This document shows positions 1 to 64,000 of a stretch of 64,000 nt of DNA, piece after piece. The stretch's first letter is position 1. Each line of letters starts with the position of its first letter. The translations under genes and the position numbers were made by a program. Below the pieces are notes generated by a model. The model made no database searches and was not told the origin of the DNA. It saw only the letters and a program-made list of their open reading frames with translations. Origin of the DNA: Nesterenkonia populi (lineage in GTDB: Bacteria > Actinomycetota > Actinomycetes > Actinomycetales > Micrococcaceae); contig NZ_VOIL01000001.1 in assembly GCF_007994735.1 (NCBI RefSeq), forward strand, positions 1,426,001-1,490,000, read 5' to 3'.

Positions 1-958
1 GCCCGGCAGTCGTCAGCGCCTCCGCGGTGCGGCGGGCCGTTTCCGGGTCGCCGGGACGCAGATGGAGCCTGCCGACCTGCGTTCCGGCGATCGTTTCGAT
101 CGTGCCGGCCTCCACGCGGGCAGGCAGCCCCTGCTCGGAGAGCAGGGCGAACAGGTCGCCGACGCTGCGGATCCGGTGCGTCTCAGTGAGCAGGACCTCC
201 ACCAGCTGCTCGCCGGGGCTCAGCCCCGCGGTGGGCGGAAGCGAGATAAGCTCCTTGGACAGCGGGGAGCCGGTGTCAGAGATGACGTCCAGCAGTCGGC
301 CCGTCCGAGCAATGCGGCCCTCCTCGAGCAGGGAGACGGAGTCGCATACCTCGCGGACCACAGACATTTCGTGGGTGATGATCACCACAGTGATGCCCAG
401 CCGGTCGCGCAGCCGGCGTATCAGCTGCAGGATCTGACGAGTGGTGGCGGAGTCCAGGGCCGAGGTCGGCTCGTCGCAGATCAGCACCTGCGGGTCAGCT
501 GCCAGGGCGCGGGCGATGCCGACGCGCTGCTTCTGCCCGCCGGAGAGCTGGGCGGGGTAGTTGCGAGCCCGGTCGGAGAGGCCCACCAGATCCAGCAGCT
601 CAGCGGTCCGGCTCCGTCGTTCGGCGCGGCCGACGCCGGCCACCTCAAGGGGGTGGGCGATGTTCTGCTCCGCGGTGCGGGAGTCCAGCAGGTTCACGTG
701 CTGAAAGACCATTCCGATGCTGCGGCGCGCCCGGCGCAGCTGACGGCCGTGGGCGGCGCCGATGTCTGTCTCGCCGATGGTGATGGCGCCCTCAGTGACC
801 CGCTCCAGGCCCGTGAGGCAGCGGATCAGGGTGGACTTGCCGGCGCCGGAGCGGCCCACGATCCCATGGATCTCTCCGGCGCCGATGCTCAATGAGACGT
901 CATCCAGCGCAGTGACTCCGCCGGGGTAGACCTTGCTGACGTCGAACAGGGTGATCAT
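1..958 (-). CDS. metN: Methionine ABC transporter ATP-binding protein MetN (partial, 3' end outside window)
   Basis: This is the ATPase of the D/L-methionine importer (MetNIQ). It energises uptake from the cytoplasmic face of the membrane. About 319 residues are visible from the ATG at 958; the C-terminal end runs off the window. The Walker A motif (GRSGAGKST) is near residue 40, the ABC signature ([15 protein letters not shown]) near residue 145, and Walker B with D-loop ([11 protein letters not shown]) follows. After the ATPase core comes about 90 residues matching the NIL (ACT-like) domain that senses methionine and separates MetN from other ABC ATPases. A promoter-like TAAATT (968-973, minus strand) lies 9 nt before the ATG, with TTCAGA 17 nt further upstream. 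The permease and binding-protein genes, if adjacent, lie left of the window. I saw no SAM riboswitch in the 77-bp gap. Confidence 0.9.
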
Positions 959-1035
959 AGCCTGGCCAATTTACCCACGGTTGTGAACTTTCTGAAATCT
1001 CCCGTTCACATTCCGTCACCTGTACGGTGGGATCC

Positions 1036-1245
1036 ATGCTGGCTCTGATGTGGTGGTTCATCGTGGCCGTCTCCCTGGGCACTATGACCGTCTACGGCAT
1101 CGTGAAGGTCTTCGGGGGTCTCGTCGAGAGCTCCCAGAGCTCCTCCAACCAGGCGAGAGCCGCGGCGATCTGGGTGCCGGCCCTCATCGTGCTCGCCGCG
1201 ATGATGATCCTCATCACCATCGTGCTCCTGTCGGTGCTCGGCTGA
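1036..1245 (+). CDS. Small two-helix membrane protein, function unknown
   Basis: This is a 69-residue protein with two hydrophobic segments (about residues 3-24 and 43-66), joined by a short polar loop rich in Ser and Gln. It is probably an integral membrane protein. I chose the ATG at 1036 over an in-frame GTG at 1027 because TACGGT (1023-1028) lies exactly 7 nt upstream, the spacing of a leaderless transcript. It is divergent from metN. Its stop codon lies 3 bp from the stop of mfd on the opposite strand, so the two genes converge with no terminator between them. I do not recognise the family. Confidence 0.6.
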   Translation: MLALMWWFIVAVSLGTMTVYGIVKVFGGLVESSQSSSNQARAAAIWVPALIVLAAMMILITIVLLSVLG

Positions 1246-1248
1246 GGA

Positions 1249-4200
1249 CTAGGTCGTCTCTGCGGGCCGGAGCAGAGCCTCGTAGACCTGGTTGAGCCAT
1301 TCCAGCAGGTCCGAGTCCACGACGTCGCCTCCGCCGATGGCCTTGGTGGTCGGCTTCGGGAGCAGCAGATGGTTCATCGAGGCCTTGTGCTGGGCGCCGC
1401 GGTACATGCGCTCCATGCGCAGCTGACGAGACTCGGCGAGCTCCTGCACGGGGGCGAACCGGACGAACCTGCCCTGCACTCCCACGTCGGTGACCCCGAC
1501 GGCACGCACCCGGTTGCGGAAGCGTGCCACGTCGACCAGGTTCTGGGCGGGCTCGGGCAGCTCGCCGTACCTGTCCTGCCACTCCTGGACGACGGCATCG
1601 ACGTTCTCCTCGGTGTCGGCCGCCGCCAGGCGCCTGTAGCCCTCAAGGCGCAGGGGCTCGGAGGGGACGTACTCGTTGGGCAGGTGGGCGTTGATCGGCA
1701 GTTCGATCTTCACCTCGGCGGGGTGTGTGTCCTCCTCCCCGCGGTAGTCTGCGACCGCCTCCCCGACCATGCGCAGGTAGAGGTCGAAGCCGACGCCCTC
1801 GATGTGCCCGGACTGCTGGCCCCCGAGCAGGTTTCCGGCACCGCGCAGCTGCAGGTCCTTCTTGGCGAGCTGGAACCCCGCGCCCAGCTCGTTGTGCGCG
1901 GCCACGGCCTTCAGCCGCTCCAGGGCGTCCTCGCCGAGGGGCTTCTCCGCCGGATAGAGGAAGTAGGCGTAGGCGCGCTCCCGGGAGCGGCCCACACGCC
2001 CGCGCAGCTGATGCAGCTGGGAAAGGCCGAACGCGGAGGCCTTGTCGACGATCAGGGTGTTGGCGTTGGAGATGTCCAGGCCGGTCTCGATGATGGTGGT
2101 GGACACCAGCACGTCGAAGCGCCGCTCCCAGAAGTCGTTGACGATCTGCTCCAGCCGGGCCTCGCCCATCTGCCCGTGGGCGACCTCCACCCGCGCCTCG
2201 GGCACCAGCTCCCGGATCCGTGCGGCGACGCGGTCGATGTCTGACACCCGGTTGTGCACGTAGAACACCTGGCCCTCGCGCATCAGCTCACGCCGGACCG
2301 CCGCGGAGACCTGCTTGTCCGTGTAGGGGCCCACATAGGTGAGCACGGGATGGCGCTCCTCGGGCGGGGTGTTCAGCTCAGAGGTCTCCCGGATGCCGGC
2401 CAAGGACATCTCCAGGGTGCGCGGGATGGGCGTGGCGGTCATCGCGAGGACATCCACATTGGTGCGCAGCTTCTTCAGCTGCTCCTTGTGCTCGACGCCG
2501 AAGCGCTGCTCCTCATCGATGACCACCAGGCCGAGGTCCTTGAACTTGATCTCTCCGCCGAGCAGGCGATGGGTGCCGATGACGACGTCGATGCTGCCGT
2601 CGCGCAGCCCGCTGAGGACCTCCCGGGATTCCTTGACGGTCTGGAAGCGGGAGAGGGCCCGGACCTTCACAGGGAAGCCGGCGTAGCGTTCGGTGAAGGT
2701 CTCGTAGTGCTGGGAGACCAGCAGAGTGGTGGGCACCAGCACTGCCGCCTGCTTGCCGTCCTGCACAGCTTTGAAGGCGGCCCGGATGGCGATCTCTGTC
2801 TTGCCGAAGCCGACGTCGCCGGAGATCAGCCGGTCCATGGGGACCTCGGACTCCATGTCCTGCTTGACCTCCTCCATGGCGGAGAGCTGGTCGGGGGTCT
2901 CCACGTAGGGGAAGGCGTCCTCGAGCTCGTTCTGCCACGGGGTGTCGGGGCCGTAGGCATGCCCGCGGGAGGCCATGCGAGCCGCGTAGAGCCGGATCAG
3001 CTCCGCGGCGATCTCCTTGACCGCCTTCTTCGCCTTCCGCTTGGTGGCCGCCCAGTCGGAGCCGCCCATCTTGGAGAGGCTGGGCTCGTCGCCGCCCACG
3101 TACTGGCTGACCTGGTCCAGCTGGTCGGTGGGGACCATCAGCCGGTCCTTGGGCGCGCCGCGCTTGGAGGAGGCGTATTCGAGCACCATGTACTCGCGCA
3201 TGCCGGCGGTGCCGGCCCGGATGGCCTGCGGCGAGCCCACAGGGCGCTGCACCAGCTCCACGAACTGGCCGATGCCGTGCTGCTCGTGGACCACGTAGTC
3301 GCCCTGGGTCAGGGCGAGCGGGTCGACGGCGTTCTTGCGTCGCCGGGCCCGGGTCCTGCCGTCGCGCCGGCCCTCCTGCCGGATGGACCGGCCCAGCATC
3401 TCGGACTCGGTGAGCAGGGCGAGCTGAAGCTCGTCCAGCGCGAATCCTTCGGCCACGTTCGCGGTGGTCACGGTGATCCTCCCCGCAGCGGGAGCATCAT
3501 CGAGGGACTCGGTGCGCTGGTGGGGCACCCGGTGCTCCTCCAGCAGCTCAGCCACGCGCGCCGCCGAGCCGGAGCCGGCGGTGGTGACCACAACTTTCCA
3601 GTCGTCCTCGGCGCGGCCGGCGAGGAACTCCATGACCTGCTCCACGGATCCGCGGTAGCCGATGGGCTCCCGTGAGGCGATGGAGACGATGTCAGCGTCC
3701 TGCTCCAGCTCGGCGTCGAGCCCGAAGGAGGTGATGCTCCACCAGCCGCGGCCCTGCTCCAGGGCGTGCTCGCGGGTCTCTGTGAGGCTGGCGAAGGCCC
3801 CGGTGGACAGGGAGCCCTCCTCGCGGTCGGTGACCGCCAGCGGGGAGGCTGCGCCGTCAGCGGAGGCCTGCCAGGCGGCGGCGAGGAACTCCTCATTGGT
3901 GGCGGCGAGGTCGTGGGCCCGGGTGCGGACCTTCTCCGGCTCCACCACCACGGTCAGGGAGCCTTCGGGCAGCTCGGCGACCAGCGGCACCAGCTTCTCG
4001 GCCAGCACGGGGGTGAGGGACTCCATGCCTTCGACGGCGATGCCTTCCGAGATCTTCTGGAGCATGTCGACGGCGTGCGGCATCTCAGCCATCAGGGACT
4101 TGGCGCGGGCGGCGACATCATCGGTGATCAGCAGCTCGCGGCAGGGCACAGCGTCCACCCGGGCGGGCGACTCGTCGGCGTCGAGGGAGCGCTGGTCGGC

Positions 4201-4866
4201 GATGGAGAAGTACCGCATCTGCTCAGCCTCGTCGCCGAAGAACTCCACGCGCACCGGGTGGGTCTCGTTCGGAGGGAAGATGTCGAGGATGCCGCCTCGG
4301 ACGGCGAACTCCCCACGGCGGGTGACCATGTCCACCCGGGAGTAGGCGGCCGCGCCCAGCCGGGTGACGACGTCGTCGAACTCGTAGAGCTCCCCGGACT
4401 TCAGGGTGACCGGGGCCAGGTCTCCGAGCCCGGCGATGATCGGCTGGATCACGGCGCGGACCGGCGCGACGACGACGTCGAGCCTCCCTGCCTCCTGCGG
4501 GCGGCTGAGCCGGCGCAGCACCCCGAGCCTGCGGCCGACGGTGTCGGAGCGCGGCGAGAGACGCTCGTGCGGCAGGGTCTCCCAGGAGGGGAAGTGTGCG
4601 ACGGCGGCCTCCGGCGCGAATGCGCCCAGGGAGCTGACCAGCTCCTCTGCCTCACGCTCGGTGGCGGTGACCGCAAGGACCACGGCCCCGCTGTGCGCGG
4701 TCCGCAGGCTGTGGGCGGCCTCGGCGATCAGCGCCGGGCGCAGGCCCGAGGCCGCGGCGATCTGCAGCTCCTCGGTCCGCTGCCCCGCCGGGTGCTGGGC
4801 GGCGGAGGCAACCCGCGAGTAGGAGGAGTCTGAGGACAGGGCCGTGCGCAGACCGGAGAGAGCCAT
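1249..4866 (-). CDS. mfd: Transcription-repair coupling factor Mfd
   Basis: Mfd is an ATP-driven translocase that removes RNA polymerase stalled at DNA lesions and recruits UvrA. The product is 1205 residues, a normal length for actinobacterial Mfd. Domains run in the expected order: an N-terminal UvrB-like region, an RNA-polymerase-interacting segment around residues 515-530 (GDYVVHEQHGIGQF), and a RecG-like motor. The motor has Walker A GDVGFGKTE near residue 685, DEEQRFGV near residue 784, TATPIPRTL, and motif VI in QLRGRVGRSRERAYAYF. A C-terminal TRCF domain follows. The ATG at 4866 is preceded by about 175 bp of non-coding DNA, so the gene probably has its own promoter. Confidence 0.97.
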   Translation of the reverse strand: MALSGLRTALSSDSSYSRVASAAQHPAGQRTEELQIAAASGLRPALIAEAAHSLRTAHSGAVVLAVTATEREAEELVSSLGAFAPEAAVAHFPSWETLPHERLSPRSDTVGRRLGVLRRLSRPQEAGRLDVVVAPVRAVIQPIIAGLGDLAPVTLKSGELYEFDDVVTRLGAAAYSRVDMVTRRGEFAVRGGILDIFPPNETHPVRVEFFGDEAEQMRYFSIADQRSLDADESPARVDAVPCRELLITDDVAARAKSLMAEMPHAVDMLQKISEGIAVEGMESLTPVLAEKLVPLVAELPEGSLTVVVEPEKVRTRAHDLAATNEEFLAAAWQASADGAASPLAVTDREEGSLSTGAFASLTETREHALEQGRGWWSITSFGLDAELEQDADIVSIASREPIGYRGSVEQVMEFLAGRAEDDWKVVVTTAGSGSAARVAELLEEHRVPHQRTESLDDAPAAGRITVTTANVAEGFALDELQLALLTESEMLGRSIRQEGRRDGRTRARRRKNAVDPLALTQGDYVVHEQHGIGQFVELVQRPVGSPQAIRAGTAGMREYMVLEYASSKRGAPKDRLMVPTDQLDQVSQYVGGDEPSLSKMGGSDWAATKRKAKKAVKEIAAELIRLYAARMASRGHAYGPDTPWQNELEDAFPYVETPDQLSAMEEVKQDMESEVPMDRLISGDVGFGKTEIAIRAAFKAVQDGKQAAVLVPTTLLVSQHYETFTERYAGFPVKVRALSRFQTVKESREVLSGLRDGSIDVVIGTHRLLGGEIKFKDLGLVVIDEEQRFGVEHKEQLKKLRTNVDVLAMTATPIPRTLEMSLAGIRETSELNTPPEERHPVLTYVGPYTDKQVSAAVRRELMREGQVFYVHNRVSDIDRVAARIRELVPEARVEVAHGQMGEARLEQIVNDFWERRFDVLVSTTIIETGLDISNANTLIVDKASAFGLSQLHQLRGRVGRSRERAYAYFLYPAEKPLGEDALERLKAVAAHNELGAGFQLAKKDLQLRGAGNLLGGQQSGHIEGVGFDLYLRMVGEAVADYRGEEDTHPAEVKIELPINAHLPNEYVPSEPLRLEGYRRLAAADTEENVDAVVQEWQDRYGELPEPAQNLVDVARFRNRVRAVGVTDVGVQGRFVRFAPVQELAESRQLRMERMYRGAQHKASMNHLLLPKPTTKAIGGGDVVDSDLLEWLNQVYEALLRPAETT

Positions 4867-5041
4867 AAGGGTGAGAGAGCCTCGCTTGAGTGGACGGATT
4901 CGACCGCAGGCCAGAATACCGCCTGTCGGGACTGCTCGGCGGTGGGGTCGCCGACTGCTCCCATCAAGAGAGGCCAGTCCGTGTCAGTCTGGGTGACCTG
5001 CAGGAGAAAGTCGGTGCATGATGAACCCTAAGGCAGCATCG

Positions 5042-6070
5042 TCACTCTCTGGGAGACTGTGCAGCAGTCAGCGGGGGAGCTTTCTTCGCGCCGAGTCCGG
5101 TCAGCCAGGGGCTGAGCCGGGTGCGATTGACCAGCAGGCCCAGAGGCCAGCAGATCGCCAGCGCGATGGCCGCGCGCGCCGGCGGGAACTCCGCCGCATC
5201 GCTGACGAGGAAGAGGACGTAGGGGTGCAGGAACACCACCAGTGTGCCCGTGGCCACCAGCTGGGAGACGCCGCCGCCGATCCCCGGAACGGCTTTCAGC
5301 AGCGAGTCCGCCCAGGTGGAGAAGATCAGCACCAGGCCGATGCAGATCAGCACCGCCAGCGCGGGTGAGACCAGGTAGTCCCCGAACCCGGACCACTTCA
5401 TGTTCATCGTCCGGTACCCCGAAGAGACCCCATACAGTCCCGCAAAGATCAGGCCCATGCCCACCGCCCCCGCAAACGGGGACCGGGCTGCGGCCTCCGC
5501 CCATGGGGCCGTCAGCAGGCGGCGCACCCAGAAGCCGGCAAGAATATAGGCCGCGCACGCCGGAGCCAGGCCGACGCCCAGCGGGGTGTAGGACATCAGC
5601 GAGTCCGGGATCTGCGCCAGCGCCAGCCCCGCCGCGGCCGCCGGCGGGTGGATCCACCACGGCAGATGCAGCAGCCCCCGCACCAGCAGCACCGCGAAGA
5701 AGAGCACCGAGATGAACCAGAACGCCAGATACGGGCTGTGCGTCAGCCCGCCCCCGTAGGCGGCCCCGGCAATCAGCTCCCAGGGGCCGTCCTGGTCGAA
5801 GGGCCTCGGGGTGAAGCCATGGATCACCACCAGAGCCGAGAGCACCAGGAACCATGTCACATACGGGACGCCCAGCGTCCGCCAGCGCACCGACGCCTCA
5901 CGGCTGAACCCGCGGCTGGAGGAGAGAAAGAACCCCGCCAGGAAGAAGAACAGCGGCATCCGCCATATCTGCAGGTACTCCTCGCCCGGCATGAACGGCC
6001 AGGCATGCCCGAGCACCACCGCGACGACAGAAATGACCCGCAACAGGTCAATGCCGACGTTGCGGGTCAT
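5042..6070 (-). CDS. Acyltransferase family 3 membrane protein
   Basis: This is a 342-residue polytopic protein with about ten hydrophobic segments. The N-terminal segment carries the features of the acyltransferase-3 (OafA/NodX/WecH) family: an early GHAWPF with the conserved His, and RMPLFFFLAGFF. Members transfer acetyl or other acyl groups to carbohydrates or lipids at the membrane. The acceptor cannot be predicted here because no polysaccharide gene adjoins it; neighbours are mfd upstream and a small membrane protein. The gene has an isolated ATG at 6070, with 38 bp to the next gene. Confidence 0.8.
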   Translation of the reverse strand: MTRNVGIDLLRVISVVAVVLGHAWPFMPGEEYLQIWRMPLFFFLAGFFLSSSRGFSREASVRWRTLGVPYVTWFLVLSALVVIHGFTPRPFDQDGPWELIAGAAYGGGLTHSPYLAFWFISVLFFAVLLVRGLLHLPWWIHPPAAAAGLALAQIPDSLMSYTPLGVGLAPACAAYILAGFWVRRLLTAPWAEAAARSPFAGAVGMGLIFAGLYGVSSGYRTMNMKWSGFGDYLVSPALAVLICIGLVLIFSTWADSLLKAVPGIGGGVSQLVATGTLVVFLHPYVLFLVSDAAEFPPARAAIALAICWPLGLLVNRTRLSPWLTGLGAKKAPPLTAAQSPRE

Positions 6071-6108
6071 GTCTGAATATGAAGCTGTGTGCGCTCAGCG
6101 CGCCCAGC

Positions 6109-6438
6109 TCAGTACTGGGAGGAAGGCTGGCGCTCGCCGACCGGGGCGTTGGACTCGGCGGCGCGGGAGGCCATGGCGTCCAGCGGCTCGCCATGCTCAC
6201 CGTGGAGGTCCTGCTCATCAAGCGTGTCGGACCGGCCGATGACCTCCTTGGCCACGAAGAATGCGCCGGCGTAGAGGCCCAGGAAGATCAGGCCGGGCAG
6301 CCAGACCTGGTCCAGGTCCCAGAAGTTCAGCGCAACGGCGGAGCCCACCAGCAGGAGGAGCACGAAGAGGAACGCGGCGAAGTTGCCGAGGAAGCGTCCT
6401 TGGCCGGAAAAGGCCTTGACCTGGCCGTTGCTGATCAT
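6109..6438 (-). CDS. Small membrane protein, function unknown
   Basis: The product has 109 residues, with two transmembrane segments (about residues 18-40 and 47-68) and a polar, Glu/Ser-rich C-terminal tail. The start at 6438 is favoured because the upstream sequence carries GAAGGAGAG, a good ribosome binding site. The longer reading frame to 6558 would overlap deoC by over 100 bp. It follows deoC by 10 bp and is probably the last gene of the nucleoside-salvage operon. I do not recognise the family; it could be a small accessory or hypothetical protein typical of Micrococcaceae. Confidence 0.65.
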   Translation of the reverse strand: MISNGQVKAFSGQGRFLGNFAAFLFVLLLLVGSAVALNFWDLDQVWLPGLIFLGLYAGAFFVAKEVIGRSDTLDEQDLHGEHGEPLDAMASRAAESNAPVGERQPSSQY

Positions 6439-6448
6439 CTGCTCTCCT

Positions 6449-7150
6449 TCAGTAGGCGTTCTCGGCGGAGCCGTTATTCTCGGCACCCACAATATCAAGC
6501 GATGCGCTCGCCCCGAGCCTGGTGGCGCCGGCAGCGAGCATCTTCGCAGCGTCCTCATAGGTGCGGACCCCGCCGGAGGCCTTGATTCCCAGTCGGCCTC
6601 CGACCTCCTGGTGCATCAGGACGATATCCTCCACGGCGGCGCCGCCGCCGGCGAACCCGGTGGAGGTCTTGACGAAATCAGCCCCAGCGGCCTCAGCGGC
6701 GCGGCACACCAGGCGCTTGGCGTTCTCGGTGAGCAGGGCTGTCTCCAGGATGACCTTGAGGATGGCGCCGCCGTCATGGGCGGCACGGGCGACCGCATCG
6801 ATCTGCGCCTGGACTTCGGTCTCCAGGCCGGCATTGGCGTCGGCGACGTCGACGACCATGTCGATCTCCGAGGCGCCGTTGAAGACCGCCTCATCCGTCT
6901 CGGCGACCTTTGCGGCGGTGGTGGTCGCCCCCAGGGGAAAGCCGACGACGGTGCAGGTTCTGACCCGGCTGCCCCTGAGGAGCTCGGCGACCATCCGCAC
7001 CCACCGGGGGTTGATGCATGCGGAGGCGAACTGATGGTCCAGGGCTTCCTGGGCCGTGCGGCGGACCGTCTCCTCGGAGGCGTCGGCCTTCAGCAGCGTG
7101 TGGTCGATCAGGCCGGCGACGGCGGCGGGGGAAAGGGGGGTATCAGTCAT
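6449..7150 (-). CDS. deoC: Deoxyribose-phosphate aldolase
   Basis: This class I aldolase splits 2-deoxyribose-5-phosphate into glyceraldehyde-3-phosphate and acetaldehyde, ending deoxynucleoside catabolism. The product has 233 residues, slightly over the usual 220-230. It shows DHTLLKADA near the N-terminus, the VVGFPLGA strand, the EIDMVVD segment and VKTSTGF, whose Lys is the Schiff-base residue. A GIKASGGVRT loop follows with the second active-site Lys. It starts 4 bp after the stop of the phosphosugar mutase gene, so the two are co-transcribed. The upstream purine nucleoside phosphorylase supplies the matching sugar-1-phosphate. Confidence 0.95.
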   Translation of the reverse strand: MTDTPLSPAAVAGLIDHTLLKADASEETVRRTAQEALDHQFASACINPRWVRMVAELLRGSRVRTCTVVGFPLGATTTAAKVAETDEAVFNGASEIDMVVDVADANAGLETEVQAQIDAVARAAHDGGAILKVILETALLTENAKRLVCRAAEAAGADFVKTSTGFAGGGAAVEDIVLMHQEVGGRLGIKASGGVRTYEDAAKMLAAGATRLGASASLDIVGAENNGSAENAY

Positions 7151-7154
7151 CGGG

Positions 7155-9002
7155 TCAGGCTCCCAGCAGTTGGGTCATGGCAGTGCGCAGGGCCTCCAGG
7201 CGCTCAGCAGCTGAGGCGCGTGCTGCGGAGACGGCATCGGCGGCGTCGGAGGATGCCTCCGCCACGGTCTCCAGGTAGCACTTGACCTTCGGCTCGGTGC
7301 CGGAGGGACGTACGATCACCCGGTCGCCGGCCTCGGTGTAGTAGATGAGGACGTCGGAGGCCTTGTCCTCGGTGAACTCAGCACCGGGCAGCGGCTGACG
7401 GGAGAGGTCCAGAGTCTCAGTCACCGGGGAGCCGGCGATCTCTGCCGGGGCCTGCTGGCGCAGCGCCGCAGTGACGGCGCCCAGCCGGCTGAGGTCGTCC
7501 ACCTTCACCGTGACCTGCCCGGTGAGGAAAAGCCCCGCCTCGGCGGCGATCTCATCCAGGGCGTCCACCACGGTGATGCCCCGCGCCTTCAGGTCAGCGA
7601 CCAGCTCGGCGAAGATCAGTGCGGCGGAGACGCCGTCCTTGTCGCGCACGTGGACCGGGTCCACGTCGAAGCCGATGGCCTCCTCATAGCCGAAGACCAG
7701 GTTGGGCACCCGGGCCAGCCACTTGAACCCGGTGAGGGTCTCCTCGTGGGCGAAGCCGCGCTGGGCGCACAGAGCGCCCAGCTGGCGGGAGGAGACCAAC
7801 GAGTTGCCGATTGCCGGGGAGTCGTTGCCGGCCTCGGTCTGCCAGCCGGGGCGCAGCGGCCCGCGGCGGAGGATGTGGCGGCCCAGCAGGGCGCCGATCT
7901 CGTCCCCGGAGAGCTGCCGCCACCTGTCGGTGTGCTCGTCATAGACAGCCGCTGAGAGACGGTCGGCGTCGGGGTCGTTGGCGAGCACGAGGTCCGCGCT
8001 GCGCTCCGCGGCGGTCCCCAGTGCCAGGTCCAGGGCGCCGGCCTCCTCCGGGTTGGGGAACTCGGCGGTGGGGAAGTCCGGGTCCGGGGCGAACTGCTCC
8101 TCGACGGCGATGGTCTGGCTGAATCCTCCGGCCCTCAGCAGGTCCACCACCATCTGGCCCCCCACGCCGTGCATCGCGGTGTAGACGATCCTCAGGTCCC
8201 GGTGCGGGAAGCCCTCCGGGTCCAGCAGCTCGAGCGCCTCCTGCTGATAGGAGTCGCGGACCTCCTGGCCGAGGACGCTGACACCGCTGGGTCGGGTGAC
8301 CTCCTCGGACGGGATGACGGCGGGGGCGGGGGAGTCGGCAGCGAAGTCAGCGCTGACCACCTCAGCGATGGTCGCGGCGATGTCCTTGTCCGCCGGGGAG
8401 ACGATCTGCGCGCCGACGCCCAGGCCGTCCGGCTCCAGGAACCGGGAGAGCTCGCCGCCCAGGTACACCTTGTAGCCGTTGTCGCGGGGCGGGTTGTGGC
8501 TGGCGGTGACCATGACCCCGACCTCCGCATCGCGGACGAGCACCTGCCGGGCCAGCAGGGGAGTGGGCCCGGGAGCCTCGAACAGGTGAGCCTCCCAGCC
8601 TGCGTCGCGGAAGATCGCCGCGGTGTCATAGGCGAACTCGTCCGACTGGTGCCGGGCGTCGTACCCGATGACGATCCGGTGGGCGGCCTGACCGTCCACA
8701 TCATGCGGGTTGTCCACTGCGGGACGGGCGGCGGCGAGCTTGCCCTCGGCATACTTCAGCAGCCCGGCGGCGGTCTGGCGGACCACCAGCCGGTTCATCC
8801 GCAGCGGCCCGGCCCCCAGCTCGGCGCGCAGCCCGGCGGTGCCGAAGGCCAGGCGCCCGGCGAACAGGCTGCTCAAGGCGGCGCGCGCCTCGGCGTCCTC
8901 GGCGCGGGCCTCGTCAAGAAGCTCCTGCAGCTCGGCGCGCGTGCGCGGGTCCGGATCCAGCTCGATCCAGCGGGTGACGGTGGTCAGCAGCTCATCAGAC
9001 AT
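7155..9002 (-). CDS. Phospho-sugar mutase (alpha-phosphohexomutase superfamily; phosphoglucomutase/phosphopentomutase-like)
   Basis: The product has 615 residues. It shows the four-domain signature of the alpha-D-phosphohexomutases: the phosphoserine loop VMVTASHNPPRDNGYK, the metal-binding loop LANDPDADRL, the sugar-recognition GYEEAIGFDV, and the phosphate-binding RPSGTEPKVKCY. The enzyme moves phosphate between C1 and C6 (hexoses) or C1 and C5 (pentoses). It sits between purine nucleoside phosphorylase and deoC with no separate deoB. I therefore infer that it interconverts ribose- or deoxyribose-1- and 5-phosphate; phosphoglucomutase activity is the alternative. A 57-bp gap separates it from the upstream nucleoside phosphorylase. 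Confidence 0.9.
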   Translation of the reverse strand: MSDELLTTVTRWIELDPDPRTRAELQELLDEARAEDAEARAALSSLFAGRLAFGTAGLRAELGAGPLRMNRLVVRQTAAGLLKYAEGKLAAARPAVDNPHDVDGQAAHRIVIGYDARHQSDEFAYDTAAIFRDAGWEAHLFEAPGPTPLLARQVLVRDAEVGVMVTASHNPPRDNGYKVYLGGELSRFLEPDGLGVGAQIVSPADKDIAATIAEVVSADFAADSPAPAVIPSEEVTRPSGVSVLGQEVRDSYQQEALELLDPEGFPHRDLRIVYTAMHGVGGQMVVDLLRAGGFSQTIAVEEQFAPDPDFPTAEFPNPEEAGALDLALGTAAERSADLVLANDPDADRLSAAVYDEHTDRWRQLSGDEIGALLGRHILRRGPLRPGWQTEAGNDSPAIGNSLVSSRQLGALCAQRGFAHEETLTGFKWLARVPNLVFGYEEAIGFDVDPVHVRDKDGVSAALIFAELVADLKARGITVVDALDEIAAEAGLFLTGQVTVKVDDLSRLGAVTAALRQQAPAEIAGSPVTETLDLSRQPLPGAEFTEDKASDVLIYYTEAGDRVIVRPSGTEPKVKCYLETVAEASSDAADAVSAARASAAERLEALRTAMTQLLGA

Positions 9003-9059
9003 TCAACGGGGCTCCGTTCGGCTCAGGTGGTGCAGAGGAAGGAAGGACGGCGAGGCTGC

Positions 9060-9944
9060 TCATCCGGTCTCAAGGGCGCGGGCAATGATGTCTGCCAGCA
9101 GTGCGGCGATCCGAGGCCCGGCTGCCTGCCCCGCCTCGATGACCTCCTCGTGGCTCAGCGGCTCATCCGAGATTCCCGCGGCCAGGTTGGTCACCAGTGA
9201 GATCCCGAAGACCTCCAGGCCCGCGGCCCGGGCCGCCACAGCCTCCAGGGCGGTGGACATCCCCACCAGGTCTGCGCCGATGCTGCGCAGGTAGGAGATC
9301 TCCGCCGGAGTCTCATAGTGGGGCCCGGAGAGCTGGGCATACACGCCCTCCTCCAGGGACGGGTCCACCTGCTGTGCGAGCTCCCGGATCCGCGGGGAGT
9401 AGAGGTCTGTCATGTCCACAAAGTGCGCGCCCCGCAGCGGGGAGGCTGCGGTGAGGTTGATGTGATCCCGGATCAGCACCGGGGTGCCGGGGCTCCACGT
9501 CGGGTTCAGCCCGCCGCAGCCGTTGGTCAGCACCATGGTGGAGGCACCGGCGGAGGCCGCAGTGCGCACGCCGTGGGCGACGGCGTCGACGTCGCGCCCC
9601 TCATAGAAGTGGGTGCGGGCCCCGATCACCAGCACATGCTGGCCTGCGGGGGTGCGGATCACGGTCAGAGTGCCGCTGTGCCCCGGCACCTCAGACTTCG
9701 CGAAGCCGGGGATCTGGTGGGCGTCCAGCTTGACCACCGTCTCCCCGAGCCTGGCCGCCGCCTCGCCCCAGCCCGAGCCCAGCGTGCAGGCCAGGTCCAC
9801 CCGCTCAATGCCCGCGGCCGAGAGGATCGCCTCAGCGGCCTCCTCCGCCCGCCGCATCACCGGGGCAGTGGGGTCATTGGTGGGTATCAGGCCCGGGGCA
9901 GGGCTGACCTGGCCGTGGCCTGCAGGGGCGACATCGTGATCCAT
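9060..9944 (-). CDS. punA: Purine-nucleoside phosphorylase (trimeric type)
   Basis: It cleaves inosine, guanosine and deoxy analogues with phosphate to give the free purine and (deoxy)ribose-1-phosphate. The product has 294 residues, in the range of the trimeric high-molecular-mass family. Visible motifs are LGSGWG (phosphate loop), PGHSGTL, the RTHFYEGRD loop, LTNGCGGLN and the substrate-binding SGPHYETPAEI. VGMSTALEAVAA follows with the ribose-contacting Met. It starts a run punA, phosphosugar mutase, deoC that forms a complete salvage route. It lies 21 bp after lpdA, so lpdA may lead the same transcript. Confidence 0.93.
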   Translation of the reverse strand: MDHDVAPAGHGQVSPAPGLIPTNDPTAPVMRRAEEAAEAILSAAGIERVDLACTLGSGWGEAAARLGETVVKLDAHQIPGFAKSEVPGHSGTLTVIRTPAGQHVLVIGARTHFYEGRDVDAVAHGVRTAASAGASTMVLTNGCGGLNPTWSPGTPVLIRDHINLTAASPLRGAHFVDMTDLYSPRIRELAQQVDPSLEEGVYAQLSGPHYETPAEISYLRSIGADLVGMSTALEAVAARAAGLEVFGISLVTNLAAGISDEPLSHEEVIEAGQAAGPRIAALLADIIARALETG

Positions 9945-9965
9945 GGATTATGTCCTTGTCCGTTC

Positions 9966-11435
9966 TCAGTGGTCCGCGGGGTCGGTGATCTTGTAGTGCA
10001 GGCGCCGGGCCGCCTCGGACAGCGAACCCGTCAGCGACGGGTACACCGTGAAGGTGGAGGCGATGTCATCCACGTGCAGCTTGTGGGTCACCGCCAGCGC
10101 CAGCGAGTAGATGAGCTCGGAGGCGCGCGGTGCGACGATGACGGCGCCGATCACAGTACCCGACCCCTTCCGCGAGAAGATCTTCACGAACCCCTCCCGG
10201 ATGTTCATCATCTTGGCCCGCGGATTGGTGGAGAGGTCCAGCTTCACCACGTCGGCCTGATACTTCCCGGAGTCGACCTGCTCCTGGGTCACGCCCACGG
10301 TCGCGATCTCCGGGGAGGTGAACACGTTGGAGGCCACCAGGTGCATCTTCAGCGGCTTCACCGCGCCGCCCTGCATGTGCGCCACCGCGATGCGGCCCTG
10401 CATCGCGGCCACGGAGGCCAGCGGCAGCATCCCGGTGCAGTCGCCGGCGGCATAGATGTTGGTCGCGGTGGTTCGGGAGACAGTGTCCACTCGGATGTGG
10501 CCGGAGGAGGTCAGCTCCACCCCGGCCTCCTCCAGACCTATCCCGGACGTGCTGGGCACCCCGCCGACCGCCATCAGGCAGTGGGAGCCCTCCAGCACCT
10601 CACCGTTGGAAAGGGTGACCTCCACACCGCCGTCGGTGCGCTTCACCGACTGAGCGCGGGTCTTCGAAGCCACCTTAACCCCCACCCGGGCGAAGGAGTT
10701 CTCCAGCACCGTGGCCGCGTCGGCATCCTCTCCCGGCAGCACCTGCTCCCGGGAGGACACCAGGGTCACGTCAGCACCCAGACGACGGTACGCCGAGGCG
10801 AACTCCGCGCCGGTCACGCCCGAGCCCACCACGATCATGTGCTCCGGCGGCTCCTCGAGGTTGTAGGCCTGGGTCCAGTTCAGGATGCGCTCGCCGTCGG
10901 GCACGGCGGTGGGCAGCTCCCGGGGAGTGGCGCCGGTGGCGACGATGACAGCGTCGGCCACCACCTCAGAGGTCTCGCCGGAGGAGTCGGTGACCTCCAG
11001 GGTGTGAACGCCGTTCTGCGCCTCGCCGGCGAGACGGCCGCGGCCGGCCAGGATCTGCACGCCGAAAGCCTCCAAGGAGGCATGGATGTCCTTGGACTGG
11101 GTCTCAGCCAGCTTCAGCAGACGCCGGTTCACCTGGGAGAAGTCCGCCCAGGCCTCGGTCTCGTACTGGTCGCCTCCGCCGCCGCCCTCGCCGAACCGGA
11201 CGCCGAACGCGGTGGAGGCATTGACCCGACGCATCGCATCCGCGGTGGCGATCAGAGTCTTGGACGGAACGACGTCGGTCAGCACCGCCGAGCCGCCGAG
11301 GCCCTTCTCCTCGATGATGGTGACCTGGGCGCCGGCGTCGGCCGCCACCATGGCAGCCTCATAGCCGCCGGGACCTCCTCCCAGGATCGCAACACGGTCA
11401 GGGGCGAAGCGCTTGCCAAGAGTCTCTGAAGTCAC
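9966..11435 (-). CDS. lpdA: LpdA-type NAD(P)H-quinone dehydrogenase (flavoprotein disulfide reductase fold without the redox cysteines)
   Basis: The product is a 489-residue member of the dihydrolipoamide dehydrogenase fold. It has an N-terminal FAD-binding GGGPGGYEAA, a central NAD(P) site (VVGSGVTGAEFA), YAAGDCTG, and a C-terminal dimerisation domain. The segment that carries the CxxxxC redox pair in true lipoamide dehydrogenases reads GGSAVLTDVVPSKTL here, so both cysteines are absent, and the usual C-terminal HxxxxE dyad is replaced. This matches M. tuberculosis LpdA (Rv3303c), which reduces quinones rather than disulfides. The ATG at 11435 is followed upstream by a 74-bp gap to the divergent membrane-protein gene. 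Confidence 0.88.
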   Translation of the reverse strand: MTSETLGKRFAPDRVAILGGGPGGYEAAMVAADAGAQVTIIEEKGLGGSAVLTDVVPSKTLIATADAMRRVNASTAFGVRFGEGGGGGDQYETEAWADFSQVNRRLLKLAETQSKDIHASLEAFGVQILAGRGRLAGEAQNGVHTLEVTDSSGETSEVVADAVIVATGATPRELPTAVPDGERILNWTQAYNLEEPPEHMIVVGSGVTGAEFASAYRRLGADVTLVSSREQVLPGEDADAATVLENSFARVGVKVASKTRAQSVKRTDGGVEVTLSNGEVLEGSHCLMAVGGVPSTSGIGLEEAGVELTSSGHIRVDTVSRTTATNIYAAGDCTGMLPLASVAAMQGRIAVAHMQGGAVKPLKMHLVASNVFTSPEIATVGVTQEQVDSGKYQADVVKLDLSTNPRAKMMNIREGFVKIFSRKGSGTVIGAVIVAPRASELIYSLALAVTHKLHVDDIASTFTVYPSLTGSLSEAARRLHYKITDPADH

Positions 11436-11509
11436 GGCCCCATTCTGCCTATATATGTGCCGTGTGTCATAAGCCGCCAGCTTTGTGTCCCGGGGATACC
11501 CTGAGGCGC

Positions 11510-12502
11510 ATGGGACTGTTCGAAGCCCTCACCGACCTGCCGATCCACTCTTCGGCGCTCATCGCGCTGACCGCGGTCCTCTTTGTGACGGCATTGGTGA
11601 TGCGGGCCAAGCAGGCCGCGGCCAGTCCTGAACCTCAGCGGCAAGGTCCCAGTGCACGCCGCGCACGTGCGGCGCGTAGGGTAGTGGAGCAGCGGAGGAA
11701 ACGGCTGACCGATGTCGTCCATGCACAAAGGAACGAAATGAGCACCACCGAGAATACCGGCCCAGCGGCAGAGCCGAGCCCGAGCGCCCCGGCTCCCCGC
11801 TCCGCTGCGGCATCGCCCTCCGGGGCGCAGGCCGGAGGCTTCAGGATCTACTGGGGCCGCACCATTCTTGCCCTGGCCCTGCTGGCCGGGCTCCTCGGCG
11901 GCCTGGTCACCGCGGGGATGGCAGGCTTCGGCGCGGTGAGCTGGACCCTCCCGGCTCTCGGCGGCGCAGTCGTCCTCGTCTCCCTGGCCGGCCTGCAGGT
12001 CACCGCGGCGGTTCGTCGCCGGGCCAGTCGCCGGGCCCGGGTTCAGCGGGCCTTCGACGCCGCGATGGACCCTGTGACGGACCCCCAGCTCGAGCAGCGT
12101 CGCCGCCAGGCCCAGCAGTCCGCGCAGCAGGCCGGCGTCGCCCAGGAGAAGCAGGCGCCCTTCAACCTCCGTGAGGGTGAGCAGCAGGCGGCCGAGGCCG
12201 CCGCCGAGCAGAAGCAGGAGCCTGTTCCCGCATACACCCCAGCCCAGCCCGGCCAGGCCTGGGAGCCGCGCGAGGTGCCCAAGCCCAAGTACGTGGTCGC
12301 GGAGAAGGCTGAGCGAACCACCCCCGAGCCGCTGGCCAAGCCTGCGGAGCCCGAGCCGAAGGCTGACACCAAGCTGAAGTCCGGCGCAGCCGCCCCCGCG
12401 CCGCGGACCACCAGCGCCGACGCCGCCCCCCGGGAAGACGCTCCCGCCCCCGCGCAGCCCTCCATGGACCTGGACAAGGTGCTGGCCCGGCGCCGTGCCT
12501 GA
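11510..12502 (+). CDS. Membrane protein with long Ala/Pro/Glu-rich tail, function unknown
   Basis: From the ATG at 11510 the product has 330 residues. A first hydrophobic helix (about residues 15-32) is followed by a basic Arg-rich stretch, two more helices (about residues 122-143 and 150-168), and a charged low-complexity tail of about 160 residues rich in Ala, Pro, Glu and Gln. A second start at 11738 is well supported by AAAGGA 5 nt upstream and a TAGGGT box at 11679-11684. It would give a 254-residue protein lacking the first helix. Third-position GC is high between 11510 and about 11620, which argues that the upstream part is also coding. Function is unknown. Confidence 0.6.
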   Translation: MGLFEALTDLPIHSSALIALTAVLFVTALVMRAKQAAASPEPQRQGPSARRARAARRVVEQRRKRLTDVVHAQRNEMSTTENTGPAAEPSPSAPAPRSAAASPSGAQAGGFRIYWGRTILALALLAGLLGGLVTAGMAGFGAVSWTLPALGGAVVLVSLAGLQVTAAVRRRASRRARVQRAFDAAMDPVTDPQLEQRRRQAQQSAQQAGVAQEKQAPFNLREGEQQAAEAAAEQKQEPVPAYTPAQPGQAWEPREVPKPKYVVAEKAERTTPEPLAKPAEPEPKADTKLKSGAAAPAPRTTSADAAPREDAPAPAQPSMDLDKVLARRRA

Positions 12503-13865
12503 CACTGTGCCCGTGGACGGGCCTGCTCGGCAGGGCCGGCCCAGCACTCCTCGCACTGAGAGCTCCGGGGCGGAACGGCTGCGGGGCCGGGATGAGCCCG
12601 CGCAGCTGGAGTACCTGGGATCCTCGGACGTGCACCCGGTGATCATCTCCGCCCTGCAGCAGGAGGGCATCTACGCCACCTCGGTCCACCTCGAAAGCCT
12701 GCAGCACCGGCCCGGCGCCGGGGTCACCGGGATCTACCGGGTCGTCATCTCTGAGCCTCCGCGCCTGTCGGGGGCTGAGGCCGGCCGCTCCCGTTCCCAG
12801 GTGTATCCCATGGCCGGGGACCACATGCACGAGCTCTATGCAGGAGTGACGACCGAGCGGACGAATGCTGCGGCAGACGGGACGGTGACCGCCCAGAGCC
12901 CCGCCGGCCGGCTGACCATCTGGCAGCATCCCTGCGACCCTGCCCTGGAGGGGCTGCCCCTGGCCACCGACCCGGCCGCCGTCGCCGAGCACTGGGGAAG
13001 CGGCTTTCCTCTCACCGCCCTGGAGACCATCAGCTACAGGCCTCTGCGCCGCGCGGTGATCGCCGCCGACTTCGCCGAGGGCCCCCGCATCTATCTCAAG
13101 GTGCTCAGGGCAGGCCGGGCCGAGGACCTTGAGCACCGGCACCGCATGCTTCTCGACGCGGGCATCCCTGCCCCCGCACCGGTTCGCGAGCCCATCGACG
13201 ACGTCGTCGCTCTCCGCCAGGGGGAGGGGATCTCCCTGGCGGAGCACTTCCTCTCCGACGGTGCCGCGCGCATACGCCCCCACGACTTCGTGCAGCTCCT
13301 CGACGCCCTGCCCGCCGAGGTGATGGAGCTGCCCGCCCGGGAGGCCTGGACCGACAGGCTGCCGGCATACGCCTCTGCCGCGGAGGCGGCCCTCCCCGAG
13401 GCCGCAGATCGGATCGCCGCGCTGAAGGACCTGATCCTCGCCGACCTTGCCGTCACTGACCGGGGTCCGCTCGTCCCCACGCACGGCGACTTCTATGAGG
13501 GCAATGTGCTGATGGCCGGCGGCGAGATCTCCTGCCTCCTCGACGTCGACTCCCTCGGTCCCGGCCACCGGGTGGACGACCTCGCCTGCTTCCTCGGCCA
13601 CCTCGCCGTGCTGCCCGCCGTCGATCCCCGGTATATCCACGCGCCGGCCGCCTTCGACCGGTTCGCCCGGGCCTTCGCAGAGAGCGTCGACCCTCGCAGC
13701 CTGCAGATCCGCTCCGCCTCCGTGGCGCTCTCCCTGGTGGCGGGAGCCCGGGACGCCCGCCGCAGCGGCTGGGAGGCCCAGGCCGACCATCGGCTGCGCT
13801 GCGCCGAAGCGCTCGTGGGCCTCGCCTCGCCCTCCGGGGCCCTCCCCGAGTGGCCGAAGCCCTAG
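12495..13865 (+). CDS. Aminoglycoside phosphotransferase-fold (APH) kinase-like protein
   Basis: The product has 456 residues with a GTG start that overlaps the preceding gene by 8 bp, suggesting translational coupling. The C-terminal half has the kinase core of the APH/choline-kinase family: the catalytic-loop HGDFYEGNVLM (HGDxxxxN) and the metal-binding LLDVDSLGPGHRVDDLA. The N-terminal third is longer than in resistance enzymes and has no recognisable domain beyond a divergent nucleotide lobe. Such proteins phosphorylate small metabolites such as sugars or amino alcohols. The substrate cannot be inferred, and I see no reason to call it an antibiotic resistance gene. Its stop directly abuts the stop of the convergent TPR gene. 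Confidence 0.75.
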   Translation: MPDTVPVDGPARQGRPSTPRTESSGAERLRGRDEPAQLEYLGSSDVHPVIISALQQEGIYATSVHLESLQHRPGAGVTGIYRVVISEPPRLSGAEAGRSRSQVYPMAGDHMHELYAGVTTERTNAAADGTVTAQSPAGRLTIWQHPCDPALEGLPLATDPAAVAEHWGSGFPLTALETISYRPLRRAVIAADFAEGPRIYLKVLRAGRAEDLEHRHRMLLDAGIPAPAPVREPIDDVVALRQGEGISLAEHFLSDGAARIRPHDFVQLLDALPAEVMELPAREAWTDRLPAYASAAEAALPEAADRIAALKDLILADLAVTDRGPLVPTHGDFYEGNVLMAGGEISCLLDVDSLGPGHRVDDLACFLGHLAVLPAVDPRYIHAPAAFDRFARAFAESVDPRSLQIRSASVALSLVAGARDARRSGWEAQADHRLRCAEALVGLASPSGALPEWPKP

Positions 13866-15689
13866 TCAGTAATCCTCTGCGCCGGAGAGACGCTGGCGCA
13901 GATCCTCGAGCTGACGCTCGGCCTCGTAGGCGTCCTCGAACCGGGACATGTCCCGCAGCGCCTCCACCCGGCCCTCCAGCGCCGTCTCCATCAGCTCGTC
14001 GCTGATGGAGCGCTCTGTCATCGTCATCCTGAAGATCGTCTCAGCCTCAGCCGACTGGCCGACCTGCCGCAGCACCGCGGCGGCGAAGAGCTCAGCGTCG
14101 GCCCCCGCCTCCTCGTCCCCGGCCTCGGTGAAGAGGTCCGCGGCCTCCAGCGCGGCCGCCACCGCCTCCGTGCCACGCCCCAGGGCGGTGAGGCCGCGGG
14201 CGCGGGTGTCGATGATGTCGGCCTGCTGCCAATCAGTGCCGTGCTCCTCCGCGATGCGCAGCGCCCGATCCAGGTGGGCCAGTCCGGCATCGTCCTCGTG
14301 CCGGCACAGCAGGTGCCCCAGGGAGTGCAGTGCCTGCAGCAGCATCATCGGGTCAGTCTCGGTGCCCTGATCGGCCAGGCGCAGCCCCCGCTCATAGTGC
14401 TCCCGGGCTGCGTCGACCCGCTCCAGGGAGGCGGCCAGGGCCCCGGCGGCCAGATGGGCCCGGGCGGCCTCGTCGGTCTCGTCGGCGGCGATGAACTGTC
14501 CCGCGGCCTCCGCCCAGTGGCTCATAGCCTCCAGGGGGCGCTTCTGCTGGGTCACCGCGTGGCCCAGGCCCATGAGTGCCCGACCACGGGTGGAGTGGTC
14601 TTCCCCGCCGGAGGCCAGCCGGAGGCTCAGCGAGTCGAGGATCAGCTCCGCCTCCTCGTGCTCGTTCATCTCCAGCAGCTGCTGGCCCAGTGCCAGGGAC
14701 AGCATCCGGGACTCGTCGAACTCGCCCAGCTCTGCCTGCTGCACTGCCGCCCGCCAGGCCAGCACGGCCAGCTGGGGGCGGCCGATCTCGGAGGTGATCC
14801 CGGCCAGCAGGGCCGCCGCGGAGGCGGCGCCGCGGCGCACCCCGCAGGCGGCGTAGAGCTCAGCGGACTGCACGGCGCGCTCGACCGCCTCCTGAACCTC
14901 TTCGGCCTGATGGTGGATGGTGGCCCGAAGCATCGCCATCGCCCCGCGCACTGCCCGGTTGGCAGGGGAGGAGAGCACCTTCGACGCCGTCTCAGCGGCA
15001 GCCTCAGAGTCGTCACAGAGCAGCTGGGCGTGGGCGAGGAACATCCGTGCGCCCGCCAGTGCCTGCGGCCGATGAGCTCCCGCACCCTCGTCGGGGAGGG
15101 ACTCGAGGATCGCGGTGACCTCCTCCACCAGAGGCAGCGCGGCCTGCGGCCCCTCGTCCTGCATCCGACGCACCGCCAAGGAGGACAGGACATCGGCCCG
15201 CACAGTCTTCACGCCTCCGGACTGCTCCTGGGGCCCGGCGTCAGCCTCCTCGGCCAGCTCCTCGGCCACCCGGGCCAGGATGTCGCCCTCCACCCGGTCC
15301 GGCTCACGCAGCAGCATCCCGCCCAGCTCGGACTCCACCTGGGCCTGCCGGGTCCGCCCCAGCTCGTGCATCAGACGGATGCGCTTCTGCTGGTACGGGC
15401 GCGCAGACTCGGGATCCCCGCGCATCTCATAGACCCCGGTCAGCAGCCGCAGCAGCAGGAGCCGGTTCTCCGGATCCTCGCCTCCGGGGGCCTCCAGGCC
15501 GCGCAGGCCCGCCTCAACGGCGGCGGCATGGCGCTCGCCGTAGGCAGCCTCATAGGCAAGGTCGAGCCACCCGCGGGCGGTCTCCGCCTCCGGCATCTCG
15601 GAGCCGGGGGCGAGCAGCAGCGCCTGCAGGCGAGTCTCCAGCCGGGCAGCCCCGGGAATCTCAGGCGTCAGGTCATCCTCGCTGCTCAT
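13866..15689 (-). CDS. Tetratricopeptide-repeat protein
   Basis: The product is a 607-residue soluble protein made almost entirely of helix-pair repeats with the TPR pattern: small residues at positions 8, 20 and 27, and Pro near repeat ends. Clear units include ARAHLAAGALAASLERVDAA and the segment around HLDRALRIAEEHG. No catalytic domain, signal peptide or membrane segment is visible. TPR solenoids mediate protein-protein contacts, and the partner is unknown. TACCCT (15697-15702, minus strand) stands exactly 7 nt before the ATG at 15689, suggesting a leaderless transcript, although GGGGAGA in the spacer could also act as a ribosome binding site. It is divergent from the lipoprotein gene at 15740. 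Confidence 0.75.
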   Translation of the reverse strand: MSSEDDLTPEIPGAARLETRLQALLLAPGSEMPEAETARGWLDLAYEAAYGERHAAAVEAGLRGLEAPGGEDPENRLLLLRLLTGVYEMRGDPESARPYQQKRIRLMHELGRTRQAQVESELGGMLLREPDRVEGDILARVAEELAEEADAGPQEQSGGVKTVRADVLSSLAVRRMQDEGPQAALPLVEEVTAILESLPDEGAGAHRPQALAGARMFLAHAQLLCDDSEAAAETASKVLSSPANRAVRGAMAMLRATIHHQAEEVQEAVERAVQSAELYAACGVRRGAASAAALLAGITSEIGRPQLAVLAWRAAVQQAELGEFDESRMLSLALGQQLLEMNEHEEAELILDSLSLRLASGGEDHSTRGRALMGLGHAVTQQKRPLEAMSHWAEAAGQFIAADETDEAARAHLAAGALAASLERVDAAREHYERGLRLADQGTETDPMMLLQALHSLGHLLCRHEDDAGLAHLDRALRIAEEHGTDWQQADIIDTRARGLTALGRGTEAVAAALEAADLFTEAGDEEAGADAELFAAAVLRQVGQSAEAETIFRMTMTERSISDELMETALEGRVEALRDMSRFEDAYEAERQLEDLRQRLSGAEDY

Positions 15690-15739
15690 TCTCCCCAGGG
15701 TAGCGCGGTCAGCTGAGGCGCTTCAGTACACTGGTCGCC

Positions 15740-16810
15740 ATGCATTGTTCGGCACGGGCGGGCTCACAGCTGTGCGCCCTCGCAGCGGGGGCCGCGCTGC
15801 TGCTCAGCGCCTGCTCGGAGCCCCCGGCCGCGGAGGAGCCCACCGGCGATGAGCTGGACCGCGCCTGGCGGATCGCCGTCGGGGAGGACCCGCTGGACCG
15901 CACCGTGGCGCACATCTATTCGCTGGCGCTGAACTCCCGCGATCAGCCCACTATGGTGGTGGAGGCCGAGCAGCCCACCCACGAGGCTGCCGCCCGGCTC
16001 GCCTCGTCCCCCGCGGAGGACGAGGAGGGCACCGATGGGCCCCCCGAGGATCCGCAGGAGGAGCATGGAGGCTCCGATGCGGGCGAGTATGAGATCGTGC
16101 TGGCTCGCACGATGCCGCTGGCGGAGACTCTGGACCCGGAGGGGTACTCAGAGCTGACCACCCCTGAGGAAGGTTCAGGTGCCGCGCCGGCAGCTGCGGC
16201 CGAGGGCCTCACCGATCTGATCGCCGAGGCCCTGGAGGGCGACGGCGACCCTCAGGCGCACATGCTCACCCCCGGGGCCGCCGTGCTGTCCACTTCTGCG
16301 ATGACCACCACGGCCTCGGCCGCCGCCCTCGAGCTGGACGAGGAGGAGCCCGAAGGGATGGCGGGCCTCGAGGAGCACTGTCAGGACCTTGTCTTTGCCC
16401 ACAGGGAGGGTCTCCCGCAGCTCCAGGAGGCCCTCGACGAGATCTACGGCTGCGAGCCGGAAGAGATGTCGGAGGCGGAGGAGGACACGCTGATCGAGCA
16501 GCTGATCACCGCGCAGGCCGACGTCGTGCTGGTGACCTCGTCCCACCCGGGAGCGCAGGAGAACGCTCTGGTGGAGCTGGAGGACACCGGCCGGGCCTTC
16601 CCGCGGGACCAGTATGTCCCGGTGATCACCGCCGGCCTGGCCGAGGATTCCTACGAGGTGGCGGACGAGATCTCGGAGGCCCTCGATGGTGACTCGATCG
16701 CCATGCTGCGCCGTCTGCTGCACGGCGAGGACGGGCTCGCCCCGGAGGAGGCCGCACAGTACTGGATGGTCGAGGAGGATTTCATCGCCGAGCCTGACAC
16801 CTGGGGCTGA
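15740..16810 (+). CDS. Acidic lipoprotein resembling glycine betaine/choline ABC substrate-binding proteins (OpuAC-like)
   Basis: The product is a 356-residue secreted lipoprotein. Its type II signal peptide ends in the lipobox LLSAC near residue 30, followed by a strongly acidic mature region. The C-terminal half follows the layout of OsmF/ProX-type binding proteins: CQDLVFAHREGLPQLQEALDEIYGC resembles the region preceding the hinge. LEDTGRAFPRDQYVPVITAGL resembles the conserved segment ending in VPVV, and a terminal EEAAQYWMVEEDFI resembles the family's C-terminal helix. No permease or ATPase gene adjoins it. TACACT (15727-15732) sits 7 nt before the ATG, indicating a leaderless transcript. 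The family assignment is tentative. Confidence 0.6.
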   Translation: MHCSARAGSQLCALAAGAALLLSACSEPPAAEEPTGDELDRAWRIAVGEDPLDRTVAHIYSLALNSRDQPTMVVEAEQPTHEAAARLASSPAEDEEGTDGPPEDPQEEHGGSDAGEYEIVLARTMPLAETLDPEGYSELTTPEEGSGAAPAAAAEGLTDLIAEALEGDGDPQAHMLTPGAAVLSTSAMTTTASAAALELDEEEPEGMAGLEEHCQDLVFAHREGLPQLQEALDEIYGCEPEEMSEAEEDTLIEQLITAQADVVLVTSSHPGAQENALVELEDTGRAFPRDQYVPVITAGLAEDSYEVADEISEALDGDSIAMLRRLLHGEDGLAPEEAAQYWMVEEDFIAEPDTWG

Positions 16811-16872
16811 GCCCGACCGTCGCTTCCTGGGGCGCCAAGGCCGGCGTCTCCGGAGCCGGGCGAGGGGCGTGC

Positions 16873-16890
16873 GCGGCGCGTACGCGCCGC
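16873..16890. promoter_or_regulatory. 18-bp perfect palindrome upstream of aminotransferase genes (putative operator)
   Basis: GCGGCGCGTACGCGCCGC is a perfect 18-bp dyad. It lies just upstream of TAAATT (16896-16901), the likely -10 box for the tandem aminotransferase genes, so it would occupy the -35 region. This is the position of a repressor or activator site. It could also form a hairpin, but it has no T-run and the upstream gene ends over 60 bp earlier. Confidence 0.5.
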
Positions 16891-16926
16891 CGAGATAAAT
16901 TTGACGCTATGAGGCAGAATCTGCCT

Positions 16927-18174
16927 ATGGAGGAATTTCAGGACTTCGTGCAGGCGAACAAGCTGCGCAGCGTGCGGTATGACGTGCGTGGCCCGATCGC
17001 CGAGGAGGCCGCCCGTCTGGAGCGTGCCGGGCACCGCATCACCAAGCTGAACATCGGCAACCTGGCGCCTTTCGGGTTTCAGGCCCCGGAGTCCATCATG
17101 CAGGACATGATCCGGCACCTGCCTGATTCTCAGGGCTACTCGGAGTCTGCTGGAATCTATTCGGCCCGGACCGCCGTCGCCCAGTACTACCAGGACCGGG
17201 GCATGAAGAGTGCCGTGCCTGATGACATCTACTTGGGCAATGGTGTGGCGGAGCTGATCACCATCACCCTGCAGGCGCTGATCAACCCCCTGGACGAGAT
17301 CCTGATCCCGGCCCCTGACTACCCGCTGTGGACGGGGCTGACTGCCCTGTATCAGGGTGTCCCGGTGCATTACATCTGTGATGAGAGCAATCATTGGTGG
17401 CCGGACCCTGAGGAGGTCGAGTCGAAGGTGACCGACCGGACCAAGGCCCTGGTGGTCATCAACCCGAACAACCCGACGGGCGCGGTCTACCCCAAGGAGA
17501 TCCTTGAGGCGCTGGTGGACATCGCCCGCCGCCACAACCTGATCCTGATGGCGGATGAGATCTACGAGAAGATCACATACGACGACGCCGAGACGGTCAA
17601 TATGTGCACGTTGGCCGACGATGTCTTCACCATCACGTATTCGGGCCTCTCGAAGACGTGGATGGCGGCCGGCTTCCGCTCCGGCTGGTGCTACATCTCT
17701 GGGCCGAAGCACCGGGCCCAGAACTATCTTGAGGGCCTGCAGCTGATGTCGAACCTGCGGATGTGCCCGAACGTGCCGGGCCAGCACGCCATCCAGACTG
17801 CCTTGGGCGGCTACCAGTCGATCGATGAGCTGACCGTCCCCGGCGGGCGCCTGTACGAGCAGCGGCGCGTGGCGCACGAGAAGCTCAGCCAGATCGAGGG
17901 TGTGGAGTTGGAGCAGATGGACGGGGCGATGTACCTGTTCCCGCGCTTGGACCCGGAGATCTACCCGATCGAGTCGGATGAGGCGTTCGTCATCGAGCTG
18001 CTGCGGCAGCAGAAGATTCTGGTCTCCCACGGCCGGGCGTTCAACTGGATCGATGATCAGCATTTCCGTCTGGTGACGCTGCCTGCGGTGGACGAGCTGG
18101 AGGAGGCAGTGGACGGGATCTCTGACTTCCTGTCCGCATACCGGGACGCCTTCGGCACCGGGGCTGTGCTCTGA
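16927..18174 (+). CDS. PLP-dependent class I aminotransferase (AlaA-like), copy 1
   Basis: This fold-type I aminotransferase, probably an alanine/glutamate:pyruvate transaminase, has 415 residues from the ATG at 16927. Visible features are an N-terminal YDVRGPI, GYSESAGIYSAR, the cofactor-contacting NPNNPTGAVYP, ADEIYEKI with the PLP-binding Asp/Tyr region, and YSGLSKTWMAAGFRSGW containing the Schiff-base Lys. An in-frame ATG at 16909 is possible: it lies 7 nt after TAAATT and would suit a leaderless transcript. Alignment with the paralogue downstream favours 16927. The closely similar second copy begins 14 bp after its stop. Confidence 0.88.
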   Translation: MEEFQDFVQANKLRSVRYDVRGPIAEEAARLERAGHRITKLNIGNLAPFGFQAPESIMQDMIRHLPDSQGYSESAGIYSARTAVAQYYQDRGMKSAVPDDIYLGNGVAELITITLQALINPLDEILIPAPDYPLWTGLTALYQGVPVHYICDESNHWWPDPEEVESKVTDRTKALVVINPNNPTGAVYPKEILEALVDIARRHNLILMADEIYEKITYDDAETVNMCTLADDVFTITYSGLSKTWMAAGFRSGWCYISGPKHRAQNYLEGLQLMSNLRMCPNVPGQHAIQTALGGYQSIDELTVPGGRLYEQRRVAHEKLSQIEGVELEQMDGAMYLFPRLDPEIYPIESDEAFVIELLRQQKILVSHGRAFNWIDDQHFRLVTLPAVDELEEAVDGISDFLSAYRDAFGTGAVL

Positions 18175-18188
18175 GGCAGGATGGTCGG

Positions 18189-19430
18189 GTGCAGGAATTC
18201 CAGGAGTTCACCCAGTCGCCTAAGCTCGCCGAGGTCCGCTACGACGTCCGTGGCCCGATCGCGACGGAGGCGTCACGTCTGGAGCGGGCCGGGCACCGGA
18301 TCACGCGTCTGAACATCGGCAACCCGGCCCCGTTCGGGTTCGAGGCGCCGGACGCGATCCTGCAGCACATGATCGCCGAGCTTCCCACCGCGCAGGGCTA
18401 CTCGGACTCCCGGGGAATCTACTCGGCCCGACAGGCGGTCGCCCAGTACTACCAGGCCCGCGGCATCGCCGGGGCCGACCCGGACGACATCTACCTGGGC
18501 AACGGTGTCTCCGAGCTGATCACTATGGTGCTGCAGGCCCTCCTTGCCCCTGGTGACGAGGTCCTCATTCCGGCTCCGGACTACCCGCTGTGGACCGGTG
18601 CCACGAAGCTCTGCGGCGGCACTCCGGTGCACTACATCTGCAACGAGGACAACTGCTGGTGGCCGGACCCGGAGGAGATCGAGTCCAAGGTCACGCAGAA
18701 CACGAAGGCCTTGGTCCTGATCAACCCGAACAACCCCACCGGTGCGGTCTACCCTCGCCGCATCCTTGAGCAGATGGTGGACATCGCCCGGCGTCACCAT
18801 CTGATGCTGCTGGCGGATGAGATCTACGAGAACATCACTTTCGACGACGCGGAGATGGTCAACGCGGCCGCACTGTCCGAGGACGTCGTCACCCTGACTT
18901 TCTCCGGGCTGTCGAAGACCTGGCGGGTGGCGGGGTTCCGGTCCGGGTGGATCTACGTGTCCGGGCCCAAGCAGCGGGCCTCCAGCTACCTGGAGGGTCT
19001 CGAGCTGCTGATGAACATGCGCATGTGCGCCAATGTCCCGGCTCAGCACGCCCTGCAGGCGGCCCTGGGCGGGTACCAGTCGATCGAGGAGCTCATCGTC
19101 CCCGGCGGCAGGCTCTATGAGCAGCGCAGCACCGCCCACCGCCTGCTCAACGAGATCCCTGGGGTGGATGTGCATAGGGCCGACGGCGCCCTTTACCTGT
19201 TCCCGCGCCTGGACCCTGAGCTGTACCCCATCGAGAACGACGAGGCGTTCGTCATCGAACTGCTGCGGGCCAAGAAGATCCTGGTCTCCCACGGGCGTGC
19301 CTTCAACTGGACGGACTCCCAGCACTTCCGGCTGGTGGCCCTGCCCAGCGTGGAGGACCTCGAGGACGCCATCGCCGGGATCGCCGACTTCCTCAGCGAC
19401 TACCGCTCAGGCGTCATCCCCCGCGTCTGA
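18189..19430 (+). CDS. PLP-dependent class I aminotransferase (AlaA-like), copy 2
   Basis: The product has 413 residues with a GTG start and is a tandem paralogue of the preceding gene. The two proteins share the same length, the same N-terminal EFQ-x-F pattern, YDVRGPIA, NPNNPTGAVYPR, the catalytic SGLSKTW and the C-terminal ILVSHGRAFNW. They differ mainly in helix surfaces, for example WRVAGFRSGWIYVSGP versus WMAAGFRSGWCYISGP. Divergence at many third positions shows that the duplication is not recent. Substrate ranges may have split between alanine and another amino acid, but this cannot be told from sequence. Both copies are likely transcribed from the promoter before copy 1. Confidence 0.88.
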   Translation: MQEFQEFTQSPKLAEVRYDVRGPIATEASRLERAGHRITRLNIGNPAPFGFEAPDAILQHMIAELPTAQGYSDSRGIYSARQAVAQYYQARGIAGADPDDIYLGNGVSELITMVLQALLAPGDEVLIPAPDYPLWTGATKLCGGTPVHYICNEDNCWWPDPEEIESKVTQNTKALVLINPNNPTGAVYPRRILEQMVDIARRHHLMLLADEIYENITFDDAEMVNAAALSEDVVTLTFSGLSKTWRVAGFRSGWIYVSGPKQRASSYLEGLELLMNMRMCANVPAQHALQAALGGYQSIEELIVPGGRLYEQRSTAHRLLNEIPGVDVHRADGALYLFPRLDPELYPIENDEAFVIELLRAKKILVSHGRAFNWTDSQHFRLVALPSVEDLEDAIAGIADFLSDYRSGVIPRV

Positions 19431-19434
19431 GCGA

Positions 19435-19680
19435 TCAGCGATCCTGAGAGTTCTGCGGGGGATGATTCGGGGGCTGGTGGTGTCTCAGCTGCGGCATCCT
19501 GTGCTCTTGGGGGTCCAGACCATCGGAGCGAGAGGCTTCGGCCATCGCACCTGTCAGTGGCCGGAACGCCTCTTTGACGCTTCGCCCACGGCGTCGTGCT
19601 GAGAGAATCCGCACGATCAGGGCGATGACGACGACCGCTCCGAGCGCGGCAATCACGAAGTTGAACACGTTGGCTTCCAT
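19435..19680 (-). CDS. Small membrane-anchored protein, function unknown
   Basis: The product has 81 residues, with one hydrophobic helix near the N-terminus (about residues 6-27) followed by a basic patch and a Pro/Gln/His-rich tail. It starts 6 bp after the stop of xseB, so it is likely the third gene of the xseA-xseB transcript. It converges with the aminotransferase gene, with only 4 bp between stops. I do not recognise the family. Confidence 0.55.
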   Translation of the reverse strand: MEANVFNFVIAALGAVVVIALIVRILSARRRGRSVKEAFRPLTGAMAEASRSDGLDPQEHRMPQLRHHQPPNHPPQNSQDR

Positions 19681-19686
19681 ACGTTC

Positions 19687-19953
19687 TCAGCCCTCCTGCT
19701 CGAGCTCCTCGCGGACCTGCTCCAGGCGCTCCTGGGCCCCGGAGAGCCAGCGTTCGCACCGGTCGGCCAGGGCTTCGCCGCGCTGCCAGAGCGCCAACGA
19801 CTCCTCCAAGGGCGCGCCGCCGGTCTCGAGCTTGGTGACGACGGCGACGAGCTCGTCGCGGGCCTGCTCGTAGGTCATCTGGTCGATGTCGTCAGTTTTG
19901 GCGGTGCTGAAGGACTCTTCGGCTGGAACGGCCTCGGGGGTCTCTTTGCTCAT
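19687..19953 (-). CDS. xseB: Exodeoxyribonuclease VII small subunit
   Basis: The small subunit combines in several copies with XseA to form exonuclease VII, which degrades single-stranded DNA from both ends to oligonucleotides. The product has 88 residues, about the family norm of 70-90. The family pattern is visible: MTYEQARDELVAVVTKLE, then GGAPLEESLALWQRGEALADRCE and a helical, acidic end. The ATG at 19953 overlaps the end of xseA by 4 bp (ATGA), giving translational coupling and a fixed subunit ratio. Confidence 0.95.
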   Translation of the reverse strand: MSKETPEAVPAEESFSTAKTDDIDQMTYEQARDELVAVVTKLETGGAPLEESLALWQRGEALADRCERWLSGAQERLEQVREELEQEG

Positions 19954-21242
19954 GCTGCTTCTCCGCTCTTGTGGGTCTGTATGTTCTTCACTTCTGCCTG
20001 GAACTCTCCGGCGGCCACCATGATCTGGACGTCCTGGCCGGAGGAGAGGAGGGCAGCGTCGCGGACGATGCCCTCGGGTGTCTGCACCACCGCGTAGCCG
20101 CGGTCCAGGGTGGACTGTGGGGACAGCGCAGTCACCCTGGCGCGGGTGCTCTCCACCCAGTCGCGGGCACGGGTGACTCCGGCCTCCATGGAGAAGAGGC
20201 CGCGACGCCGCAGGCCGGTGATCTCGTCCCGGCGCACCTCGATCATGGTCTTCGGCTGGGCCAGAGCCGGCCGAGACCGGACTGCTCGGATCCATTCCAT
20301 CTCCCGCTGGATCATGCGCTGCACACCGCTGGACATGCGAGCCCGAGCCTGAGCGATGTTCTCGCGCTCCACCTCCTCCTCCGGCACCAGCATTTTGGCG
20401 GAGCCGGTGGGAGTGGATGCGCGCACATCCGCGGCCTCGTCGAGCAGAGGGCGGTCGGCCTCGTGCCCGATCGCTGAGACCACCGGGGTGGTGGCCTCAG
20501 CCACGGCCCGGACCAGCCGCTCGTCGGAGAACGGAAGGATGACCTCCTCCAGGGAGCCGCCGCCGCGAGCGATCACGATGACGTCCACCTCGGGGTGGGC
20601 GTCGAGGTCTCCGAGGGCCGCGGCGACCTCCATGGCGGCCATGGGCCCCTGGGTGGAGACTTCACGGATCTCGAACTGGGCGGCCGCCCACCGGGCATGC
20701 ACGTTGCGGAGGATGTCCTTCTTCGCGTCCGAGTCCCGCCCCGTGATCACGCCGATCCGGGCCGGAAGCAGGGGCAGCGGCCTCTTCCGGGCCGCGTCGA
20801 ACAGGCCCTCCGCGGAGAGCGCCTTCCGAAGCTGCTCGATCCGAGTCAGCAGGTCCCCCAGTCCGACCGGCTGCATCCGGTGAGTGACCAGGCTCAGCCG
20901 GCCCGACTTCTCATACAGGCTCGGCTTCACCAGTGCGACCACCCGGGACCCGGGCGAGACCACGCCGTCGAGCGTGCCGGCCACGTTCCGCCACGCCACC
21001 GCGTTGAAGGAGACCTCCTGCTCCAGATCACGCAGGGTCATCCAGGCAGTTCCGTTGCGCATGTTGAACTCGACCAGCTGGCCCTCCACCCAGGTGGGAG
21101 TCACCTTGTCGATATGGGCGCGCAGCTTCCCGGAGAAATGGCTCAGCGGCCAGGGGGTCTCCGCACTCGTGTCAGCGGACTGCGCCGGCAGTGCGGCCAG
21201 CGGCGGCTTGCCATGCGGGGAGAGCTTCTCGGAGTAGGACAA
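19950..21242 (-). CDS. xseA: Exodeoxyribonuclease VII large subunit
   Basis: XseA is the catalytic subunit of exonuclease VII. The product has 430 residues. It opens with an OB-fold ssDNA-binding domain (VEGQLVEFNMRNGTAWMTLRD) and continues into the nuclease core with GVITGRDSDAKKDI, the VIVIARGGGSLEE loop, ISAIGHEAD-type VSAIGHEADRPL, and DVRASTPTGSA. A coiled-coil C-terminal region and the final TLDRGYAVV motif follow. It is transcribed with xseB. A 122-bp gap separates it from the divergent membrane-protein gene at 21365. Confidence 0.95.
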   Translation of the reverse strand: MSYSEKLSPHGKPPLAALPAQSADTSAETPWPLSHFSGKLRAHIDKVTPTWVEGQLVEFNMRNGTAWMTLRDLEQEVSFNAVAWRNVAGTLDGVVSPGSRVVALVKPSLYEKSGRLSLVTHRMQPVGLGDLLTRIEQLRKALSAEGLFDAARKRPLPLLPARIGVITGRDSDAKKDILRNVHARWAAAQFEIREVSTQGPMAAMEVAAALGDLDAHPEVDVIVIARGGGSLEEVILPFSDERLVRAVAEATTPVVSAIGHEADRPLLDEAADVRASTPTGSAKMLVPEEEVERENIAQARARMSSGVQRMIQREMEWIRAVRSRPALAQPKTMIEVRRDEITGLRRRGLFSMEAGVTRARDWVESTRARVTALSPQSTLDRGYAVVQTPEGIVRDAALLSSGQDVQIMVAAGEFQAEVKNIQTHKSGEAA

Positions 21243-21364
21243 AGGACTCTTTTCTGATCAGCGGGTCTTCTCAGACCGGGTTATGCACCAAGTACCCTGT
21301 GGGCTGTATTCATTCTGGTTCGGACCAGCGTAGCGGCTGGGTATGACATTGAGGAGAGCATCCC

Positions 21365-22309
21365 GTGCGCCAGCTTTTCAGCGTCCTGAGCCTGCTGCTG
21401 GCAGGCCTGCTGTCCGTGGCGGCGCTCGCCGGCTACCAGGCCGACCAGCTGCTGCGGGAGGAGGAGCCCATCCGGGAGATCGCAGGCGAGCTGCCCGAGC
21501 AGCCCGAATTCTCCGACGCGGTGGCCGCCACCATGGTCAGCGAGCTCTCAGAAAGCATCCCTGAGCAGGCCGCCCAGCTGCTCGGCTCCGGAGCGGAGGC
21601 GCAGGTGGAGGGGATGGTCTCCGACATCGTCGCCTCCCTGCTGGAGAACGAGCGCACCCGAGAGGCCTGGGATGAGACCCTCCAGACCACCCGGACTGAC
21701 TGGACAGCCCAGATGGAGCAGCTCTTCGAGGACGGCTCCTCCGGCAGCCCGGATGAGCTGGACGTGGAGCTGGACCTCTCTCCGGTGGCCTCCGCGATGA
21801 CCGAGCCGCTGCGCGAAGGCCTCGAGGACTACCTGGGCTGGATCCCCGGCTTGGACACTGACAGCTTCGACTTCCTCGCCCCGGAGGTGGTGGTCGACGT
21901 CGACGCCGCCGCGGACGAGACCCAGGAGACCGACCCCTACGCGGTGGCCACCGTGGTGGCCGGCAGTGAGCACTGGATGTGGTTCGCCGTCGGCGCGGGG
22001 CTGCTGCTGATCCTTGGCGTGGCGCTCGGTCCCGGGAAGTCCCGATGGGTCGCCCTGGCCCTTGGAGCCGGCACCGCCGGAGCGCTGGGCCTGTGGCTGG
22101 CGCTCACGGCAGCCTCCCCCAGCTTCGACCGGCCCGCCGACGCTGACCCGGCCATGCTCGCCGTCCTCGAGCACGTGGAGACCAGCTACGCCGAATGGGC
22201 CCAGCCGGCCTGGTGGGTCTTCCTGGGCGTGGCCGGCGTGCTGCTCCTCATCGGGGTGCTCGGGGCGATCGTGGCGCCCAGCTACCGCCGGGTTGAAGCT
22301 CGCGCGTAG
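21365..22309 (+). CDS. Membrane protein with large extracytoplasmic loop, function unknown
   Basis: The product has 314 residues from a GTG start with the ribosome binding site GAGGAG 8 nt upstream. An N-terminal hydrophobic helix (about residues 4-24) leads into an acidic external domain of about 175 residues. Three further helices lie near the C-terminus (about residues 200-220, 228-250 and 280-302). The external domain is Glu-rich and predicted helical, with no motif I recognise. Similar proteins are common beside ispH and xseA in Micrococcaceae genomes as far as I recall, but no function is known. Its TAG stop is part of the probable -10 box of ispH. Confidence 0.65.
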
Positions 22310-22311
22310 AC
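22306..22311 (+). promoter_or_regulatory. Putative -10 box of ispH overlapping the upstream stop codon
   Basis: TAGACT lies 9 nt before the ispH ATG at 22321 and includes the TAG stop codon of the preceding gene. The spacing suggests that transcription starts within a few bases of the ATG, giving a very short or absent leader. Confidence 0.4.
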
Positions 22312-22320
22312 TGGTGCGCG

Positions 22321-23436
22321 ATGACCATCGCACCCGAAGCGCCCGACCGCCGTCGTCACATCTCCGTCCCGACCCCGCAGGTACCGCGCCAGCGGCGCAG
22401 CCCGAAGGAGATCGCCGCCGAGTCCACCTTTGAGGGCGAGCGGCGCATGCTGCTCGCCGCCCCCCGCGGGTACTGCGCCGGTGTGGACCGCGCTGTCGTC
22501 GCCGTGGAGAAGGCCCTGGAGCAGCACGGCGCCCCCGTCTACGTGCGCAAGGAGATCGTGCACAACCGCCACGTGGTCGACACCCTCACCGAGAAGGGCG
22601 TCATCTTTGTGGAGGAGGCTGACGAGGTCCCCGCCGGCGAGCTGCTCGTCTTCTCCGCCCACGGCGTCTCCCCAGCGGTGAAGCAGATGGCCTCCGACCG
22701 CGGCCTCGAGACCATCGACGCCACCTGCCCCCTGGTCACCAAGGTCCACCGTGAGGCCGTGCGCTTCACCACGAAGGATGACTTCCACATCCTGCTCATC
22801 GGTCACGACGGGCACGAGGAGGTCGAGGGCACCTTCGGCCACGCCCCTGAGCGCACCACCATCGTCAACGGCCCTGAAGAGGTCGACCAGATCGAGGTCC
22901 CCGACCCTGACAAGCTGATCTGGCTCTCCCAGACCACACTGTCCGTGGACGAGGCCATGGAGACCGTCAACAGGCTGCGCGAGCGGTTCCCCAACCTGCA
23001 GGACCCGCCCAGCGATGACATCTGCTACGCCACCTCCAACCGGCAGGCCGCCATCAAGAAGGTCGCCCCCGAGTCTGACCTGGTGATCGTGGTCGGCTCC
23101 GCGAACTCATCGAACTCGGTGCGGCTGAAGGAAGTCGCTCTCGAGTACGGTGCCGAGCGTGCCGAGCGGGTCGACTTCGCCAACCAGATCGACGAGTCCT
23201 GGTTCGCCGACGCCCAGACCGTCGGCGTCACCTCCGGCGCCTCCGTGCCTGAGGTCCTCGTGCAGGAGGTGACCCAGCTGCTCGCAGAGTACGGCTACGG
23301 CGAGCCCGAGGAAGTCGTCACCGCTGAGGAGGACATCGTCTTCTCCCTGCCCAAAGAGATCCGCAAGGCACTCGCCGACGCCGGCCACGACGACGTCGGC
23401 CGCGGCGGCCGCAAGCGCACCGCCTGCTCTGATTAG
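22321..23436 (+). CDS. ispH: 4-hydroxy-3-methylbut-2-enyl diphosphate reductase
   Basis: IspH is an iron-sulfur enzyme that makes IPP and DMAPP in the last step of the MEP isoprenoid pathway. The product has 371 residues, with an N-terminal extension of about 40 residues before the core. Conserved features are [13 protein letters not shown] with the first cluster Cys, [31 protein letters not shown] with the second Cys, [11 protein letters not shown], the SQTTLSVDE segment, and ICYATSNRQ with the third Cys. The [10 protein letters not shown] substrate loop and TSGASVPE follow. The ATG at 22321 is preceded by the TAGACT box described separately. Confidence 0.96.
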
Positions 23437-23469
23437 CCCCGGCGGCGCGCATCCTCGCGCACGCCTCTC

Positions 23470-23492
23470 GGCCGGCTGCGGAGGCGCCGGCC
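23470..23492 (+). terminator. GC-rich hairpin downstream of ispH
   Basis: GGCCGGC and GCCGGCC pair across a 9-nt loop, 34 bp after the ispH stop. There is no U-run, so factor-independent termination is uncertain. The position between ispH and the next gene, which has its own promoter box, fits a terminator. Confidence 0.4.
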
Positions 23493-23532
23493 TGCATGCC
23501 TGAAGCCCGGCAGGCCAGCATAGGATGACCGC

Positions 23533-24300
23533 ATGATGGAAACAGGTGCGGTCGGCATCATCGCCGCTGCGGTGCTGATCGGCACCGTGCTGCAGCGGAT
23601 GTCAGGAACGGGCGTGGGGCTCGTCGTCGCACCCGTTCTCTCGATCCTCCTGGGACCCGGCTTCGGCGTGCTCGTCACCAACCTGACCACTACGGTCTCC
23701 GGGTTCCTCATCATGCTCTCAGTGTGGGGCGCCATTCACTGGCGACGCTTCTTCCTCATGCTGGTCCCCATCATCCTCGGAGCGATCCCCGGCGCCTGGC
23801 TGGTCGGGCAGCTCTCCGCCGGCTGGCTCTCCATCATCCTCGGCAGCATCGTGGTGTTCGCCCTGCTGGTGACCTTCACGCTGAAGGCCCTCCCCGAGTG
23901 GCCCGGTCCCATCCCCACGATGCTGGCCGGGGGAATCGGCGGCTTCTTCAACACCACCTCCGGCGTCGCCGCGCCGGTGATGGTGATCCATTCCCGGCTT
24001 GCCCGCTGGGATCACAGATCCTTCGCAGCCACCCTCCAGCCGATCTTCATGACCATGGGGGCGGTCTCCGCGCTGTCGAAGATCCTGATGGGGTCGGTGG
24101 ACACCACACCCACCGACGGGCTGCCTGAGCTGCCGCACCTCTTCCTCGGGATCGTCTGCTTCGTGCTCGTCGGCATCTACATCGGCACCCGTCTGGCCCG
24201 GTTCGTGCCCGCCCCGTGGGCGCGCACCGCTGCCATGGTGCTCGCGGGCCTCGGCGGCGTCGGCGCCATCGTCCGGGGCGTGCTCGACGTGCTGGGCTGA
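23533..24300 (+). CDS. Sulfite exporter TauE/SafE family permease
   Basis: The product is a 255-residue integral membrane protein with seven or eight hydrophobic helices and the internally repeated layout of the TauE/SafE (DUF81) family. These proteins are thought to move sulfite, sulfoacetate or related organosulfur anions, but few are characterised. GIGGFFNTTSGVAAPVMVIH carries the family's conserved Gly-rich motif at the start of the second half. TAGGAT (23521-23526) lies 6 nt before the ATG at 23533, consistent with a leaderless message. No sulfur-metabolism gene adjoins it, so the substrate is open. Confidence 0.8.
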   Translation: MMETGAVGIIAAAVLIGTVLQRMSGTGVGLVVAPVLSILLGPGFGVLVTNLTTTVSGFLIMLSVWGAIHWRRFFLMLVPIILGAIPGAWLVGQLSAGWLSIILGSIVVFALLVTFTLKALPEWPGPIPTMLAGGIGGFFNTTSGVAAPVMVIHSRLARWDHRSFAATLQPIFMTMGAVSALSKILMGSVDTTPTDGLPELPHLFLGIVCFVLVGIYIGTRLARFVPAPWARTAAMVLAGLGGVGAIVRGVLDVLG

Positions 24301-24324
24301 CACTTAGCTGTAACCTGGCTCACT

Positions 24325-25524
24325 GTGACGTACGACGACGCCGCTTCGGCAGGGCACGCGCCCGGGTCCAAGGGGTATCGCCGGCTGCTGGCGGCGCTGT
24401 TCTTCATCGGTGTCGCGACCTTTGCCCAGCTTTACTCTCCGCAGGGACTGCTGCCGCTGATCGCCGAGGAGCAGCAGGTCACCGCGGACCAGGCCGCCCT
24501 GATGGTCTCCGCGGCCACACTGGGACTGGCCCTCGGCGTCATCCCCTGGTCCTATGTGGGGGACCGGATCGGACGGAAGCCGGCGATGGGCCTGGCGATC
24601 AGCCTGGCCTGCGTGCTCGCGGTGGTGGTGGTGCTCATGCCGGGGCTGTGGCCGGCTCTGATCGTCCGCTTCTTTGAGGGATTCATGCTCGGCGGGGTGC
24701 CTGCTCTGGCGATCGCCTACCTGAATGAGGAGGTCAGCCGGGGTGCCGCGGCTGCTGCCGCGGGAACCTACGTCTCCGGAACGACCTTGGGCGGCCTGGC
24801 CGGGCGCATCATTGCCGCACCGGTGGGGGAGCAGTGGGGCTGGAAGCCCGGCATGCTGGTGGTCGCGGCGATCGCCGTCGCCTGCGTGGCACTGTTCCTG
24901 TGGCTGGCCCCCTCCGCCCGCGAGTTCGCCCCCAAGCGCACCACCTTCGGGCAGGCGGTGAGCGCGCTGACCGGCAACCTGCGCTCCCGGGTGCTGTGGG
25001 TCCTCTACATCCAGGGCTTCCTGACCATGGGCGGGTTCGTCGCAATGTACAACTATGTGACCTTCCACCTGGCCGGCGCCCCGTTCCATATGCCGCTGTG
25101 GCTGATCTCCCTCATCTTTCTGGCCTACCTCGCCGGAACGTTCTCCTCGCCCCGGGCGGGACGGATCGCCTCCCGGTGGGGTCGGAAGCCGGTGCTGCTG
25201 ACCGGAAACCTGGTGATGATGCTGGGCGTGGCGCTCACCCTCATCCCGCACATCAGTACGATCCTCGCCGGGATGGTGCTGCTGACCGGCGGGTTCTTCG
25301 CCGCCCATGCGGTGGCCTCCGGGTGGGCAGGATCTGCCGCGGCGGCAGGGCGGGCGCAGTCAGCCTCCCTCTACAATCTGGGGTACTACGCCGGGTCCTC
25401 GGTCTTCGGGTTCGTGGGCGGCAGCTTCCTTCATCTGGCCGGCTGGCCGGGGACGGTGGGGATGGTGCTGGGCCTCGCCGCACTGGCCACTGCGGCGGCA
25501 GCAATGGTGCTGCCGCGTGACTGA
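24325..25524 (+). CDS. MFS transporter (YnfM-like, 12 helices)
   Basis: The product is a 399-residue major facilitator superfamily protein with 12 predicted helices in two halves. The cytoplasmic loop between helices 2 and 3 reads GDRIGRKPAMG, the canonical MFS motif A. A degenerate second copy, ASRWGRKPVLL, lies in the C-terminal half. FFIGVATFAQLYSPQGLLPLIAEE in the first helix resembles the YnfM/arabinose-efflux-like subgroup. Substrate is unknown; export of a small molecule is most likely for this subgroup. TAACCT (24311-24316) lies 8 nt before the GTG start, again suggesting a leaderless transcript. Confidence 0.82.
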   Translation: MTYDDAASAGHAPGSKGYRRLLAALFFIGVATFAQLYSPQGLLPLIAEEQQVTADQAALMVSAATLGLALGVIPWSYVGDRIGRKPAMGLAISLACVLAVVVVLMPGLWPALIVRFFEGFMLGGVPALAIAYLNEEVSRGAAAAAAGTYVSGTTLGGLAGRIIAAPVGEQWGWKPGMLVVAAIAVACVALFLWLAPSAREFAPKRTTFGQAVSALTGNLRSRVLWVLYIQGFLTMGGFVAMYNYVTFHLAGAPFHMPLWLISLIFLAYLAGTFSSPRAGRIASRWGRKPVLLTGNLVMMLGVALTLIPHISTILAGMVLLTGGFFAAHAVASGWAGSAAAAGRAQSASLYNLGYYAGSSVFGFVGGSFLHLAGWPGTVGMVLGLAALATAAAAMVLPRD

Positions 25525-25579
25525 TGCTCCGAAACTGAGCACATCGTGTAAAATCCTGTGACGCTCGCCATATGACTCC

Positions 25580-25607
25580 CGTCACGCGACAATGGCGTCG
25601 CGTGACG
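25580..25607. promoter_or_regulatory. 11-bp perfect inverted repeat in the leader of the SLC13 gene
   Basis: CGTCACGCGAC and GTCGCGTGACG form a perfect dyad with a 6-nt centre. It lies about 25 bp downstream of a plausible -10 box (TAAAAT, 25549-25554) and 43 bp before the start codon at 25651. It could be an operator blocking elongation or an RNA hairpin in the leader. It could also end the upstream MFS transcript, but it lacks a U-run. Confidence 0.5.
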
Positions 25608-25650
25608 GTGTGGCGGAGCCATTACCTCACTGACCTCGAAAACCAGGAGC

Positions 25651-27348
25651 ATGCCTTCAATGATGACGCCCCCGCGCTCCCGTGTGACCGGCGCCCACCT
25701 GCAGAAATTCGACCCCACCGAGCAGTCCAAGGTGGAGGCCTCGGAGCTCTCTGCCGGCGCACGGTCTGCCGGGGAGGACAAGCGCACCCGGATGCGCCGC
25801 ATCCTCGGCCTCTTCGGCGGCATCATTGCCGCAGCCGCCGTCTACGGGCTGATGTCGATGGACGGAGAGATGGAGGCATGGCCGCGCATCGTGGCGGCCT
25901 CCGCCGTGCTGATGGGCATCTGGTGGATGACCGAGGCGATCCCGATCCCGGCGACCGCACTGCTGCCGCTGATCATCTTCCCCATGCTGGTGCCTGAGGG
26001 TGACTACGGCGCCGATGAGGAGCCGGCCGGCGGCGTCGGCTTCGACGACGTCGGGGCCAGCTACGGCAACAACATCATCTTCCTCTTCATGGGCGGGTTC
26101 ATGCTCGCCCTGGCGATGCAGCGATGGAACCTGCACCGACGCATCGCGCTGGTCACCCTGAACATCATGGGCGCCAGGCCGGTGATGCTCATCGCCGGGT
26201 TCATGGTCGCCACCGGGTTCCTCTCCATGTGGGTCTCCAACACTGCTACCGCGGTGATGATGCTGCCCATCGGCATCTCCATCCTCATGCTGGTCCAGAA
26301 GGTCATGGACCCGGAGGCCGCAGCCGCCGCCGAGGACGACGAGGAGGAGGCGAAGGCCCAGGTCATCAAGTCGAACTTCGGGACCGCCCTGATGCTCGGC
26401 ATCGCCTACGCCGCCTCCATCGGCTCCCTGGGCACCATCATCGGAACCCCGCCGAACACCTTCCTCGTCGGCTTCATGGCTGATCACCCGGAGCAGCCGA
26501 TGAACATCGGCTTCGGCCAGTGGATGCTGGTCGGGGTGCCTCTGTCGGTGATCATGCTCATCATCGCCTGGGCGCTGATCACGCAGGTCATCTTCCGCCC
26601 CGAGATCGACGAGATCCCCGGCGGCAAGGAGCTGATCCGTGATGAGCTGCAGAAGCTGGGCAGGATGAGCCCCGCAGAGATCCGCGTCCTGCTCATCTTC
26701 ATCCTCGCCGCCGCCTCCTGGGTGTTCATCCCGATGATCACCGATGTCCTCTACGCGCAGGACATGATCGGCTCCGACGACCCGTTCATCTCCGATGCCG
26801 GCATCGCGATGTGCATCGGCCTGATCCTCTTCCTGATGCCGGCCGGCGCCGAGGCCGGTGTGCGGCTGCTGGACTGGGAGTACGCCGCCAAGCTGCCCTG
26901 GGGCGTGCTGCTGCTCTTCGGCGGTGGCCTGGCGCTCTCCGGCCAGTTCTCCGCCTCCGGGCTCTCCGACTGGATCGGCGACCAGATGGGCGGACTCGCC
27001 GGCGTCCCCGTGTGGCTGCTGGTACTGGTGGCCGCGGGCGGCGTCCTGCTGCTGACCGAGATGACCTCGAACACCGCCACCGCGGCCACGTTCATCCCCG
27101 TCATCGCCGGTGTTGCGATGGGCACCAACGTGGACGTTCTGGTGCTGGCAGCCCCTGTGGCTCTTGCGGCCACCTGCGCGTTCATGCTGCCGGTGGCCAC
27201 CCCGCCCAACGCCATCGCGTTCGGCTCCGGCTACGTCACCATCGGCCAGATGGTGAAGGGCGGCATCATCCTCAACCTGATCGGCGTCGTGCTGATCACC
27301 CTGGTCTCCATGACCCTGCTCCTCTGGGTGTTCGGCCTGAGCCTGTAG
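25651..27348 (+). CDS. SLC13/DASS family sodium:dicarboxylate (or related anion) symporter
   Basis: The product is a 565-residue membrane protein with a cytoplasmic N-terminal extension of about 50 residues and about 11 hydrophobic segments. It matches the divalent-anion:sodium symporter family. ATGFLSMWVSNTATAVMMLPI holds the first SNT substrate/sodium motif, and LTEMTSNTATAATFIPV the second. NAIAFGSG near the C-terminus completes the conserved set. Likely substrates are succinate, malate, fumarate or citrate. The ATG at 25651 follows CCAGGAGC, a good ribosome binding site. An acidic insert (EDDEEEAKAQ) occurs in the cytoplasmic loop between the two SNT halves. Confidence 0.88.
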   Translation: MPSMMTPPRSRVTGAHLQKFDPTEQSKVEASELSAGARSAGEDKRTRMRRILGLFGGIIAAAAVYGLMSMDGEMEAWPRIVAASAVLMGIWWMTEAIPIPATALLPLIIFPMLVPEGDYGADEEPAGGVGFDDVGASYGNNIIFLFMGGFMLALAMQRWNLHRRIALVTLNIMGARPVMLIAGFMVATGFLSMWVSNTATAVMMLPIGISILMLVQKVMDPEAAAAAEDDEEEAKAQVIKSNFGTALMLGIAYAASIGSLGTIIGTPPNTFLVGFMADHPEQPMNIGFGQWMLVGVPLSVIMLIIAWALITQVIFRPEIDEIPGGKELIRDELQKLGRMSPAEIRVLLIFILAAASWVFIPMITDVLYAQDMIGSDDPFISDAGIAMCIGLILFLMPAGAEAGVRLLDWEYAAKLPWGVLLLFGGGLALSGQFSASGLSDWIGDQMGGLAGVPVWLLVLVAAGGVLLLTEMTSNTATAATFIPVIAGVAMGTNVDVLVLAAPVALAATCAFMLPVATPPNAIAFGSGYVTIGQMVKGGIILNLIGVVLITLVSMTLLLWVFGLSL

Positions 27349-27373
27349 CCTCCCGGCGACGCGCCGGCCTGCT

Positions 27374-28528
27374 TCACGGCTGAAGCCTGGGACCCGGCTC
27401 TCTGACCTCGGCGGTGACCTCCGCCGGGGTCAGAGCTGTTTGGGGCTCGTTCTCTGCGGCCTCCAGCTGGCCCATCGCCTCCACCTGGGGGAGGACGCGG
27501 CGTTCGATGTTGCCGATCAGGGAGTTGTAGGCCTCCACCGCCTGCCGCAGTCGGTTCCCGGTGGTGCTCAGATGCTGCCCCATGCTCTCAAGCCGCCGGT
27601 GGAGCTCCCGTGAATGGTCGATGACCTCAGCGATGTTGGCCGCCAGGCGCTCCTGACGCCAAGCAGCCTCCACCGCCTTGAGCGCGGCCAGAAGGGACGC
27701 GGGGGAGACAAGGGTGACCCCACGGGCCACCGCATGGTCCAGCAGGCCCGGGTCTGTCTCCAGGGCGGAGGACAGCAGCGACTCCGCGGGAAGGAAGCAG
27801 AACACGACCTCGGGGGAGAGATCCGCCGCCTCCCAATACCGTTTGCCCGCAAGCTCCTCGACCCGGGAGCGCAGCGCCTTGGCCTGGGCCTGCGGATCGG
27901 CGCCGCTCAACGGCGCCTTCGCGTCGATCACCAGTGTGCGGCCGCCCGGCAGCTTCACGAACAGATCCGGGCGCAGCGTCTCGCCATCCCGGTTGGCGGC
28001 GCTGGGCTGCTCGGCGAAGTCCACATGAGGGAGCATCCCGGAGGCCTCCACCACTCGGCGCAGCTGCACCTCGCCCCAGTGCCCGCGTGCCGTAGTGGAA
28101 TGCAGGGAGCCGAGAAGCGCCTGCGTAGACTCCAGGAGCCGGGCGTCGTTCTGCGCCGCAGAGGCCAGCTGCTCGGACAGCTTGGAATGCTGGGCGGACC
28201 GCTCCCTCTCCAGCTCCGCCACTTTCCGCTGCACCTCCGTGACCCCCTGACGGACCGGGTGGAGCATCTCCAGCAGCGACTCCCGCTCACGGGCGGACTC
28301 GGCCTCTGCTGATCGTTGCCGCTCCACCTCGGAGAGCCGGCCCTCAGCAGAGGCGGCACGCTGCTCGGCCTCGGCACGCTGCAGCTCCGCCTGCCGCGCC
28401 TCCTGCCGCAGCGCTGCCCCGTGGGCGTCGTGCCTGCCGCGCAGCATCACGAACACCGCCGCCGCGGCGGCGACGGCCCCCACGAGCAGGCCCAGGATCA
28501 GTCCGGTCAGAAGAGAGCTCCATTCCAT
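27374..28528 (-). CDS. rmuC: DNA recombination protein RmuC
   Basis: RmuC-family proteins limit DNA inversion and rearrangement and carry a PD-(D/E)XK-like nuclease fold. The product has 384 residues from the ATG at 28528. It has an N-terminal membrane helix (about residues 4-27), a coiled coil to about residue 130, and the RmuC core: HWGEVQLRRVVEASGM, RPDLFVKLPGGRTLVIDAKAPL and ADLSPEVVFCFLPAESLLSSAL. SPASLLAALKAVEAAWRQERLA follows. The longer upstream reading frame is rejected because it would overlap the divergent phosphatase gene. It converges with the SLC13 gene with 25 bp between stops. Confidence 0.92.
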   Translation of the reverse strand: MEWSSLLTGLILGLLVGAVAAAAAVFVMLRGRHDAHGAALRQEARQAELQRAEAEQRAASAEGRLSEVERQRSAEAESARERESLLEMLHPVRQGVTEVQRKVAELERERSAQHSKLSEQLASAAQNDARLLESTQALLGSLHSTTARGHWGEVQLRRVVEASGMLPHVDFAEQPSAANRDGETLRPDLFVKLPGGRTLVIDAKAPLSGADPQAQAKALRSRVEELAGKRYWEAADLSPEVVFCFLPAESLLSSALETDPGLLDHAVARGVTLVSPASLLAALKAVEAAWRQERLAANIAEVIDHSRELHRRLESMGQHLSTTGNRLRQAVEAYNSLIGNIERRVLPQVEAMGQLEAAENEPQTALTPAEVTAEVREPGPRLQP

Positions 28529-28622
28529 GGCACCTACAGTGCCACGCGGCTGTGACACGGCCCATGACCGGCTCGCGTAGGGTTGTCCCGGCAACATATC
28601 GACCGCAGCAGCGAGGAGCTCC

Positions 28623-29381
28623 ATGATCAGGATCCTGCTGGTCCGCCACGGGCAGACCGATTGGAACAACGACGGGCGGATGCAGGGCAGCACTGACATC
28701 GCCCTCAACGAGGAGGGGCGGACCCAGGGGCGGATCGCCGGCGGCTTCATCCGCCAGCAGAACCCCGCACAGGCGTATGTCTCCACGCTGCAGCGCACGC
28801 AGCAGACCTACGAGGAGTTCCGCCTGTCCCTGCAGCCGGAGATCCGGGCGGATCTGATCGAACGCAACCTCGGGGTCTGGGAGGGCCGGCGCGGCAAGGA
28901 CGTGCGGGCAGAGGCCCCTGATGAGTTCGCGGCCTGGCGCCGCGGCGATTTCACCCCGGAGAACGGGGAGAGCCACCAGGAGCTGCTGGAGCGGGTCACC
29001 GGCGCGTTCTTCGACATTGTCCGCAGGGCCGCCGACGCGGAGCCGACCGAGTCGGTGGACCTCAGCTTCCCGGTGCGGACCGCCGTCGTCGTCTCCCACG
29101 GAGCCTCCCTCCGGGTGCTGCTGCAGGGCCTCGGCCTCGTGCAGACCGTGCAGACCGCTCCGCTGACCAATGGTGCAGTCTCGGTGGTGGACATTCCGCT
29201 GCACGCCGGGCCGGTCTCATCCACCCTGCCCAAGGGCGGGTTCGACGATGACGCTGAGACTGCCGGCATCATCCGCAGCCTCACTGATGAGCAGATCGTC
29301 GCACAGTCCCTGCTGCGGGTCTTCAATCTCTCACCGGAGCTTCTCAGCCCTGCGGCTGCAGAGGACGCCGCGATCTACTGA
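28623..29381 (+). CDS. Histidine phosphatase family protein (phosphoglycerate mutase-like)
   Basis: The product has 252 residues. The N-terminal RHGQTDWNNDGRMQG contains the phosphohistidine RHG motif. The acid/base and second-His motif appears as VVSHGASLRVLL near residue 160. The conserved pattern of small-molecule phosphatases in this superfamily is present. The absence of the longer loops of cofactor-dependent phosphoglycerate mutase argues for a broad-specificity phosphatase; the substrate is unknown. GAGGAG just before the ATG at 28623 is the ribosome binding site. A TAGGGT box lies near 28579, giving a leader of about 35 nt. Confidence 0.85.
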   Translation: MIRILLVRHGQTDWNNDGRMQGSTDIALNEEGRTQGRIAGGFIRQQNPAQAYVSTLQRTQQTYEEFRLSLQPEIRADLIERNLGVWEGRRGKDVRAEAPDEFAAWRRGDFTPENGESHQELLERVTGAFFDIVRRAADAEPTESVDLSFPVRTAVVVSHGASLRVLLQGLGLVQTVQTAPLTNGAVSVVDIPLHAGPVSSTLPKGGFDDDAETAGIIRSLTDEQIVAQSLLRVFNLSPELLSPAAAEDAAIY

Positions 29382-29409
29382 GCCCGGCCGAGCGTCGGAG
29401 GCCCAGACG

Positions 29410-29446
29410 CGAAAGGGGCGTGACCTTCATGGTCACGCCCCTTTCG
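29410..29446. terminator. Bidirectional intrinsic terminator between convergent genes
   Basis: A perfect 16-bp stem (CGAAAGGGGCGTGACC paired with GGTCACGCCCCTTTCG) surrounds a 5-nt loop. It lies between the stop of the histidine phosphatase gene (29381) and the stop of the choline oxidase gene (29474). Read in either direction it ends in TTTCG, so it can serve both strands. It is the strongest hairpin I saw in the window. Confidence 0.85.
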
Positions 29447-29473
29447 TCTGCTCAGAGGGTCAGGCTCTGCGGC

Positions 29474-31048
29474 TCATGCCAGGCCCCTGATCAGGTCTGC
29501 GCACCGCTCGCCGATCATCATGGTGGTGATGTTCGGGTTGACGGTCGTCAGCTCCGGCATCACCGAGGCGTCCGCCACGCGCAGGCCCTCCACGCCCTTG
29601 ACCTTCAGGTCCGGGGTCAGCGGGGACATGTCATCGTCGGCAGCGCCCATCCGGACAGTGCCGGCCGGGTGATAGACGGTGTTGTGAGTGCGGTGGATGT
29701 AGTCGGTCAGCTCATCGTCCGTCTGAGCGTCCTGGCCGGGGTAGAGCTCCTGCCCGGTCCACTCGGTCATCGCCGGCTGGGCGACGATCTCGCGGGCCAG
29801 CCGGATGCCGGCGATGGCGACGCGCATGTCGTGGCCCTCCGCGTCGCTGAAGTAGCGCGGGTCCACCATCGGCTTGTCGCGGTGGTCCTTGGAGCGCAGC
29901 TTCACGGTGCCGCGGGACTTCGAGTGGGTGATGTTGGGGGTCAGGACGAAGGAGTTCTCACTGGTGGGGTAGCCCTGACGCAGCGTGTGCATGTCGAAGG
30001 GCACGGAGCCGTAGTGCATCATCAGGTCGGGGCGGCCCGGCTTGTCGGGTGTGCCGGTCCCCTCCAGGGTGTCTGCGAAGATGCCGATCTCCCAGAACTG
30101 GTATCCCTCCTCGACCATGGGCTTCTCCGCGTCCCAGCCGATGACCACCTCCGGGTGGTCCTGCAGGTTCGCGCCCACGCCGGGGGAGTGGAACCTGGTC
30201 TCGATGCCGTGCTCTGCCAGGTGCTCCTTGTCACCGATGCCGGAGAGCATCAGCAGCTTGGGGGAGTCGATGGCGCCCGCAGAGAGCACGACCTCCTTGT
30301 CGGCGAAGATCTGCTGGGTCTTGCCGAAGGCATTGCCCACCACCTTCACACCGGTGGCCCGCTCGCCCTCGAAGGTGATCTCCTTGACCCAGGTGTCGGT
30401 CAGCAGGTGGAAGTTCTCCCGGTCCAGGATCGGGTGAATGTAGGAGACGGAGGAGGAGGCGCGGGTTCCGTCCTGCTTCCTGTTGATCTGGAAGAAGTTC
30501 GCGCCCTTGACGACGGTCTCACCGCTGTTGAACTCCACGCGCGGAATGCCGAGCTGCTCGCAGGCGTCCAGGACGGCCACGCCGCAGGGGTCGTGCGGGG
30601 GGATGTTCATCAGCTCCACGGGGCCTTCCTTGCCGTGGTGCTCGCCGTCGTTCTCGTTGGTCTCGAGACGCTTGAACAGCGGCCAGGTGGTGCCCGCGTT
30701 CCAGCCCTCGGCGCCCATGGCCTCCCAGTCGTCCATGTCCTCCTTGGGCGCCCAGAAGGCGATGCAGGAGTTGTGGCTTGAGCAGCCGCCGAGCACTTTG
30801 GCGCGGGCGTGGCGCATGAAGCTGTTACCGGTCGACTGCTCCTCGATCGGGTAGTCCCAGTCGTATCCGGACTCCAGCAGCTCCATCCAGCGGTTCAGCT
30901 GCAGGATGACGTCCTTGCCCTGGTCGGTGGGGCCGGCCTCCAGCAGGGCCACCTGAACGCTGGGATCCTCGGAGAGGCGGGCGGCCACGGCGGCGCCGGC
31001 GGAGCCGCCGCCGACCACCACGTAGTCGAAAGTCTTGTCTTCAGCCAT
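29474..31048 (-). CDS. codA: Choline oxidase (CodA-type GMC oxidoreductase)
   Basis: This flavoenzyme oxidises choline through betaine aldehyde to glycine betaine with oxygen, releasing hydrogen peroxide. The product has 524 residues and an N-terminal GGGSAGAAVAARL FAD motif. From my knowledge of Arthrobacter globiformis CodA it follows that enzyme closely, more than BetA. GGCSSHNSC holds the His that binds FAD covalently (His99) and Ser101. DHPE matches His310/Glu312, FWEIGIF Trp331, MMHYG His351, VPF Phe357, TVYHP Val464-His466, and NPN Asn510. It is the last gene of an operon after the BCCT transporter and betB. The labels choline dehydrogenase or GMC oxidoreductase would be the generic alternatives. 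Confidence 0.88.
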   Translation of the reverse strand: MAEDKTFDYVVVGGGSAGAAVAARLSEDPSVQVALLEAGPTDQGKDVILQLNRWMELLESGYDWDYPIEEQSTGNSFMRHARAKVLGGCSSHNSCIAFWAPKEDMDDWEAMGAEGWNAGTTWPLFKRLETNENDGEHHGKEGPVELMNIPPHDPCGVAVLDACEQLGIPRVEFNSGETVVKGANFFQINRKQDGTRASSSVSYIHPILDRENFHLLTDTWVKEITFEGERATGVKVVGNAFGKTQQIFADKEVVLSAGAIDSPKLLMLSGIGDKEHLAEHGIETRFHSPGVGANLQDHPEVVIGWDAEKPMVEEGYQFWEIGIFADTLEGTGTPDKPGRPDLMMHYGSVPFDMHTLRQGYPTSENSFVLTPNITHSKSRGTVKLRSKDHRDKPMVDPRYFSDAEGHDMRVAIAGIRLAREIVAQPAMTEWTGQELYPGQDAQTDDELTDYIHRTHNTVYHPAGTVRMGAADDDMSPLTPDLKVKGVEGLRVADASVMPELTTVNPNITTMMIGERCADLIRGLA

Positions 31049-31066
31049 GAATGTGCTCCTTCAGGT

Positions 31067-32545
31067 TCACTGGTTGGGCATGCGGAACCAGCCGGTGACG
31101 GCCGGTGCAGTGTTCTCGTAGATGTGCTTGGCCTCGCGGTACTCCTCGAAGCCGGCGATGCCGAGCTCGCGGCCCACGCCGGACTGCTTGAAGCCGCCCC
31201 ACTCGGCCTGCGGCAGGTAGGGGTGGTAGTCGTTGATCCAAATGGTGCCGTGGCGCAGGCGGGAGGAGACCCGGTGGGCGGTGCCGGAGGCGGAGGTCCA
31301 TACGGCCCCGGCGAGGCCGTAGACGGTGTCGTTGGCGGTCTCGACGGCTTCCTCCTCGGTGGTGAAGGTCTCCACGGTGATGACCGGGCCGAAGGACTCC
31401 TCGGTGACCACGTAGTCGCCGCGCTTGACGTTGTCGAGCACGGTGGGGGCGTAGAAGCACCCGTCCTTGTGCTCCTCACCGCCGAAGTGGCCGCCGGTGC
31501 GCAGCACGTTGCCCTCCCCGATGCCCTTCTGCACGTAGGCGTGGACCTTCTCACGGTGCTCGGCGCTGATCAGCGGGCCGGTCTCGGCGTTCTCGTCGAA
31601 CGGGCCGCCCATCCTGATGCTCTCGGCACGGCGGACCAGCTCGTCGACGAACTTCTCCTTGATGGACTCCTCGACGATCAGCCGCACGCCGGCCGAGCAG
31701 ACCTGCCCGGAGTCGACGAAGCCGGCGTTGAGGGCGTTGTCCACCGCAGCGTCGAAGTCTGCGTCGGCGAAGACCACGTTGGGGTTCTTGCCGCCCAGCT
31801 CCAGAGCGATCTTCTTCACCGTCTCGGAGGCTGAGGACATGATCTTGCGGCCGGTCACCAGGCCGCCGGTGAAGGAGATGAGGTCCACGTCCGGGTGAGT
31901 GGACAGGGGGGCGCCTGCAGTGGCCCCGGGGCCGGTGACCAGGTTGGCCGCACCGGCGGGCAGGCCCAGCTTGTCGAAGACGTCCATGATGAGGATGCCG
32001 GTGTGCGGAGTCAGCTCGGCGGGCTTAAGGATCAGGCTGTTGCCGGCGGCCAGGGCCGGGGCCAGCTTCCAGGCGGCCTGCAGCAGCGGGAAGTTCCAGG
32101 GGGTGATCATTCCGCAGACGCCGACGGGCTCGTAGACGACCTTGGAGACCACCGAGGGGTCACCGGCGTCGACCACGCGGCCGGCGTCCTGGTCTGCCAG
32201 CTTCGCGAAGTGCTTGAAGCAGGCGATGATGTCGTCCATGTCGATCTCGGCCTCGACCAGCCGCTTGCCGGTGTCGAGGGCCTCAGCGCGTGCGAACTCG
32301 TCCTTGCGCTCGGTGAGCTGCTCGGCGACCTTGAACAGGAAGTCGCCGCGCTCAGCGGCGGGGGTGTCTGCCCAGACTCGGGAGTCGAATGCCTTCTTGG
32401 CCGCTGCGATCGCGGCTTCGGCGTCGGCGGTGCCGGCCTCCGAGACGATGCCCACCTCGGAGCCGTCCGCGGGGCAGGAGATGGTGCGGGTCTCGCCAGA
32501 GGCGGCTGGGACCCACTGTCCGTCGATGAACAGGGTGGCGGTCAT
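31067..32545 (-). CDS. betB: Betaine-aldehyde dehydrogenase (aldehyde dehydrogenase superfamily)
   Basis: The enzyme oxidises betaine aldehyde to glycine betaine with NAD(P)+. The product has 492 residues, normal for the family. It shows the Rossmann-linked PWNFPLLQAAWKLAPALAAGN, ALELGGKNPNVVF with the general-base Glu, DSGQVCSAGVRL with the catalytic Cys, and EESFGPVITV. It is 18 bp upstream of codA and 127 bp downstream of the BCCT transporter on the same strand. Choline oxidase can do both steps alone, so BetB may pull the aldehyde that leaks from CodA, or oxidise a related aldehyde. Confidence 0.92.
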   Translation of the reverse strand: MTATLFIDGQWVPAASGETRTISCPADGSEVGIVSEAGTADAEAAIAAAKKAFDSRVWADTPAAERGDFLFKVAEQLTERKDEFARAEALDTGKRLVEAEIDMDDIIACFKHFAKLADQDAGRVVDAGDPSVVSKVVYEPVGVCGMITPWNFPLLQAAWKLAPALAAGNSLILKPAELTPHTGILIMDVFDKLGLPAGAANLVTGPGATAGAPLSTHPDVDLISFTGGLVTGRKIMSSASETVKKIALELGGKNPNVVFADADFDAAVDNALNAGFVDSGQVCSAGVRLIVEESIKEKFVDELVRRAESIRMGGPFDENAETGPLISAEHREKVHAYVQKGIGEGNVLRTGGHFGGEEHKDGCFYAPTVLDNVKRGDYVVTEESFGPVITVETFTTEEEAVETANDTVYGLAGAVWTSASGTAHRVSSRLRHGTIWINDYHPYLPQAEWGGFKQSGVGRELGIAGFEEYREAKHIYENTAPAVTGWFRMPNQ

Positions 32546-32672
32546 GGGAATGCTCCTGGGGTTGGGGCTTCGGTGAAAAGGTGCGCGGAAAGCGGGTCTG
32601 ACGCGTTTCCGGCGTCGTGCTCCACTCTAACCAGGGGGCACGACGCCGGAACTGCGGCTGGGGGAGGTTCGC

Positions 32673-34814
32673 CTAGTCCGACGGGCGGACGCGGGAGGAG
32701 TCCCAGTCGGTGGGAATCGTTCCAGTGTCCAGGGTCACAGAGGGACCGGGCGCCTGTTCGTTCATGGTCAGCACGGTCAGGTGCCGCTCGTAGGAGTCGA
32801 GCACATCGGTGATCAGCTGCTCCTTGGAGTAGCCGAAGATGTCATGCCCGGAGGAGCCGGTGGCGGAGAAGATCTCCACCCGGTGGTAGGTGTCCTCGGC
32901 ATTGCGGAAGTTCAGCGCGAAGCTGGGCACCGCGTACTCCACCGGGTAGGCCTGGTACTTGAAGACCGTCTCATCGCCGAAGTCCACGCGCAGGTCGATC
33001 TGCTGCAGGCCGGACTCTGGGACGGTGCCGCGCTCACAGATGACATCCGCGCCGGCGGCTGTCATCGCCTCGGCCACCTCTTCGATGGCAGGGATGGCGG
33101 TGCTGGTCAGGTACTCATCCACCTCATCAGGCGTGGGGTAGTGCATGTGGCGGCGCAGGCGCCGCTTCCACCGGCCCTGCCCGGGCTCCCCGGCCTCGGC
33201 GATGCGCTCCGACAGCGCAGAGGGAAGCTGGGCCTCCTTGGAGTCCTGGGCGTAGGTCTCCATGCGCAGGGCGCGCCAGACGCTGAGCATGAGCATGTAC
33301 AGCACCAGCGAGAGCGGCAGGCCCAGGATCACCGCGGCCATCTGCAGGGTATAGATGCCGTCCAGGGTCAGCATCACCAGGGTGAGCGCACCGATGATGA
33401 CTGACCAGAGGACACGCAGCCACGGCGGGCCGTCGCCGCTGCCCACGCTGGTTCGGGAGGTGAAGTTCGCCAGGATCAGGGCGCCCGAGTCGGCGGAGGT
33501 GACGTAGAACAGCAGGCCGACCAGCACCGAGACGCCCACGGCGAAGGTGGCACCGGGGTACTCGGCGATCAGCGCGAAGTAGCCCGAGCCCTCCGCGTCC
33601 AAGGCTGCGTCGGCGAAGTCAGCGTCGCCGCCCATCATCCGGGTGACGGTCGCGTTGCCGAAGATGGAGATCCACAGGGCGTTGAACGCGAAGGGAACCA
33701 GCAGAACGCCGATGATGAACTGGCGCAGGGTGCGGCCTCGGGAGATGCGGGCCAGGAAGAGACCCACGAAAAGGGACCAGGCCATCCACCAGGTCCAGAA
33801 GAAGATGGTCCACCATTCCATCCACTCCCAGGACAGCCAGTCCTCAGAGGTCTCGAAGGCGAACGTCTCGGTGAGCATGCCGGGGAACATGGCGAAGAAG
33901 TCGCCGATGTTCTTCACCAGCATGTTCAGCAGGGCCATGGTCTCGCCGGCGATGAGCACGTAGAGCATCAGGGCGACGGCGGCCAGCACGTTGAGCTCAG
34001 AGAGGCGGCGGATGCCCTTCTCCACGCCGGAGTAGGTGGAGAAGGTCACCACGATGGCCGCCAGCACGATCAGGGAGGCCTGCACCGCCGTCGTCGTCTC
34101 GATGCCGAACATGAAGTTCAGGCCGAAGGAGAGGAAGACCACTCCGATGCCGAGGCTGGTGGCGATGCCGAAGATGGTGCCCAGCACCGCGGCGATCTCC
34201 ACGGCGTCGCCGGCTGCGCCCTGGGCGCGCTTGCCGATGATCGGGTAGAGGGCGCTGCGGATCGCCAGCGGCAGGTGGTAGCGGTAGGCGAAGAGGCCGA
34301 AGGTCATTCCGGTCAGGGCGTACATGGCCCAGCCGGGGATGCCGTAGTGGAACATCGTCCACAGGGCGGCCTCCTCGGCGGCCTGCACCGACTCCGGCTC
34401 AGCGCCCCCGGGGCCCGCCAGATAGTTGGTGGCCGGGCCGACCACCGAGAAGAACATGAGGTCCACGCCGATGCCGGCGGCGAAGAGCATTGATGCCCAT
34501 GTGAACAGGCTGAACTTCGGCTTGGAGTGGTCCGGGCCCAGACGGGTCTTGCCGACTCGGGTGAACGCAATGATCAGCACGAAGACGACGATGATCGCCG
34601 CGGTCAGAACGAAGTACCAGCCCAGGTACTGGGAGAGCCACACGAATGCGCTCTCCATGGCGCCGTAGGTGGCGTCGGGCCAAATGGCGGCGATCGCGGT
34701 GAAGGCAACGATGATCACCGCGGAGGTGATGAAGACCGGCCAGTGGACTTGGGAGGCGGCAGGCTCGGCCGGCTTCGCCTCCGACGTATCAGTATCTGCG
34801 GGCGCGGACGCCAT
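32673..34814 (-). CDS. betT: BCCT family betaine/choline/carnitine transporter
   Basis: The product is a 713-residue secondary transporter, sodium- or proton-driven, for quaternary amines. It has 12 hydrophobic helices up to about residue 530, then a hydrophilic C-terminal region of about 180 residues. The family signature is plain: the Gly-rich stretch near IASLGIGVVF-type ATSLGIGVVFLSFGLNFMF, and WWTIFFWTWWMAWSLFVGLFLARISRGR-like helix 8 with its aromatic box. The long C-terminal tail is typical of osmotically regulated BetT-type carriers. The start is supported by AAAGGA 8 nt upstream. It heads the choline operon; choline is the likely substrate, with betaine possible. Confidence 0.92.
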   Translation of the reverse strand: MASAPADTDTSEAKPAEPAASQVHWPVFITSAVIIVAFTAIAAIWPDATYGAMESAFVWLSQYLGWYFVLTAAIIVVFVLIIAFTRVGKTRLGPDHSKPKFSLFTWASMLFAAGIGVDLMFFSVVGPATNYLAGPGGAEPESVQAAEEAALWTMFHYGIPGWAMYALTGMTFGLFAYRYHLPLAIRSALYPIIGKRAQGAAGDAVEIAAVLGTIFGIATSLGIGVVFLSFGLNFMFGIETTTAVQASLIVLAAIVVTFSTYSGVEKGIRRLSELNVLAAVALMLYVLIAGETMALLNMLVKNIGDFFAMFPGMLTETFAFETSEDWLSWEWMEWWTIFFWTWWMAWSLFVGLFLARISRGRTLRQFIIGVLLVPFAFNALWISIFGNATVTRMMGGDADFADAALDAEGSGYFALIAEYPGATFAVGVSVLVGLLFYVTSADSGALILANFTSRTSVGSGDGPPWLRVLWSVIIGALTLVMLTLDGIYTLQMAAVILGLPLSLVLYMLMLSVWRALRMETYAQDSKEAQLPSALSERIAEAGEPGQGRWKRRLRRHMHYPTPDEVDEYLTSTAIPAIEEVAEAMTAAGADVICERGTVPESGLQQIDLRVDFGDETVFKYQAYPVEYAVPSFALNFRNAEDTYHRVEIFSATGSSGHDIFGYSKEQLITDVLDSYERHLTVLTMNEQAPGPSVTLDTGTIPTDWDSSRVRPSD

Positions 34815-34848
34815 GAAGCTGTTCCTTTCAGTTGTCTACCTCATCGGT

Positions 34849-34880
34849 GTGCACAGCTCTCCCCCTCAGGGTGAGTGCAC
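34849..34880. repeat. Paired GTGCAC palindromes upstream of the BCCT gene
   Basis: Two identical GTGCAC hexamers, each self-complementary, lie at 34849-34854 and 34875-34880, about 26 bp apart, in the 5' region of the choline operon. They could be half-sites of a regulator or form an RNA stem over the intervening C-rich segment. The evidence is positional only. Confidence 0.25.
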
Positions 34881-35004
34881 GGCGGTTCCAGTGATTTCAG
34901 CAATCGAAGTGCGTATCAGGTTAGAACAATTCTGAGTATCTTTTGAGCGCGTTACGAGCTTGTGCTCAGCAAGTGTCGCCTGCGTGACGTTCTTCCCCGC
35001 GCGA

Positions 35005-35010
35005 TAGGGT
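35005..35010 (+). promoter_or_regulatory. Putative -10 box of ychF
   Basis: TAGGGT lies 8 nt before the GTG at 35019, which is the start codon expected from the conserved MALTIGIVGLPNVGKS-type N-terminus of YchF. The spacing predicts a leaderless message. No clear -35 hexamer is present. Confidence 0.45.
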
Positions 35011-35018
35011 GGATGACC

Positions 35019-36116
35019 GTGGCACTGACTATCGGCATCGTGGGGCTTCCCAATGTGGGCAAGTCGACCCTCTTCAACGCACTGACCAAGCAGACGATCC
35101 TCGCGGCGAACTACCCCTTCGCGACCATTGAGCCGAACGTCGGCATCGTCGACCTGCCCGACGAACGGCTGAACAAGCTCGCGGAGATCTTCGGCAGCCA
35201 GAAGATCATCCCGGCCACGGTCTCGTTCGTAGACATCGCGGGCATCGTCAAGGGCGCCTCCGAGGGGGAGGGGCTGGGCAACCAGTTCCTCGCGACCATT
35301 CGTGAGGCCCACGCGATCGCCCAGGTGGTGCGCGTCTTTGAGGATGAGAACGTCACTCATGTGGACGGCAGAGTGGACCCCACCTCCGACATGGAGACGA
35401 TCAACACTGAGCTGATCCTCGCTGACATGCAGACCCTCGAGAACGCCATACCCAAGCTCGAGAAGCAGGTCTCGGGCAAGAAGGCCGAGAAGTCCACCCT
35501 GGACGCCTACCTTGCAGCTCAGAAGGTGCTTGAGGGCGGGCAGACCATCTTCTCAGCGTCTTCCTCTCTGGATATGGGAGAGCTGAAGCAGCTCAGCCTG
35601 CTGACGGCCAAGCCGCAGATCTACGTGTTCAACGCAGACGAGTCAGTGCTCGGCTCGGAGGAGAAGCAGGCAGAGCTCCGGAAGTCCGTGGCTCCCGCCC
35701 AGGCAGTGTTCCTGGACGCCAAGTTCGAGTCCGACCTCGTGGACATGTCCGCGGAGGAGGCCGCCGAGATGCTGGAGATGAACGGACAGGACGAGTCCGG
35801 TCTGGACCAGCTCGCCCGAGTGGGCTTCGACACCCTGGGCCTGCAGACGTATCTGACAGCAGGGCCCAAGGAGGCCCGGGCCTGGACCATCAACAAGGGC
35901 GACACCGCCCCTGAAGCGGCCGGTGTGATCCACACGGACTTCCAGAAGGGCTTCATCAAGGCCGAAATAGTCAGCTTCGAAGACCTCGTGGCGGCCGGTT
36001 CCATGAATAGTGCGAAGGCCGCGGGCAAGGTCCGGCTCGAGGGCAAGGAATACATCATGAAGGATGGAGACGTGGTCGACTTCAAGAGCGGACTGGCCTC
36101 GGGCGGGAAGAAGTAG
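35019..36116 (+). CDS. ychF: Redox-regulated ATPase/GTPase YchF
   Basis: YchF is an OBG-family P-loop NTPase that prefers ATP and associates with ribosomes; it acts in oxidative-stress response and translation. From the GTG at 35019 the product has 365 residues, the family norm. The G1 motif GLPNVGKST is at the N-terminus and the G3 region is DIAGIVKGASEGEGLGNQF. NADES replaces the NKxD specificity motif, as in this family. A coiled coil and a C-terminal TGS domain (RAWTINKGDTAPEAAGVIH) follow. I reject the upstream ATGs because the protein family begins at this point and the -10 box lies between them. Confidence 0.95.
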   Translation: MALTIGIVGLPNVGKSTLFNALTKQTILAANYPFATIEPNVGIVDLPDERLNKLAEIFGSQKIIPATVSFVDIAGIVKGASEGEGLGNQFLATIREAHAIAQVVRVFEDENVTHVDGRVDPTSDMETINTELILADMQTLENAIPKLEKQVSGKKAEKSTLDAYLAAQKVLEGGQTIFSASSSLDMGELKQLSLLTAKPQIYVFNADESVLGSEEKQAELRKSVAPAQAVFLDAKFESDLVDMSAEEAAEMLEMNGQDESGLDQLARVGFDTLGLQTYLTAGPKEARAWTINKGDTAPEAAGVIHTDFQKGFIKAEIVSFEDLVAAGSMNSAKAAGKVRLEGKEYIMKDGDVVDFKSGLASGGKK

Positions 36117-36155
36117 GCCTGGGCACTTCCGCTCTCTTAGGTCCCTGGGGCAGGT

Positions 36156-36551
36156 CTATTTCCCCCGGAGCTCGCGGCGGGCCTGGCCGATGACGCGGTC
36201 GCGGCGGAACAGCAGCTCCAGGTGCTTCATCTGAGCATCCACCTGCCCTTTCCCCGAGGAGAACGCCTCGAGGGTCTCCTTGTACTGCTTCTCGAAGGCC
36301 GTCCAGTCCTTCTTCTTCAGTTGCGGGGCCAAAGCGCGCAGCTCTTCGATAGCGCGCTGGGCCTCCGCTCCCTGGGAGTGCGCTTCCGCAGTCACTTCGG
36401 CCAGCAGCTGCAGCTGGCCCTGCTTGTCCAGCCCCTTCTTTCCTGAGTCCAGGTTGTCGAGCAGGGAGAATCCGCCGACCAGCAGGAGCAGAGCCAGCAC
36501 GCAGCCGAACACCAGCATCACAATTTCTGCAGCGCTGAACCCATCACCCAT
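36156..36551 (-). CDS. Membrane-anchored coiled-coil protein, function unknown
   Basis: The product has 131 residues. One hydrophobic helix at about residues 9-31 is followed by a charged, mainly helical cytoplasmic or periplasmic region rich in Lys, Glu and Gln, with a heptad-like pattern. No enzyme motif is visible. It converges with ychF, with 39 bp between stops. I do not recognise the family. Confidence 0.6.
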   Translation of the reverse strand: MGDGFSAAEIVMLVFGCVLALLLLVGGFSLLDNLDSGKKGLDKQGQLQLLAEVTAEAHSQGAEAQRAIEELRALAPQLKKKDWTAFEKQYKETLEAFSSGKGQVDAQMKHLELLFRRDRVIGQARRELRGK

Positions 36552-36657
36552 ACCCTTGCTCCTGTCCGTACGGCCATGCTCTCCCGGAGGATTCTAGTGT
36601 CCTCTGTGCCGTGATGCTGAGCTGAGAGCAGCTAGAGCTTCCGCGGCGCCGGAGAGG

Positions 36658-36711
36658 CGCTGAAGACGATCATCCCCTTCTTCAGCGACAAGCCCTGACC
36701 CGTCCAGGGCT
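36658..36711 (-). terminator. Double hairpin downstream of the LuxR-type regulator gene
   Basis: Two stems lie directly after the regulator gene on the minus strand. AGCCCTG/CAGGGCT (36691-36711) has a 7-nt loop and touches the stop codon. CGCTGAAGA/TCTTCAGCG (36658-36687) has a 12-nt loop. No gene lies between 36552 and 36710, and the hairpins probably end the regulator transcript. Confidence 0.5.
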
Positions 36712-39700
36712 CACGCTCTTCTCCTGCGGCGTGCCCCGTGAGGCTTGCCCGCGCCGAATGGTCTCGTCTGCTGCCTCCTGAGGGGCGCTCCGTCGGCCGG
36801 CGACGCCCCTCGGGGTGCTTCCCCTGCGTATGGCTGCGGCAGCAGGATCTTGTAGAGCGCCCGGCGTGAGGTGAGCTGGAGCTTGGCCAGGATATTGCTC
36901 ATATGCGTCTCCACGGTCCGCACAGAGAGCACCAGCCGCTCTGCAATCTCCGCATTGGCCAGGCCCTCGCCCGCCAGCAGTGCGATGTCCCGCTCACGGG
37001 AGGTGAGCAGGCTCAAGGCGGCATGAGCCTCATCGCTGACCCAGGAGGGCATGCCTGCCGGGCCCAGCTGGACAGGCTGAGCCCGTACTGCCGATAAGGC
37101 CGGGACGAACCGCGCATCCTCCGGTGTCTGCGCGGGTGAGTCCTCCGAGCTGCTCAGCTGAGCGAGCAGCTCCTCCGTCTGCAGCTGCAGCGGCGCCGCC
37201 CCGCAGCTGCGCCACAGCCCGTCCGCCCAGGCCGTCAGCTGTTCTGCGTGTTCTGCATAGCTGTCCAGCTCAGCTGGGTGGTCCAGGACGAGGCGGGCCA
37301 GGTCCATGGCCAGCAGCGCGCGATAGATGCGCAGCCCGCCTCCCTCATCGGGAACCATTCCGGGACGCAGCGGAGGCTCTGCTGCCACGGTCTCTTCTGC
37401 GGCGATCAGATCGGCCGCCGCCTCCGCAGGCCGGCCGCGCCCCCAATGCAGTAAGCCAGAGATATGCCGCTCAGCATACTCGCGGGTCAGGGGCGAGCCC
37501 GGCGGGGCCCGTTGGACCTCTCGGAGCAGCGGTTCGACCGCGCTCGTCCGGCCGAGATAGCACCGGGCGCGAGCCAGCATCACGGTGCTGATCAGGCCTG
37601 AGCTTTCCTGCCATGCGGATGCGTGCAGGCGCAGCAGGAACTCGGCCGCCTGAGCGTGGTCCCCGGCAGCGGCAGCGCCGTAGCCGAGGACCATGTGCCT
37701 GGCGGCTTGAATGGTGGGTCCATATTCGCGGCCAGCCTGCCGCACCGAGTCCAGCACCCGGCTCCAAGCTCCACCGTCGCCCCGCATATGGGGCACAAGT
37801 GCGCCCAAAGAGTACGCGATCATCGAGAGCATATCCTCGGATTCGGCCAGCACCTCGGAGGATGCCTGAGCGGCCAGAGCCTCCGCCTCGTCCCAGAGCC
37901 CAGCGTCAAAATACAGCAGCGTCAGCTGCACCTTGGCGTAGATGGATCCGCCCTCGTCTTGGTGCTGGGCATGGTTCACAGCCCAGGTCAGCTCTTGCCA
38001 AGCCAGCGGCCGCAGCCCGGCCTGGCGCATCAGGGCGCCCCGGGCATTGTGCAGCACCGCATGAGCGTGCCGGGTGCCGCGAGCGTCCCGCGCCTCGTCG
38101 AGCAGCTCGGCGATCCGCGCCAATGCGGCCGGCCAGTCTCTGGCTTCGATGACATGCCACATCTGGACGATCAGCCGCAGATCATGCAGATCGGCGCGGA
38201 GCCGCGCCTGTGGACAGGGGGTTCGGCCATCGGCCTCGGCGAGATGGGCCTCTGCCCGTCGGAGAGCACCCAGGGTTCGGGCGTGGAGAGCATGGCTACG
38301 GCCGTATGTGCCGAAGGCGGCATTGCGCCGACCGGCGGCGCAGACTGCTTCGGCAAAGATGAGCAGGGCATCGGTGCTGGCCCCATCGAGGCGCTCAACG
38401 CTTTCCAGCTCCGCGTATCCGCGGTCATGCTGCCCCGAGTCGAAGGCCAGCAGCGCTCGCAGGCCCGAGCGCAGGACCCCTCGGTCCAGCCTGTCGGTGA
38501 GACATTTGACCGAACGCAGATCCGGCACGCTCCTGGCCCGGAGGGCTGCACGGACAAAGGTCTGGACCACATGCTCATCGGTGCTGATCCTGACCGCGGC
38601 CCGGCTGAACTCCAATGCGCCCTGCAGATCGCCCATCTCTCCGGTCGCAGCGCTGCGGCTCATCAGCTCTTCGACCAGCTGATCCAGGCCGATGACGCTC
38701 TCTCCTGCGATGAGGTCCTGCTCGGCGGCCCGAGCCCGGTGCAGCAGCCCCTGGTCAGCAGGCAGCACCTCGGCCAGGCACCGGTGCAGATCCGCTCGGT
38801 GCAGCGGATCCAGCTGCGCGACGATGCCCTCTGCGATCACGTGGTACTGGATCTGCTTGCGTCCGGTCACACGGTGAACGACCACCAGACAGATGTCATT
38901 GAGCTCCTCCGCGGGCGTCGGCGCCCCGATTGCTCTGCTCAGCTCGGCTCGAGTCAGGCCTTTGCCGGCCAGGGCGATGAGCTCTACAGCTTTCCGGACC
39001 GGCTGGCTGTAGAGGGACAGCTGCTGGGCCATGATGCCGCGCATCTGCTCGGCAGGCCCGCTGATGTCGTGATGCGTCGCGGAGATCGCATCGTCGATTC
39101 TCCTGCCCCATCCGGGCGGCGCCGAGGCCAGCCACTGGGCGATGTGCGCCACAAACCGCGGGAAGCCGCTGGTGGCCCTGAGAATGTGCTCGGCAATGCT
39201 GTCGCTGATCGGCATGCCGGTGTGGCCCACGATGATCTCCCGGATCTCCGAGGCGCTGAGCGGGCCCAGCTCAAGGTGCAGTGCTTCGCCCTGGGTCTGG
39301 GCCAGGCGCTTGAATCGTTGGAGGTCCCTGCGCCGTGAGGAGCGCAGTGTGACCAGGTTGTACATGGGGACAGCCTCGGTCTCGCGCACCACCTGATAGA
39401 TCACGTCACTGGAGGGCTCATCCACCCACTGCAGATCTTCGAAGACGACCACCATGGCTTCCGCGGCGGCATCGAGGGAAGCCAGCAGCCAGCGGCCCAG
39501 CTCCTCCGGCTCATCGGGGGCTTTTCCTCTCATCTCCTTGCGCAGCAGGTGTTTGGCTCCGTAGAGCGGCTTGTGCTGATCGCTGGGATCAAGATATACG
39601 TTGGCCCGCCACCACCCGGTCTCCTTCGCGGCTTCGTTGACCAACGCCGACTTCCCGATCCCCGGAGGTCCCTCAATGAGGATGAACCGAGGCTCTCCCT

Positions 39701-39779
39701 GGGCTTCCACTTCGCTGGCCGCACGGCTCAGAGCAGCCAGTTCAGCCGTGCGGCCAACAAAGTCATGCAGCGTCGCCAT
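36711..39779 (-). CDS. LuxR-family transcriptional regulator with AAA-type ATPase (LAL/MalT-like)
   Basis: The product is a 1022-residue STAND-type regulator. The N-terminal ATPase has Walker A EGPPGIGKSALVNEA near residue 37 and Walker B MVVVFEDLQWVDEP near residue 115. A long helical middle region (about residues 350-900) fits a TPR-like sensor. The C-terminal LuxR helix-turn-helix is at about residues 925-985: LLTSRERDIALLAGEGLANAEIA-type, then SVRTVETHMSNILAKL. Such regulators bind ATP and an inducer before activating promoters. The adjoining membrane glycosyltransferase gene, 95 bp upstream on the same strand, is a possible target. Codon use is less GC-biased than in neighbouring genes. 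Confidence 0.88.
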   Translation of the reverse strand: MATLHDFVGRTAELAALSRAASEVEAQGEPRFILIEGPPGIGKSALVNEAAKETGWWRANVYLDPSDQHKPLYGAKHLLRKEMRGKAPDEPEELGRWLLASLDAAAEAMVVVFEDLQWVDEPSSDVIYQVVRETEAVPMYNLVTLRSSRRRDLQRFKRLAQTQGEALHLELGPLSASEIREIIVGHTGMPISDSIAEHILRATSGFPRFVAHIAQWLASAPPGWGRRIDDAISATHHDISGPAEQMRGIMAQQLSLYSQPVRKAVELIALAGKGLTRAELSRAIGAPTPAEELNDICLVVVHRVTGRKQIQYHVIAEGIVAQLDPLHRADLHRCLAEVLPADQGLLHRARAAEQDLIAGESVIGLDQLVEELMSRSAATGEMGDLQGALEFSRAAVRISTDEHVVQTFVRAALRARSVPDLRSVKCLTDRLDRGVLRSGLRALLAFDSGQHDRGYAELESVERLDGASTDALLIFAEAVCAAGRRNAAFGTYGRSHALHARTLGALRRAEAHLAEADGRTPCPQARLRADLHDLRLIVQMWHVIEARDWPAALARIAELLDEARDARGTRHAHAVLHNARGALMRQAGLRPLAWQELTWAVNHAQHQDEGGSIYAKVQLTLLYFDAGLWDEAEALAAQASSEVLAESEDMLSMIAYSLGALVPHMRGDGGAWSRVLDSVRQAGREYGPTIQAARHMVLGYGAAAAGDHAQAAEFLLRLHASAWQESSGLISTVMLARARCYLGRTSAVEPLLREVQRAPPGSPLTREYAERHISGLLHWGRGRPAEAAADLIAAEETVAAEPPLRPGMVPDEGGGLRIYRALLAMDLARLVLDHPAELDSYAEHAEQLTAWADGLWRSCGAAPLQLQTEELLAQLSSSEDSPAQTPEDARFVPALSAVRAQPVQLGPAGMPSWVSDEAHAALSLLTSRERDIALLAGEGLANAEIAERLVLSVRTVETHMSNILAKLQLTSRRALYKILLPQPYAGEAPRGASPADGAPLRRQQTRPFGAGKPHGARRRRRA

Positions 39780-39812
39780 AATGGAGGTCTCCCGAGTGAT
39801 GCTCCTATTGGG

Positions 39813-39840
39813 ATTATAGTAAGTCCTTTCTTGCCGTAAA
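39813..39840 (-). promoter_or_regulatory. Near-consensus housekeeping promoter of the LuxR-type regulator gene
   Basis: On the minus strand a perfect TATAAT (39818-39813) is preceded after 16 nt by TTTACG (39840-39835). Transcription would start near 39806, giving a leader of about 27 nt before the ATG at 39779. A consensus -10 is rare in this GC-rich window and predicts strong expression. Confidence 0.65.
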
Positions 39841-39874
39841 GATACTGTTGCGATGTGTCATTTCTTCAGAATTG

Positions 39875-41341
39875 TTAGACCCTGAACCCGCGGTGACGAC
39901 GGAGCACCTTGGTGAGCATTCCGATGGTCAGCGCGATGGTGATCACCATCAGGATCGGCCATCCCATCGAGATGACTCCTGCCTGCTGCTCTGCGGTGAG
40001 CTGCTGCCACGAATAGGCGATCACGCCTCCGATGACGGTGATCACCACAAGGGGCCACAGCATTCCGGATCCGCCTCGGCCCGATTCGGCGCTGGCCTGA
40101 GCGCCCCAGTTGTCACGCTCGACCTTGGTGAGCACCTGCCACCAGGAAGAGATGAAGTAGGTGGCCCGCAGCCACATGTACATCTCCGCGGGGAGGAGCA
40201 GCGCGGAGTAGAGCCAGTCCCAGACGGTCCTGTTCTTCATCGACCAGGTGACGCGCACAGCCAAAAGCCAAGCGGCCACCGGAGGGATGAGCCACACGGG
40301 ATGGAACATGAACGCGCCGATGGACAGGGAGGTGACCAGGAGGACCACGAACAGCAGGCGGCAGAGGATGTTGAACACCATAGAAGTGGTCTCCTTCCAC
40401 CTCAGCCGCAGATTGGGGTGGAAAGGCCGATGCTTCATGAGCTCTATGCCGCCGGTCGTCCACTTCACCTGCTGGGCGTAGAGGGACCGGAGCGTCTCCA
40501 TCGCTCCGACGCTGGCTCGGGCGCGGCTGCTGATTTTGGTGAGGTACCCGGCGTCACGGATCTGCAGAGACAGCAGGGAGTCCTCCACCTCGCTGTCGGT
40601 GGTCCAGGGGTGGGACTGGTGGTATCGGGTGGCGGCGGTCTGCAGGGCCTCAGCGCGGAAGAGACTGGCCTGTCCGCCGAGCACGGCCATATTTCGGTTG
40701 CGCAGCAGGTTGTCCATGTTGAAGTCCGCGAACTGGGCCTTCTGCGCCGCGACGAGGAACTGGCGAACGGGGCTCCTGGACGTGGGCGGGTCGAAGCTGT
40801 AGATCGCAGAGAGCCCGCCGATGCGAGTATCGCCTTCCATCTCTTCGAGCAGGTATTCGAGACATTTTTTATGCAGAGTGGTGTCTCCGTCAACGCCGAG
40901 GATGTATTTCGCGCCTTCGGCTTTTGCAATGTCCCACCCGTAATTCAGGGCGCCCACTTTCTTATCAGCATTATTGCCGATGTCATGGACCACCACCTGC
41001 GTCTCATAGAGAGTGTTCTTGTGTCGGCTCCGATAGAATCCGGCGAGCTTCTCCGCCTCCCAGACGGTGTCGTCGGAGACGTTGTTGGCGATCACGTGGA
41101 TGGTCTGGGGCGGCCGGGTTTGGGTGAGCAGAGCTTCGAGGACGGAACGGATGGAATCCTCTTCGTTGTAGGCGGGAATGACGCAGGAGACATGTGCGAC
41201 GGGACGGATGAGATCTGTGCCGGGAGGTCGCTGGACAGTGCTGCGGAGGCTGTGGGCGAGCGCGGCGAGCATCATGGTGAGGCCACTGCGCTGAGGCGAA
41301 CGTCGGGCGGCCGGGAGCAGCTCACTGGTGTGGGCGGTCAT
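39875..41341 (-). CDS. Membrane glycosyltransferase family 2 (processive polysaccharide-synthase-like)
   Basis: The product has 488 residues from the ATG at 41341, which follows AAGGAA at about 8 nt. The cytoplasmic GT-A domain has SCVIPAYNEED, the DxD-type VDGDTTL, and TDSEVEDSLL as the acceptor-site motif. The family's QxxRW signature appears as QQVKW, with Lys for Arg. Four to five membrane helices follow, with another pair at the C-terminus. This layout fits hyaluronan/chitin/cellulose-synthase-like enzymes that polymerise and export a glycan. The polymer is unknown, because no accessory genes adjoin. Longer starts up to 41440 lack a ribosome binding site. Confidence 0.85.
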   Translation of the reverse strand: MTAHTSELLPAARRSPQRSGLTMMLAALAHSLRSTVQRPPGTDLIRPVAHVSCVIPAYNEEDSIRSVLEALLTQTRPPQTIHVIANNVSDDTVWEAEKLAGFYRSRHKNTLYETQVVVHDIGNNADKKVGALNYGWDIAKAEGAKYILGVDGDTTLHKKCLEYLLEEMEGDTRIGGLSAIYSFDPPTSRSPVRQFLVAAQKAQFADFNMDNLLRNRNMAVLGGQASLFRAEALQTAATRYHQSHPWTTDSEVEDSLLSLQIRDAGYLTKISSRARASVGAMETLRSLYAQQVKWTTGGIELMKHRPFHPNLRLRWKETTSMVFNILCRLLFVVLLVTSLSIGAFMFHPVWLIPPVAAWLLAVRVTWSMKNRTVWDWLYSALLLPAEMYMWLRATYFISSWWQVLTKVERDNWGAQASAESGRGGSGMLWPLVVITVIGGVIAYSWQQLTAEQQAGVISMGWPILMVITIALTIGMLTKVLRRHRGFRV

Positions 41342-41516
41342 GGGCAGATTCCTTTTCCCTCTGGAGATTGAACGAAGCGGCATCCGACTCCCCGTAAAAG
41401 CGTCCGGAGGACCCCAGGGGAGCGGTGAACCAGAGCCCAACTTAGGGACGGAAACGGTCCGGGATATCCGTATTCGCTGGTTTTCCGTGGTGGCTACTGA
41501 GAGAAAACCGTGCTCA

Positions 41517-41545
41517 CCACCGAGTAATACGTGTCACATCGGTGG
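41517..41545. repeat. Inverted repeat in the divergent promoter region of glycosyltransferase and nuclease-like genes
   Basis: The 286-bp gap between the two divergent genes holds CCACCGA (41517-41523) paired with TCGGTGG (41539-41545), a perfect 7-bp dyad with a 15-nt centre. A second pair, GGTTTTC and GAAAACC, lies just left of it. They may be regulator sites. I saw no small gene in this gap. Confidence 0.35.
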
Positions 41546-41627
41546 CGTCTCAGTGGTGCCGGGGGATTGAGGGGACACTCATGCTCATTCGGCCTGGGCC
41601 GGTAGAGTGCGTGGCCAGGGGGCAGAT

Positions 41628-42482
41628 ATGGATCCGGCAGACGCATCGCATCATCGACCTGGGCAGGCCGAGCCGCTGATCGGCCCGGCCGCGGCGCCGG
41701 CCCTGCACGTCATGAGCTGGAATATTCGCCGGCGTGCTGACCCGCCGTTCCTTCGGACGGCAGACCGCTGGGAGGAACGCGCCCCGCGTCTGCAGACGCT
41801 CCTTGAAGCTGAGCAGCCCACGCTGCTGGGCGTGCAGGAAGCGCTTGCCGACCAAGCCTCCTTCGTGCAGTCCGCCCTGGGGGAGGGCTACCTGTCCCTC
41901 GGCGAGGGCCGAGGCCCCCGAGGCGGCGGCGAAGGCAATCCCATCCTCTACGATGCTGATCGGCTCAAGGTGCTCCACTGGGAGCAGGCCGCGCTCTCCA
42001 CCAGGCCGCACAAGCCCGGCTCCAGGTCCTGGGCCAGCATCTATCCGCGAATCATGGTCTCGGCCATCTTCAGAGACAGGCTCACCGGTTCGCAGTTCCT
42101 GGCGATCAACACTCACCTCGATCACCTTTCCCCGCTGGCTCGGCTCATGGGGGCCCGGGCGCTGAGCAGAAGCGCCCAAGCCGCTTCAGCGCCCACCCTG
42201 ATCACCGGAGACTTCAACGCTCGAGCCGGCAGCAGGCCCCTTGCGGAGCTGCAGTCCGCTGGCCAGATGGCGGACGCATGGACTGCAGCAGAGCACCGCC
42301 TCAGCAGAGAGTGGGATACCTACGCCCATTACCGGCAGCCCAGGGCGACAGGCCGTCGCGTTGATTGGATTCTGACCTCCCCCTCGTTCCGAGTGGTCGA
42401 CGCCGCGATCAACACCGCCCATGCCGCTGGCGGCTGGGCCTCCGACCACCTGCCCGTGCAGGCCACGGTGCGCCTGGCCTGA
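41628..42482 (+). CDS. Endonuclease/exonuclease/phosphatase family protein
   Basis: The product has 284 residues, with the metal-dependent fold of the DNase I/exonuclease III/inositol phosphatase superfamily. Motifs in order are VMSWNIRR, LLGVQEA with the metal-binding Glu, FLAINTHLDH with the catalytic His, LITGDFNAR, and ASDHLPVQATV with the terminal Asp-His pair. There is no signal peptide. Substrate could be nucleic acid, a phospholipid head group or another phosphodiester. The ATG at 41628 follows AGGGGG at 6 nt and is preferred over the GTG at 41607. It ends 39 bp from the convergent envelope-lipid operon, with a hairpin between. Confidence 0.82.
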   Translation: MDPADASHHRPGQAEPLIGPAAAPALHVMSWNIRRRADPPFLRTADRWEERAPRLQTLLEAEQPTLLGVQEALADQASFVQSALGEGYLSLGEGRGPRGGGEGNPILYDADRLKVLHWEQAALSTRPHKPGSRSWASIYPRIMVSAIFRDRLTGSQFLAINTHLDHLSPLARLMGARALSRSAQAASAPTLITGDFNARAGSRPLAELQSAGQMADAWTAAEHRLSREWDTYAHYRQPRATGRRVDWILTSPSFRVVDAAINTAHAAGGWASDHLPVQATVRLA

Positions 42483-42484
42483 TG

Positions 42485-42510
42485 CCGCATCGTGCACAGA
42501 GCCGATGCGG
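42485..42510. terminator. Hairpin between convergent genes
   Basis: CCGCATCG and CGATGCGG pair over a 10-nt loop, located 3 bp after the stop of the plus-strand phosphatase-like gene and 11 bp before the stop of the minus-strand flippase-like gene. It is suited to end both transcripts, although no U-run is present. Confidence 0.5.
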
Positions 42511-42520
42511 GCCACGGGAT

Positions 42521-43477
42521 CTACTGCCGCGGCGGATGTGAGCTTCGCTGCGCCCGTCCTGCAGCGACGGAGCGGGCCCGCCGCAGGCGCGGGAGGACCC
42601 TGAGGGCCAGAACGGCAGCGCCGGGAAGAGTCGACGCCAGAGCCAGCACGCCGTAGCCCACTGAGACTCTGACGCCGTCTGCGGCGGAGAGCCCGCTGAT
42701 GGAGAAGCTCCAGGCGGCGGCTGCCTCCCGCAGGCCCCAGCCGCCCACCCCTAAGGGAACAGACATGCCTGCCAGCGCCACGGCCGCAGAGCTGGAGAGC
42801 ACCGACGCCGGCGCCTCCGGCTCAAGCACAGCGGCAGACAGCACGAAGAGAGCGGCGAAGCACATCCACCCCAGCACTGACAGTGCCACCACCTGCACGA
42901 TCTGCCGGGCAGGCACACGCCGCAGCCATCGACTGGCGATGCCCGCCGCGGCCAACGCTGCCAGCAGACACCCTGCCGCCGGCAGCGGAGCACGAGGAAG
43001 CAGCACCGCGCCTGCGGCGCAGAAGACCACCGCAGTCCCGACCAGCCGCTCGGCCGCCATGGATGCGAAACCCCTCGCCAAAGCCCGACGGCGTGATGCT
43101 GCTGAAGCATCCGTGCTGTCATCTGCTGCGCGCAGCGCATCGCCGGCGACACCGCCGGGAAGCACGCTGTTGAGGAACGCTGCCTGCCAGCACCGGGCGA
43201 CAGCCGCACCGATGGACACATCGATATCGTGATGACGGGCGACTATCCGCCACCGCAGGGCCTGCGCCACCACGCCCGCACCGCCCAAGGCACCCGCGGC
43301 CGCAAAGGACCACCAGGGCAGCCCTCGTGCTGCTTCGGAAAAAACCTCGGGCCCCCACAGCGTCGCGATCACCCACAGGATGGCAGCGGTGACAAGCACC
43401 TGAGCCGTTCCGGCCGCTGCTGTGCGCCGCCCCCGGGGCACAGCCTGACTCGAACCGGCCTGCGCACAGGGACTCAC
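42521..43477 (-). CDS. Lysylphosphatidylglycerol synthase/flippase-like membrane protein
   Basis: The product is a 318-residue polytopic protein with about eight hydrophobic segments, from a GTG start. It matches the transmembrane domain shared by MprF flippases and AglD-type proteins: ALRWRIVARHHDIDVSIGAAVARCWQA near the N-terminus, and the conserved LPGGVAGDALRA and GVGGWGLREAAAAW motifs. It has no soluble aminoacyl-transferase domain, so a lipid-flipping or lipid-modifying role is more likely than lysyl transfer. It is the last gene of a five-gene operon with a methyltransferase, a glycosyltransferase and a CDP-alcohol transferase. Confidence 0.82.
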   Translation of the reverse strand: MSPCAQAGSSQAVPRGRRTAAAGTAQVLVTAAILWVIATLWGPEVFSEAARGLPWWSFAAAGALGGAGVVAQALRWRIVARHHDIDVSIGAAVARCWQAAFLNSVLPGGVAGDALRAADDSTDASAASRRRALARGFASMAAERLVGTAVVFCAAGAVLLPRAPLPAAGCLLAALAAAGIASRWLRRVPARQIVQVVALSVLGWMCFAALFVLSAAVLEPEAPASVLSSSAAVALAGMSVPLGVGGWGLREAAAAWSFSISGLSAADGVRVSVGYGVLALASTLPGAAVLALRVLPRLRRARSVAAGRAQRSSHPPRQ

Positions 43478-43480
43478 GAG

Positions 43481-44305
43481 TCAGCCTGCAGCCGGCGGAG
43501 GCTCCGGGATGCTGACCACATCCAGGTGCCCCACCCGCACCGTGAGCTCACCGCGCTGAAGCTGCTCAGAACGACGCCGCACCCATTCCTGAGCTGTTTC
43601 GGACAGATCCGGATCCTGCTCCGCGGCGGCTTGGGCGCGGTCGGTGAGATAGCGTCCGACGAATTCCGGCCAGGAGGCATCCAGCACCCAGTCAGTCTCA
43701 ATCACCTCGGCCGCAGCTCCCGCCTCGCGCAGCATGCTGGCAAAGGCCTCGGCAGCGTCGGGCCCCAGGAGGTCCTTGCGGCGCTGGTGGGCGTCGAATG
43801 CTGAGGCGATCACCGCATCAGACCCGTCCTCGGGGGTGAGCGACACCTCGCCGGTCACCGTCAGGCTCAGCAGAGCAGCTGCACCACGGGAGGCCACGGA
43901 CTCGGCGATCAGGGCCGCCTCACGAGCTGAGAGCAGGTCCAGCAGTGCCGCACAGGTCACCAGGGCCGGCACCTCAGACCCGAGGAGCTCGGGCAGCCTG
44001 TCGACCGTGCCGACGACCCTCGTCGTGCCCGCCTGCTCCGACAGGTCTGTGGTGCTCACATTCAGCAGCCCGGCGTCGTGGTCCAGAAGGATCCAGCGCT
44101 GAGGCGCTGCCAGACGCGGCGCCAACCATGCCTGGTTCGAGCCCGTCCCCGCCCCCAGATCGATCACCAGGGCTGCCTCATCAGCAGCGAGCCGGCCGCG
44201 CAGCCATGCGCCGATGCGCTCGACCGCAGGGACCGTGGGCTCGCGGGCCTGATGGTCGGCGGCACGCCTCAGGGTGAGCCAGTCGGCTGCCACGGGACGT
44301 GTCAC
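43481..44305 (-). CDS. Class I SAM-dependent methyltransferase
   Basis: The product is a 274-residue methyltransferase of the Rossmann type. ALVIDLGAGTGSNQAWLAPRL is the SAM-binding motif I, followed by WILLDHDAGLL (motif II acidic residue) and a VTCAALLDLLS segment. I chose the GTG at 44305 because it overlaps the stop of the upstream glycosyltransferase in a GTGA arrangement, as at the other junctions of this operon. An ATG at 44347 is possible and would lengthen the overlap to 46 bp. The acceptor is unknown; a glycolipid product of the same operon is a reasonable guess. Confidence 0.8.
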   Translation of the reverse strand: MTRPVAADWLTLRRAADHQAREPTVPAVERIGAWLRGRLAADEAALVIDLGAGTGSNQAWLAPRLAAPQRWILLDHDAGLLNVSTTDLSEQAGTTRVVGTVDRLPELLGSEVPALVTCAALLDLLSAREAALIAESVASRGAAALLSLTVTGEVSLTPEDGSDAVIASAFDAHQRRKDLLGPDAAEAFASMLREAGAAAEVIETDWVLDASWPEFVGRYLTDRAQAAAEQDPDLSETAQEWVRRRSEQLQRGELTVRVGHLDVVSIPEPPPAAG

Positions 44306-45360
44306 CAACGCAGAGCCGCCTGCAGGCTCTTCGCGGTCTCGCTCCATGGCGGGAGTCTATCCCGGCCCAGAACAGCATGGGTCCGCCACAGGCTCCGAAG
44401 GTCCTCCTGGCGCAGCCACCGGCTGAGAGCCTCCGTCCACGCCCCCGCATCAGTGGGGTCCGCAGCGCAGCCCGGCAGCGGCGCAGCGCCCGGCTGATGG
44501 CCCGCCGCGGCCAGCGCCTCCTCGGCGCCCGTGCCTTCGCCGACCATGGCAGGGATCCCGCGAGCAGCAGCTTCGGTGACCACCATGCCGTAGGTCTCCG
44601 CCAACGAGGGCAGGGACAGCAGGTCAGCGGCGTCCCAAGCCAGATCCAGATCTTCTCCTGAGAGCGGCCCGGTCATCTCGACCCGGCCGTGCAGGCGGCG
44701 CGCAGCTGTGGAGACCGCATCGGCGTACTCCCGGTCGGGGCCCTGCGGTCCCGTGAGCCGCAGGGTCCATTCCAGATCCTGAAGCGGCTCCAGCGCCCTA
44801 ATCAGAAGCAGCGGGTTCTTGCGCGGGGAGATCGAGCCCAGAAAAAAGATGCCCGGAGGACTGGATCCCTGAGCCAGAGGCGCCGCATCGCAGCCCGGAG
44901 GCGCGACCTCATACGGCAGCGGGCCGTAGCGGGCCGTCACATCACGGCCAGCCCAGTGACTGGTGCAGATCACATGGTCGGCCATCTGCAGGGAGCGCCG
45001 CTCCTGGGCCTCCGCGCAGCAGCGCCGCTGCAGGCTCAGGCCCGTCTCGGCCGGAAGCGGCAGATGCACCAGGACGGCCACTTCGACACCGCCCGCCTGA
45101 GCCTCAGCGATCGCATCGGGGGCAGCTGAAGCGATGATCCCATCGATCAGCACCGACCGGTACCGGCGCAGGCGGCGAGCCAGAGCCTTCTGGGAGCCCG
45201 CCCCGGGCAGCGGCCACGTGCCGCCCACAGCCTCCTCGGCGACGTCCAGACCCTGCCCCCGCCAAACGCTCAGAACACGCTCGTTGTAGACCGAACCCCC
45301 GTTGGGACCGGGCAGCTCGGCCGGCACCACGAACGCGCGATCCGGGGCGGGGCCGTTCAC
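44302..45360 (-). CDS. Glycosyltransferase family 4 (GT-B fold)
   Basis: The product has 352 residues with a GTG start overlapping the preceding CDP-alcohol transferase gene by 4 bp (GTGA). The C-terminal half carries the GT4 nucleotide-sugar site: FFLGSISPRKNP, LTGPQGPDREYA, LLSLPSLAETYGMVVTEAAARGIP with the E-x7-E motif, and MVGEGTGAEEA. The N-terminal half holds the acceptor lobe, with VLVHLPLPAETGL. No membrane segment is seen. It would use a nucleotide sugar on the inner face of the membrane. The linked lipid-synthesis genes suggest a glycolipid acceptor. Confidence 0.85.
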   Translation of the reverse strand: MNGPAPDRAFVVPAELPGPNGGSVYNERVLSVWRGQGLDVAEEAVGGTWPLPGAGSQKALARRLRRYRSVLIDGIIASAAPDAIAEAQAGGVEVAVLVHLPLPAETGLSLQRRCCAEAQERRSLQMADHVICTSHWAGRDVTARYGPLPYEVAPPGCDAAPLAQGSSPPGIFFLGSISPRKNPLLLIRALEPLQDLEWTLRLTGPQGPDREYADAVSTAARRLHGRVEMTGPLSGEDLDLAWDAADLLSLPSLAETYGMVVTEAAARGIPAMVGEGTGAEEALAAAGHQPGAAPLPGCAADPTDAGAWTEALSRWLRQEDLRSLWRTHAVLGRDRLPPWSETAKSLQAALRW

Positions 45361-46136
45361 GACGCATCCGCCCCATCAGGATGCCTCGAATCGCTGCCGT
45401 GCCTCATGCGCTCCAGCAGGAGAGCATCGCGTCCGAACGACACCAGCAGCGCCGCAAGCGCGGCACCGGACAGGGCGGCGGCCGCCGGCACCGGCACAAT
45501 GGGGGCCAGCCCGATCACCACCGCCATCGCCTGGAGCGCCGCCACGGCCCGGCGGAAGCTGCTGTAGGGAAGGGCTCGGCTCCAGTGAGGCCTCAGGAGC
45601 GAACCTGCCGCGAAGACATAGCGCATCAGGCCCATCAGCAGAACCCACCAGCCCACCGTCATGGCCAGCAGTGTCGAGAGGACGAGCAGCGCCGCGGCGT
45701 CGGACTCAGCGTCCAGGCGCGCTCCAGCGTCGGTTCCACGCCCCGCTCGACGCGCAGCCCATCCGTCCACGGCATCCAGCAGCGCCGCCGCCGAGGCCAG
45801 GCCGAGCACGATCCACGTGCGGGAGGGAAGATCCCCGGCAATCGCCAGCACCAATGCCGAGGTGAGAATGCCGATCAGCGCCACACGCAGCAGCGTGACC
45901 CGATCCGCAGAAGTGACTGCTTGGCGCCGTCGCCTGATGACCGACCACGCCGCGATCAGAGGAACCACCAAGGACGACGCCGCACCCACCGCGCCCGCAG
46001 CAGGCCCGGCCGAAGCCAGCACGGCCAGCCCTCCGGCGCCGATCACAGCAAGAAGGGGCGACGCCGCTGCCGCGACGCCGCCGGATGCGCCTCCACGGTC
46101 CGCGGAGCCCGCAGACGCCGGAAGGCGCTGCGTCAT
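45357..46136 (-). CDS. CDP-alcohol phosphatidyltransferase family membrane protein
   Basis: The product has 259 residues with about seven hydrophobic segments. The active-site signature D-G-x2-A-R-x8-G-x3-D-x3-D is present as DAVDGWAARRAGRGTDAGARLDAESD, near residue 140. Enzymes of this family transfer a phospho-alcohol from a CDP-activated donor to a second alcohol, as in phosphatidylglycerol or phosphatidylinositol phosphate synthesis. An unusual Ala/Gly-rich segment precedes the core. It overlaps the upstream DUF3817 gene by 4 bp (ATGA) and the downstream glycosyltransferase by 4 bp. The donor and acceptor are not predictable. Confidence 0.85.
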   Translation of the reverse strand: MTQRLPASAGSADRGGASGGVAAAASPLLAVIGAGGLAVLASAGPAAGAVGAASSLVVPLIAAWSVIRRRRQAVTSADRVTLLRVALIGILTSALVLAIAGDLPSRTWIVLGLASAAALLDAVDGWAARRAGRGTDAGARLDAESDAAALLVLSTLLAMTVGWWVLLMGLMRYVFAAGSLLRPHWSRALPYSSFRRAVAALQAMAVVIGLAPIVPVPAAAALSGAALAALLVSFGRDALLLERMRHGSDSRHPDGADAS

Positions 46137-46600
46137 GACTCCGGGAGCCTGTCAAGGGGCGAGCCCAGCGCCAGCAGCGCCACGAATACAGCCGCGACGC
46201 CGCCGAAGAGCACCACGCAGCTGAGCACAGGGTGCCGCACCACGGCGCGGAAGAGACGGTCGTGCCACAGCTGATCCCGCGGATCGTCAGTCGCTCCGCG
46301 TCTCCAGCCGCCCCGAAGCCGGCCGGACCGGCTCAGCCAAAGGTCAGCCGGAATGGTGGCATAGGGAATGATGGCGCTGATGATGGCTGCGGCTGCCGGC
46401 CCGCGCCCCATGCGCTGATTCTTCGTCACCAGGACAGCCGTCACCGCATAGGCAAGGAACACAAACCCATGGATGCCGCCGCCGACGGTGACCGCGATAT
46501 CCAGGTCGGCCGCAGCGCGCAGCACCATACCGCCCAGCAGCAGAGTCCACGAGACAGCCTCTGCGACAGCCATCGCGCGGAAGAGCGAGTGCGGGCTCAT
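46133..46600 (-). CDS. DUF3817 domain membrane protein
   Basis: The product has 155 residues from the ATG at 46600, which follows AAGGAG at 7 nt. It has three hydrophobic helices with the DUF3817 pattern (FRAMAVAEAVSWTLLLGGM, then GGIHGFVFLAYAV and the KNQRMG loop). A fourth helix sits near the C-terminus in a tail longer than usual. It is the first gene of the envelope-lipid operon, and the ATGA overlap with the next gene implies coupled translation. The function of the domain is unknown. Confidence 0.75.
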   Translation of the reverse strand: MSPHSLFRAMAVAEAVSWTLLLGGMVLRAAADLDIAVTVGGGIHGFVFLAYAVTAVLVTKNQRMGRGPAAAAIISAIIPYATIPADLWLSRSGRLRGGWRRGATDDPRDQLWHDRLFRAVVRHPVLSCVVLFGGVAAVFVALLALGSPLDRLPES

Positions 46601-46720
46601 CAGGAAACTCCTTCGTTGCAGTGCTGAGCAGGCATGATCCAACGATCCGCTGGCGACGCATCAGTCTACCGGCCGCCCGCTCCGCCGTAGACTGGCACCA
46701 CGCCATCGCAAGGGAGTGAC

Positions 46721-47989
46721 ATGGACACCGACGTGATCGTGATCGGGGCCGGCCTCGCAGGTCTGCAGTGCGCTCGCCGTCTTCAGCGCAGCGGATGCCG
46801 TGTGACCGTCCTGGAGGCGGAGGATCGTGTCGGCGGCCGTGTGCGCACCGACGTGATCGACGGCTTCCGCTGCGATCGGGGGTTCCAGGTGCTCAACCCG
46901 GCCTACCCGGCAGTCCGCGATTGGATCAGTGTCTCCGCCTTGAAGCTGCAGAAGTTCGGCGTGGGCGCGCTGGTGAGCACGGACGAAGGCGCGTCCCTGG
47001 TGGCTCACCCGCTTCGGCATCCCCGCCTGGCCCCGGCCACCCTCGGAAGCAGGCACGTGCAGGCCTCAGACGTCCTTGCCCTTCTGCGCTGGATGGGCCC
47101 CGTCCTGCTCAGGGAGAGCCGCGCCTCGCGAGCCGCGGATGACCGCACCCTCCGAACGTCCCTTGACGCAGCGGGCCTCACCGGCCCCCTGCGCCGTGAC
47201 CTGCTGGACACCTTTCTGGCCGGAGTCCTGGCCGACAGCTCCGGAGGGAAGTCCGCGAACTATGCGCGTCTGCTGATGCGCTGGTTCGCGCTGGGGGCGC
47301 CCGGACTCCCCGAGGAGGGGATGCAGGCGCTGCCGGAGCAGATGTCTGCCTCCCTGGCGGATCCTGTCCGGCTCGGCACGCCCGTCAGAGAGCTGGAGGA
47401 CACGGCCGGCCGAGTCAGGGCCACCACGGACAGCGGTGCTCTCCATGCTCGTCTTGCCGTGGTGGCAGTCGGTCCCCAGCACGCAGCTGATCTCACCGAC
47501 ATTCCGGCGCCGGCTGCGCACGGCCTGACCACCTGGTGGTTCCGGGCCTCCGAGCCGCCGGGAACCGGGCGGTTTCTGATGCTCGACGCCGCCCGTGCCG
47601 GCGGCGGCCCTGCCGGGCCGGTCTGGAACACGGCTGCGATCTCCGAAGTCGCGCCCTCCTATGCGCCCGCTGGTGAGCATCTCGTGCAGGCCACCACGCT
47701 GCTGGACCAGCCGGATGGTCGGGCCGAGGAACGTGTCATCCGGCGTGATCTGGAAAGGCTGTACCGCACCTCGACCCGGGACTGGGAGCTCATCACTCAC
47801 CACGTAGTGCCGCACGCCCTTCCGGCCCAGCCGCCGCCGCTGGCCGATCGGGTGGGGCAGCGCATCAATGACCGCACGCTCATGGCCGGAGACCATCGCG
47901 AGCACGGGTCCATTCAGGGTGCGCTGGTCTCCGGGGACCGTGCCGGACAGGCTGCCGCAGGGCTGCTGGCCTCCGGTGGAATCGTGTAG
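46721..47989 (+). CDS. FAD-dependent oxidoreductase (amine oxidase/phytoene desaturase-like)
   Basis: The product is a 422-residue flavoprotein. The N-terminal VIVIGAGLAGLQCARRL is the FAD dinucleotide motif and EDRVGGRVRTD the second flavin-contact loop. The C-terminal end has INDRTLMAGDHREHGSIQGALVSGDRAG, the conserved FAD-closing motif. The middle resembles carotenoid-desaturase-like proteins more than monoamine oxidases. It is divergent from the lipid operon, with 120 bp between. TAGACT (46688-46693) and AAGGGAG before the ATG mark promoter and ribosome binding site. The substrate is unknown; a lipid or isoprenoid is plausible from context. Confidence 0.78.
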   Translation: MDTDVIVIGAGLAGLQCARRLQRSGCRVTVLEAEDRVGGRVRTDVIDGFRCDRGFQVLNPAYPAVRDWISVSALKLQKFGVGALVSTDEGASLVAHPLRHPRLAPATLGSRHVQASDVLALLRWMGPVLLRESRASRAADDRTLRTSLDAAGLTGPLRRDLLDTFLAGVLADSSGGKSANYARLLMRWFALGAPGLPEEGMQALPEQMSASLADPVRLGTPVRELEDTAGRVRATTDSGALHARLAVVAVGPQHAADLTDIPAPAAHGLTTWWFRASEPPGTGRFLMLDAARAGGGPAGPVWNTAAISEVAPSYAPAGEHLVQATTLLDQPDGRAEERVIRRDLERLYRTSTRDWELITHHVVPHALPAQPPPLADRVGQRINDRTLMAGDHREHGSIQGALVSGDRAGQAAAGLLASGGIV

Positions 47990-48053
47990 GCGGCTGGAAT
48001 CCGGCCGATCGGTCCCCAGCTGTGCGAGCCGTTGAAAAAGTCTGGGGCTGATC

Positions 48054-48080
48054 CCATCCGATGCCTGGGCGGCGCCGAAC
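48054..48080 (+). promoter_or_regulatory. SigK-like promoter of the fasciclin lipoprotein gene
   Basis: CCATCC (48054-48059) and CCGAAC (48075-48080) are separated by 15 nt and lie 73 bp before the lipoprotein start. The SigK consensus of mycobacteria, as I recall it, is CCATCC-N16/17-CCGAAT, driving mpt70/mpt83, which encode fasciclin proteins. Match and context are good; the spacer is 1-2 nt short. Confidence 0.5.
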
Positions 48081-48152
48081 TGTAGGTACGCAGGCCGAGC
48101 ACAACGAGGAGATCACGGCCTGTTCCTCAACAGTTCTATAGGAGATTCAGCC

Positions 48153-48902
48153 ATGAATATTCACATGCGCACGGCGAGCAGGTTCCTGGGCATCGGCACG
48201 GTCGCGCTGCTGGGCCTGACGGCCTGCGGCGGAGCCGAGGACGAGACGCCTGAGAACGACCAGGACGCTGCGACCGAGGCCGAGGAGGACATGGGGCAGG
48301 AGGAGCCCATGGACGACGGCGAGACCGAGGATGAGGGCACCGCCGAAGACGATGACATGGAGGAAGGCTCCGAGGAGGGCATGGATGAGGAGATGGACCC
48401 AGCCGCTCAGCTCGTCGGCCCAGCCTGCGAGGACTATGCGGAGCAGGTGCCTGAGGGCGACGGCTCCGTCGAGGGCATGGCCCAGGACCCGGTGGCCGCT
48501 GCTGCCTCCAACAACCCGATGCTGACGACTCTGACCAGTGCTGTCTCCGGCGAGCTGAACCCCGAGGTTGACCTCGTCGACACCCTCAACGGTGACGAGT
48601 TCACGGTTCTCGCCCCGACCGACGATGCATTCGCCGAAGTGCCCGAAGAGGACCTCAACGCCCTGGCCGAGGACGCTGACGCCCTCTCCGAGGTGCTGAC
48701 CTATCACGTCATCCCAGGACAGATGAGCCCCGATGAGATCGAAGGCGAGCACGAGACGGTCAACGGCGAAACGGTGACGATCACCGGCGAAGGCGAAGAC
48801 CTCATGTTCGACGAGGCAGGCTTGGTCTGCGGCGGTGTCCAGACCGACAACGCCGTGGTCTACATGATTGACGGAGTTCTGATGCCTGCGGCTGCGGAGT
48901 AG
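48153..48902 (+). CDS. Fasciclin (FAS1) domain lipoprotein, MPT83-like
   Basis: The product is a 249-residue secreted protein. A type II signal peptide ends in the lipobox LGLTAC near residue 25. A very acidic linker of about 55 residues (runs of Glu and Asp) precedes a single FAS1 domain: [21 protein letters not shown], then the H1 box [15 protein letters not shown] and the H2-type [13 protein letters not shown], ending in GVLMPAAAE. Length, lipidation and domain match mycobacterial MPT83/MPT70, which belong to the SigK regulon. sigK and rskA follow 190 bp downstream. AGGAGA precedes the ATG. Confidence 0.9.
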
Positions 48903-48961
48903 TCCCCGCCCCCTCCCGTCTCTCGGAGGAGCCCCGGTGCCCCGCTGCCTGCGGCGCGCAC

Positions 48962-49012
48962 ACGACGGCGGCGCCCGACCTGCCCGAAGGGCTGTCGAGG
49001 CGTCGCCGTCGT
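48962..49012 (+). terminator. Long hairpin terminator after the fasciclin gene
   Basis: ACGACGGCGGCGCC pairs with GGCGTCGCCGTCGT over 14 bp (one G-T pair). A nested CGAC/GTCG and GCCC-GAA-GGGC stem-loop fills the centre. It lies 60 bp after the lipoprotein stop and just before CCATCC upstream of sigK. It separates the two transcripts. Confidence 0.65.
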
Positions 49013-49092
49013 CCCATCCCATCCCCTATCAAGGACCGTGGGGCCGGCTCGGTCAGCTCGTGATCCGGCCGTCTCCATGGCAAGCTTAAGAA

Positions 49093-49704
49093 ATGTCCGG
49101 ACCCCACCCAGCAGACGAGAGCCCCGGCCCCTCGTCGACGTCCCAGGCGGCCGTGGACGCCTGCGGCGCACTGCTTGTCAGGATTCAGCGCCGAGACGAA
49201 CAGGCGTTCGAAATCCTGTACCGCGAGCACGGCAGCATCTTACTGGCGACCATCCTGCGTCTGGTGCGCAACAGGTCCCTGGCAGAAGAGGTGCTGCAGG
49301 ATGTCTTCTTCGAGGTGTGGAACAGAGCTGACACCTTCCGGGCGGATGCGGGAACCGGCAGAGCATGGCTGACCACGATGTGCCGGCGCCGAGCCATCGA
49401 CCGTGTGCGCTCCGTCCAGGCGCAGCAGAACCGGGACTTCGCAGAGGGCATCAAGCAGGCCCCTGAGGTGGAGCCCGACATTCAGGCAGAGGCGCTCAAC
49501 CACGTGGAGGCCGTCCGGCTGAATACCGCCCTGCGGCGGCTGCCCGCTGATCAGGCGAGGGCAATCGCCATGGCCTACTATCAAGATTTGTCCCACAGCG
49601 AGATTGCGACGGCGTTGGACACTCCGCTGGGAACGGTGAAATCACGAATACGCGACGGCATGAAACGTCTGCGAGTCCAGTTGGAGGTGAATGATGCACG
49701 CTGA
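49093..49704 (+). CDS. sigK: ECF RNA polymerase sigma factor SigK
   Basis: The product is a 203-residue group IV sigma factor. Region 2 spans about residues 40-105 (EILYREHGSILLATILRLV, EEVLQDVFFEVW, then RAWLTTMCRRRAIDRVRS). Region 4 spans about residues 140-195 (LRRLPADQARAIAMAYY, then SEIATALDTPLGTVKSRIRDGMKRL). Region 3 is absent, as in ECF factors. The overlapping anti-sigma gene of the RskA type and the neighbouring fasciclin gene identify it as SigK. A weaker SigK-like pair (CCATCC at 49014 and CCGTGG at 49036) lies upstream and could allow autoregulation. Confidence 0.9.
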   Translation: MSGPHPADESPGPSSTSQAAVDACGALLVRIQRRDEQAFEILYREHGSILLATILRLVRNRSLAEEVLQDVFFEVWNRADTFRADAGTGRAWLTTMCRRRAIDRVRSVQAQQNRDFAEGIKQAPEVEPDIQAEALNHVEAVRLNTALRRLPADQARAIAMAYYQDLSHSEIATALDTPLGTVKSRIRDGMKRLRVQLEVNDAR

Positions 49705-50461
49705 TCACGAGTATCTCGCAGCCGGCTATGCGCTCGGCGGCCTCACGGCTGAAGAGTACGAGGCCGCGCGATCCCTCCACGAGACCGACCCCCGGTTCCG
49801 CAGGGAGGTCGCATCCTTCTCAGACACCATGGCGCTGCTCTCAGAGTCCGACGACCCGATCGCGCCCAGCTCGGACACCGACGCCGCGATCCTCGGCATT
49901 CCTCACCAGGACGTCCCAGGCGAGGAGCAGCCGGGGCCGGCGGCGACGCCCGCCGCATCCGGCCCGAGAGCAGCACGCTCCGACCGCGACCGCCTGACCA
50001 GGGGGGTCTTCGCACTGGTCGCATCAGTGCTGATCATCGTGGCCGCCGCACTGGGAACCATGCTCTGGAACCAGGTCCAGCAGGCGCAGCAGATCGAGGA
50101 GTCGCTCACGGCCGCAGAGCGTGAGCGCGAACAGATGGAGCTGCTGCTCGCTGCTCCCGATCTCACCGCGGCCCATGCTGAGTCCGCCGTGGGGGGAAGC
50201 GTCAGCGTGACCTACTCGCCGGATGCTCAGCTGATCCACATCGTTCCCCATGATCTGCCCGCACCTGCTGATGATGAAGCCATGCAGATGTGGCTCATCG
50301 ACGAAGACGGTCCGCACAGCCTGGGACTGATGAGCGCTGAGAGCTCGGAGATGCTCTCCGCCGTAGAGATCGAGGAGGGAGCTGCGTTCGGCGTGACGGT
50401 CGAGCCCTCCGGCGGCTCAGCCGAGCCCACCGATGACCCCATCATTGTCGCCGAGCTCTGA
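49691..50461 (+). CDS. rskA: Anti-sigma-K factor RskA
   Basis: The product is a 256-residue single-pass membrane anti-sigma factor. The N-terminal cytoplasmic domain binds the sigma factor: an EYLAAGYALGGLTAEEYEAARSL-type helix pair. One transmembrane helix lies at about residues 106-128, followed by a coiled region and the C-terminal RskA external domain (MQMWLIDEDGPHSLGLM, then AFGVTVEPSGGSAEPT). It starts 14 bp inside the end of sigK, with GGAGGTG as ribosome binding site, so the pair is translationally coupled. Release of SigK presumably needs stepwise proteolysis of RskA, as in other actinobacteria. Confidence 0.9.
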   Translation: MMHADHEYLAAGYALGGLTAEEYEAARSLHETDPRFRREVASFSDTMALLSESDDPIAPSSDTDAAILGIPHQDVPGEEQPGPAATPAASGPRAARSDRDRLTRGVFALVASVLIIVAAALGTMLWNQVQQAQQIEESLTAAEREREQMELLLAAPDLTAAHAESAVGGSVSVTYSPDAQLIHIVPHDLPAPADDEAMQMWLIDEDGPHSLGLMSAESSEMLSAVEIEEGAAFGVTVEPSGGSAEPTDDPIIVAEL

Positions 50462-50500
50462 GGTCCCATCCGTCCGGTGCCGCGGCTCCGAACACCGGGC

Positions 50501-52072
50501 ATGAGCTCCAGCGATCTCTCACGCAGAGAAGTTCCCAGCACCTTCCGCTGTGCCGCGGCGGGTCTCGTGGCAGCGGCGATATTCCTGGGGCTGGCAGACG
50601 TCCTGGCGCGGTTCTTCGCCCCCTCGTCCTCTCCGCTGGTGGCGTTGGGGAACACCATCATTGCGGTCTCACCCCCTGCGCTGCAGGATTTCGTGATCTC
50701 CACGTTCGGCAGCAGCAACAAGACGGTCCTGTTCATCAGCATGGCTGGAGGAGGAGCCGTTCTGGCCGCACTTCTCGGTGTTCTCGCCCGGCACAGGCTG
50801 GAGCTGGCAGCGGTGATGTTCGGCGCTGTTGCTGCTGGGCTCATCCTGGTGGTTCTCGTCCGCCCGGACACCGGTGCTGCGGACGCCATCCCTGCTGCGG
50901 CCGGTGCCGTCCTGGGCCTCGCTGCGCTGACCGCACTGATCCTCACGGCCCGCCGTGGTGCCCGAGGCGATGCCAGCGGCGCAGGCCAGCAGGCCGCATC
51001 GCGCCGAGCCTTCTTGGGACTGGCTGCAGCAGGCACTGCCGCGGCGGCCGCATCGCTGGCCCTGGGGCGGTCGGTGCAGACGTTCGGCCGAGAGGCCGGA
51101 GAGGCTGTCACCCGGATGGCTCTGCCCTCACCCGCGGTTCGGGCCTCCCTGATCCCGGACTCCGCATCGGTGGGCGTCGACGGGGTGGCTCCCTTCATCA
51201 CCGACAATGCTGACTTCTACCGCATCGATACCGCTCTGGCCGTTCCTGAGCTGAATCCTGATGAATGGACTCTGCGCATCCACGGCCTGGTGGAGAACGA
51301 GGTGCTGATCGACATGCACGAACTGCTGTCGATGCCGCTCGAGGAGCACCACATCACCCTGGCGTGCGTGTCGAACCCAGTGGGAGGGGACCTTCTGGGC
51401 ACAGCAGCGTGGCTCGGATACCCGGTCAGGGAGCTTCTGGCACAGGCGCGGCCGCTGCCGGAGGCAGACATGGTGCTCTCGCAGTCGGCAGACGGCTTCA
51501 CCGCATCCACGCCCCTCGAGGTGCTGACGGATGAGCGTGACGCCATGGTGGCGGTGGGCATGAACGGTCAGCCGCTGCCGGCCGAGCACGGATTCCCCGC
51601 CCGTCTGGTGGTTCCAGGCCTGTACGGGTACGTCTCAGCCACCAAGTGGGTCGTGGACTTGGAGGTCACCCGGTTCGACCGGCAGACCGCGTACTGGACT
51701 GACCGGGGCTGGGATGAGCAGGCGCCCATCCTCGTCTCCTCTCGGATCGACGTGCCGCGGCCGCTGCAGGCCCTGCCGGCGGGAGACGTGGTGATCGCAG
51801 GCAGCGCGTGGGCCCAGCCCGTCGGAATCGATCGGGTGGAGATCCAGGTCGACGGCGGCGAATGGGAACCGGCAGAGCTGGGCTCCGATGTCTCGGCGGA
51901 CACCTGGCGCCAATGGCGCTACGTGCTCGCTGATGCGGACCCCGGTCGGCATTGGGCGGCGGTGCGGGCAATCACCGCCGACGGTGAGGTGCAGACCGGT
52001 GATCGTCGAGACCCCATACCTAACGCGGCCACCGGGCGCCATCGCATTGATTTCCAGGTCGAGCAGCTTTGA
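50501..52072 (+). CDS. Membrane-anchored molybdopterin-dependent oxidoreductase (sulfite oxidase family)
   Basis: The product has 523 residues from the ATG at 50501. The N-terminal third has four hydrophobic helices, then a twin-Arg-free linker with a further hydrophobic stretch (RRAFLGLAAAGTAAAAASLAL), which may act as a Tat-like element. The catalytic domain is sulfite-oxidase type: GLVENEVLIDMHELLSMPLEEHHITLACVSNPVGG holds the Cys expected to bind molybdenum. LLVPGLYGYVSATKWV-like RLVVPGLYGYVSATKWV follows, and a C-terminal Ig-like dimerisation domain ends the protein. It follows rskA by 39 bp and is probably in the SigK regulon. Substrate is unknown; sulfite or a protein/metabolite sulfoxide are candidates. 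Confidence 0.85.
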   Translation: MSSSDLSRREVPSTFRCAAAGLVAAAIFLGLADVLARFFAPSSSPLVALGNTIIAVSPPALQDFVISTFGSSNKTVLFISMAGGGAVLAALLGVLARHRLELAAVMFGAVAAGLILVVLVRPDTGAADAIPAAAGAVLGLAALTALILTARRGARGDASGAGQQAASRRAFLGLAAAGTAAAAASLALGRSVQTFGREAGEAVTRMALPSPAVRASLIPDSASVGVDGVAPFITDNADFYRIDTALAVPELNPDEWTLRIHGLVENEVLIDMHELLSMPLEEHHITLACVSNPVGGDLLGTAAWLGYPVRELLAQARPLPEADMVLSQSADGFTASTPLEVLTDERDAMVAVGMNGQPLPAEHGFPARLVVPGLYGYVSATKWVVDLEVTRFDRQTAYWTDRGWDEQAPILVSSRIDVPRPLQALPAGDVVIAGSAWAQPVGIDRVEIQVDGGEWEPAELGSDVSADTWRQWRYVLADADPGRHWAAVRAITADGEVQTGDRRDPIPNAATGRHRIDFQVEQL

Positions 52073-52100
52073 GAGCTGACCTCACGCTCGGCACGGCATC

Positions 52101-52739
52101 TCATCGCCCCCCAGGCTCAGGCGCCTCCGCCTCGAGAGCAGCCTTCCAGGTGCCGTAGGCGTTGCGGATCGCCGCGCCCGATGGAAGGTCCTCGCGTCCC
52201 GCCGCTGCGTGGGCCTTCCGCCACCGGAGATAGTTCTGATAGCTGGTCGAGGAGCCGCTCTCCGAAGCATGCTGCTGGAACTTTCGCAGCGCGGAGCGGA
52301 AATGTCCGGGACTGAACTTTGCCGCGCCGAACGTCCCCTCCGCCCTCTGCTCCGACACGGCCAGGCCGACCTGACGCAGCGCCTGGTTCCAGGAGCCCCC
52401 AGCGCGTTTGAGGATCGTCGTGCTGCTCACCGGCCAGACTGACCGTCCCTTCGCGCCGTCCAGCCCGTGCTCAGCGAGGAAGTCCCGCCGGATGCGGTCG
52501 TACTTCTGAGCGGAGATGCTCAGCGAGGGGTCGGTCTGCACAGATCGCCGCCCCGCGCCGATGCTTGACAGGACACCCTCGATCACCTCGGCGCTGCCCT
52601 GTCGGCGAAGCAGCTCAGAGACCTCCGAAACCATCTCGTCGTCGAGCGCTGAGACGGCGGATGGGGCACTCCTCCTCTCCGCGACGGCGAAGAGGAGGCT
52701 TGCGCGAAGGGCGGCATCGGTGACAGGCGCACTGGGCAT
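52101..52739 (-). CDS. Hypothetical protein with WN-x-AL repeats
   Basis: The product has 212 residues. TAGGAT (52752-52747, minus strand) stands exactly 7 nt before the ATG at 52739, so this start fits a leaderless message and the longer frame to 52823 is rejected. The sequence is basic and helical. It contains two similar units: SSTTILKRAGGSWNQALRQVGL and SGAAIRNAYGTWKAALEAEA, each with a Trp and an Ala-Leu pair. This pattern resembles the small DNA-binding repeats found beside homing endonucleases. A DNA-binding role is a guess, and no catalytic motif is present. Confidence 0.65.
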   Translation of the reverse strand: MPSAPVTDAALRASLLFAVAERRSAPSAVSALDDEMVSEVSELLRRQGSAEVIEGVLSSIGAGRRSVQTDPSLSISAQKYDRIRRDFLAEHGLDGAKGRSVWPVSSTTILKRAGGSWNQALRQVGLAVSEQRAEGTFGAAKFSPGHFRSALRKFQQHASESGSSTSYQNYLRWRKAHAAAGREDLPSGAAIRNAYGTWKAALEAEAPEPGGR

Positions 52740-52983
52740 AGCACCGATCCTACGGATGTACGCGGCTTCACGGTGTAGGCTGGGGTATCTGGTGCCCAGC
52801 GCACCTGCGTCGTAGGAACGCATTCATTCAGCCGGAGCGGCCGCCATGAGCCGGCATCCGCGCTTCAAGCAGTGATCTTCTCGCGGCGAACCGAGTGCAC
52901 CGACCGGTGCGTTCGCCACCCATGCCAGGCACGACGGCGTCGTACGCCGCGGAAGATCTGGCGCATGCTGAAAGGCCCACGCC
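52740..52983 (+). promoter_or_regulatory. Structured leader region upstream of the DEAD-box helicase gene
   Basis: This 244-bp gap holds two clear hairpins on the plus strand: GCACC-GACC-GGTGC (52910-52923 region) flanked by CGAAC/GTTCG, and CGGCG-TCGTA-CGCCG about 35 bp further on. AAAGG (52971-52975) lies 8 nt before the ATC proposed as helicase start. Long structured leaders are typical of cold-inducible DEAD-box genes. No small gene is convincing here. Confidence 0.4.
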
Positions 52984-54372
52984 ATCTCAACTCCCACCAT
53001 CACCGACCAGCAGAACGAAGCCGCCGAGGCAGACCAGCGGACCTTTGCCGAGCTCGGCCTCCCCGCCCCGCTGACCCGTCTGCTCGCGGAGGAGGGCAAG
53101 TTCATCGCCTTCCCCATCCAAGCCGCTACCCTGCCCGACACCCTCAACGGGCGTGACGTCCTGGGCCGGGGAAAGACCGGCTCCGGAAAGACCATCGCCT
53201 TCGCGCTGCCGCTGGTGGCCCGTCTCGGCGAGAACCGGGCCTCCGTCCGGCCGCGCAGGCCCAAGGCCCTGGTGCTCGCTCCCACCCGTGAGCTCGCCAC
53301 CCAGATCGACGCGGTCATCGCGCCCATGGCCCACGCCTACGGGATGACCACGACCACCGTCTTCGGCGGAGTCAGCCAGAAGCACCAGGAGAAGGCGCTG
53401 AACAAGGGCGTGGACATCGTCGTCGCCTGCCCCGGCCGCCTGGAGGACCTTCTGAAGCAGGGGGTCCTCAGCCTTGAGAGCACAGGCATCACCGTCCTCG
53501 ACGAGGCCGACCACATGGCAGACCTCGGGTTCCTTCCCGGGGTGACCCGCATCCTGGCCCAGACCCCCGAGGACGCCCAGCGGCTCTTCTTCTCGGCCAC
53601 CCTGGACAACGGGGTCGACAAACTGGTCAGACGATTCCTGACCGACCCGCTGCACCACTCGGTGGACGAGGCCACCAGCCACGTCTCTGCGATGACCCAC
53701 CACGTCTTCGAGGTCCACCCGGACCAGAAGAAGGAGCTGGTCCAGGCGCTCGCCTCAGGGACCGGGCGGCGGGTGCTCTTCACGCGCACCAAGTATCAGG
53801 CGAAGAACCTCGCCAAGAAGCTCACCGCCCAGGGCGTTCCCGCCGTGGACCTGCACGGCAACCTCTCCCAGGCCAAGCGGGACAAGAACCTCGCTGCCTT
53901 CAGCGACGGCGGAGTGAGGGTGCTGGTGGCCACCGACGTCGCCGCTCGCGGCGTCCACGTCGACGGGATCGAACTGGTGGTCCACGTGGACCCGCCGGCC
54001 GAGCACAAGGCCTACCTGCACCGCTCCGGGCGCACAGCTCGGGCCGGGAGCGCCGGCGACGTCGTCACCGTGATGCTCCCGGAGCAGCGCAGAGATACCG
54101 AGGCTCTGCTCCGCAAGGCCGACATCAGGGTGAGGCCCATCGCGGTCAGCCCGGAGTCGCCCGAGGTGGCTGCCCTGGTCGGCGAGCAGGCCGCCTACGT
54201 GGAGCCCGCTCCGGCTCAGCCCGCCCAGCAGGGCGGTCGCGGAGGCGGAGGGCGCGGCGGCGGTGGTCGCAGCCGGGGAGGCCGCTCCGGCGGCGTGCGC
54301 GGCGGCAGCGCCCAGGGCAGGAGCTCCCGCGGGGGCGCCCGCGGGCGTCGCGGTTCGTCACCTCAGCGCTGA
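52984..54372 (+). CDS. DEAD/DEAH-box RNA helicase (apparent non-canonical AUC start)
   Basis: This ATP-dependent RNA helicase would unwind structured RNA or assist ribosome assembly. All core motifs are present: the Q motif ([16 protein letters not shown]), [32 protein letters not shown], and [12 protein letters not shown]-terminal Gly/Arg-rich tail follows ([19 protein letters not shown]). The reading frame stays open upstream to a stop at 52969. Between that stop and 53215, which is after Walker A, it contains no ATG, GTG or TTG. I place the start at ATC 52984 because AAAGG lies 8 nt before it and the following Ser-Thr-Pro-Thr resembles the usual N-terminus. A base error or mutation of ATG is the alternative. 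Confidence 0.85.
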
Positions 54373-54401
54373 GCCGGGCCTGCCCTTGCTAGGTTGAGGG
54401 C

Positions 54402-55292
54402 ATGACTGAGCAGCCCCTCCGCCGATGCCAGGGCACCCCGGCACCACGAGAGACCGCCGCCGCCGTGGAGCAGCGCACCCCCGCCGAGCGGCTCCACGCC
54501 CGCTACGGCAGAGAGGCGGACTGGCAGCCGCCGGAGTGGAACGAGACCCTCGATGTGCTGCTGCGCCATCGCTCCGTGCGCCGCTACCTGGACCGGGAGG
54601 TGTCGGACGAGACGGTCCGCACCGTGATCGCGGCCGCCCAGTCCGCCTCCACCTCCTCGAACCAGCAGATCATCTCTGCTCTGGTCATACGGGACCAGCA
54701 CAAGAAGGACGCCGTCGCGGAGATCGGAGGGCCTTTCCAGAAGCACATCAGGCACGCTCCCGCGCTGATCATCTGGCTGGTCGACTTCCGCCGCGCCCGC
54801 CACCTCGCTGATGCCGCCGGCCGGGAGCCGGTGGGCCTGGACTACCTCGACATCGCGCTCGTGGGAGCCTGCGACGCCGGCATCCACGCCCAGAACGCGC
54901 TCGTCGCCGCAGAGTCGCTGGGGCTGGGCGGGGTGTTCCTCGGCTCGGTCCGCAACGACTCCGGGCAGCTCGCGCAGGTGCTCGAGCTGCCCGAGGATGT
55001 GATCCCATTCGTCGGGATGGAGCTCGGCCACCCGGACCCTCAGGAGGAGGCCGGGATCAAGCCGCGCCTGCCGCAGGAGAGCTTCCTGCACTTCGAGACC
55101 TATGACGCCGACGCTGTTCCCGAGCAGCTCGCGGCCTACGAGGCGACCCTCGCCGAGTATTACCGGGACTATGACATGGACCCCTCCTGGGGGCGCCGCC
55201 TGGTCAGCAGGCTGGGGGAGAAAGCGACCTTCGCCACCCAGCGGCATAAGCTCGCCGACTTTCTGCGCTCCCGGGGCCTCGGTCTGAAGTAG
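54402..55292 (+). CDS. NADPH-dependent nitroreductase family oxidoreductase (NfsA-like)
   Basis: The product is a 296-residue FMN flavoprotein of the nitroreductase superfamily. RHRSVRRYLDREV is the flavin-phosphate-binding N-terminal motif and AAQSASTSSNQQ the second flavin contact. The central ALVAAESLGLGGVFLGSVRND is the conserved flavin-site helix. Length and the C-terminal extension that wraps over the partner subunit match NfsA/FRP-type enzymes, which reduce nitroaromatics, quinones or flavins with NADPH. TAGGTT (54390-54395) is 6 nt before the ATG; GAGGG in the spacer could also be a ribosome binding site. It lies 30 bp after the helicase. Confidence 0.85.
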   Translation: MTEQPLRRCQGTPAPRETAAAVEQRTPAERLHARYGREADWQPPEWNETLDVLLRHRSVRRYLDREVSDETVRTVIAAAQSASTSSNQQIISALVIRDQHKKDAVAEIGGPFQKHIRHAPALIIWLVDFRRARHLADAAGREPVGLDYLDIALVGACDAGIHAQNALVAAESLGLGGVFLGSVRNDSGQLAQVLELPEDVIPFVGMELGHPDPQEEAGIKPRLPQESFLHFETYDADAVPEQLAAYEATLAEYYRDYDMDPSWGRRLVSRLGEKATFATQRHKLADFLRSRGLGLK

Positions 55293-55461
55293 GCGGGCCA
55301 GCACCCCCAGGCCGCCTGGATCTGCCAGCCGGTGTCCAGGCTGCGCGGCGCAGAGCTCCAGGGTTCCTTCCTACGGTGACGAAAGCGGCCGGAGGCTGCC
55401 GCACCGCTGAATCCGCTCCGGCTGCGTGCCCTGATGCACCCCCTCCCGGAAGGATCCTGCG

Positions 55462-57669
55462 ATGAAGGATATCCGCATTCCCGGCGCACCCCAGGAAGAA
55501 CCTGTTCCCGAGGAGCAGCCCACCACGCCCGCCGCCCCGGCACAGCCGAAGCCCGACCAGCAGGGCCCGCCGGAGGTGAGTCCCAGCGGAGCCCCTGTGA
55601 AGGGAGCCAACGAGGCCCGGCGTCAGCAGGGCGAGTACCTCACCACCGCACAGGGAGCCCGTGTCCGCGACACCGACCACTCCCTGCGGGCCGGCAAGCG
55701 CGGTCCCACCCTCCTGCAGGACCACCACCTGCGGGAGAAGATTATGCACTTCGACCACGAGCGGATCCCGGAGCGTGCAGTGCACGCCCGCGGCGCAGGC
55801 GCCCACGGCATCTTCGAGTCCTACGGAACGGCCGGGAGCATCACCCAGGCAGGCTTCCTCGCCGAGAAGAGGACGACGCCGGTGTTCCTGCGGTTCTCCA
55901 CCGTGCTCGGAAGCCGCGGCTCCGCCGACACGGTGCGCGACACCCGCGGCTTCGCGGTGAAGTTCTACACCGACGAGGGGACCTTCGACCTGGTCGGCAA
56001 CAACATCCCGGTCTTCTTCATCCAGGACGGCATCAAGTTCCCGGACGTCATCCATGCCGCCAAGCCCCACCCGGACCGGGAGATCCCGCAGGCCCAGTCC
56101 GCCCACGACACCTTCTGGGACTTCGTCTCCCTGCACACTGAGGCGCAGCACCACACCATCTGGAACATGTCGGACCGCGGCATTCCGCGCTCCTACCGAA
56201 TGATGGAGGGCTTCGGCATCCACACCTTCCGGATGATCAGCGCTGAGGGCGAGACCTGCCTGGTGAAGTTCCACTTCAAGCCCAAGCTGGGGGTGCACTC
56301 CCTGACCTGGGAGGAGGCCCTGATGACCAACGGCCTGGACCCCGACTACCACCGGAGGGACCTCGCCGATGCCATCGAGAAGGGCGCCTGCCCCGAGTGG
56401 GAGTTCGGCGTGCAGGTCTTCCCGGACACCGAGGAGCAGACCTTCGAGGGGATCGACCTGCTCGACCCCACGAAGATCGTGCCTGAGGAGCTCGCTCCGG
56501 TGCACCCCCTGGGCAGGCTGACGCTGAACGCCAACCCCACCAACTACTTCGCCGAGACCGAGCAGGTTGCCTACCACCCGGGCCACCTGCCGCCGGGCAT
56601 CGACGTCACCGACGACGCCCTGCTGCAGGCCCGGCTGTTCAGCTACATGGACACCCAGATCACCCGTCTGGGCGGGCCCAACTTCGCCCAGATTCCCATC
56701 AACCGGCCCAAGAGCCCAGTCAACGACAACCACCGGGACGGCTTCCACCAGACCGCCGACCACACCGGGGTGGCCCCGTATCATCCCAGCAGCCTGAACG
56801 GCGGGAACCCTCATCCGGTCAACGACGCACACGGGGAGGAGCCTCCTGCCCTGATCGATGTGCCCCAGCAGGTCACCGGTCCGAAGATCCGCAGCAAGCC
56901 GGCCAGCTTCGATGATCATTACAGCCAAGCCACCATGTTCTACCGCAGCCTCACCGACACGGAGCGACAGCACATCGTCCAGGCGTACACCTTCGAGCTC
57001 GGCAAGTGCTACGACCTCACCATCCAGAAGCGGCAGCTGCAGTGCCTGGCCAACATCGACGCCGAGCTGGCGGCCGGCGTTGCCGAAGGTCTCGGCCAGC
57101 CGGTGCCTGAGCCCACCGAGCCTCCGGCTGAGGACGTGGTCGCCTCCCCGGCCCTCTCCCAGATCGGGCAGACCTGGCCGGCCGAGGGCCGGCTGGTCGG
57201 CGTCGTCGTGGACGAGTCCTCCGACGCAGGTGATATCCAGAAGGTCCGGGAGGACATCGACGCCCAGGGGATGGTGCCGCTGGTGGTGGCCCCCACCGGC
57301 GCGCCGCTGAGCACCGGCGTGCACCCGCAGCGCACATATCTCACGGCCCGCTCCGTCGAGTTCGACGCGATCATCTTCGCCACCGGACCCTCCCGGGGTG
57401 CCGCCGGCGCGGACCCGGCCGGCGACCAGAAGCTCGGCGACCCGGTCGGCGTCTCCAACGTGGACCCGCGCCTGACTCTGATGGCGGCAGAGGCCTACCG
57501 GCACTCCAAGGCGCTCGTCTTCGCCGAAGGCTCCGCGGTGCTCACCTCCGCCGGCATACGGGCCGGAGCCCCCGGAGTGCTGGTCGGCGACCCGCCCGCG
57601 CAGCTTGAGGAGCTCTTCGAGCTGATGGGCGCCCACCGAGTCTGGGAGCGGTTCGCCCCGGCCGGCTGA
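55462..57669 (+). CDS. katE: Large-subunit catalase (KatE/HPII type)
   Basis: This is a monofunctional haem catalase that destroys hydrogen peroxide. The product has 735 residues, the size of clade II catalases, with an N-terminal extension of about 75 residues. The core has ERAVHARGAGAHG with the distal His, VRDTRGFAVKFYTDEG, and NNIPVFFIQDGIKFPD with the distal Asn. ARLFSYMDTQITRLG carries the haem-ligand Tyr. A C-terminal flavodoxin-like domain (about residues 580-735; GRLVGVVVDESSD) is characteristic of HPII. GGAAGG before the ATG is the ribosome binding site. It ends 16 bp from the stop of the convergent sdaA gene. Confidence 0.95.
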   Translation: MKDIRIPGAPQEEPVPEEQPTTPAAPAQPKPDQQGPPEVSPSGAPVKGANEARRQQGEYLTTAQGARVRDTDHSLRAGKRGPTLLQDHHLREKIMHFDHERIPERAVHARGAGAHGIFESYGTAGSITQAGFLAEKRTTPVFLRFSTVLGSRGSADTVRDTRGFAVKFYTDEGTFDLVGNNIPVFFIQDGIKFPDVIHAAKPHPDREIPQAQSAHDTFWDFVSLHTEAQHHTIWNMSDRGIPRSYRMMEGFGIHTFRMISAEGETCLVKFHFKPKLGVHSLTWEEALMTNGLDPDYHRRDLADAIEKGACPEWEFGVQVFPDTEEQTFEGIDLLDPTKIVPEELAPVHPLGRLTLNANPTNYFAETEQVAYHPGHLPPGIDVTDDALLQARLFSYMDTQITRLGGPNFAQIPINRPKSPVNDNHRDGFHQTADHTGVAPYHPSSLNGGNPHPVNDAHGEEPPALIDVPQQVTGPKIRSKPASFDDHYSQATMFYRSLTDTERQHIVQAYTFELGKCYDLTIQKRQLQCLANIDAELAAGVAEGLGQPVPEPTEPPAEDVVASPALSQIGQTWPAEGRLVGVVVDESSDAGDIQKVREDIDAQGMVPLVVAPTGAPLSTGVHPQRTYLTARSVEFDAIIFATGPSRGAAGADPAGDQKLGDPVGVSNVDPRLTLMAAEAYRHSKALVFAEGSAVLTSAGIRAGAPGVLVGDPPAQLEELFELMGAHRVWERFAPAG

Positions 57670-57684
57670 GCCCGCACGGGCCGG

Positions 57685-59097
57685 TCAGCATTCGACGACG
57701 TTGACCGCGAGGCCGCCGAGGGCTGTCTCCTTGTACTTGTGGGACATGTCCTTGCCGGTCTCGCGCATCGTCGCGATCACCTCGGAGAGCGAGACCCGGT
57801 GCTCGCCGTCGCCCATCAGCGCCATCCGAGCCGCGTTGACCGCCTTGCCCGCGGCGATCGCGTTGCGTTCGATGCAGGGCACCTGCACCAGCCCGCCGAT
57901 CGGGTCGCAGGTCAGTCCCAGGCTGTGCTCCATGGCGATCTCCGCGGCGTTCTCGACCTGTGCGGCAGTGCCGCCGAGCACCTCGCACAGTCCGGCCGCC
58001 GCCATCGAGGATGCCGAGCCGACCTCGCCCTGGCAGCCCACCTCCGCCCCCGAGATCGAGGCCTGCTCCTTATACAGGACTCCCACGGCAGCGGCGGTCA
58101 GCAGGTAGGCGGTCACGATCGCTCGGCGGTCCTGCACTCGGGCGAAGCTGGCGCCGGGACCGTAGTGCGCGGCATAGAACCCCACCGCGGGAATGATTCC
58201 CGCCGCGCCGTTGGTGGGCGCAGTCACCACCCGACCGCCTGAGGCGTTCTCCTCATTGACCGCCAAGGCGGTGAGGTTCACCCATTCCTGCCAGTACGCG
58301 TAGCTGCGCTCGGAATCCTGCGCCGAGAGCCGGGCATGCCAGCCGGGCGCACGACGCCGGACATTCAGCCCGCCAGGCAGCGGCCCGGTCCGTGACAGCG
58401 CAGAGCTCCTGCAGTCCTCCATCACGGTCCAGATCCGCCAGATCCCCTCGCGCACCTCATCCTCAGTCCGTCGGACGGCCTCGTTGGCGAGCATGATCTG
58501 CGAGATGGGCAGACCGGTCTGGCCGCAGTGCGCCATCAGCTCCTCCGGGGAGGAGAACGGGTAGGGGGCCGGAGCCTCCCCGTCGGCGGAGACGCCGGCT
58601 TCGTCGGACTCGGCGACGACGAACCCTCCGCCCACCGAGTAGTAGGTGTTCTCCGCCAGCAGCATGTCCTCGGCGTCGAAGGCCTTCATCCGCATCGCGT
58701 TGGTGTGCCGCTCCAGGACCGTCAGCGGGCGCAGTGTGAAATCTTCGGCCCGCAGGGGCACAGGCTGTCCGAAGCCCAGCTGCTCGGCGAACCGAATCAG
58801 CCCGGCGGCCTGCATCTCGGCTGTCCGCTCCTCCGCCTGGGCGGGCAGCAGCTCCTCCGGGTCCCAGCCCTCCAGTCCGAGAAGCACCGCGGGAAAGGTT
58901 CCGTGTCCGGCGCCGGTCGCAGCCAGCGAGCCGAAGAGGTCCACCTCCAACCGGACGGCTCGGCCCGCCGTCCCGGAGGCAGCGAGCTCCTCGGCGACAA
59001 AGCGTCGGGCGGCGCGCATCGGCCCCACTGTGTGGGAGGAGGAGGGGCCGATGCCCACTCTGAAGAGATCGAAGAGACTGACCTGCATGGCGGACAT
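57685..59097 (-). CDS. sdaA: L-serine ammonia-lyase (iron-sulfur type)
   Basis: The enzyme converts L-serine to pyruvate and ammonia with a 4Fe-4S cluster. The product is a single-chain 470-residue form with the beta and alpha domains fused. Features are [21 protein letters not shown] at the N-terminus and [12 protein letters not shown] within the beta domain. The cluster cysteines lie in [16 protein letters not shown] (near residue 354) and [18 protein letters not shown] (near residues 395 and 406). It starts 13 bp after the Rieske oxygenase gene and is the last gene of that operon. Here it would drain serine formed from betaine-derived glycine and one-carbon units. Confidence 0.94.
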
Positions 59098-59110
59098 GGG
59101 GCGTTTTCGC

Positions 59111-60325
59111 CTAGGCCGCCGGGGCCGGAGCTGGAGGCGCTGCGGCGGAATCCTCAGCGTCGGCGTCGCGCCTCAGGCCGAGGGTCTGGTACCACCAGGC
59201 GTGGAACTCTTCGATGTGATGCTCACTGGGGACCAGGGCGCCCCCGCCGGCGTAGGCCTTGGAGCTCATCGAAGGCTGGGTGAGCTCGCAGGCCTCAAAG
59301 TCCTGCCGGTTCACCCGGTGGAACAGCTCCACCGATTTGGTGAGGTCCAGTTCGCCGGCCTCCGCCTTCGCGACCACCTCGGGAAGGAACAGCCAGTCGC
59401 ACACCACGGTGGTGCGGGACTCGGAGACCGGGAACATCCGGTGGATGATGACGTGGTCCGGCACCGTGTTGATGAACACTTGGGGCTTGACCGTGATCGC
59501 GTAGTACCTGCGATCCTGGCCCGGGGCGATCGAGGGCAGCTCTCCGAACCCGGACGCGGAGCCGTCGACCGTGAACCCGTGGACGTCCTGGCCGAAGTTG
59601 GAGCCGTGGACCTCGCCGTTCTTGCGCTGGGAGGCCAGCCCGTCGGCGAACTCGGGGATCACTTCTGTCAGCTCCGGATGGATGGTCGCGCAGTGGTAGC
59701 ACTCCATGAAGTTCTCGATGATGAGCTTCCAGTTCGCCGCGACGTCGTAGGTCTTCGTCTCCCCGCATCTGAGGCTCTCGATGCCGTAGTTGTCGATGGA
59801 CTCGATCTCCCCGAACCGGGTGCGGACCTCGCCGAGGACCGCCTCGTCGAAGTCTGGGGGCTCCTCGGCCAGGCACACCCACACGTAGCCGAGCCATTCG
59901 CGCACCTGAACGCGCCTGAGCCCATACTGCTGACGGTCGACATCCGGCATGGAGGTCAGGTTCGGTGCGGCCACCAGATCGCCCTCCAGAGCGTAGGTCC
60001 AGGCGTGGTAGCCGCACTGCAGGGTCCTGCTCCTCCCCTCGGCGGCGGTGCAGACCCGCATGCCCCGGTGGGCGCAGACGTTGAAGTAGGCCTGGACCCC
60101 GGCCTTGCGGGTGCGCACGACGATGACCTCCTCCCGGCCGATCCGCACGGTCTTCCAATGCCCGGCGGAGGGCAGGGCGTCGGCTCGCAGCACGCAGTTC
60201 CACATCTTTTCGAAGATCTCCGCCTGCTCCGAGGCGAAGATGCTGGCATCGGTGTAGGCGTGCCCGGGGGGCGTGGGACGCAGTGAGGAGCCGGGGAGGG
60301 GCTCATCCAGGTGGTCGATGATCAT
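59111..60325 (-). CDS. Rieske non-haem iron oxygenase alpha subunit, probable glycine betaine demethylase
   Basis: The product has 404 residues. The Rieske motif is CAHRG near residue 82 and CGYH near residue 105. The mononuclear iron site is in ENFMECYHCATIHPEL near residues 205-216, giving two His ligands. The bridging position is Glu (ECYHC), as in carnitine and betaine monooxygenases, where most ring hydroxylases have Asp. The expected reaction is oxidative N-demethylation of glycine betaine to dimethylglycine and formaldehyde. This is inferred from the ECYHC motif and the dimethylglycine oxidase gene nearby. Stachydrine or carnitine are alternative substrates. The ATG at 60325 is 10 bp after the reductase gene. 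Confidence 0.85.
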   Translation of the reverse strand: MIIDHLDEPLPGSSLRPTPPGHAYTDASIFASEQAEIFEKMWNCVLRADALPSAGHWKTVRIGREEVIVVRTRKAGVQAYFNVCAHRGMRVCTAAEGRSRTLQCGYHAWTYALEGDLVAAPNLTSMPDVDRQQYGLRRVQVREWLGYVWVCLAEEPPDFDEAVLGEVRTRFGEIESIDNYGIESLRCGETKTYDVAANWKLIIENFMECYHCATIHPELTEVIPEFADGLASQRKNGEVHGSNFGQDVHGFTVDGSASGFGELPSIAPGQDRRYYAITVKPQVFINTVPDHVIIHRMFPVSESRTTVVCDWLFLPEVVAKAEAGELDLTKSVELFHRVNRQDFEACELTQPSMSSKAYAGGGALVPSEHHIEEFHAWWYQTLGLRRDADAEDSAAAPPAPAPAA

Positions 60326-60335
60326 GGCGGTTCTC

Positions 60336-61574
60336 CTAGGCGGCGAGTGCGGGTGCGGTGCTGCGGATGCGACGCTTCTTGCGCCAGCGGGTGACGTCGC
60401 GCAGGCGGTTGATGCCGAGGATGCCGATCTCCTCCCCGTCCCGGGTGCAGCTGACCAGCAGGCTTCCCTCAGCCGCGGACCCCTCGAGCACGGTGGTGGT
60501 GTCGGCCAGGTGGATCCGCCCGGCGCCCTGGATGCGCAGGTCGAACTGGTCGGACCAGAAGTAGGGCTCCTGCAGGGAGGCGGGCTCAGCATCGGTGAGA
60601 GCGGCGGCGACGACGGCGGCTTCCTCCACGGCCTCCTGCCAGTGGCCCACCGGCCGCAGCCCTGAGGAGTGGGATGCCCATTGGGCGCAGTCCCCGGCTG
60701 CGTAGACGCCGGGAACGGCGGTGGCGCCGGTGTCATCGCAGAGCACCGCGGAGGTGTCCTCGGTGAGGGACACCCCGGATCCGAGCAGCCACTCCGTGCG
60801 GGGACTTGCGCCGATCGCGCAGATCACCACCTGGGCCTCGACTGTGGATCCGTCTGCCAGCAGCACCTCGTGCCCGTTCAGGGTGCTGCGGACCGCCTGC
60901 GCCCGGGCCGGGGGAGCGAACCGCACCCCATGGGCCTCGTGCGCGGCCCGGATCGCCCGGCCCACCGGTGTGCCGAGGCGTTTGGCGCCCGGGTTCTCCT
61001 CGCCGGCGGCGACGGTGACCGCGGCGGCGCCGCGCTGGGTGCAGGTCGCGGCAGCCTCCAGGGCGAGGAATCCTCCGCCCAGGACAGCGACGCTGGCCCC
61101 GGACAGGGGCGCGTCACGGAGGGCGAGCGCATCGTCCATGCTCCGCAGCACATAGGGGCGCACCGCGGCAGTCTCCTCGGCTGCGGTCGGTTCGGCGCTG
61201 GCCGCGGGCAGAGTCCTGGCTGAGGCGCCGGTGGTGATCACCACCGCGTCGGCCGGGTGGAAAGCACCGTCTGCGGTGTGCACCCCGAGGGGCTCGGTGC
61301 CGTCCGGGCTCCCGGAGAGCCCGACGACGCCGAGGCCGCTGACCCAGTCAGCCTCCAGAGGGTTCTCGGGGTCGTCCAGCAGCAGGTCCTCCTCAGCGAC
61401 CGCGCCGGTGAGGTATGCCTTGCTGAGGGCGGGGCGGTCGTAGGCCGAGCGGGTCTCCTCGCCGAATATGGTGATGGGGCCGCGGTGGCCGTGGTGCCGC
61501 ACGCCGCGGGCGGCGTGGTAGCCGGCGAGGCCGGCGCCGACGATGATCAGGTGCCCGTCTGCGGGGAGACTCAT
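60336..61574 (-). CDS. FAD-dependent ferredoxin reductase of the Rieske oxygenase system
   Basis: The product is a 412-residue glutathione-reductase-fold flavoprotein. The N-terminal LIIVGAGLAGYHAARGV binds FAD. The central SVAVLGGGFLALEAAA binds NAD(P)H, and VPGVYAAGDCAQW closes the FAD site. The C-terminal domain resembles BphA4/TodA reductases. It would pass electrons from NAD(P)H to the Rieske ferredoxin encoded just upstream. It overlaps that gene by 4 bp (ATGA). Its electron-transfer type differs from the fused flavin/iron-sulfur reductase (GbcB) of Pseudomonas betaine demethylase. Confidence 0.88.
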   Translation of the reverse strand: MSLPADGHLIIVGAGLAGYHAARGVRHHGHRGPITIFGEETRSAYDRPALSKAYLTGAVAEEDLLLDDPENPLEADWVSGLGVVGLSGSPDGTEPLGVHTADGAFHPADAVVITTGASARTLPAASAEPTAAEETAAVRPYVLRSMDDALALRDAPLSGASVAVLGGGFLALEAAATCTQRGAAAVTVAAGEENPGAKRLGTPVGRAIRAAHEAHGVRFAPPARAQAVRSTLNGHEVLLADGSTVEAQVVICAIGASPRTEWLLGSGVSLTEDTSAVLCDDTGATAVPGVYAAGDCAQWASHSSGLRPVGHWQEAVEEAAVVAAALTDAEPASLQEPYFWSDQFDLRIQGAGRIHLADTTTVLEGSAAEGSLLVSCTRDGEEIGILGINRLRDVTRWRKKRRIRSTAPALAA

Positions 61575-61918
61575 GCCAGCCTCACCCCCGGGGGAAGGTT
61601 CGGCTCCGCGCTGGAGAGCTCCACCCAGACCTCGCCGTCGCGAACCTCTGCGGTGTGTGCCCGGACGCCGCGCTTGGCGGGGGGCTGATCCACGTCCCCG
61701 GTGGTCAGGGAGAAGGTGGACTCGTGCAGCGGGCACTCCACGCGGCAGTCCTCCACCCAGCCGGCCGCCAGAGAGGCATCCTGGTGGGTGCAGGTGTCGT
61801 CCAGGGCGTGAACAGTGCCCTCCTCGGTGAGGAAGACGGCGAGGGGAGGGCTGACCGAGTCGATGCGCAGCCCTTCGCCAGGGGTCAGGTCATCCAGGGA
61901 GCAGATTCGGAGGCTCAT
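61571..61918 (-). CDS. Rieske-type 2Fe-2S ferredoxin
   Basis: The product is a 115-residue soluble electron carrier. The Rieske cluster ligands are Cys43, His45, Cys62 and His65 (CTHQ and CPLHES), a C-x-H-x16-C-x2-H pattern, with the fold length expected of toluene-dioxygenase-type ferredoxins. It is the first gene of a minus-strand operon: ferredoxin, reductase, oxygenase, sdaA. The ATG at 61918 is chosen from the family start. The longer frame from 61933 adds five residues and lacks support. Its promoter carries an IclR-type palindrome. Confidence 0.92.
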   Translation of the reverse strand: MSLRICSLDDLTPGEGLRIDSVSPPLAVFLTEEGTVHALDDTCTHQDASLAAGWVEDCRVECPLHESTFSLTTGDVDQPPAKRGVRAHTAEVRDGEVWVELSSAEPNLPPGVRLA

Positions 61919-61947
61919 GCTTGCCACCACCACACATTTCGTCTAAC

Positions 61948-61964
61948 GTTGCGGATTATGCAAC
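61948..61964. promoter_or_regulatory. IclR-type operator, site 1 (GTTGC-N7-GCAAC)
   Basis: GTTGCGGATTATGCAAC is a 17-bp dyad overlapping the probable -10 box of the Rieske operon. Its reverse complement matches the second site before the dimethylglycine oxidase gene at 15 of 17 positions. Binding here would block RNA polymerase. Confidence 0.7.
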
Positions 61965-61982
61965 ACCGTTCATGATGAACAA
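61955..61982 (-). promoter_or_regulatory. Promoter of the Rieske ferredoxin operon
   Basis: On the minus strand TTGTTC (61982-61977) and CATAAT (61960-61955) are spaced by 16 nt. The -10 lies inside operator site 1. A separate perfect 13-bp dyad, GTTCATGATGAAC (61968-61980), fills the spacer and may bind another regulator. Confidence 0.55.
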
Positions 61983-62092
61983 CAGTGCTGGGTGAAGTAT
62001 TGCGTCCTGCATATTGGGAGCGTCAAGCATGAACGGGTGATGTGCGGAAAATTTTACGAAAAAGAAACACAAAAAGAGGTCAGGTGTTCTGA

Positions 62093-62857
62093 ATGGCGGA
62101 GAATACGGGCAAGGAGGGCGGCACGGTGCAGTCGGTGGACCGGGCCGCAAAGATCCTCGAGCTGCTCCGCCGGGAGTCCGGGCTGACGATCAGCGAGATC
62201 GCCCGCCGGCTTCAGGTCCACCGCTCCACCGCCTTCCGCCTGCTGGCCACCTTGGAGGAGCATGACCTGGTGGAGCAGGAGCAGGTCCGCGGCGGGTTTC
62301 GGCTCGGCTTCGGAGTGCTTCGGATGGCCGGGGCGGTCACCGGCCGCATCGATCTGGCCCGGGATGCTCAGCAGTGCTGCGACGCCGCGGCTGAGGAGCT
62401 CAATGAGACCGTCAATGCGGCGATCCTCGACGCCGGAGCGGCGATGACCATCACCCAGACCGAGGGCAAGCGGATGATTGGCGTTGCCCAGCAGTACGTA
62501 GGCCAGCGGGGGCCGCTGCACGCCACGTCCACCGGCAAGGTGCTGCTGGCCCACGGCGACCCTGCCGAGCAGCGGCGAGTCATCGGCTCTGCGCTGACGG
62601 CCTACACCGCTTCGACGGTCGTGGAGACTGCTGGGCTTGAGGCTGAGCTGGAGAAGGTCCTCGAGCGCGGCTGGGCCTCAGCGGTGGCTGAGTGGGAGGA
62701 GGGGATCAACGCTGTCGCCGTCCCCATCCAGGATGCGGTGGGGCAGACAGTGGCCGCGCTCTCCGTCACTGCGCCGGCGTTCAGGCTTCCGGAGTCCAGC
62801 TTCGAGGCTCATGTGGGAGTTCTCCGCGAGGCCGCGGCATTTATTTCTGGCAGGTAA
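62093..62857 (+). CDS. IclR family transcriptional regulator of betaine degradation
   Basis: The product has 254 residues, the normal family length. The N-terminal winged helix-turn-helix is at about residues 12-75 (VQSVDRAAKILELL, then LTISEIARRLQVHRSTAFRLLATLE). The C-terminal effector domain includes GPLHATSTGKVLLAH and GINAVAVPIQD. It lies between the two catabolic transcription units, divergent from the Rieske operon and upstream of the dimethylglycine oxidase gene. The repeated palindrome in both promoters is its probable operator. The effector may be betaine, dimethylglycine or a related amine. Its own leader is unusually A-rich (62046-62077), with weak ribosome binding. Confidence 0.85.
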   Translation: MAENTGKEGGTVQSVDRAAKILELLRRESGLTISEIARRLQVHRSTAFRLLATLEEHDLVEQEQVRGGFRLGFGVLRMAGAVTGRIDLARDAQQCCDAAAEELNETVNAAILDAGAAMTITQTEGKRMIGVAQQYVGQRGPLHATSTGKVLLAHGDPAEQRRVIGSALTAYTASTVVETAGLEAELEKVLERGWASAVAEWEEGINAVAVPIQDAVGQTVAALSVTAPAFRLPESSFEAHVGVLREAAAFISGR

Positions 62858-62885
62858 AACTTTCTTCTTGACCCTAGGATCAGCT

Positions 62886-62913
62886 TTGTACGCGGACTCG
62901 GCCGTTCTAGTCT
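62886..62913 (+). promoter_or_regulatory. Promoter of the dimethylglycine oxidase gene
   Basis: TTGTAC (62886-62891) and TAGTCT (62908-62913) are spaced by 16 nt. Transcription would begin near 62920, just upstream of operator site 2, so a bound repressor would sit over the initially transcribed region. Confidence 0.45.
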
Positions 62914-62933
62914 TGTCGCATCATGAGCGCGGC

Positions 62934-62950
62934 GTTGCACAATACGCAAC
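62934..62950. promoter_or_regulatory. IclR-type operator, site 2 (GTTGC-N7-GCAAC)
   Basis: GTTGCACAATACGCAAC is a 17-bp dyad with the same half-sites and spacing as site 1. It lies 21 bp before the ATG of the dimethylglycine oxidase gene and immediately upstream of its AGGGAGGTG ribosome binding site. Confidence 0.7.
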
Positions 62951-62971
62951 GCACGATGGAGGGAGGTGCAG

Positions 62972-64000
62972 ATGGCACCACGAGTCGTCATCATCGGCCT
63001 CGGCGTAGTGGGCTCAGCCCTCGCCGACGAACTGGTCCTCAGGGGGTGGAATCAGGTCACCGTGGTGGACCAGGGGCCCCTCTACGTCACCGGGGGCTCC
63101 AGCTCCCACGCTCCCGGGTTCGTCTTCCAGACCAGCCCCAGCCGCAGCATGTCCCAGCTCGCGCAGCGCACCCTCGACAAGCTCGACGGACTCGAGGTCA
63201 GAGGAGAGTGGGTGATGAAGCGCACCGGCGGCCTGGAGATCGCCACTACCGCCGAGCGCGACCGGGAGCTGAGCCGCCGCCACGGCTTCGCCGACGCCTG
63301 GGGGATCCCCTCGCGTCTCATCGGCCCCGGAGAGATCGAGGCTCTCTGGCCTGACCTGGACACCTCCAGCATTCATTCCGCCCTGCACACTCCCACCGAC
63401 GCCGTCGTCAAAGGAGTGCGCGCCGTCGAGCTCCAGGCCCGACGTGCCCAAGCCGGCGGGGCCCAGATCCTGCCGAACACCAAGGTGGTCGGCATCGCTG
63501 TTCGCGGCTCCCGCACCACAGGGGTGGACGTCGTGCCTGTCGGTGCAGCGCCGGATGCCGAGCCGCAGCGCATTGAGGCAGACATCGTCATCGCTGCCGC
63601 AGGGCTCTGGGGACCCGGCATGGCAAGAGAGCTGCTCGGCTTTGAGATTCCGATGCTGCCGGTGGAGCACGGATTCGGCTTCAGCACATCCGTGCCCCAA
63701 CTGGCCGGCCTGGATGACCGCACCGAGACCGTCAGGCCCATGCTGCGTCACCAGGACCACGCCATGTACCTGCGCGAATGGGGGCGGCGCATTGCCGTCG
63801 GCGCCTACGAGCACCGGCCCCTGCCGGTGGAGCACCAGAAGCTCGCCACCGCGGAGGAGTTCGAGCGCACCGGCGTCCACCCGGCTGTCAAGCCCTTCAC
63901 CGAGGAGGACTTCGCCCCCACCTGGGCCGAGGCCCAGCGGCTGCTGCCCGGCATGCTCGGTGAGGGCACCGGGGTTCAGCTGGACCGTGCGATGTCCTTC
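62972..64000 (+). CDS. Dimethylglycine oxidase (partial, C-terminus outside window)
   Basis: This flavoprotein oxidises N,N-dimethylglycine to sarcosine with oxygen, giving hydrogen peroxide and passing the methylene group to tetrahydrofolate in a C-terminal domain. 343 residues are visible and the frame is open at the window edge. RVVIIGLGVVGSALADEL is the FAD motif. GGSSSHAPGFVFQTSPS carries the His that aligns with the covalent-flavin region of Arthrobacter globiformis dimethylglycine oxidase, which this sequence follows closely as I recall it. MLRHQDHAMYLREWGRRIAVGAYEHRP is another matching block. Sarcosine dehydrogenase-like relatives are the alternative. A strong ribosome binding site (GGGAGGTG) precedes the ATG. 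Confidence 0.85.
   Translation, partial: MAPRVVIIGLGVVGSALADELVLRGWNQVTVVDQGPLYVTGGSSSHAPGFVFQTSPSRSMSQLAQRTLDKLDGLEVRGEWVMKRTGGLEIATTAERDRELSRRHGFADAWGIPSRLIGPGEIEALWPDLDTSSIHSALHTPTDAVVKGVRAVELQARRAQAGGAQILPNTKVVGIAVRGSRTTGVDVVPVGAAPDAEPQRIEADIVIAAAGLWGPGMARELLGFEIPMLPVEHGFGFSTSVPQLAGLDDRTETVRPMLRHQDHAMYLREWGRRIAVGAYEHRPLPVEHQKLATAEEFERTGVHPAVKPFTEEDFAPTWAEAQRLLPGMLGEGTGVQLDRAMSF

Follow-up and report, generated by a model that had tools for sequence, protein, structure and literature searches.

Glycine betaine (GB) is a widespread osmolyte, and the locus described here raises the question of which enzyme removes its first methyl group in actinobacteria. The Arthrobacter dimethylglycine/sarcosine loci of Meskys (2001) are said to carry dimethylglycine oxidase (DMGO), sarcosine oxidase and serine dehydratase as a route to pyruvate; the GB-to-dimethylglycine step was reportedly not identified in them. 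The 64,000-nucleotide stretch of the Nesterenkonia populi genome analyzed here (hereafter the window) differs from those loci in that it links a candidate for this step. An Arthrobacter strain grows on GB, and its genome paper calls the predicted pathway 'incomplete' (PMC3534580).

Gene content and proposed pathway

A sequence-only reading of the window had proposed six reading frames at its right-hand end, and profile searches assigned each of them, at the same positions, to its family (Table 1). The minus-strand operon of that reading is borne out by domains, model scores and tight packing. Its genes (57685-61933) would be transcribed in the order ferredoxin, reductase, oxygenase, serine dehydratase; the first two overlap by ATGA, and gaps of 10 and 13 bases follow. 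The oxygenase ATG is preceded by AGGAG, and its start was set at 60325 (404 aa) rather than at the longest-ORF start, 60736, because of the length of P0002 and the ribosome-binding site. The ferredoxin likely starts at ATG 61918, as judged from local sequence and relatives. HTH_IclR/IclR_C and DAO-type domains were found in the divergent regulator and DMGO, again as proposed.

Table 1. Features of the locus and of the choline-to-GB genes (window positions, or C1 positions where so marked)
Feature	Position	Strand	Details
Choline dehydrogenase/oxidase-like	29474-31048	-	BetA 384.2, cut-off 732.1
Betaine-aldehyde dehydrogenase-like	31067-32545	-	BADH 582.1, cut-off 668.6
BetT	32673-34814	-	NF007399 815.4 bits, cut-off 695; choline-to-GB genes span 29474..34814
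L-serine ammonia-lyase (SdaA)	57685..59097	-	470 aa; serine to pyruvate; last gene of packed unit
Rieske oxygenase, proposed GB demethylase	59111..60325	-	404 aa; Pfam Rieske and Ring_hydroxyl_A
FAD ferredoxin reductase, BphA4/TodA type	60336..61574	-	ATG at 61574; Pyr_redox_2 and Reductase_C
Rieske-type ferredoxin	61571..61933	-	ORF from GTG 61933; likely start ATG 61918
Operator-like palindrome GTTGCATAATCCGCAAC	61948..61964	-	29 bases before likely ferredoxin ATG
IclR-family regulator	62093..62857	+	254 aa; IclR_C 120.8 bits, HTH_IclR 60.1 bits
Operator-like palindrome GTTGCACAATACGCAAC	62934..62950	+	just before DMGO start
N,N-dimethylglycine oxidase (DMGO)	62966..64000 in window, to C1:1491476	+	start GTG 62966 or ATG 62972
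Monomeric sarcosine oxidase	C1:1491478-1492650, outside window		starts one base after DMGO

SdaA scored 615.2 bits against TIGR00720 (cut-off 345.1). The ferredoxin, a Pfam Rieske match, passed NF007422 (115.1 bits, cut-off 113), and its solved relatives include the carbazole, biphenyl and toluene dioxygenase ferredoxins. Those of the reductase include TodA, biphenyl dioxygenase reductase (BphA4) and putidaredoxin reductase. Both domains of the regulator exceed Pfam cut-offs; its best NCBIfam model, that of the IclR subgroup BhcR (NF045644), scored 163.4 bits, below the cut-off of 350, and this assignment was rejected. The complete DMGO, which extends right of the window, has 836 aa with DAO, FAO_M, GCV_T and GCV_T_C domains; it scored 718.6 bits against the DMGO structure 1pj5, and the in-window part carries the DAO domain. 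The adjoining sarcosine oxidase matches solved monomeric sarcosine oxidases over its full length (305.4 bits to 7exs, 238.6 bits to 1el5). Among the NCBIfam models it exceeds the threshold of that for N-methyl-L-tryptophan oxidase (432.3, cut-off 257) and falls below that of the amino oxidase model soxA_mon (259.7 vs 479.65).

In the proposed pathway, NADH would deliver electrons to the FAD reductase, which would hand them singly to the Rieske ferredoxin; from there they would reach the Rieske cluster and mononuclear iron of the oxygenase. The oxygenase would then use O2 to release one GB methyl group as formaldehyde, yielding dimethylglycine. DMGO would form sarcosine, placing the methyl carbon on tetrahydrofolate, and the monomeric sarcosine oxidase would produce glycine, which GlyA, encoded elsewhere, would convert to serine, the substrate from which SdaA would make pyruvate and ammonia. 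Both oxidases would generate H2O2, which, like the formaldehyde, would have to be removed. The IclR protein would control both divergent units via the palindrome GTTGC-N7-GCAAC.

The path from betaine to central metabolism had been called nearly complete, and the gene content agrees, with SdaA in the operon and sarcosine oxidase just past the window. Of the two genes sought to the right, sarcosine oxidase is there, next to DMGO, but glyA is not: the sole SHMT match lies at C1:2318215. Besides SHMT, the genome has GcvT, four BCCT transporters and, for formaldehyde, a dehydrogenase of the mycothiol-dependent type (626.3 bits, cut-off 512.9). A catalase gene adjoins the locus; katE accompanies only one of 80 related loci (L019), and catalase is therefore not counted as part of a conserved module.

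The oxygenase is the only PF00848 match in the genome, which holds no other oxygenase alpha gene by this profile. A corrinoid (MTTB) first step was dismissed, as no PF06253 match was present in the genome. Since the oxygenase is the sole member of its family here and co-occurs and is linked with DMGO (see below), GB demethylation is the best reading of its role. We are rather confident that the locus is an aerobic GB catabolic regulon. The analysis establishes the identity, linkage and conservation of the genes, the clade of the oxygenase and the operator-like sites; substrate, electron flow and regulation are inferred.

Placement of the oxygenase

Group V Rieske oxygenases have a bridging Glu and, in some members, Cys-X-X-Cys at the iron site (PMC7948474, PMC10952381). 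The window oxygenase has these quaternary-amine features in the motif ENF-M-ECYHC, with Phe206 and bridging Glu208; E208, C209 and C212 are invariant across 30 alignment rows. The ECYHC motif noted earlier is present and marks quaternary-amine oxygenases generally, but not GB enzymes specifically.

In the scheme of the CntA paper, the residue two before the bridging Glu sorts carnitine, choline and benzalkonium enzymes from GbcA. At this position (CntA Tyr203) the window oxygenase has Phe206, an aromatic residue as in clade Va (CntA, choline and benzalkonium enzymes), and not the Asn of the GbcA type. Phe occupies the position in 80/80 locus enzymes and in the 120 nearest proteins among the matches listed, and Asn in 120 GbcA-type proteins among the matches listed. 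A Yoonia enzyme also has Phe but clusters in the tree with the GbcA side (99/96), so that the residue alone does not separate the groups.

Against the curated NCBIfam GbcA model (an equivalog, cut-off 670) the oxygenase scored 200.7 bits; the proxies from Paracoccus (528.5), Sinorhizobium (Stc2, 492.7) and Caballeronia (465.6) also fell below the cut-off. The tree represents GbcA by such proxies and not by the proven Pseudomonas GbcA and Chromohalobacter BmoA sequences. Ten GbcA-type/Stc2 rows formed their own branch without the window oxygenase (100/97; 100/100 after removal of the longest rows), while CntA and three other long branches formed a weakly placed sister group (82/46). Uniting the window clade with CntA alone was not rejected by the AU test (p 0.194). 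Uniting it with the ten GbcA-type/Stc2 rows was rejected in a first test without Yoonia (p 0.00634). Given this position of the Yoonia enzyme in the tree, the test was repeated with it included, and the joined tree then fitted as well as the best tree (p 0.433). Our claim is therefore limited to a window clade that lies outside the GbcA branch, not one unrelated to it. The deeper branches are long, and their arrangement is uncertain.

Judged by sequence, the oxygenase is a group V enzyme with an aromatic substrate-position residue, in a clade distinct from GbcA-type enzymes. A proper GbcA was rejected as its identity, since neither the model score nor the place in the tree, the signature residue or the accompanying reductase fits one. 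The tree check suggested earlier thus puts it outside the GbcA-type and Stc2 branch, and the window clade may still be the sister of that branch (AU p 0.43). The predicted fold is nearest to stachydrine demethylase (Stc2; 30-31% identity) and then CntA (24-26%), a ranking toward which the six GbcA-type rows in the structure model's alignment may have pulled it. No member with a proven substrate was found in the clade. Some pipelines label relatives of the oxygenase 'glycine betaine catabolism A'.

The GbcA-GbcB and BmoA-BmoB systems of Pseudomonas and Chromohalobacter share with the locus the proposed reaction, the oxygenase architecture and the link to later demethylation. The window oxygenase differs from GbcA in lying outside the proxy branch and having Phe rather than Asn, and the locus in having a separate Rieske ferredoxin and FAD reductase. 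Pseudomonas uses the AraC-type regulator GbdR, DgcAB and SoxBDAG (PMC12093977); compared with the system described there, the window locus has an IclR regulator, DMGO and monomeric sarcosine oxidase. Sinorhizobium Stc2 (3vca, 4qup) has Asn at the substrate position and a separate branch. CntA/YeaW carnitine monooxygenase makes trimethylamine and malic semialdehyde (PMC10952381) and is served by one reductase, CntB.

Linkage, electron partners and operator-like sites

Among 149 genomes of the family, 26 carry the oxygenase and all 26 also carry DMGO, which occurs in 53 of the 123 genomes without the oxygenase (Fisher p 1.3e-8, relatedness uncorrected). The two genes lie within 5 kb in 25/26; in the exception, G110, they are 430 kb apart. 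Around the best 80 related loci we found DMGO in 45, purU in 33, sarcosine oxidase in 31 and a BCCT transporter in 21. DMGO, sarcosine oxidase, purU, sdaA and folD were all absent from 7 of the 60 loci with full flanks, and in a Nonomuraea record (L010) the oxygenase is the sole query gene matched. As a small check, ten short stretches from elsewhere in one and the same genome (3.2-4.5 kb, several fetched as BCCT/Rieske matches) were compared: three held BCCT, a single weak ferredoxin match appeared, and the remaining query genes were absent. So small a sample cannot serve as a real control. Distant cousins of the oxygenase adjoin DMGO homologues in Priestia and one haloarchaeon.

The electron chain has the three-component pattern of a separate Rieske ferredoxin and a BphA4-type FAD reductase, of the same types as in biphenyl and toluene dioxygenases; unlike those enzymes, the window unit encodes an alpha subunit only, without a beta subunit gene, and its oxygenase belongs to the quaternary-amine group. 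The two-part chain had been likened to that of aromatic dioxygenases, rightly, but other loci have it too: ferredoxin and reductase both accompany the oxygenase in 65 of the best 80 related ones. A GbcB-like reductase was present in none of these 80, the query being a stand-in, the Paracoccus reductase that adjoins a Paracoccus GbcA-type oxygenase. Both partners are missing from 3/60 full-flank loci (7/80 overall), and one or both are missing nearby in 8/60. In the Priestia record no match ranked as ferredoxin or reductase, and a flavoprotein of another kind lies nearby. The partners may therefore be exchangeable. Beyond Nesterenkonia, the likeness among reductases falls to about 32-42%.

The palindrome GTTGC-N7-GCAAC before both divergent units is new here. 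At one mismatch or fewer it occurs nowhere else in the genome. As these two sites themselves defined the strict pattern, finding them again is trivial, and the information lies solely in the absence elsewhere. It recurs in related loci with conserved spacing, TTGC/GCAA at spacing 7 reaching a count of 102 and the control CGTT/AACG 26. The control also peaks at this spacing (3-21 at other spacings). With two mismatches allowed, 73/80 loci matched at spacing 7 and 26-50 at other spacings, a count that is uninformative. The looser TTGC-N7-GCAA was not enriched genome-wide (7 places per strand; reversed control 17), and so only the strict form and the conserved place carry weight. A simple scan from 61900 to 63000 revealed no sigma-70-like promoters.

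Taken as a GB-degradation locus, the region keeps its gene set, DMGO linkage and shared site, but on the tests applied the oxygenase is not a GbcA. The DMGO linkage, the adjoining sarcosine oxidase and the common operator-like site strengthen this reading.

Alternative readings and significance

The oxygenase could instead have a different quaternary amine as its substrate (choline, carnitine, proline betaine or a choline analogue), with DMGO and sarcosine oxidase handling its products or separate substrates. The Phe at the position that, in the CntA paper, marks carnitine, choline and benzalkonium enzymes would fit, as would the unrejected grouping with CntA and the choline uptake and oxidation operon in the same window. 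That operon, however, already supplies candidate enzymes from choline to GB and its genes are without the common palindrome, and the DMGO so consistently linked in the family acts on dimethylglycine, the compound that GB yields on losing one methyl group. We consider another substrate unlikely.

It is more improbable still that the enzyme is in substance a GbcA, of a sister branch with the same chemistry and merely another reductase. The joined tree that includes Yoonia, the Phe of the Yoonia enzyme, the pipeline labels and the slightly greater closeness of fold and sequence to Stc2 than to CntA all speak for this, and a Paenarthrobacter genome paper gives bmoA/bmoB by KEGG number (PMC11945447); against it stand a model score far below even the proxies (466-528), the strongly supported branch of GbcA-type/Stc2 rows and the consistent division between Phe and Asn. 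Nor do we expect that the ferredoxin and reductase serve some other enzyme while the oxygenase draws on a general electron pool: the operon is packed, most related loci have both partners and the genome has only the one alpha gene to serve, which together leave this reading scarcely credible in spite of the loci lacking a partner and the different flavoprotein in Priestia.

With GB demethylation as the preferred reading, we tentatively propose, as a possibility rather than an expectation, a second kind of GB demethylase across Actinomycetota: a group V enzyme in which an aromatic residue would contact the ammonium head, as in CntA, and not the Stc2-style carboxylate on iron, receiving electrons from a separate ferredoxin and a BphA4-type reductase, its genes regulated through GTTGC-N7-GCAAC by an IclR protein. 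The distant cousins in Priestia and the haloarchaeon suggest that the aromatic type reaches beyond Actinomycetota. Among the literature matches listed, none described this actinobacterial enzyme as an experimentally tested betaine demethylase. If the enzyme is a true betaine demethylase with Phe, the published residue rule that sorts quaternary-amine oxygenases by chemistry fails. The conserved partners of the oxygenase family, its linkage and the operator-like site make it a candidate for the missing step in Arthrobacter, and it may fill a known gap in actinobacterial betaine use.

Gene layout of the probable betaine locus

The window corresponds to bases 1426001–1490000 of contig C1 in a 2.55 Mb genome, and Nesterenkonia supplies most of the closest named protein relatives. 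Family matches of all locus genes bore out the coordinates and identities assigned by the sequence-only reading. The minus-strand unit is tightly packed, with one ATGA overlap followed by 10- and 13-base gaps. The complete N,N-dimethylglycine oxidase (DMGO) matched the DMGO structure 1pj5 with 718.6 bits. Sarcosine oxidase and glyA had been proposed as genes to look for right of the window: a monomeric sarcosine oxidase indeed begins one base past DMGO, while glyA is not there, the single SHMT match being elsewhere in the genome. The genes beyond the sarcosine oxidase are unrelated: DUF885, YitT and alcohol dehydrogenase come first, and pheST and arg genes lie behind them.

A large HPII-type catalase adjoining the locus scored 823.5 bits, under the 1102-bit equivalog cut-off. 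It could clear H2O2 made by DMGO and sarcosine oxidase; such pairing was found in just one of 80 related loci (L019, Nesterenkonia pannonica).

Features of the locus and of the choline genes
Feature	Coordinates	Strand	Remarks
Minus-strand unit	61933-57685	-	Rieske ferredoxin, BphA4/TodA-type reductase, Rieske oxygenase, L-serine dehydratase (family matches)
Rieske oxygenase	59111-60325	-	404 aa
IclR regulator	62093-62857		divergent from minus-strand unit
DMGO	from 62966, ends outside window		divergent from minus-strand unit; 836 aa, full domain set
Palindrome GTTGCATAATCCGCAAC	61948-61964	-	operator-like; upstream of ferredoxin
Palindrome GTTGCACAATACGCAAC	62934-62950		operator-like; upstream of DMGO
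Short palindrome GTTCATCATGAAC	61968-61980		directly upstream of ferredoxin operator-like site
HPII-type catalase	55462-57669		convergent with serine dehydratase
BetT, BADH-like, BetA-like genes	29474-34814		choline uptake/oxidation; same window, about 23 kb from locus

Operator-like palindromes

With up to two mismatches, GTTGCNNAATNNGCAAC was found in the window in only two places, the GTTGCATAATCCGCAAC and GTTGCACAATACGCAAC sites (four strand matches); shuffled windows contained 0.48 matches on average and none of 100 reached four. Genome-wide, with up to one mismatch, the same two sites alone were recovered. Since GTTGCNNAATNNGCAAC was derived from these sites, the weight rests on the absence of other matches and on recurrence in relatives. 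The best 80 of at least 594 genome-contig stretches encoding an oxygenase relative were kept as related loci. They contained 102 occurrences of TTGC-N7-GCAA, and spacings of 3–6 and 8–11 gave 0–11. GTTGC-N7-GCAAC lay within 300 bases before a ferredoxin, reductase, oxygenase, IclR or DMGO gene in 42 of the 80 loci without mismatch and in 64 with up to one; control spacings gave 0–1 and 1–10 loci, respectively. Placement directly ahead of gene starts would fit a repressor. The best model for the IclR-type regulator was BhcR, with a score under that model's cut-off; the Pseudomonas pathway uses the AraC-type GbdR (PMC12093977).

Linkage in related loci and genomes

Neighbour genes in the 80 loci were called by tblastn (at least 50 bits). 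Many of these loci are from Streptomyces and, therefore, are not 80 independent cases; many end at contig ends, and 60 span at least 19 kb. Ferredoxin was present in 67 of these best 80 of at least 594 loci and reductase in 71, with 65 loci having both and 7 lacking both; among the 60 longer loci, both were found in 52 and neither in 3. The reductase adjoining a Paracoccus GbcA-type oxygenase, used as a stand-in for GbcB, matched none of the 80 at this threshold. IclR was detected in 69 of the 80 and DMGO in 45; a sarcosine oxidase of either the monomeric or the heterotetrameric type was present in 31 loci, purU in 33, BCCT in 21 and serine dehydratase in 14. Of the 60 longer loci, 53 had one or more of the genes for DMGO, sarcosine oxidase, purU, sdaA and folD, and seven had none (L025, L044, L045, L051, L074, L077, L080). 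Nonomuraea locus L010 runs counter to the linkage pattern: tblastn matched the oxygenase and no other query gene. In two Streptomyces loci, L031 and L057 (at about 10.2–11.9 kb), reductase and a GcvH-like gene directly follow the oxygenase. Sarcosine oxidase, DMGO and oxygenase matches in N. pannonica (L019:2719-10155) are split over several frames, by assembly errors or decay.

A sample of 149 family genomes, taken evenly from a larger set and including the genome studied here, was searched at E 1e-60; 26 encode the oxygenase and 79 DMGO. DMGO was present in 26/26 genomes with the oxygenase versus 53/123 without it (Fisher p 1.3e-8, an overstatement because relatives are treated as independent). 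The two genes lie less than 5 kb apart in 25 of the 26, the exception being genome G110 (430 kb). Five of seven listed genus members, own included, have both and two neither.

Outside the family, a Priestia megaterium plasmid carries in a row a DMGO homologue (34%), SolA (48%), an oxygenase (41% identical) and a BCCT transporter. This locus (L009:4281-16804), from a hypersaline site, also has a different type of flavoprotein, with glycine cleavage genes next in line. On a Haloterrigena plasmid (L099:1105-9811), a related oxygenase that resembles group V (SNYSEC) is accompanied by a BCCT transporter and by a homologue of DMGO (36%); this may be an archaeal betaine locus. A Yoonia plasmid oxygenase (L101:4839-6191), which scored 298.6 bits with the GbcA model, groups on the GbcA/Stc2 side of the tree yet carries Phe at the substrate position (CntA Tyr203); this residue thus sorts the tree uncleanly.

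Relation to known systems and the predicted path to pyruvate

Glycine betaine degradation by Rieske enzymes is already known, and so is a lower path that runs through DMGO, sarcosine oxidase and serine dehydratase. Some annotation pipelines name the oxygenase relatives "glycine betaine catabolism A". A genome paper on Paenarthrobacter includes bmoA and bmoB under their KEGG numbers (PMC11945447), and one on Arthrobacter sp. Rue61a reports growth on betaine, yet an "incomplete" genome-based pathway prediction (PMC3534580). The window oxygenase probably works like GbcA; the GbcA membership tests run in this analysis placed it outside. The literature searched yielded no tested member of its clade, no three-component betaine demethylase and no such GTTGC-N7-GCAAC operator.

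The oxygenase is the genome's one Rieske oxygenase alpha match, and no MTTB-type methyltransferase was matched in the genome. BetT scored 815.4 bits (cut-off 695); the betaine-aldehyde dehydrogenase-like and choline dehydrogenase/oxidase-like genes are both under their equivalog cut-offs. The palindrome common to the locus promoters is absent from these choline genes. Since they are present together with BCCT transporters (four in the genome), a mycothiol-type formaldehyde dehydrogenase above its cut-off, GcvT and the locus genes, this genome's genes allow a path from choline to pyruvate to be drawn up, each of its steps predicted from family membership.
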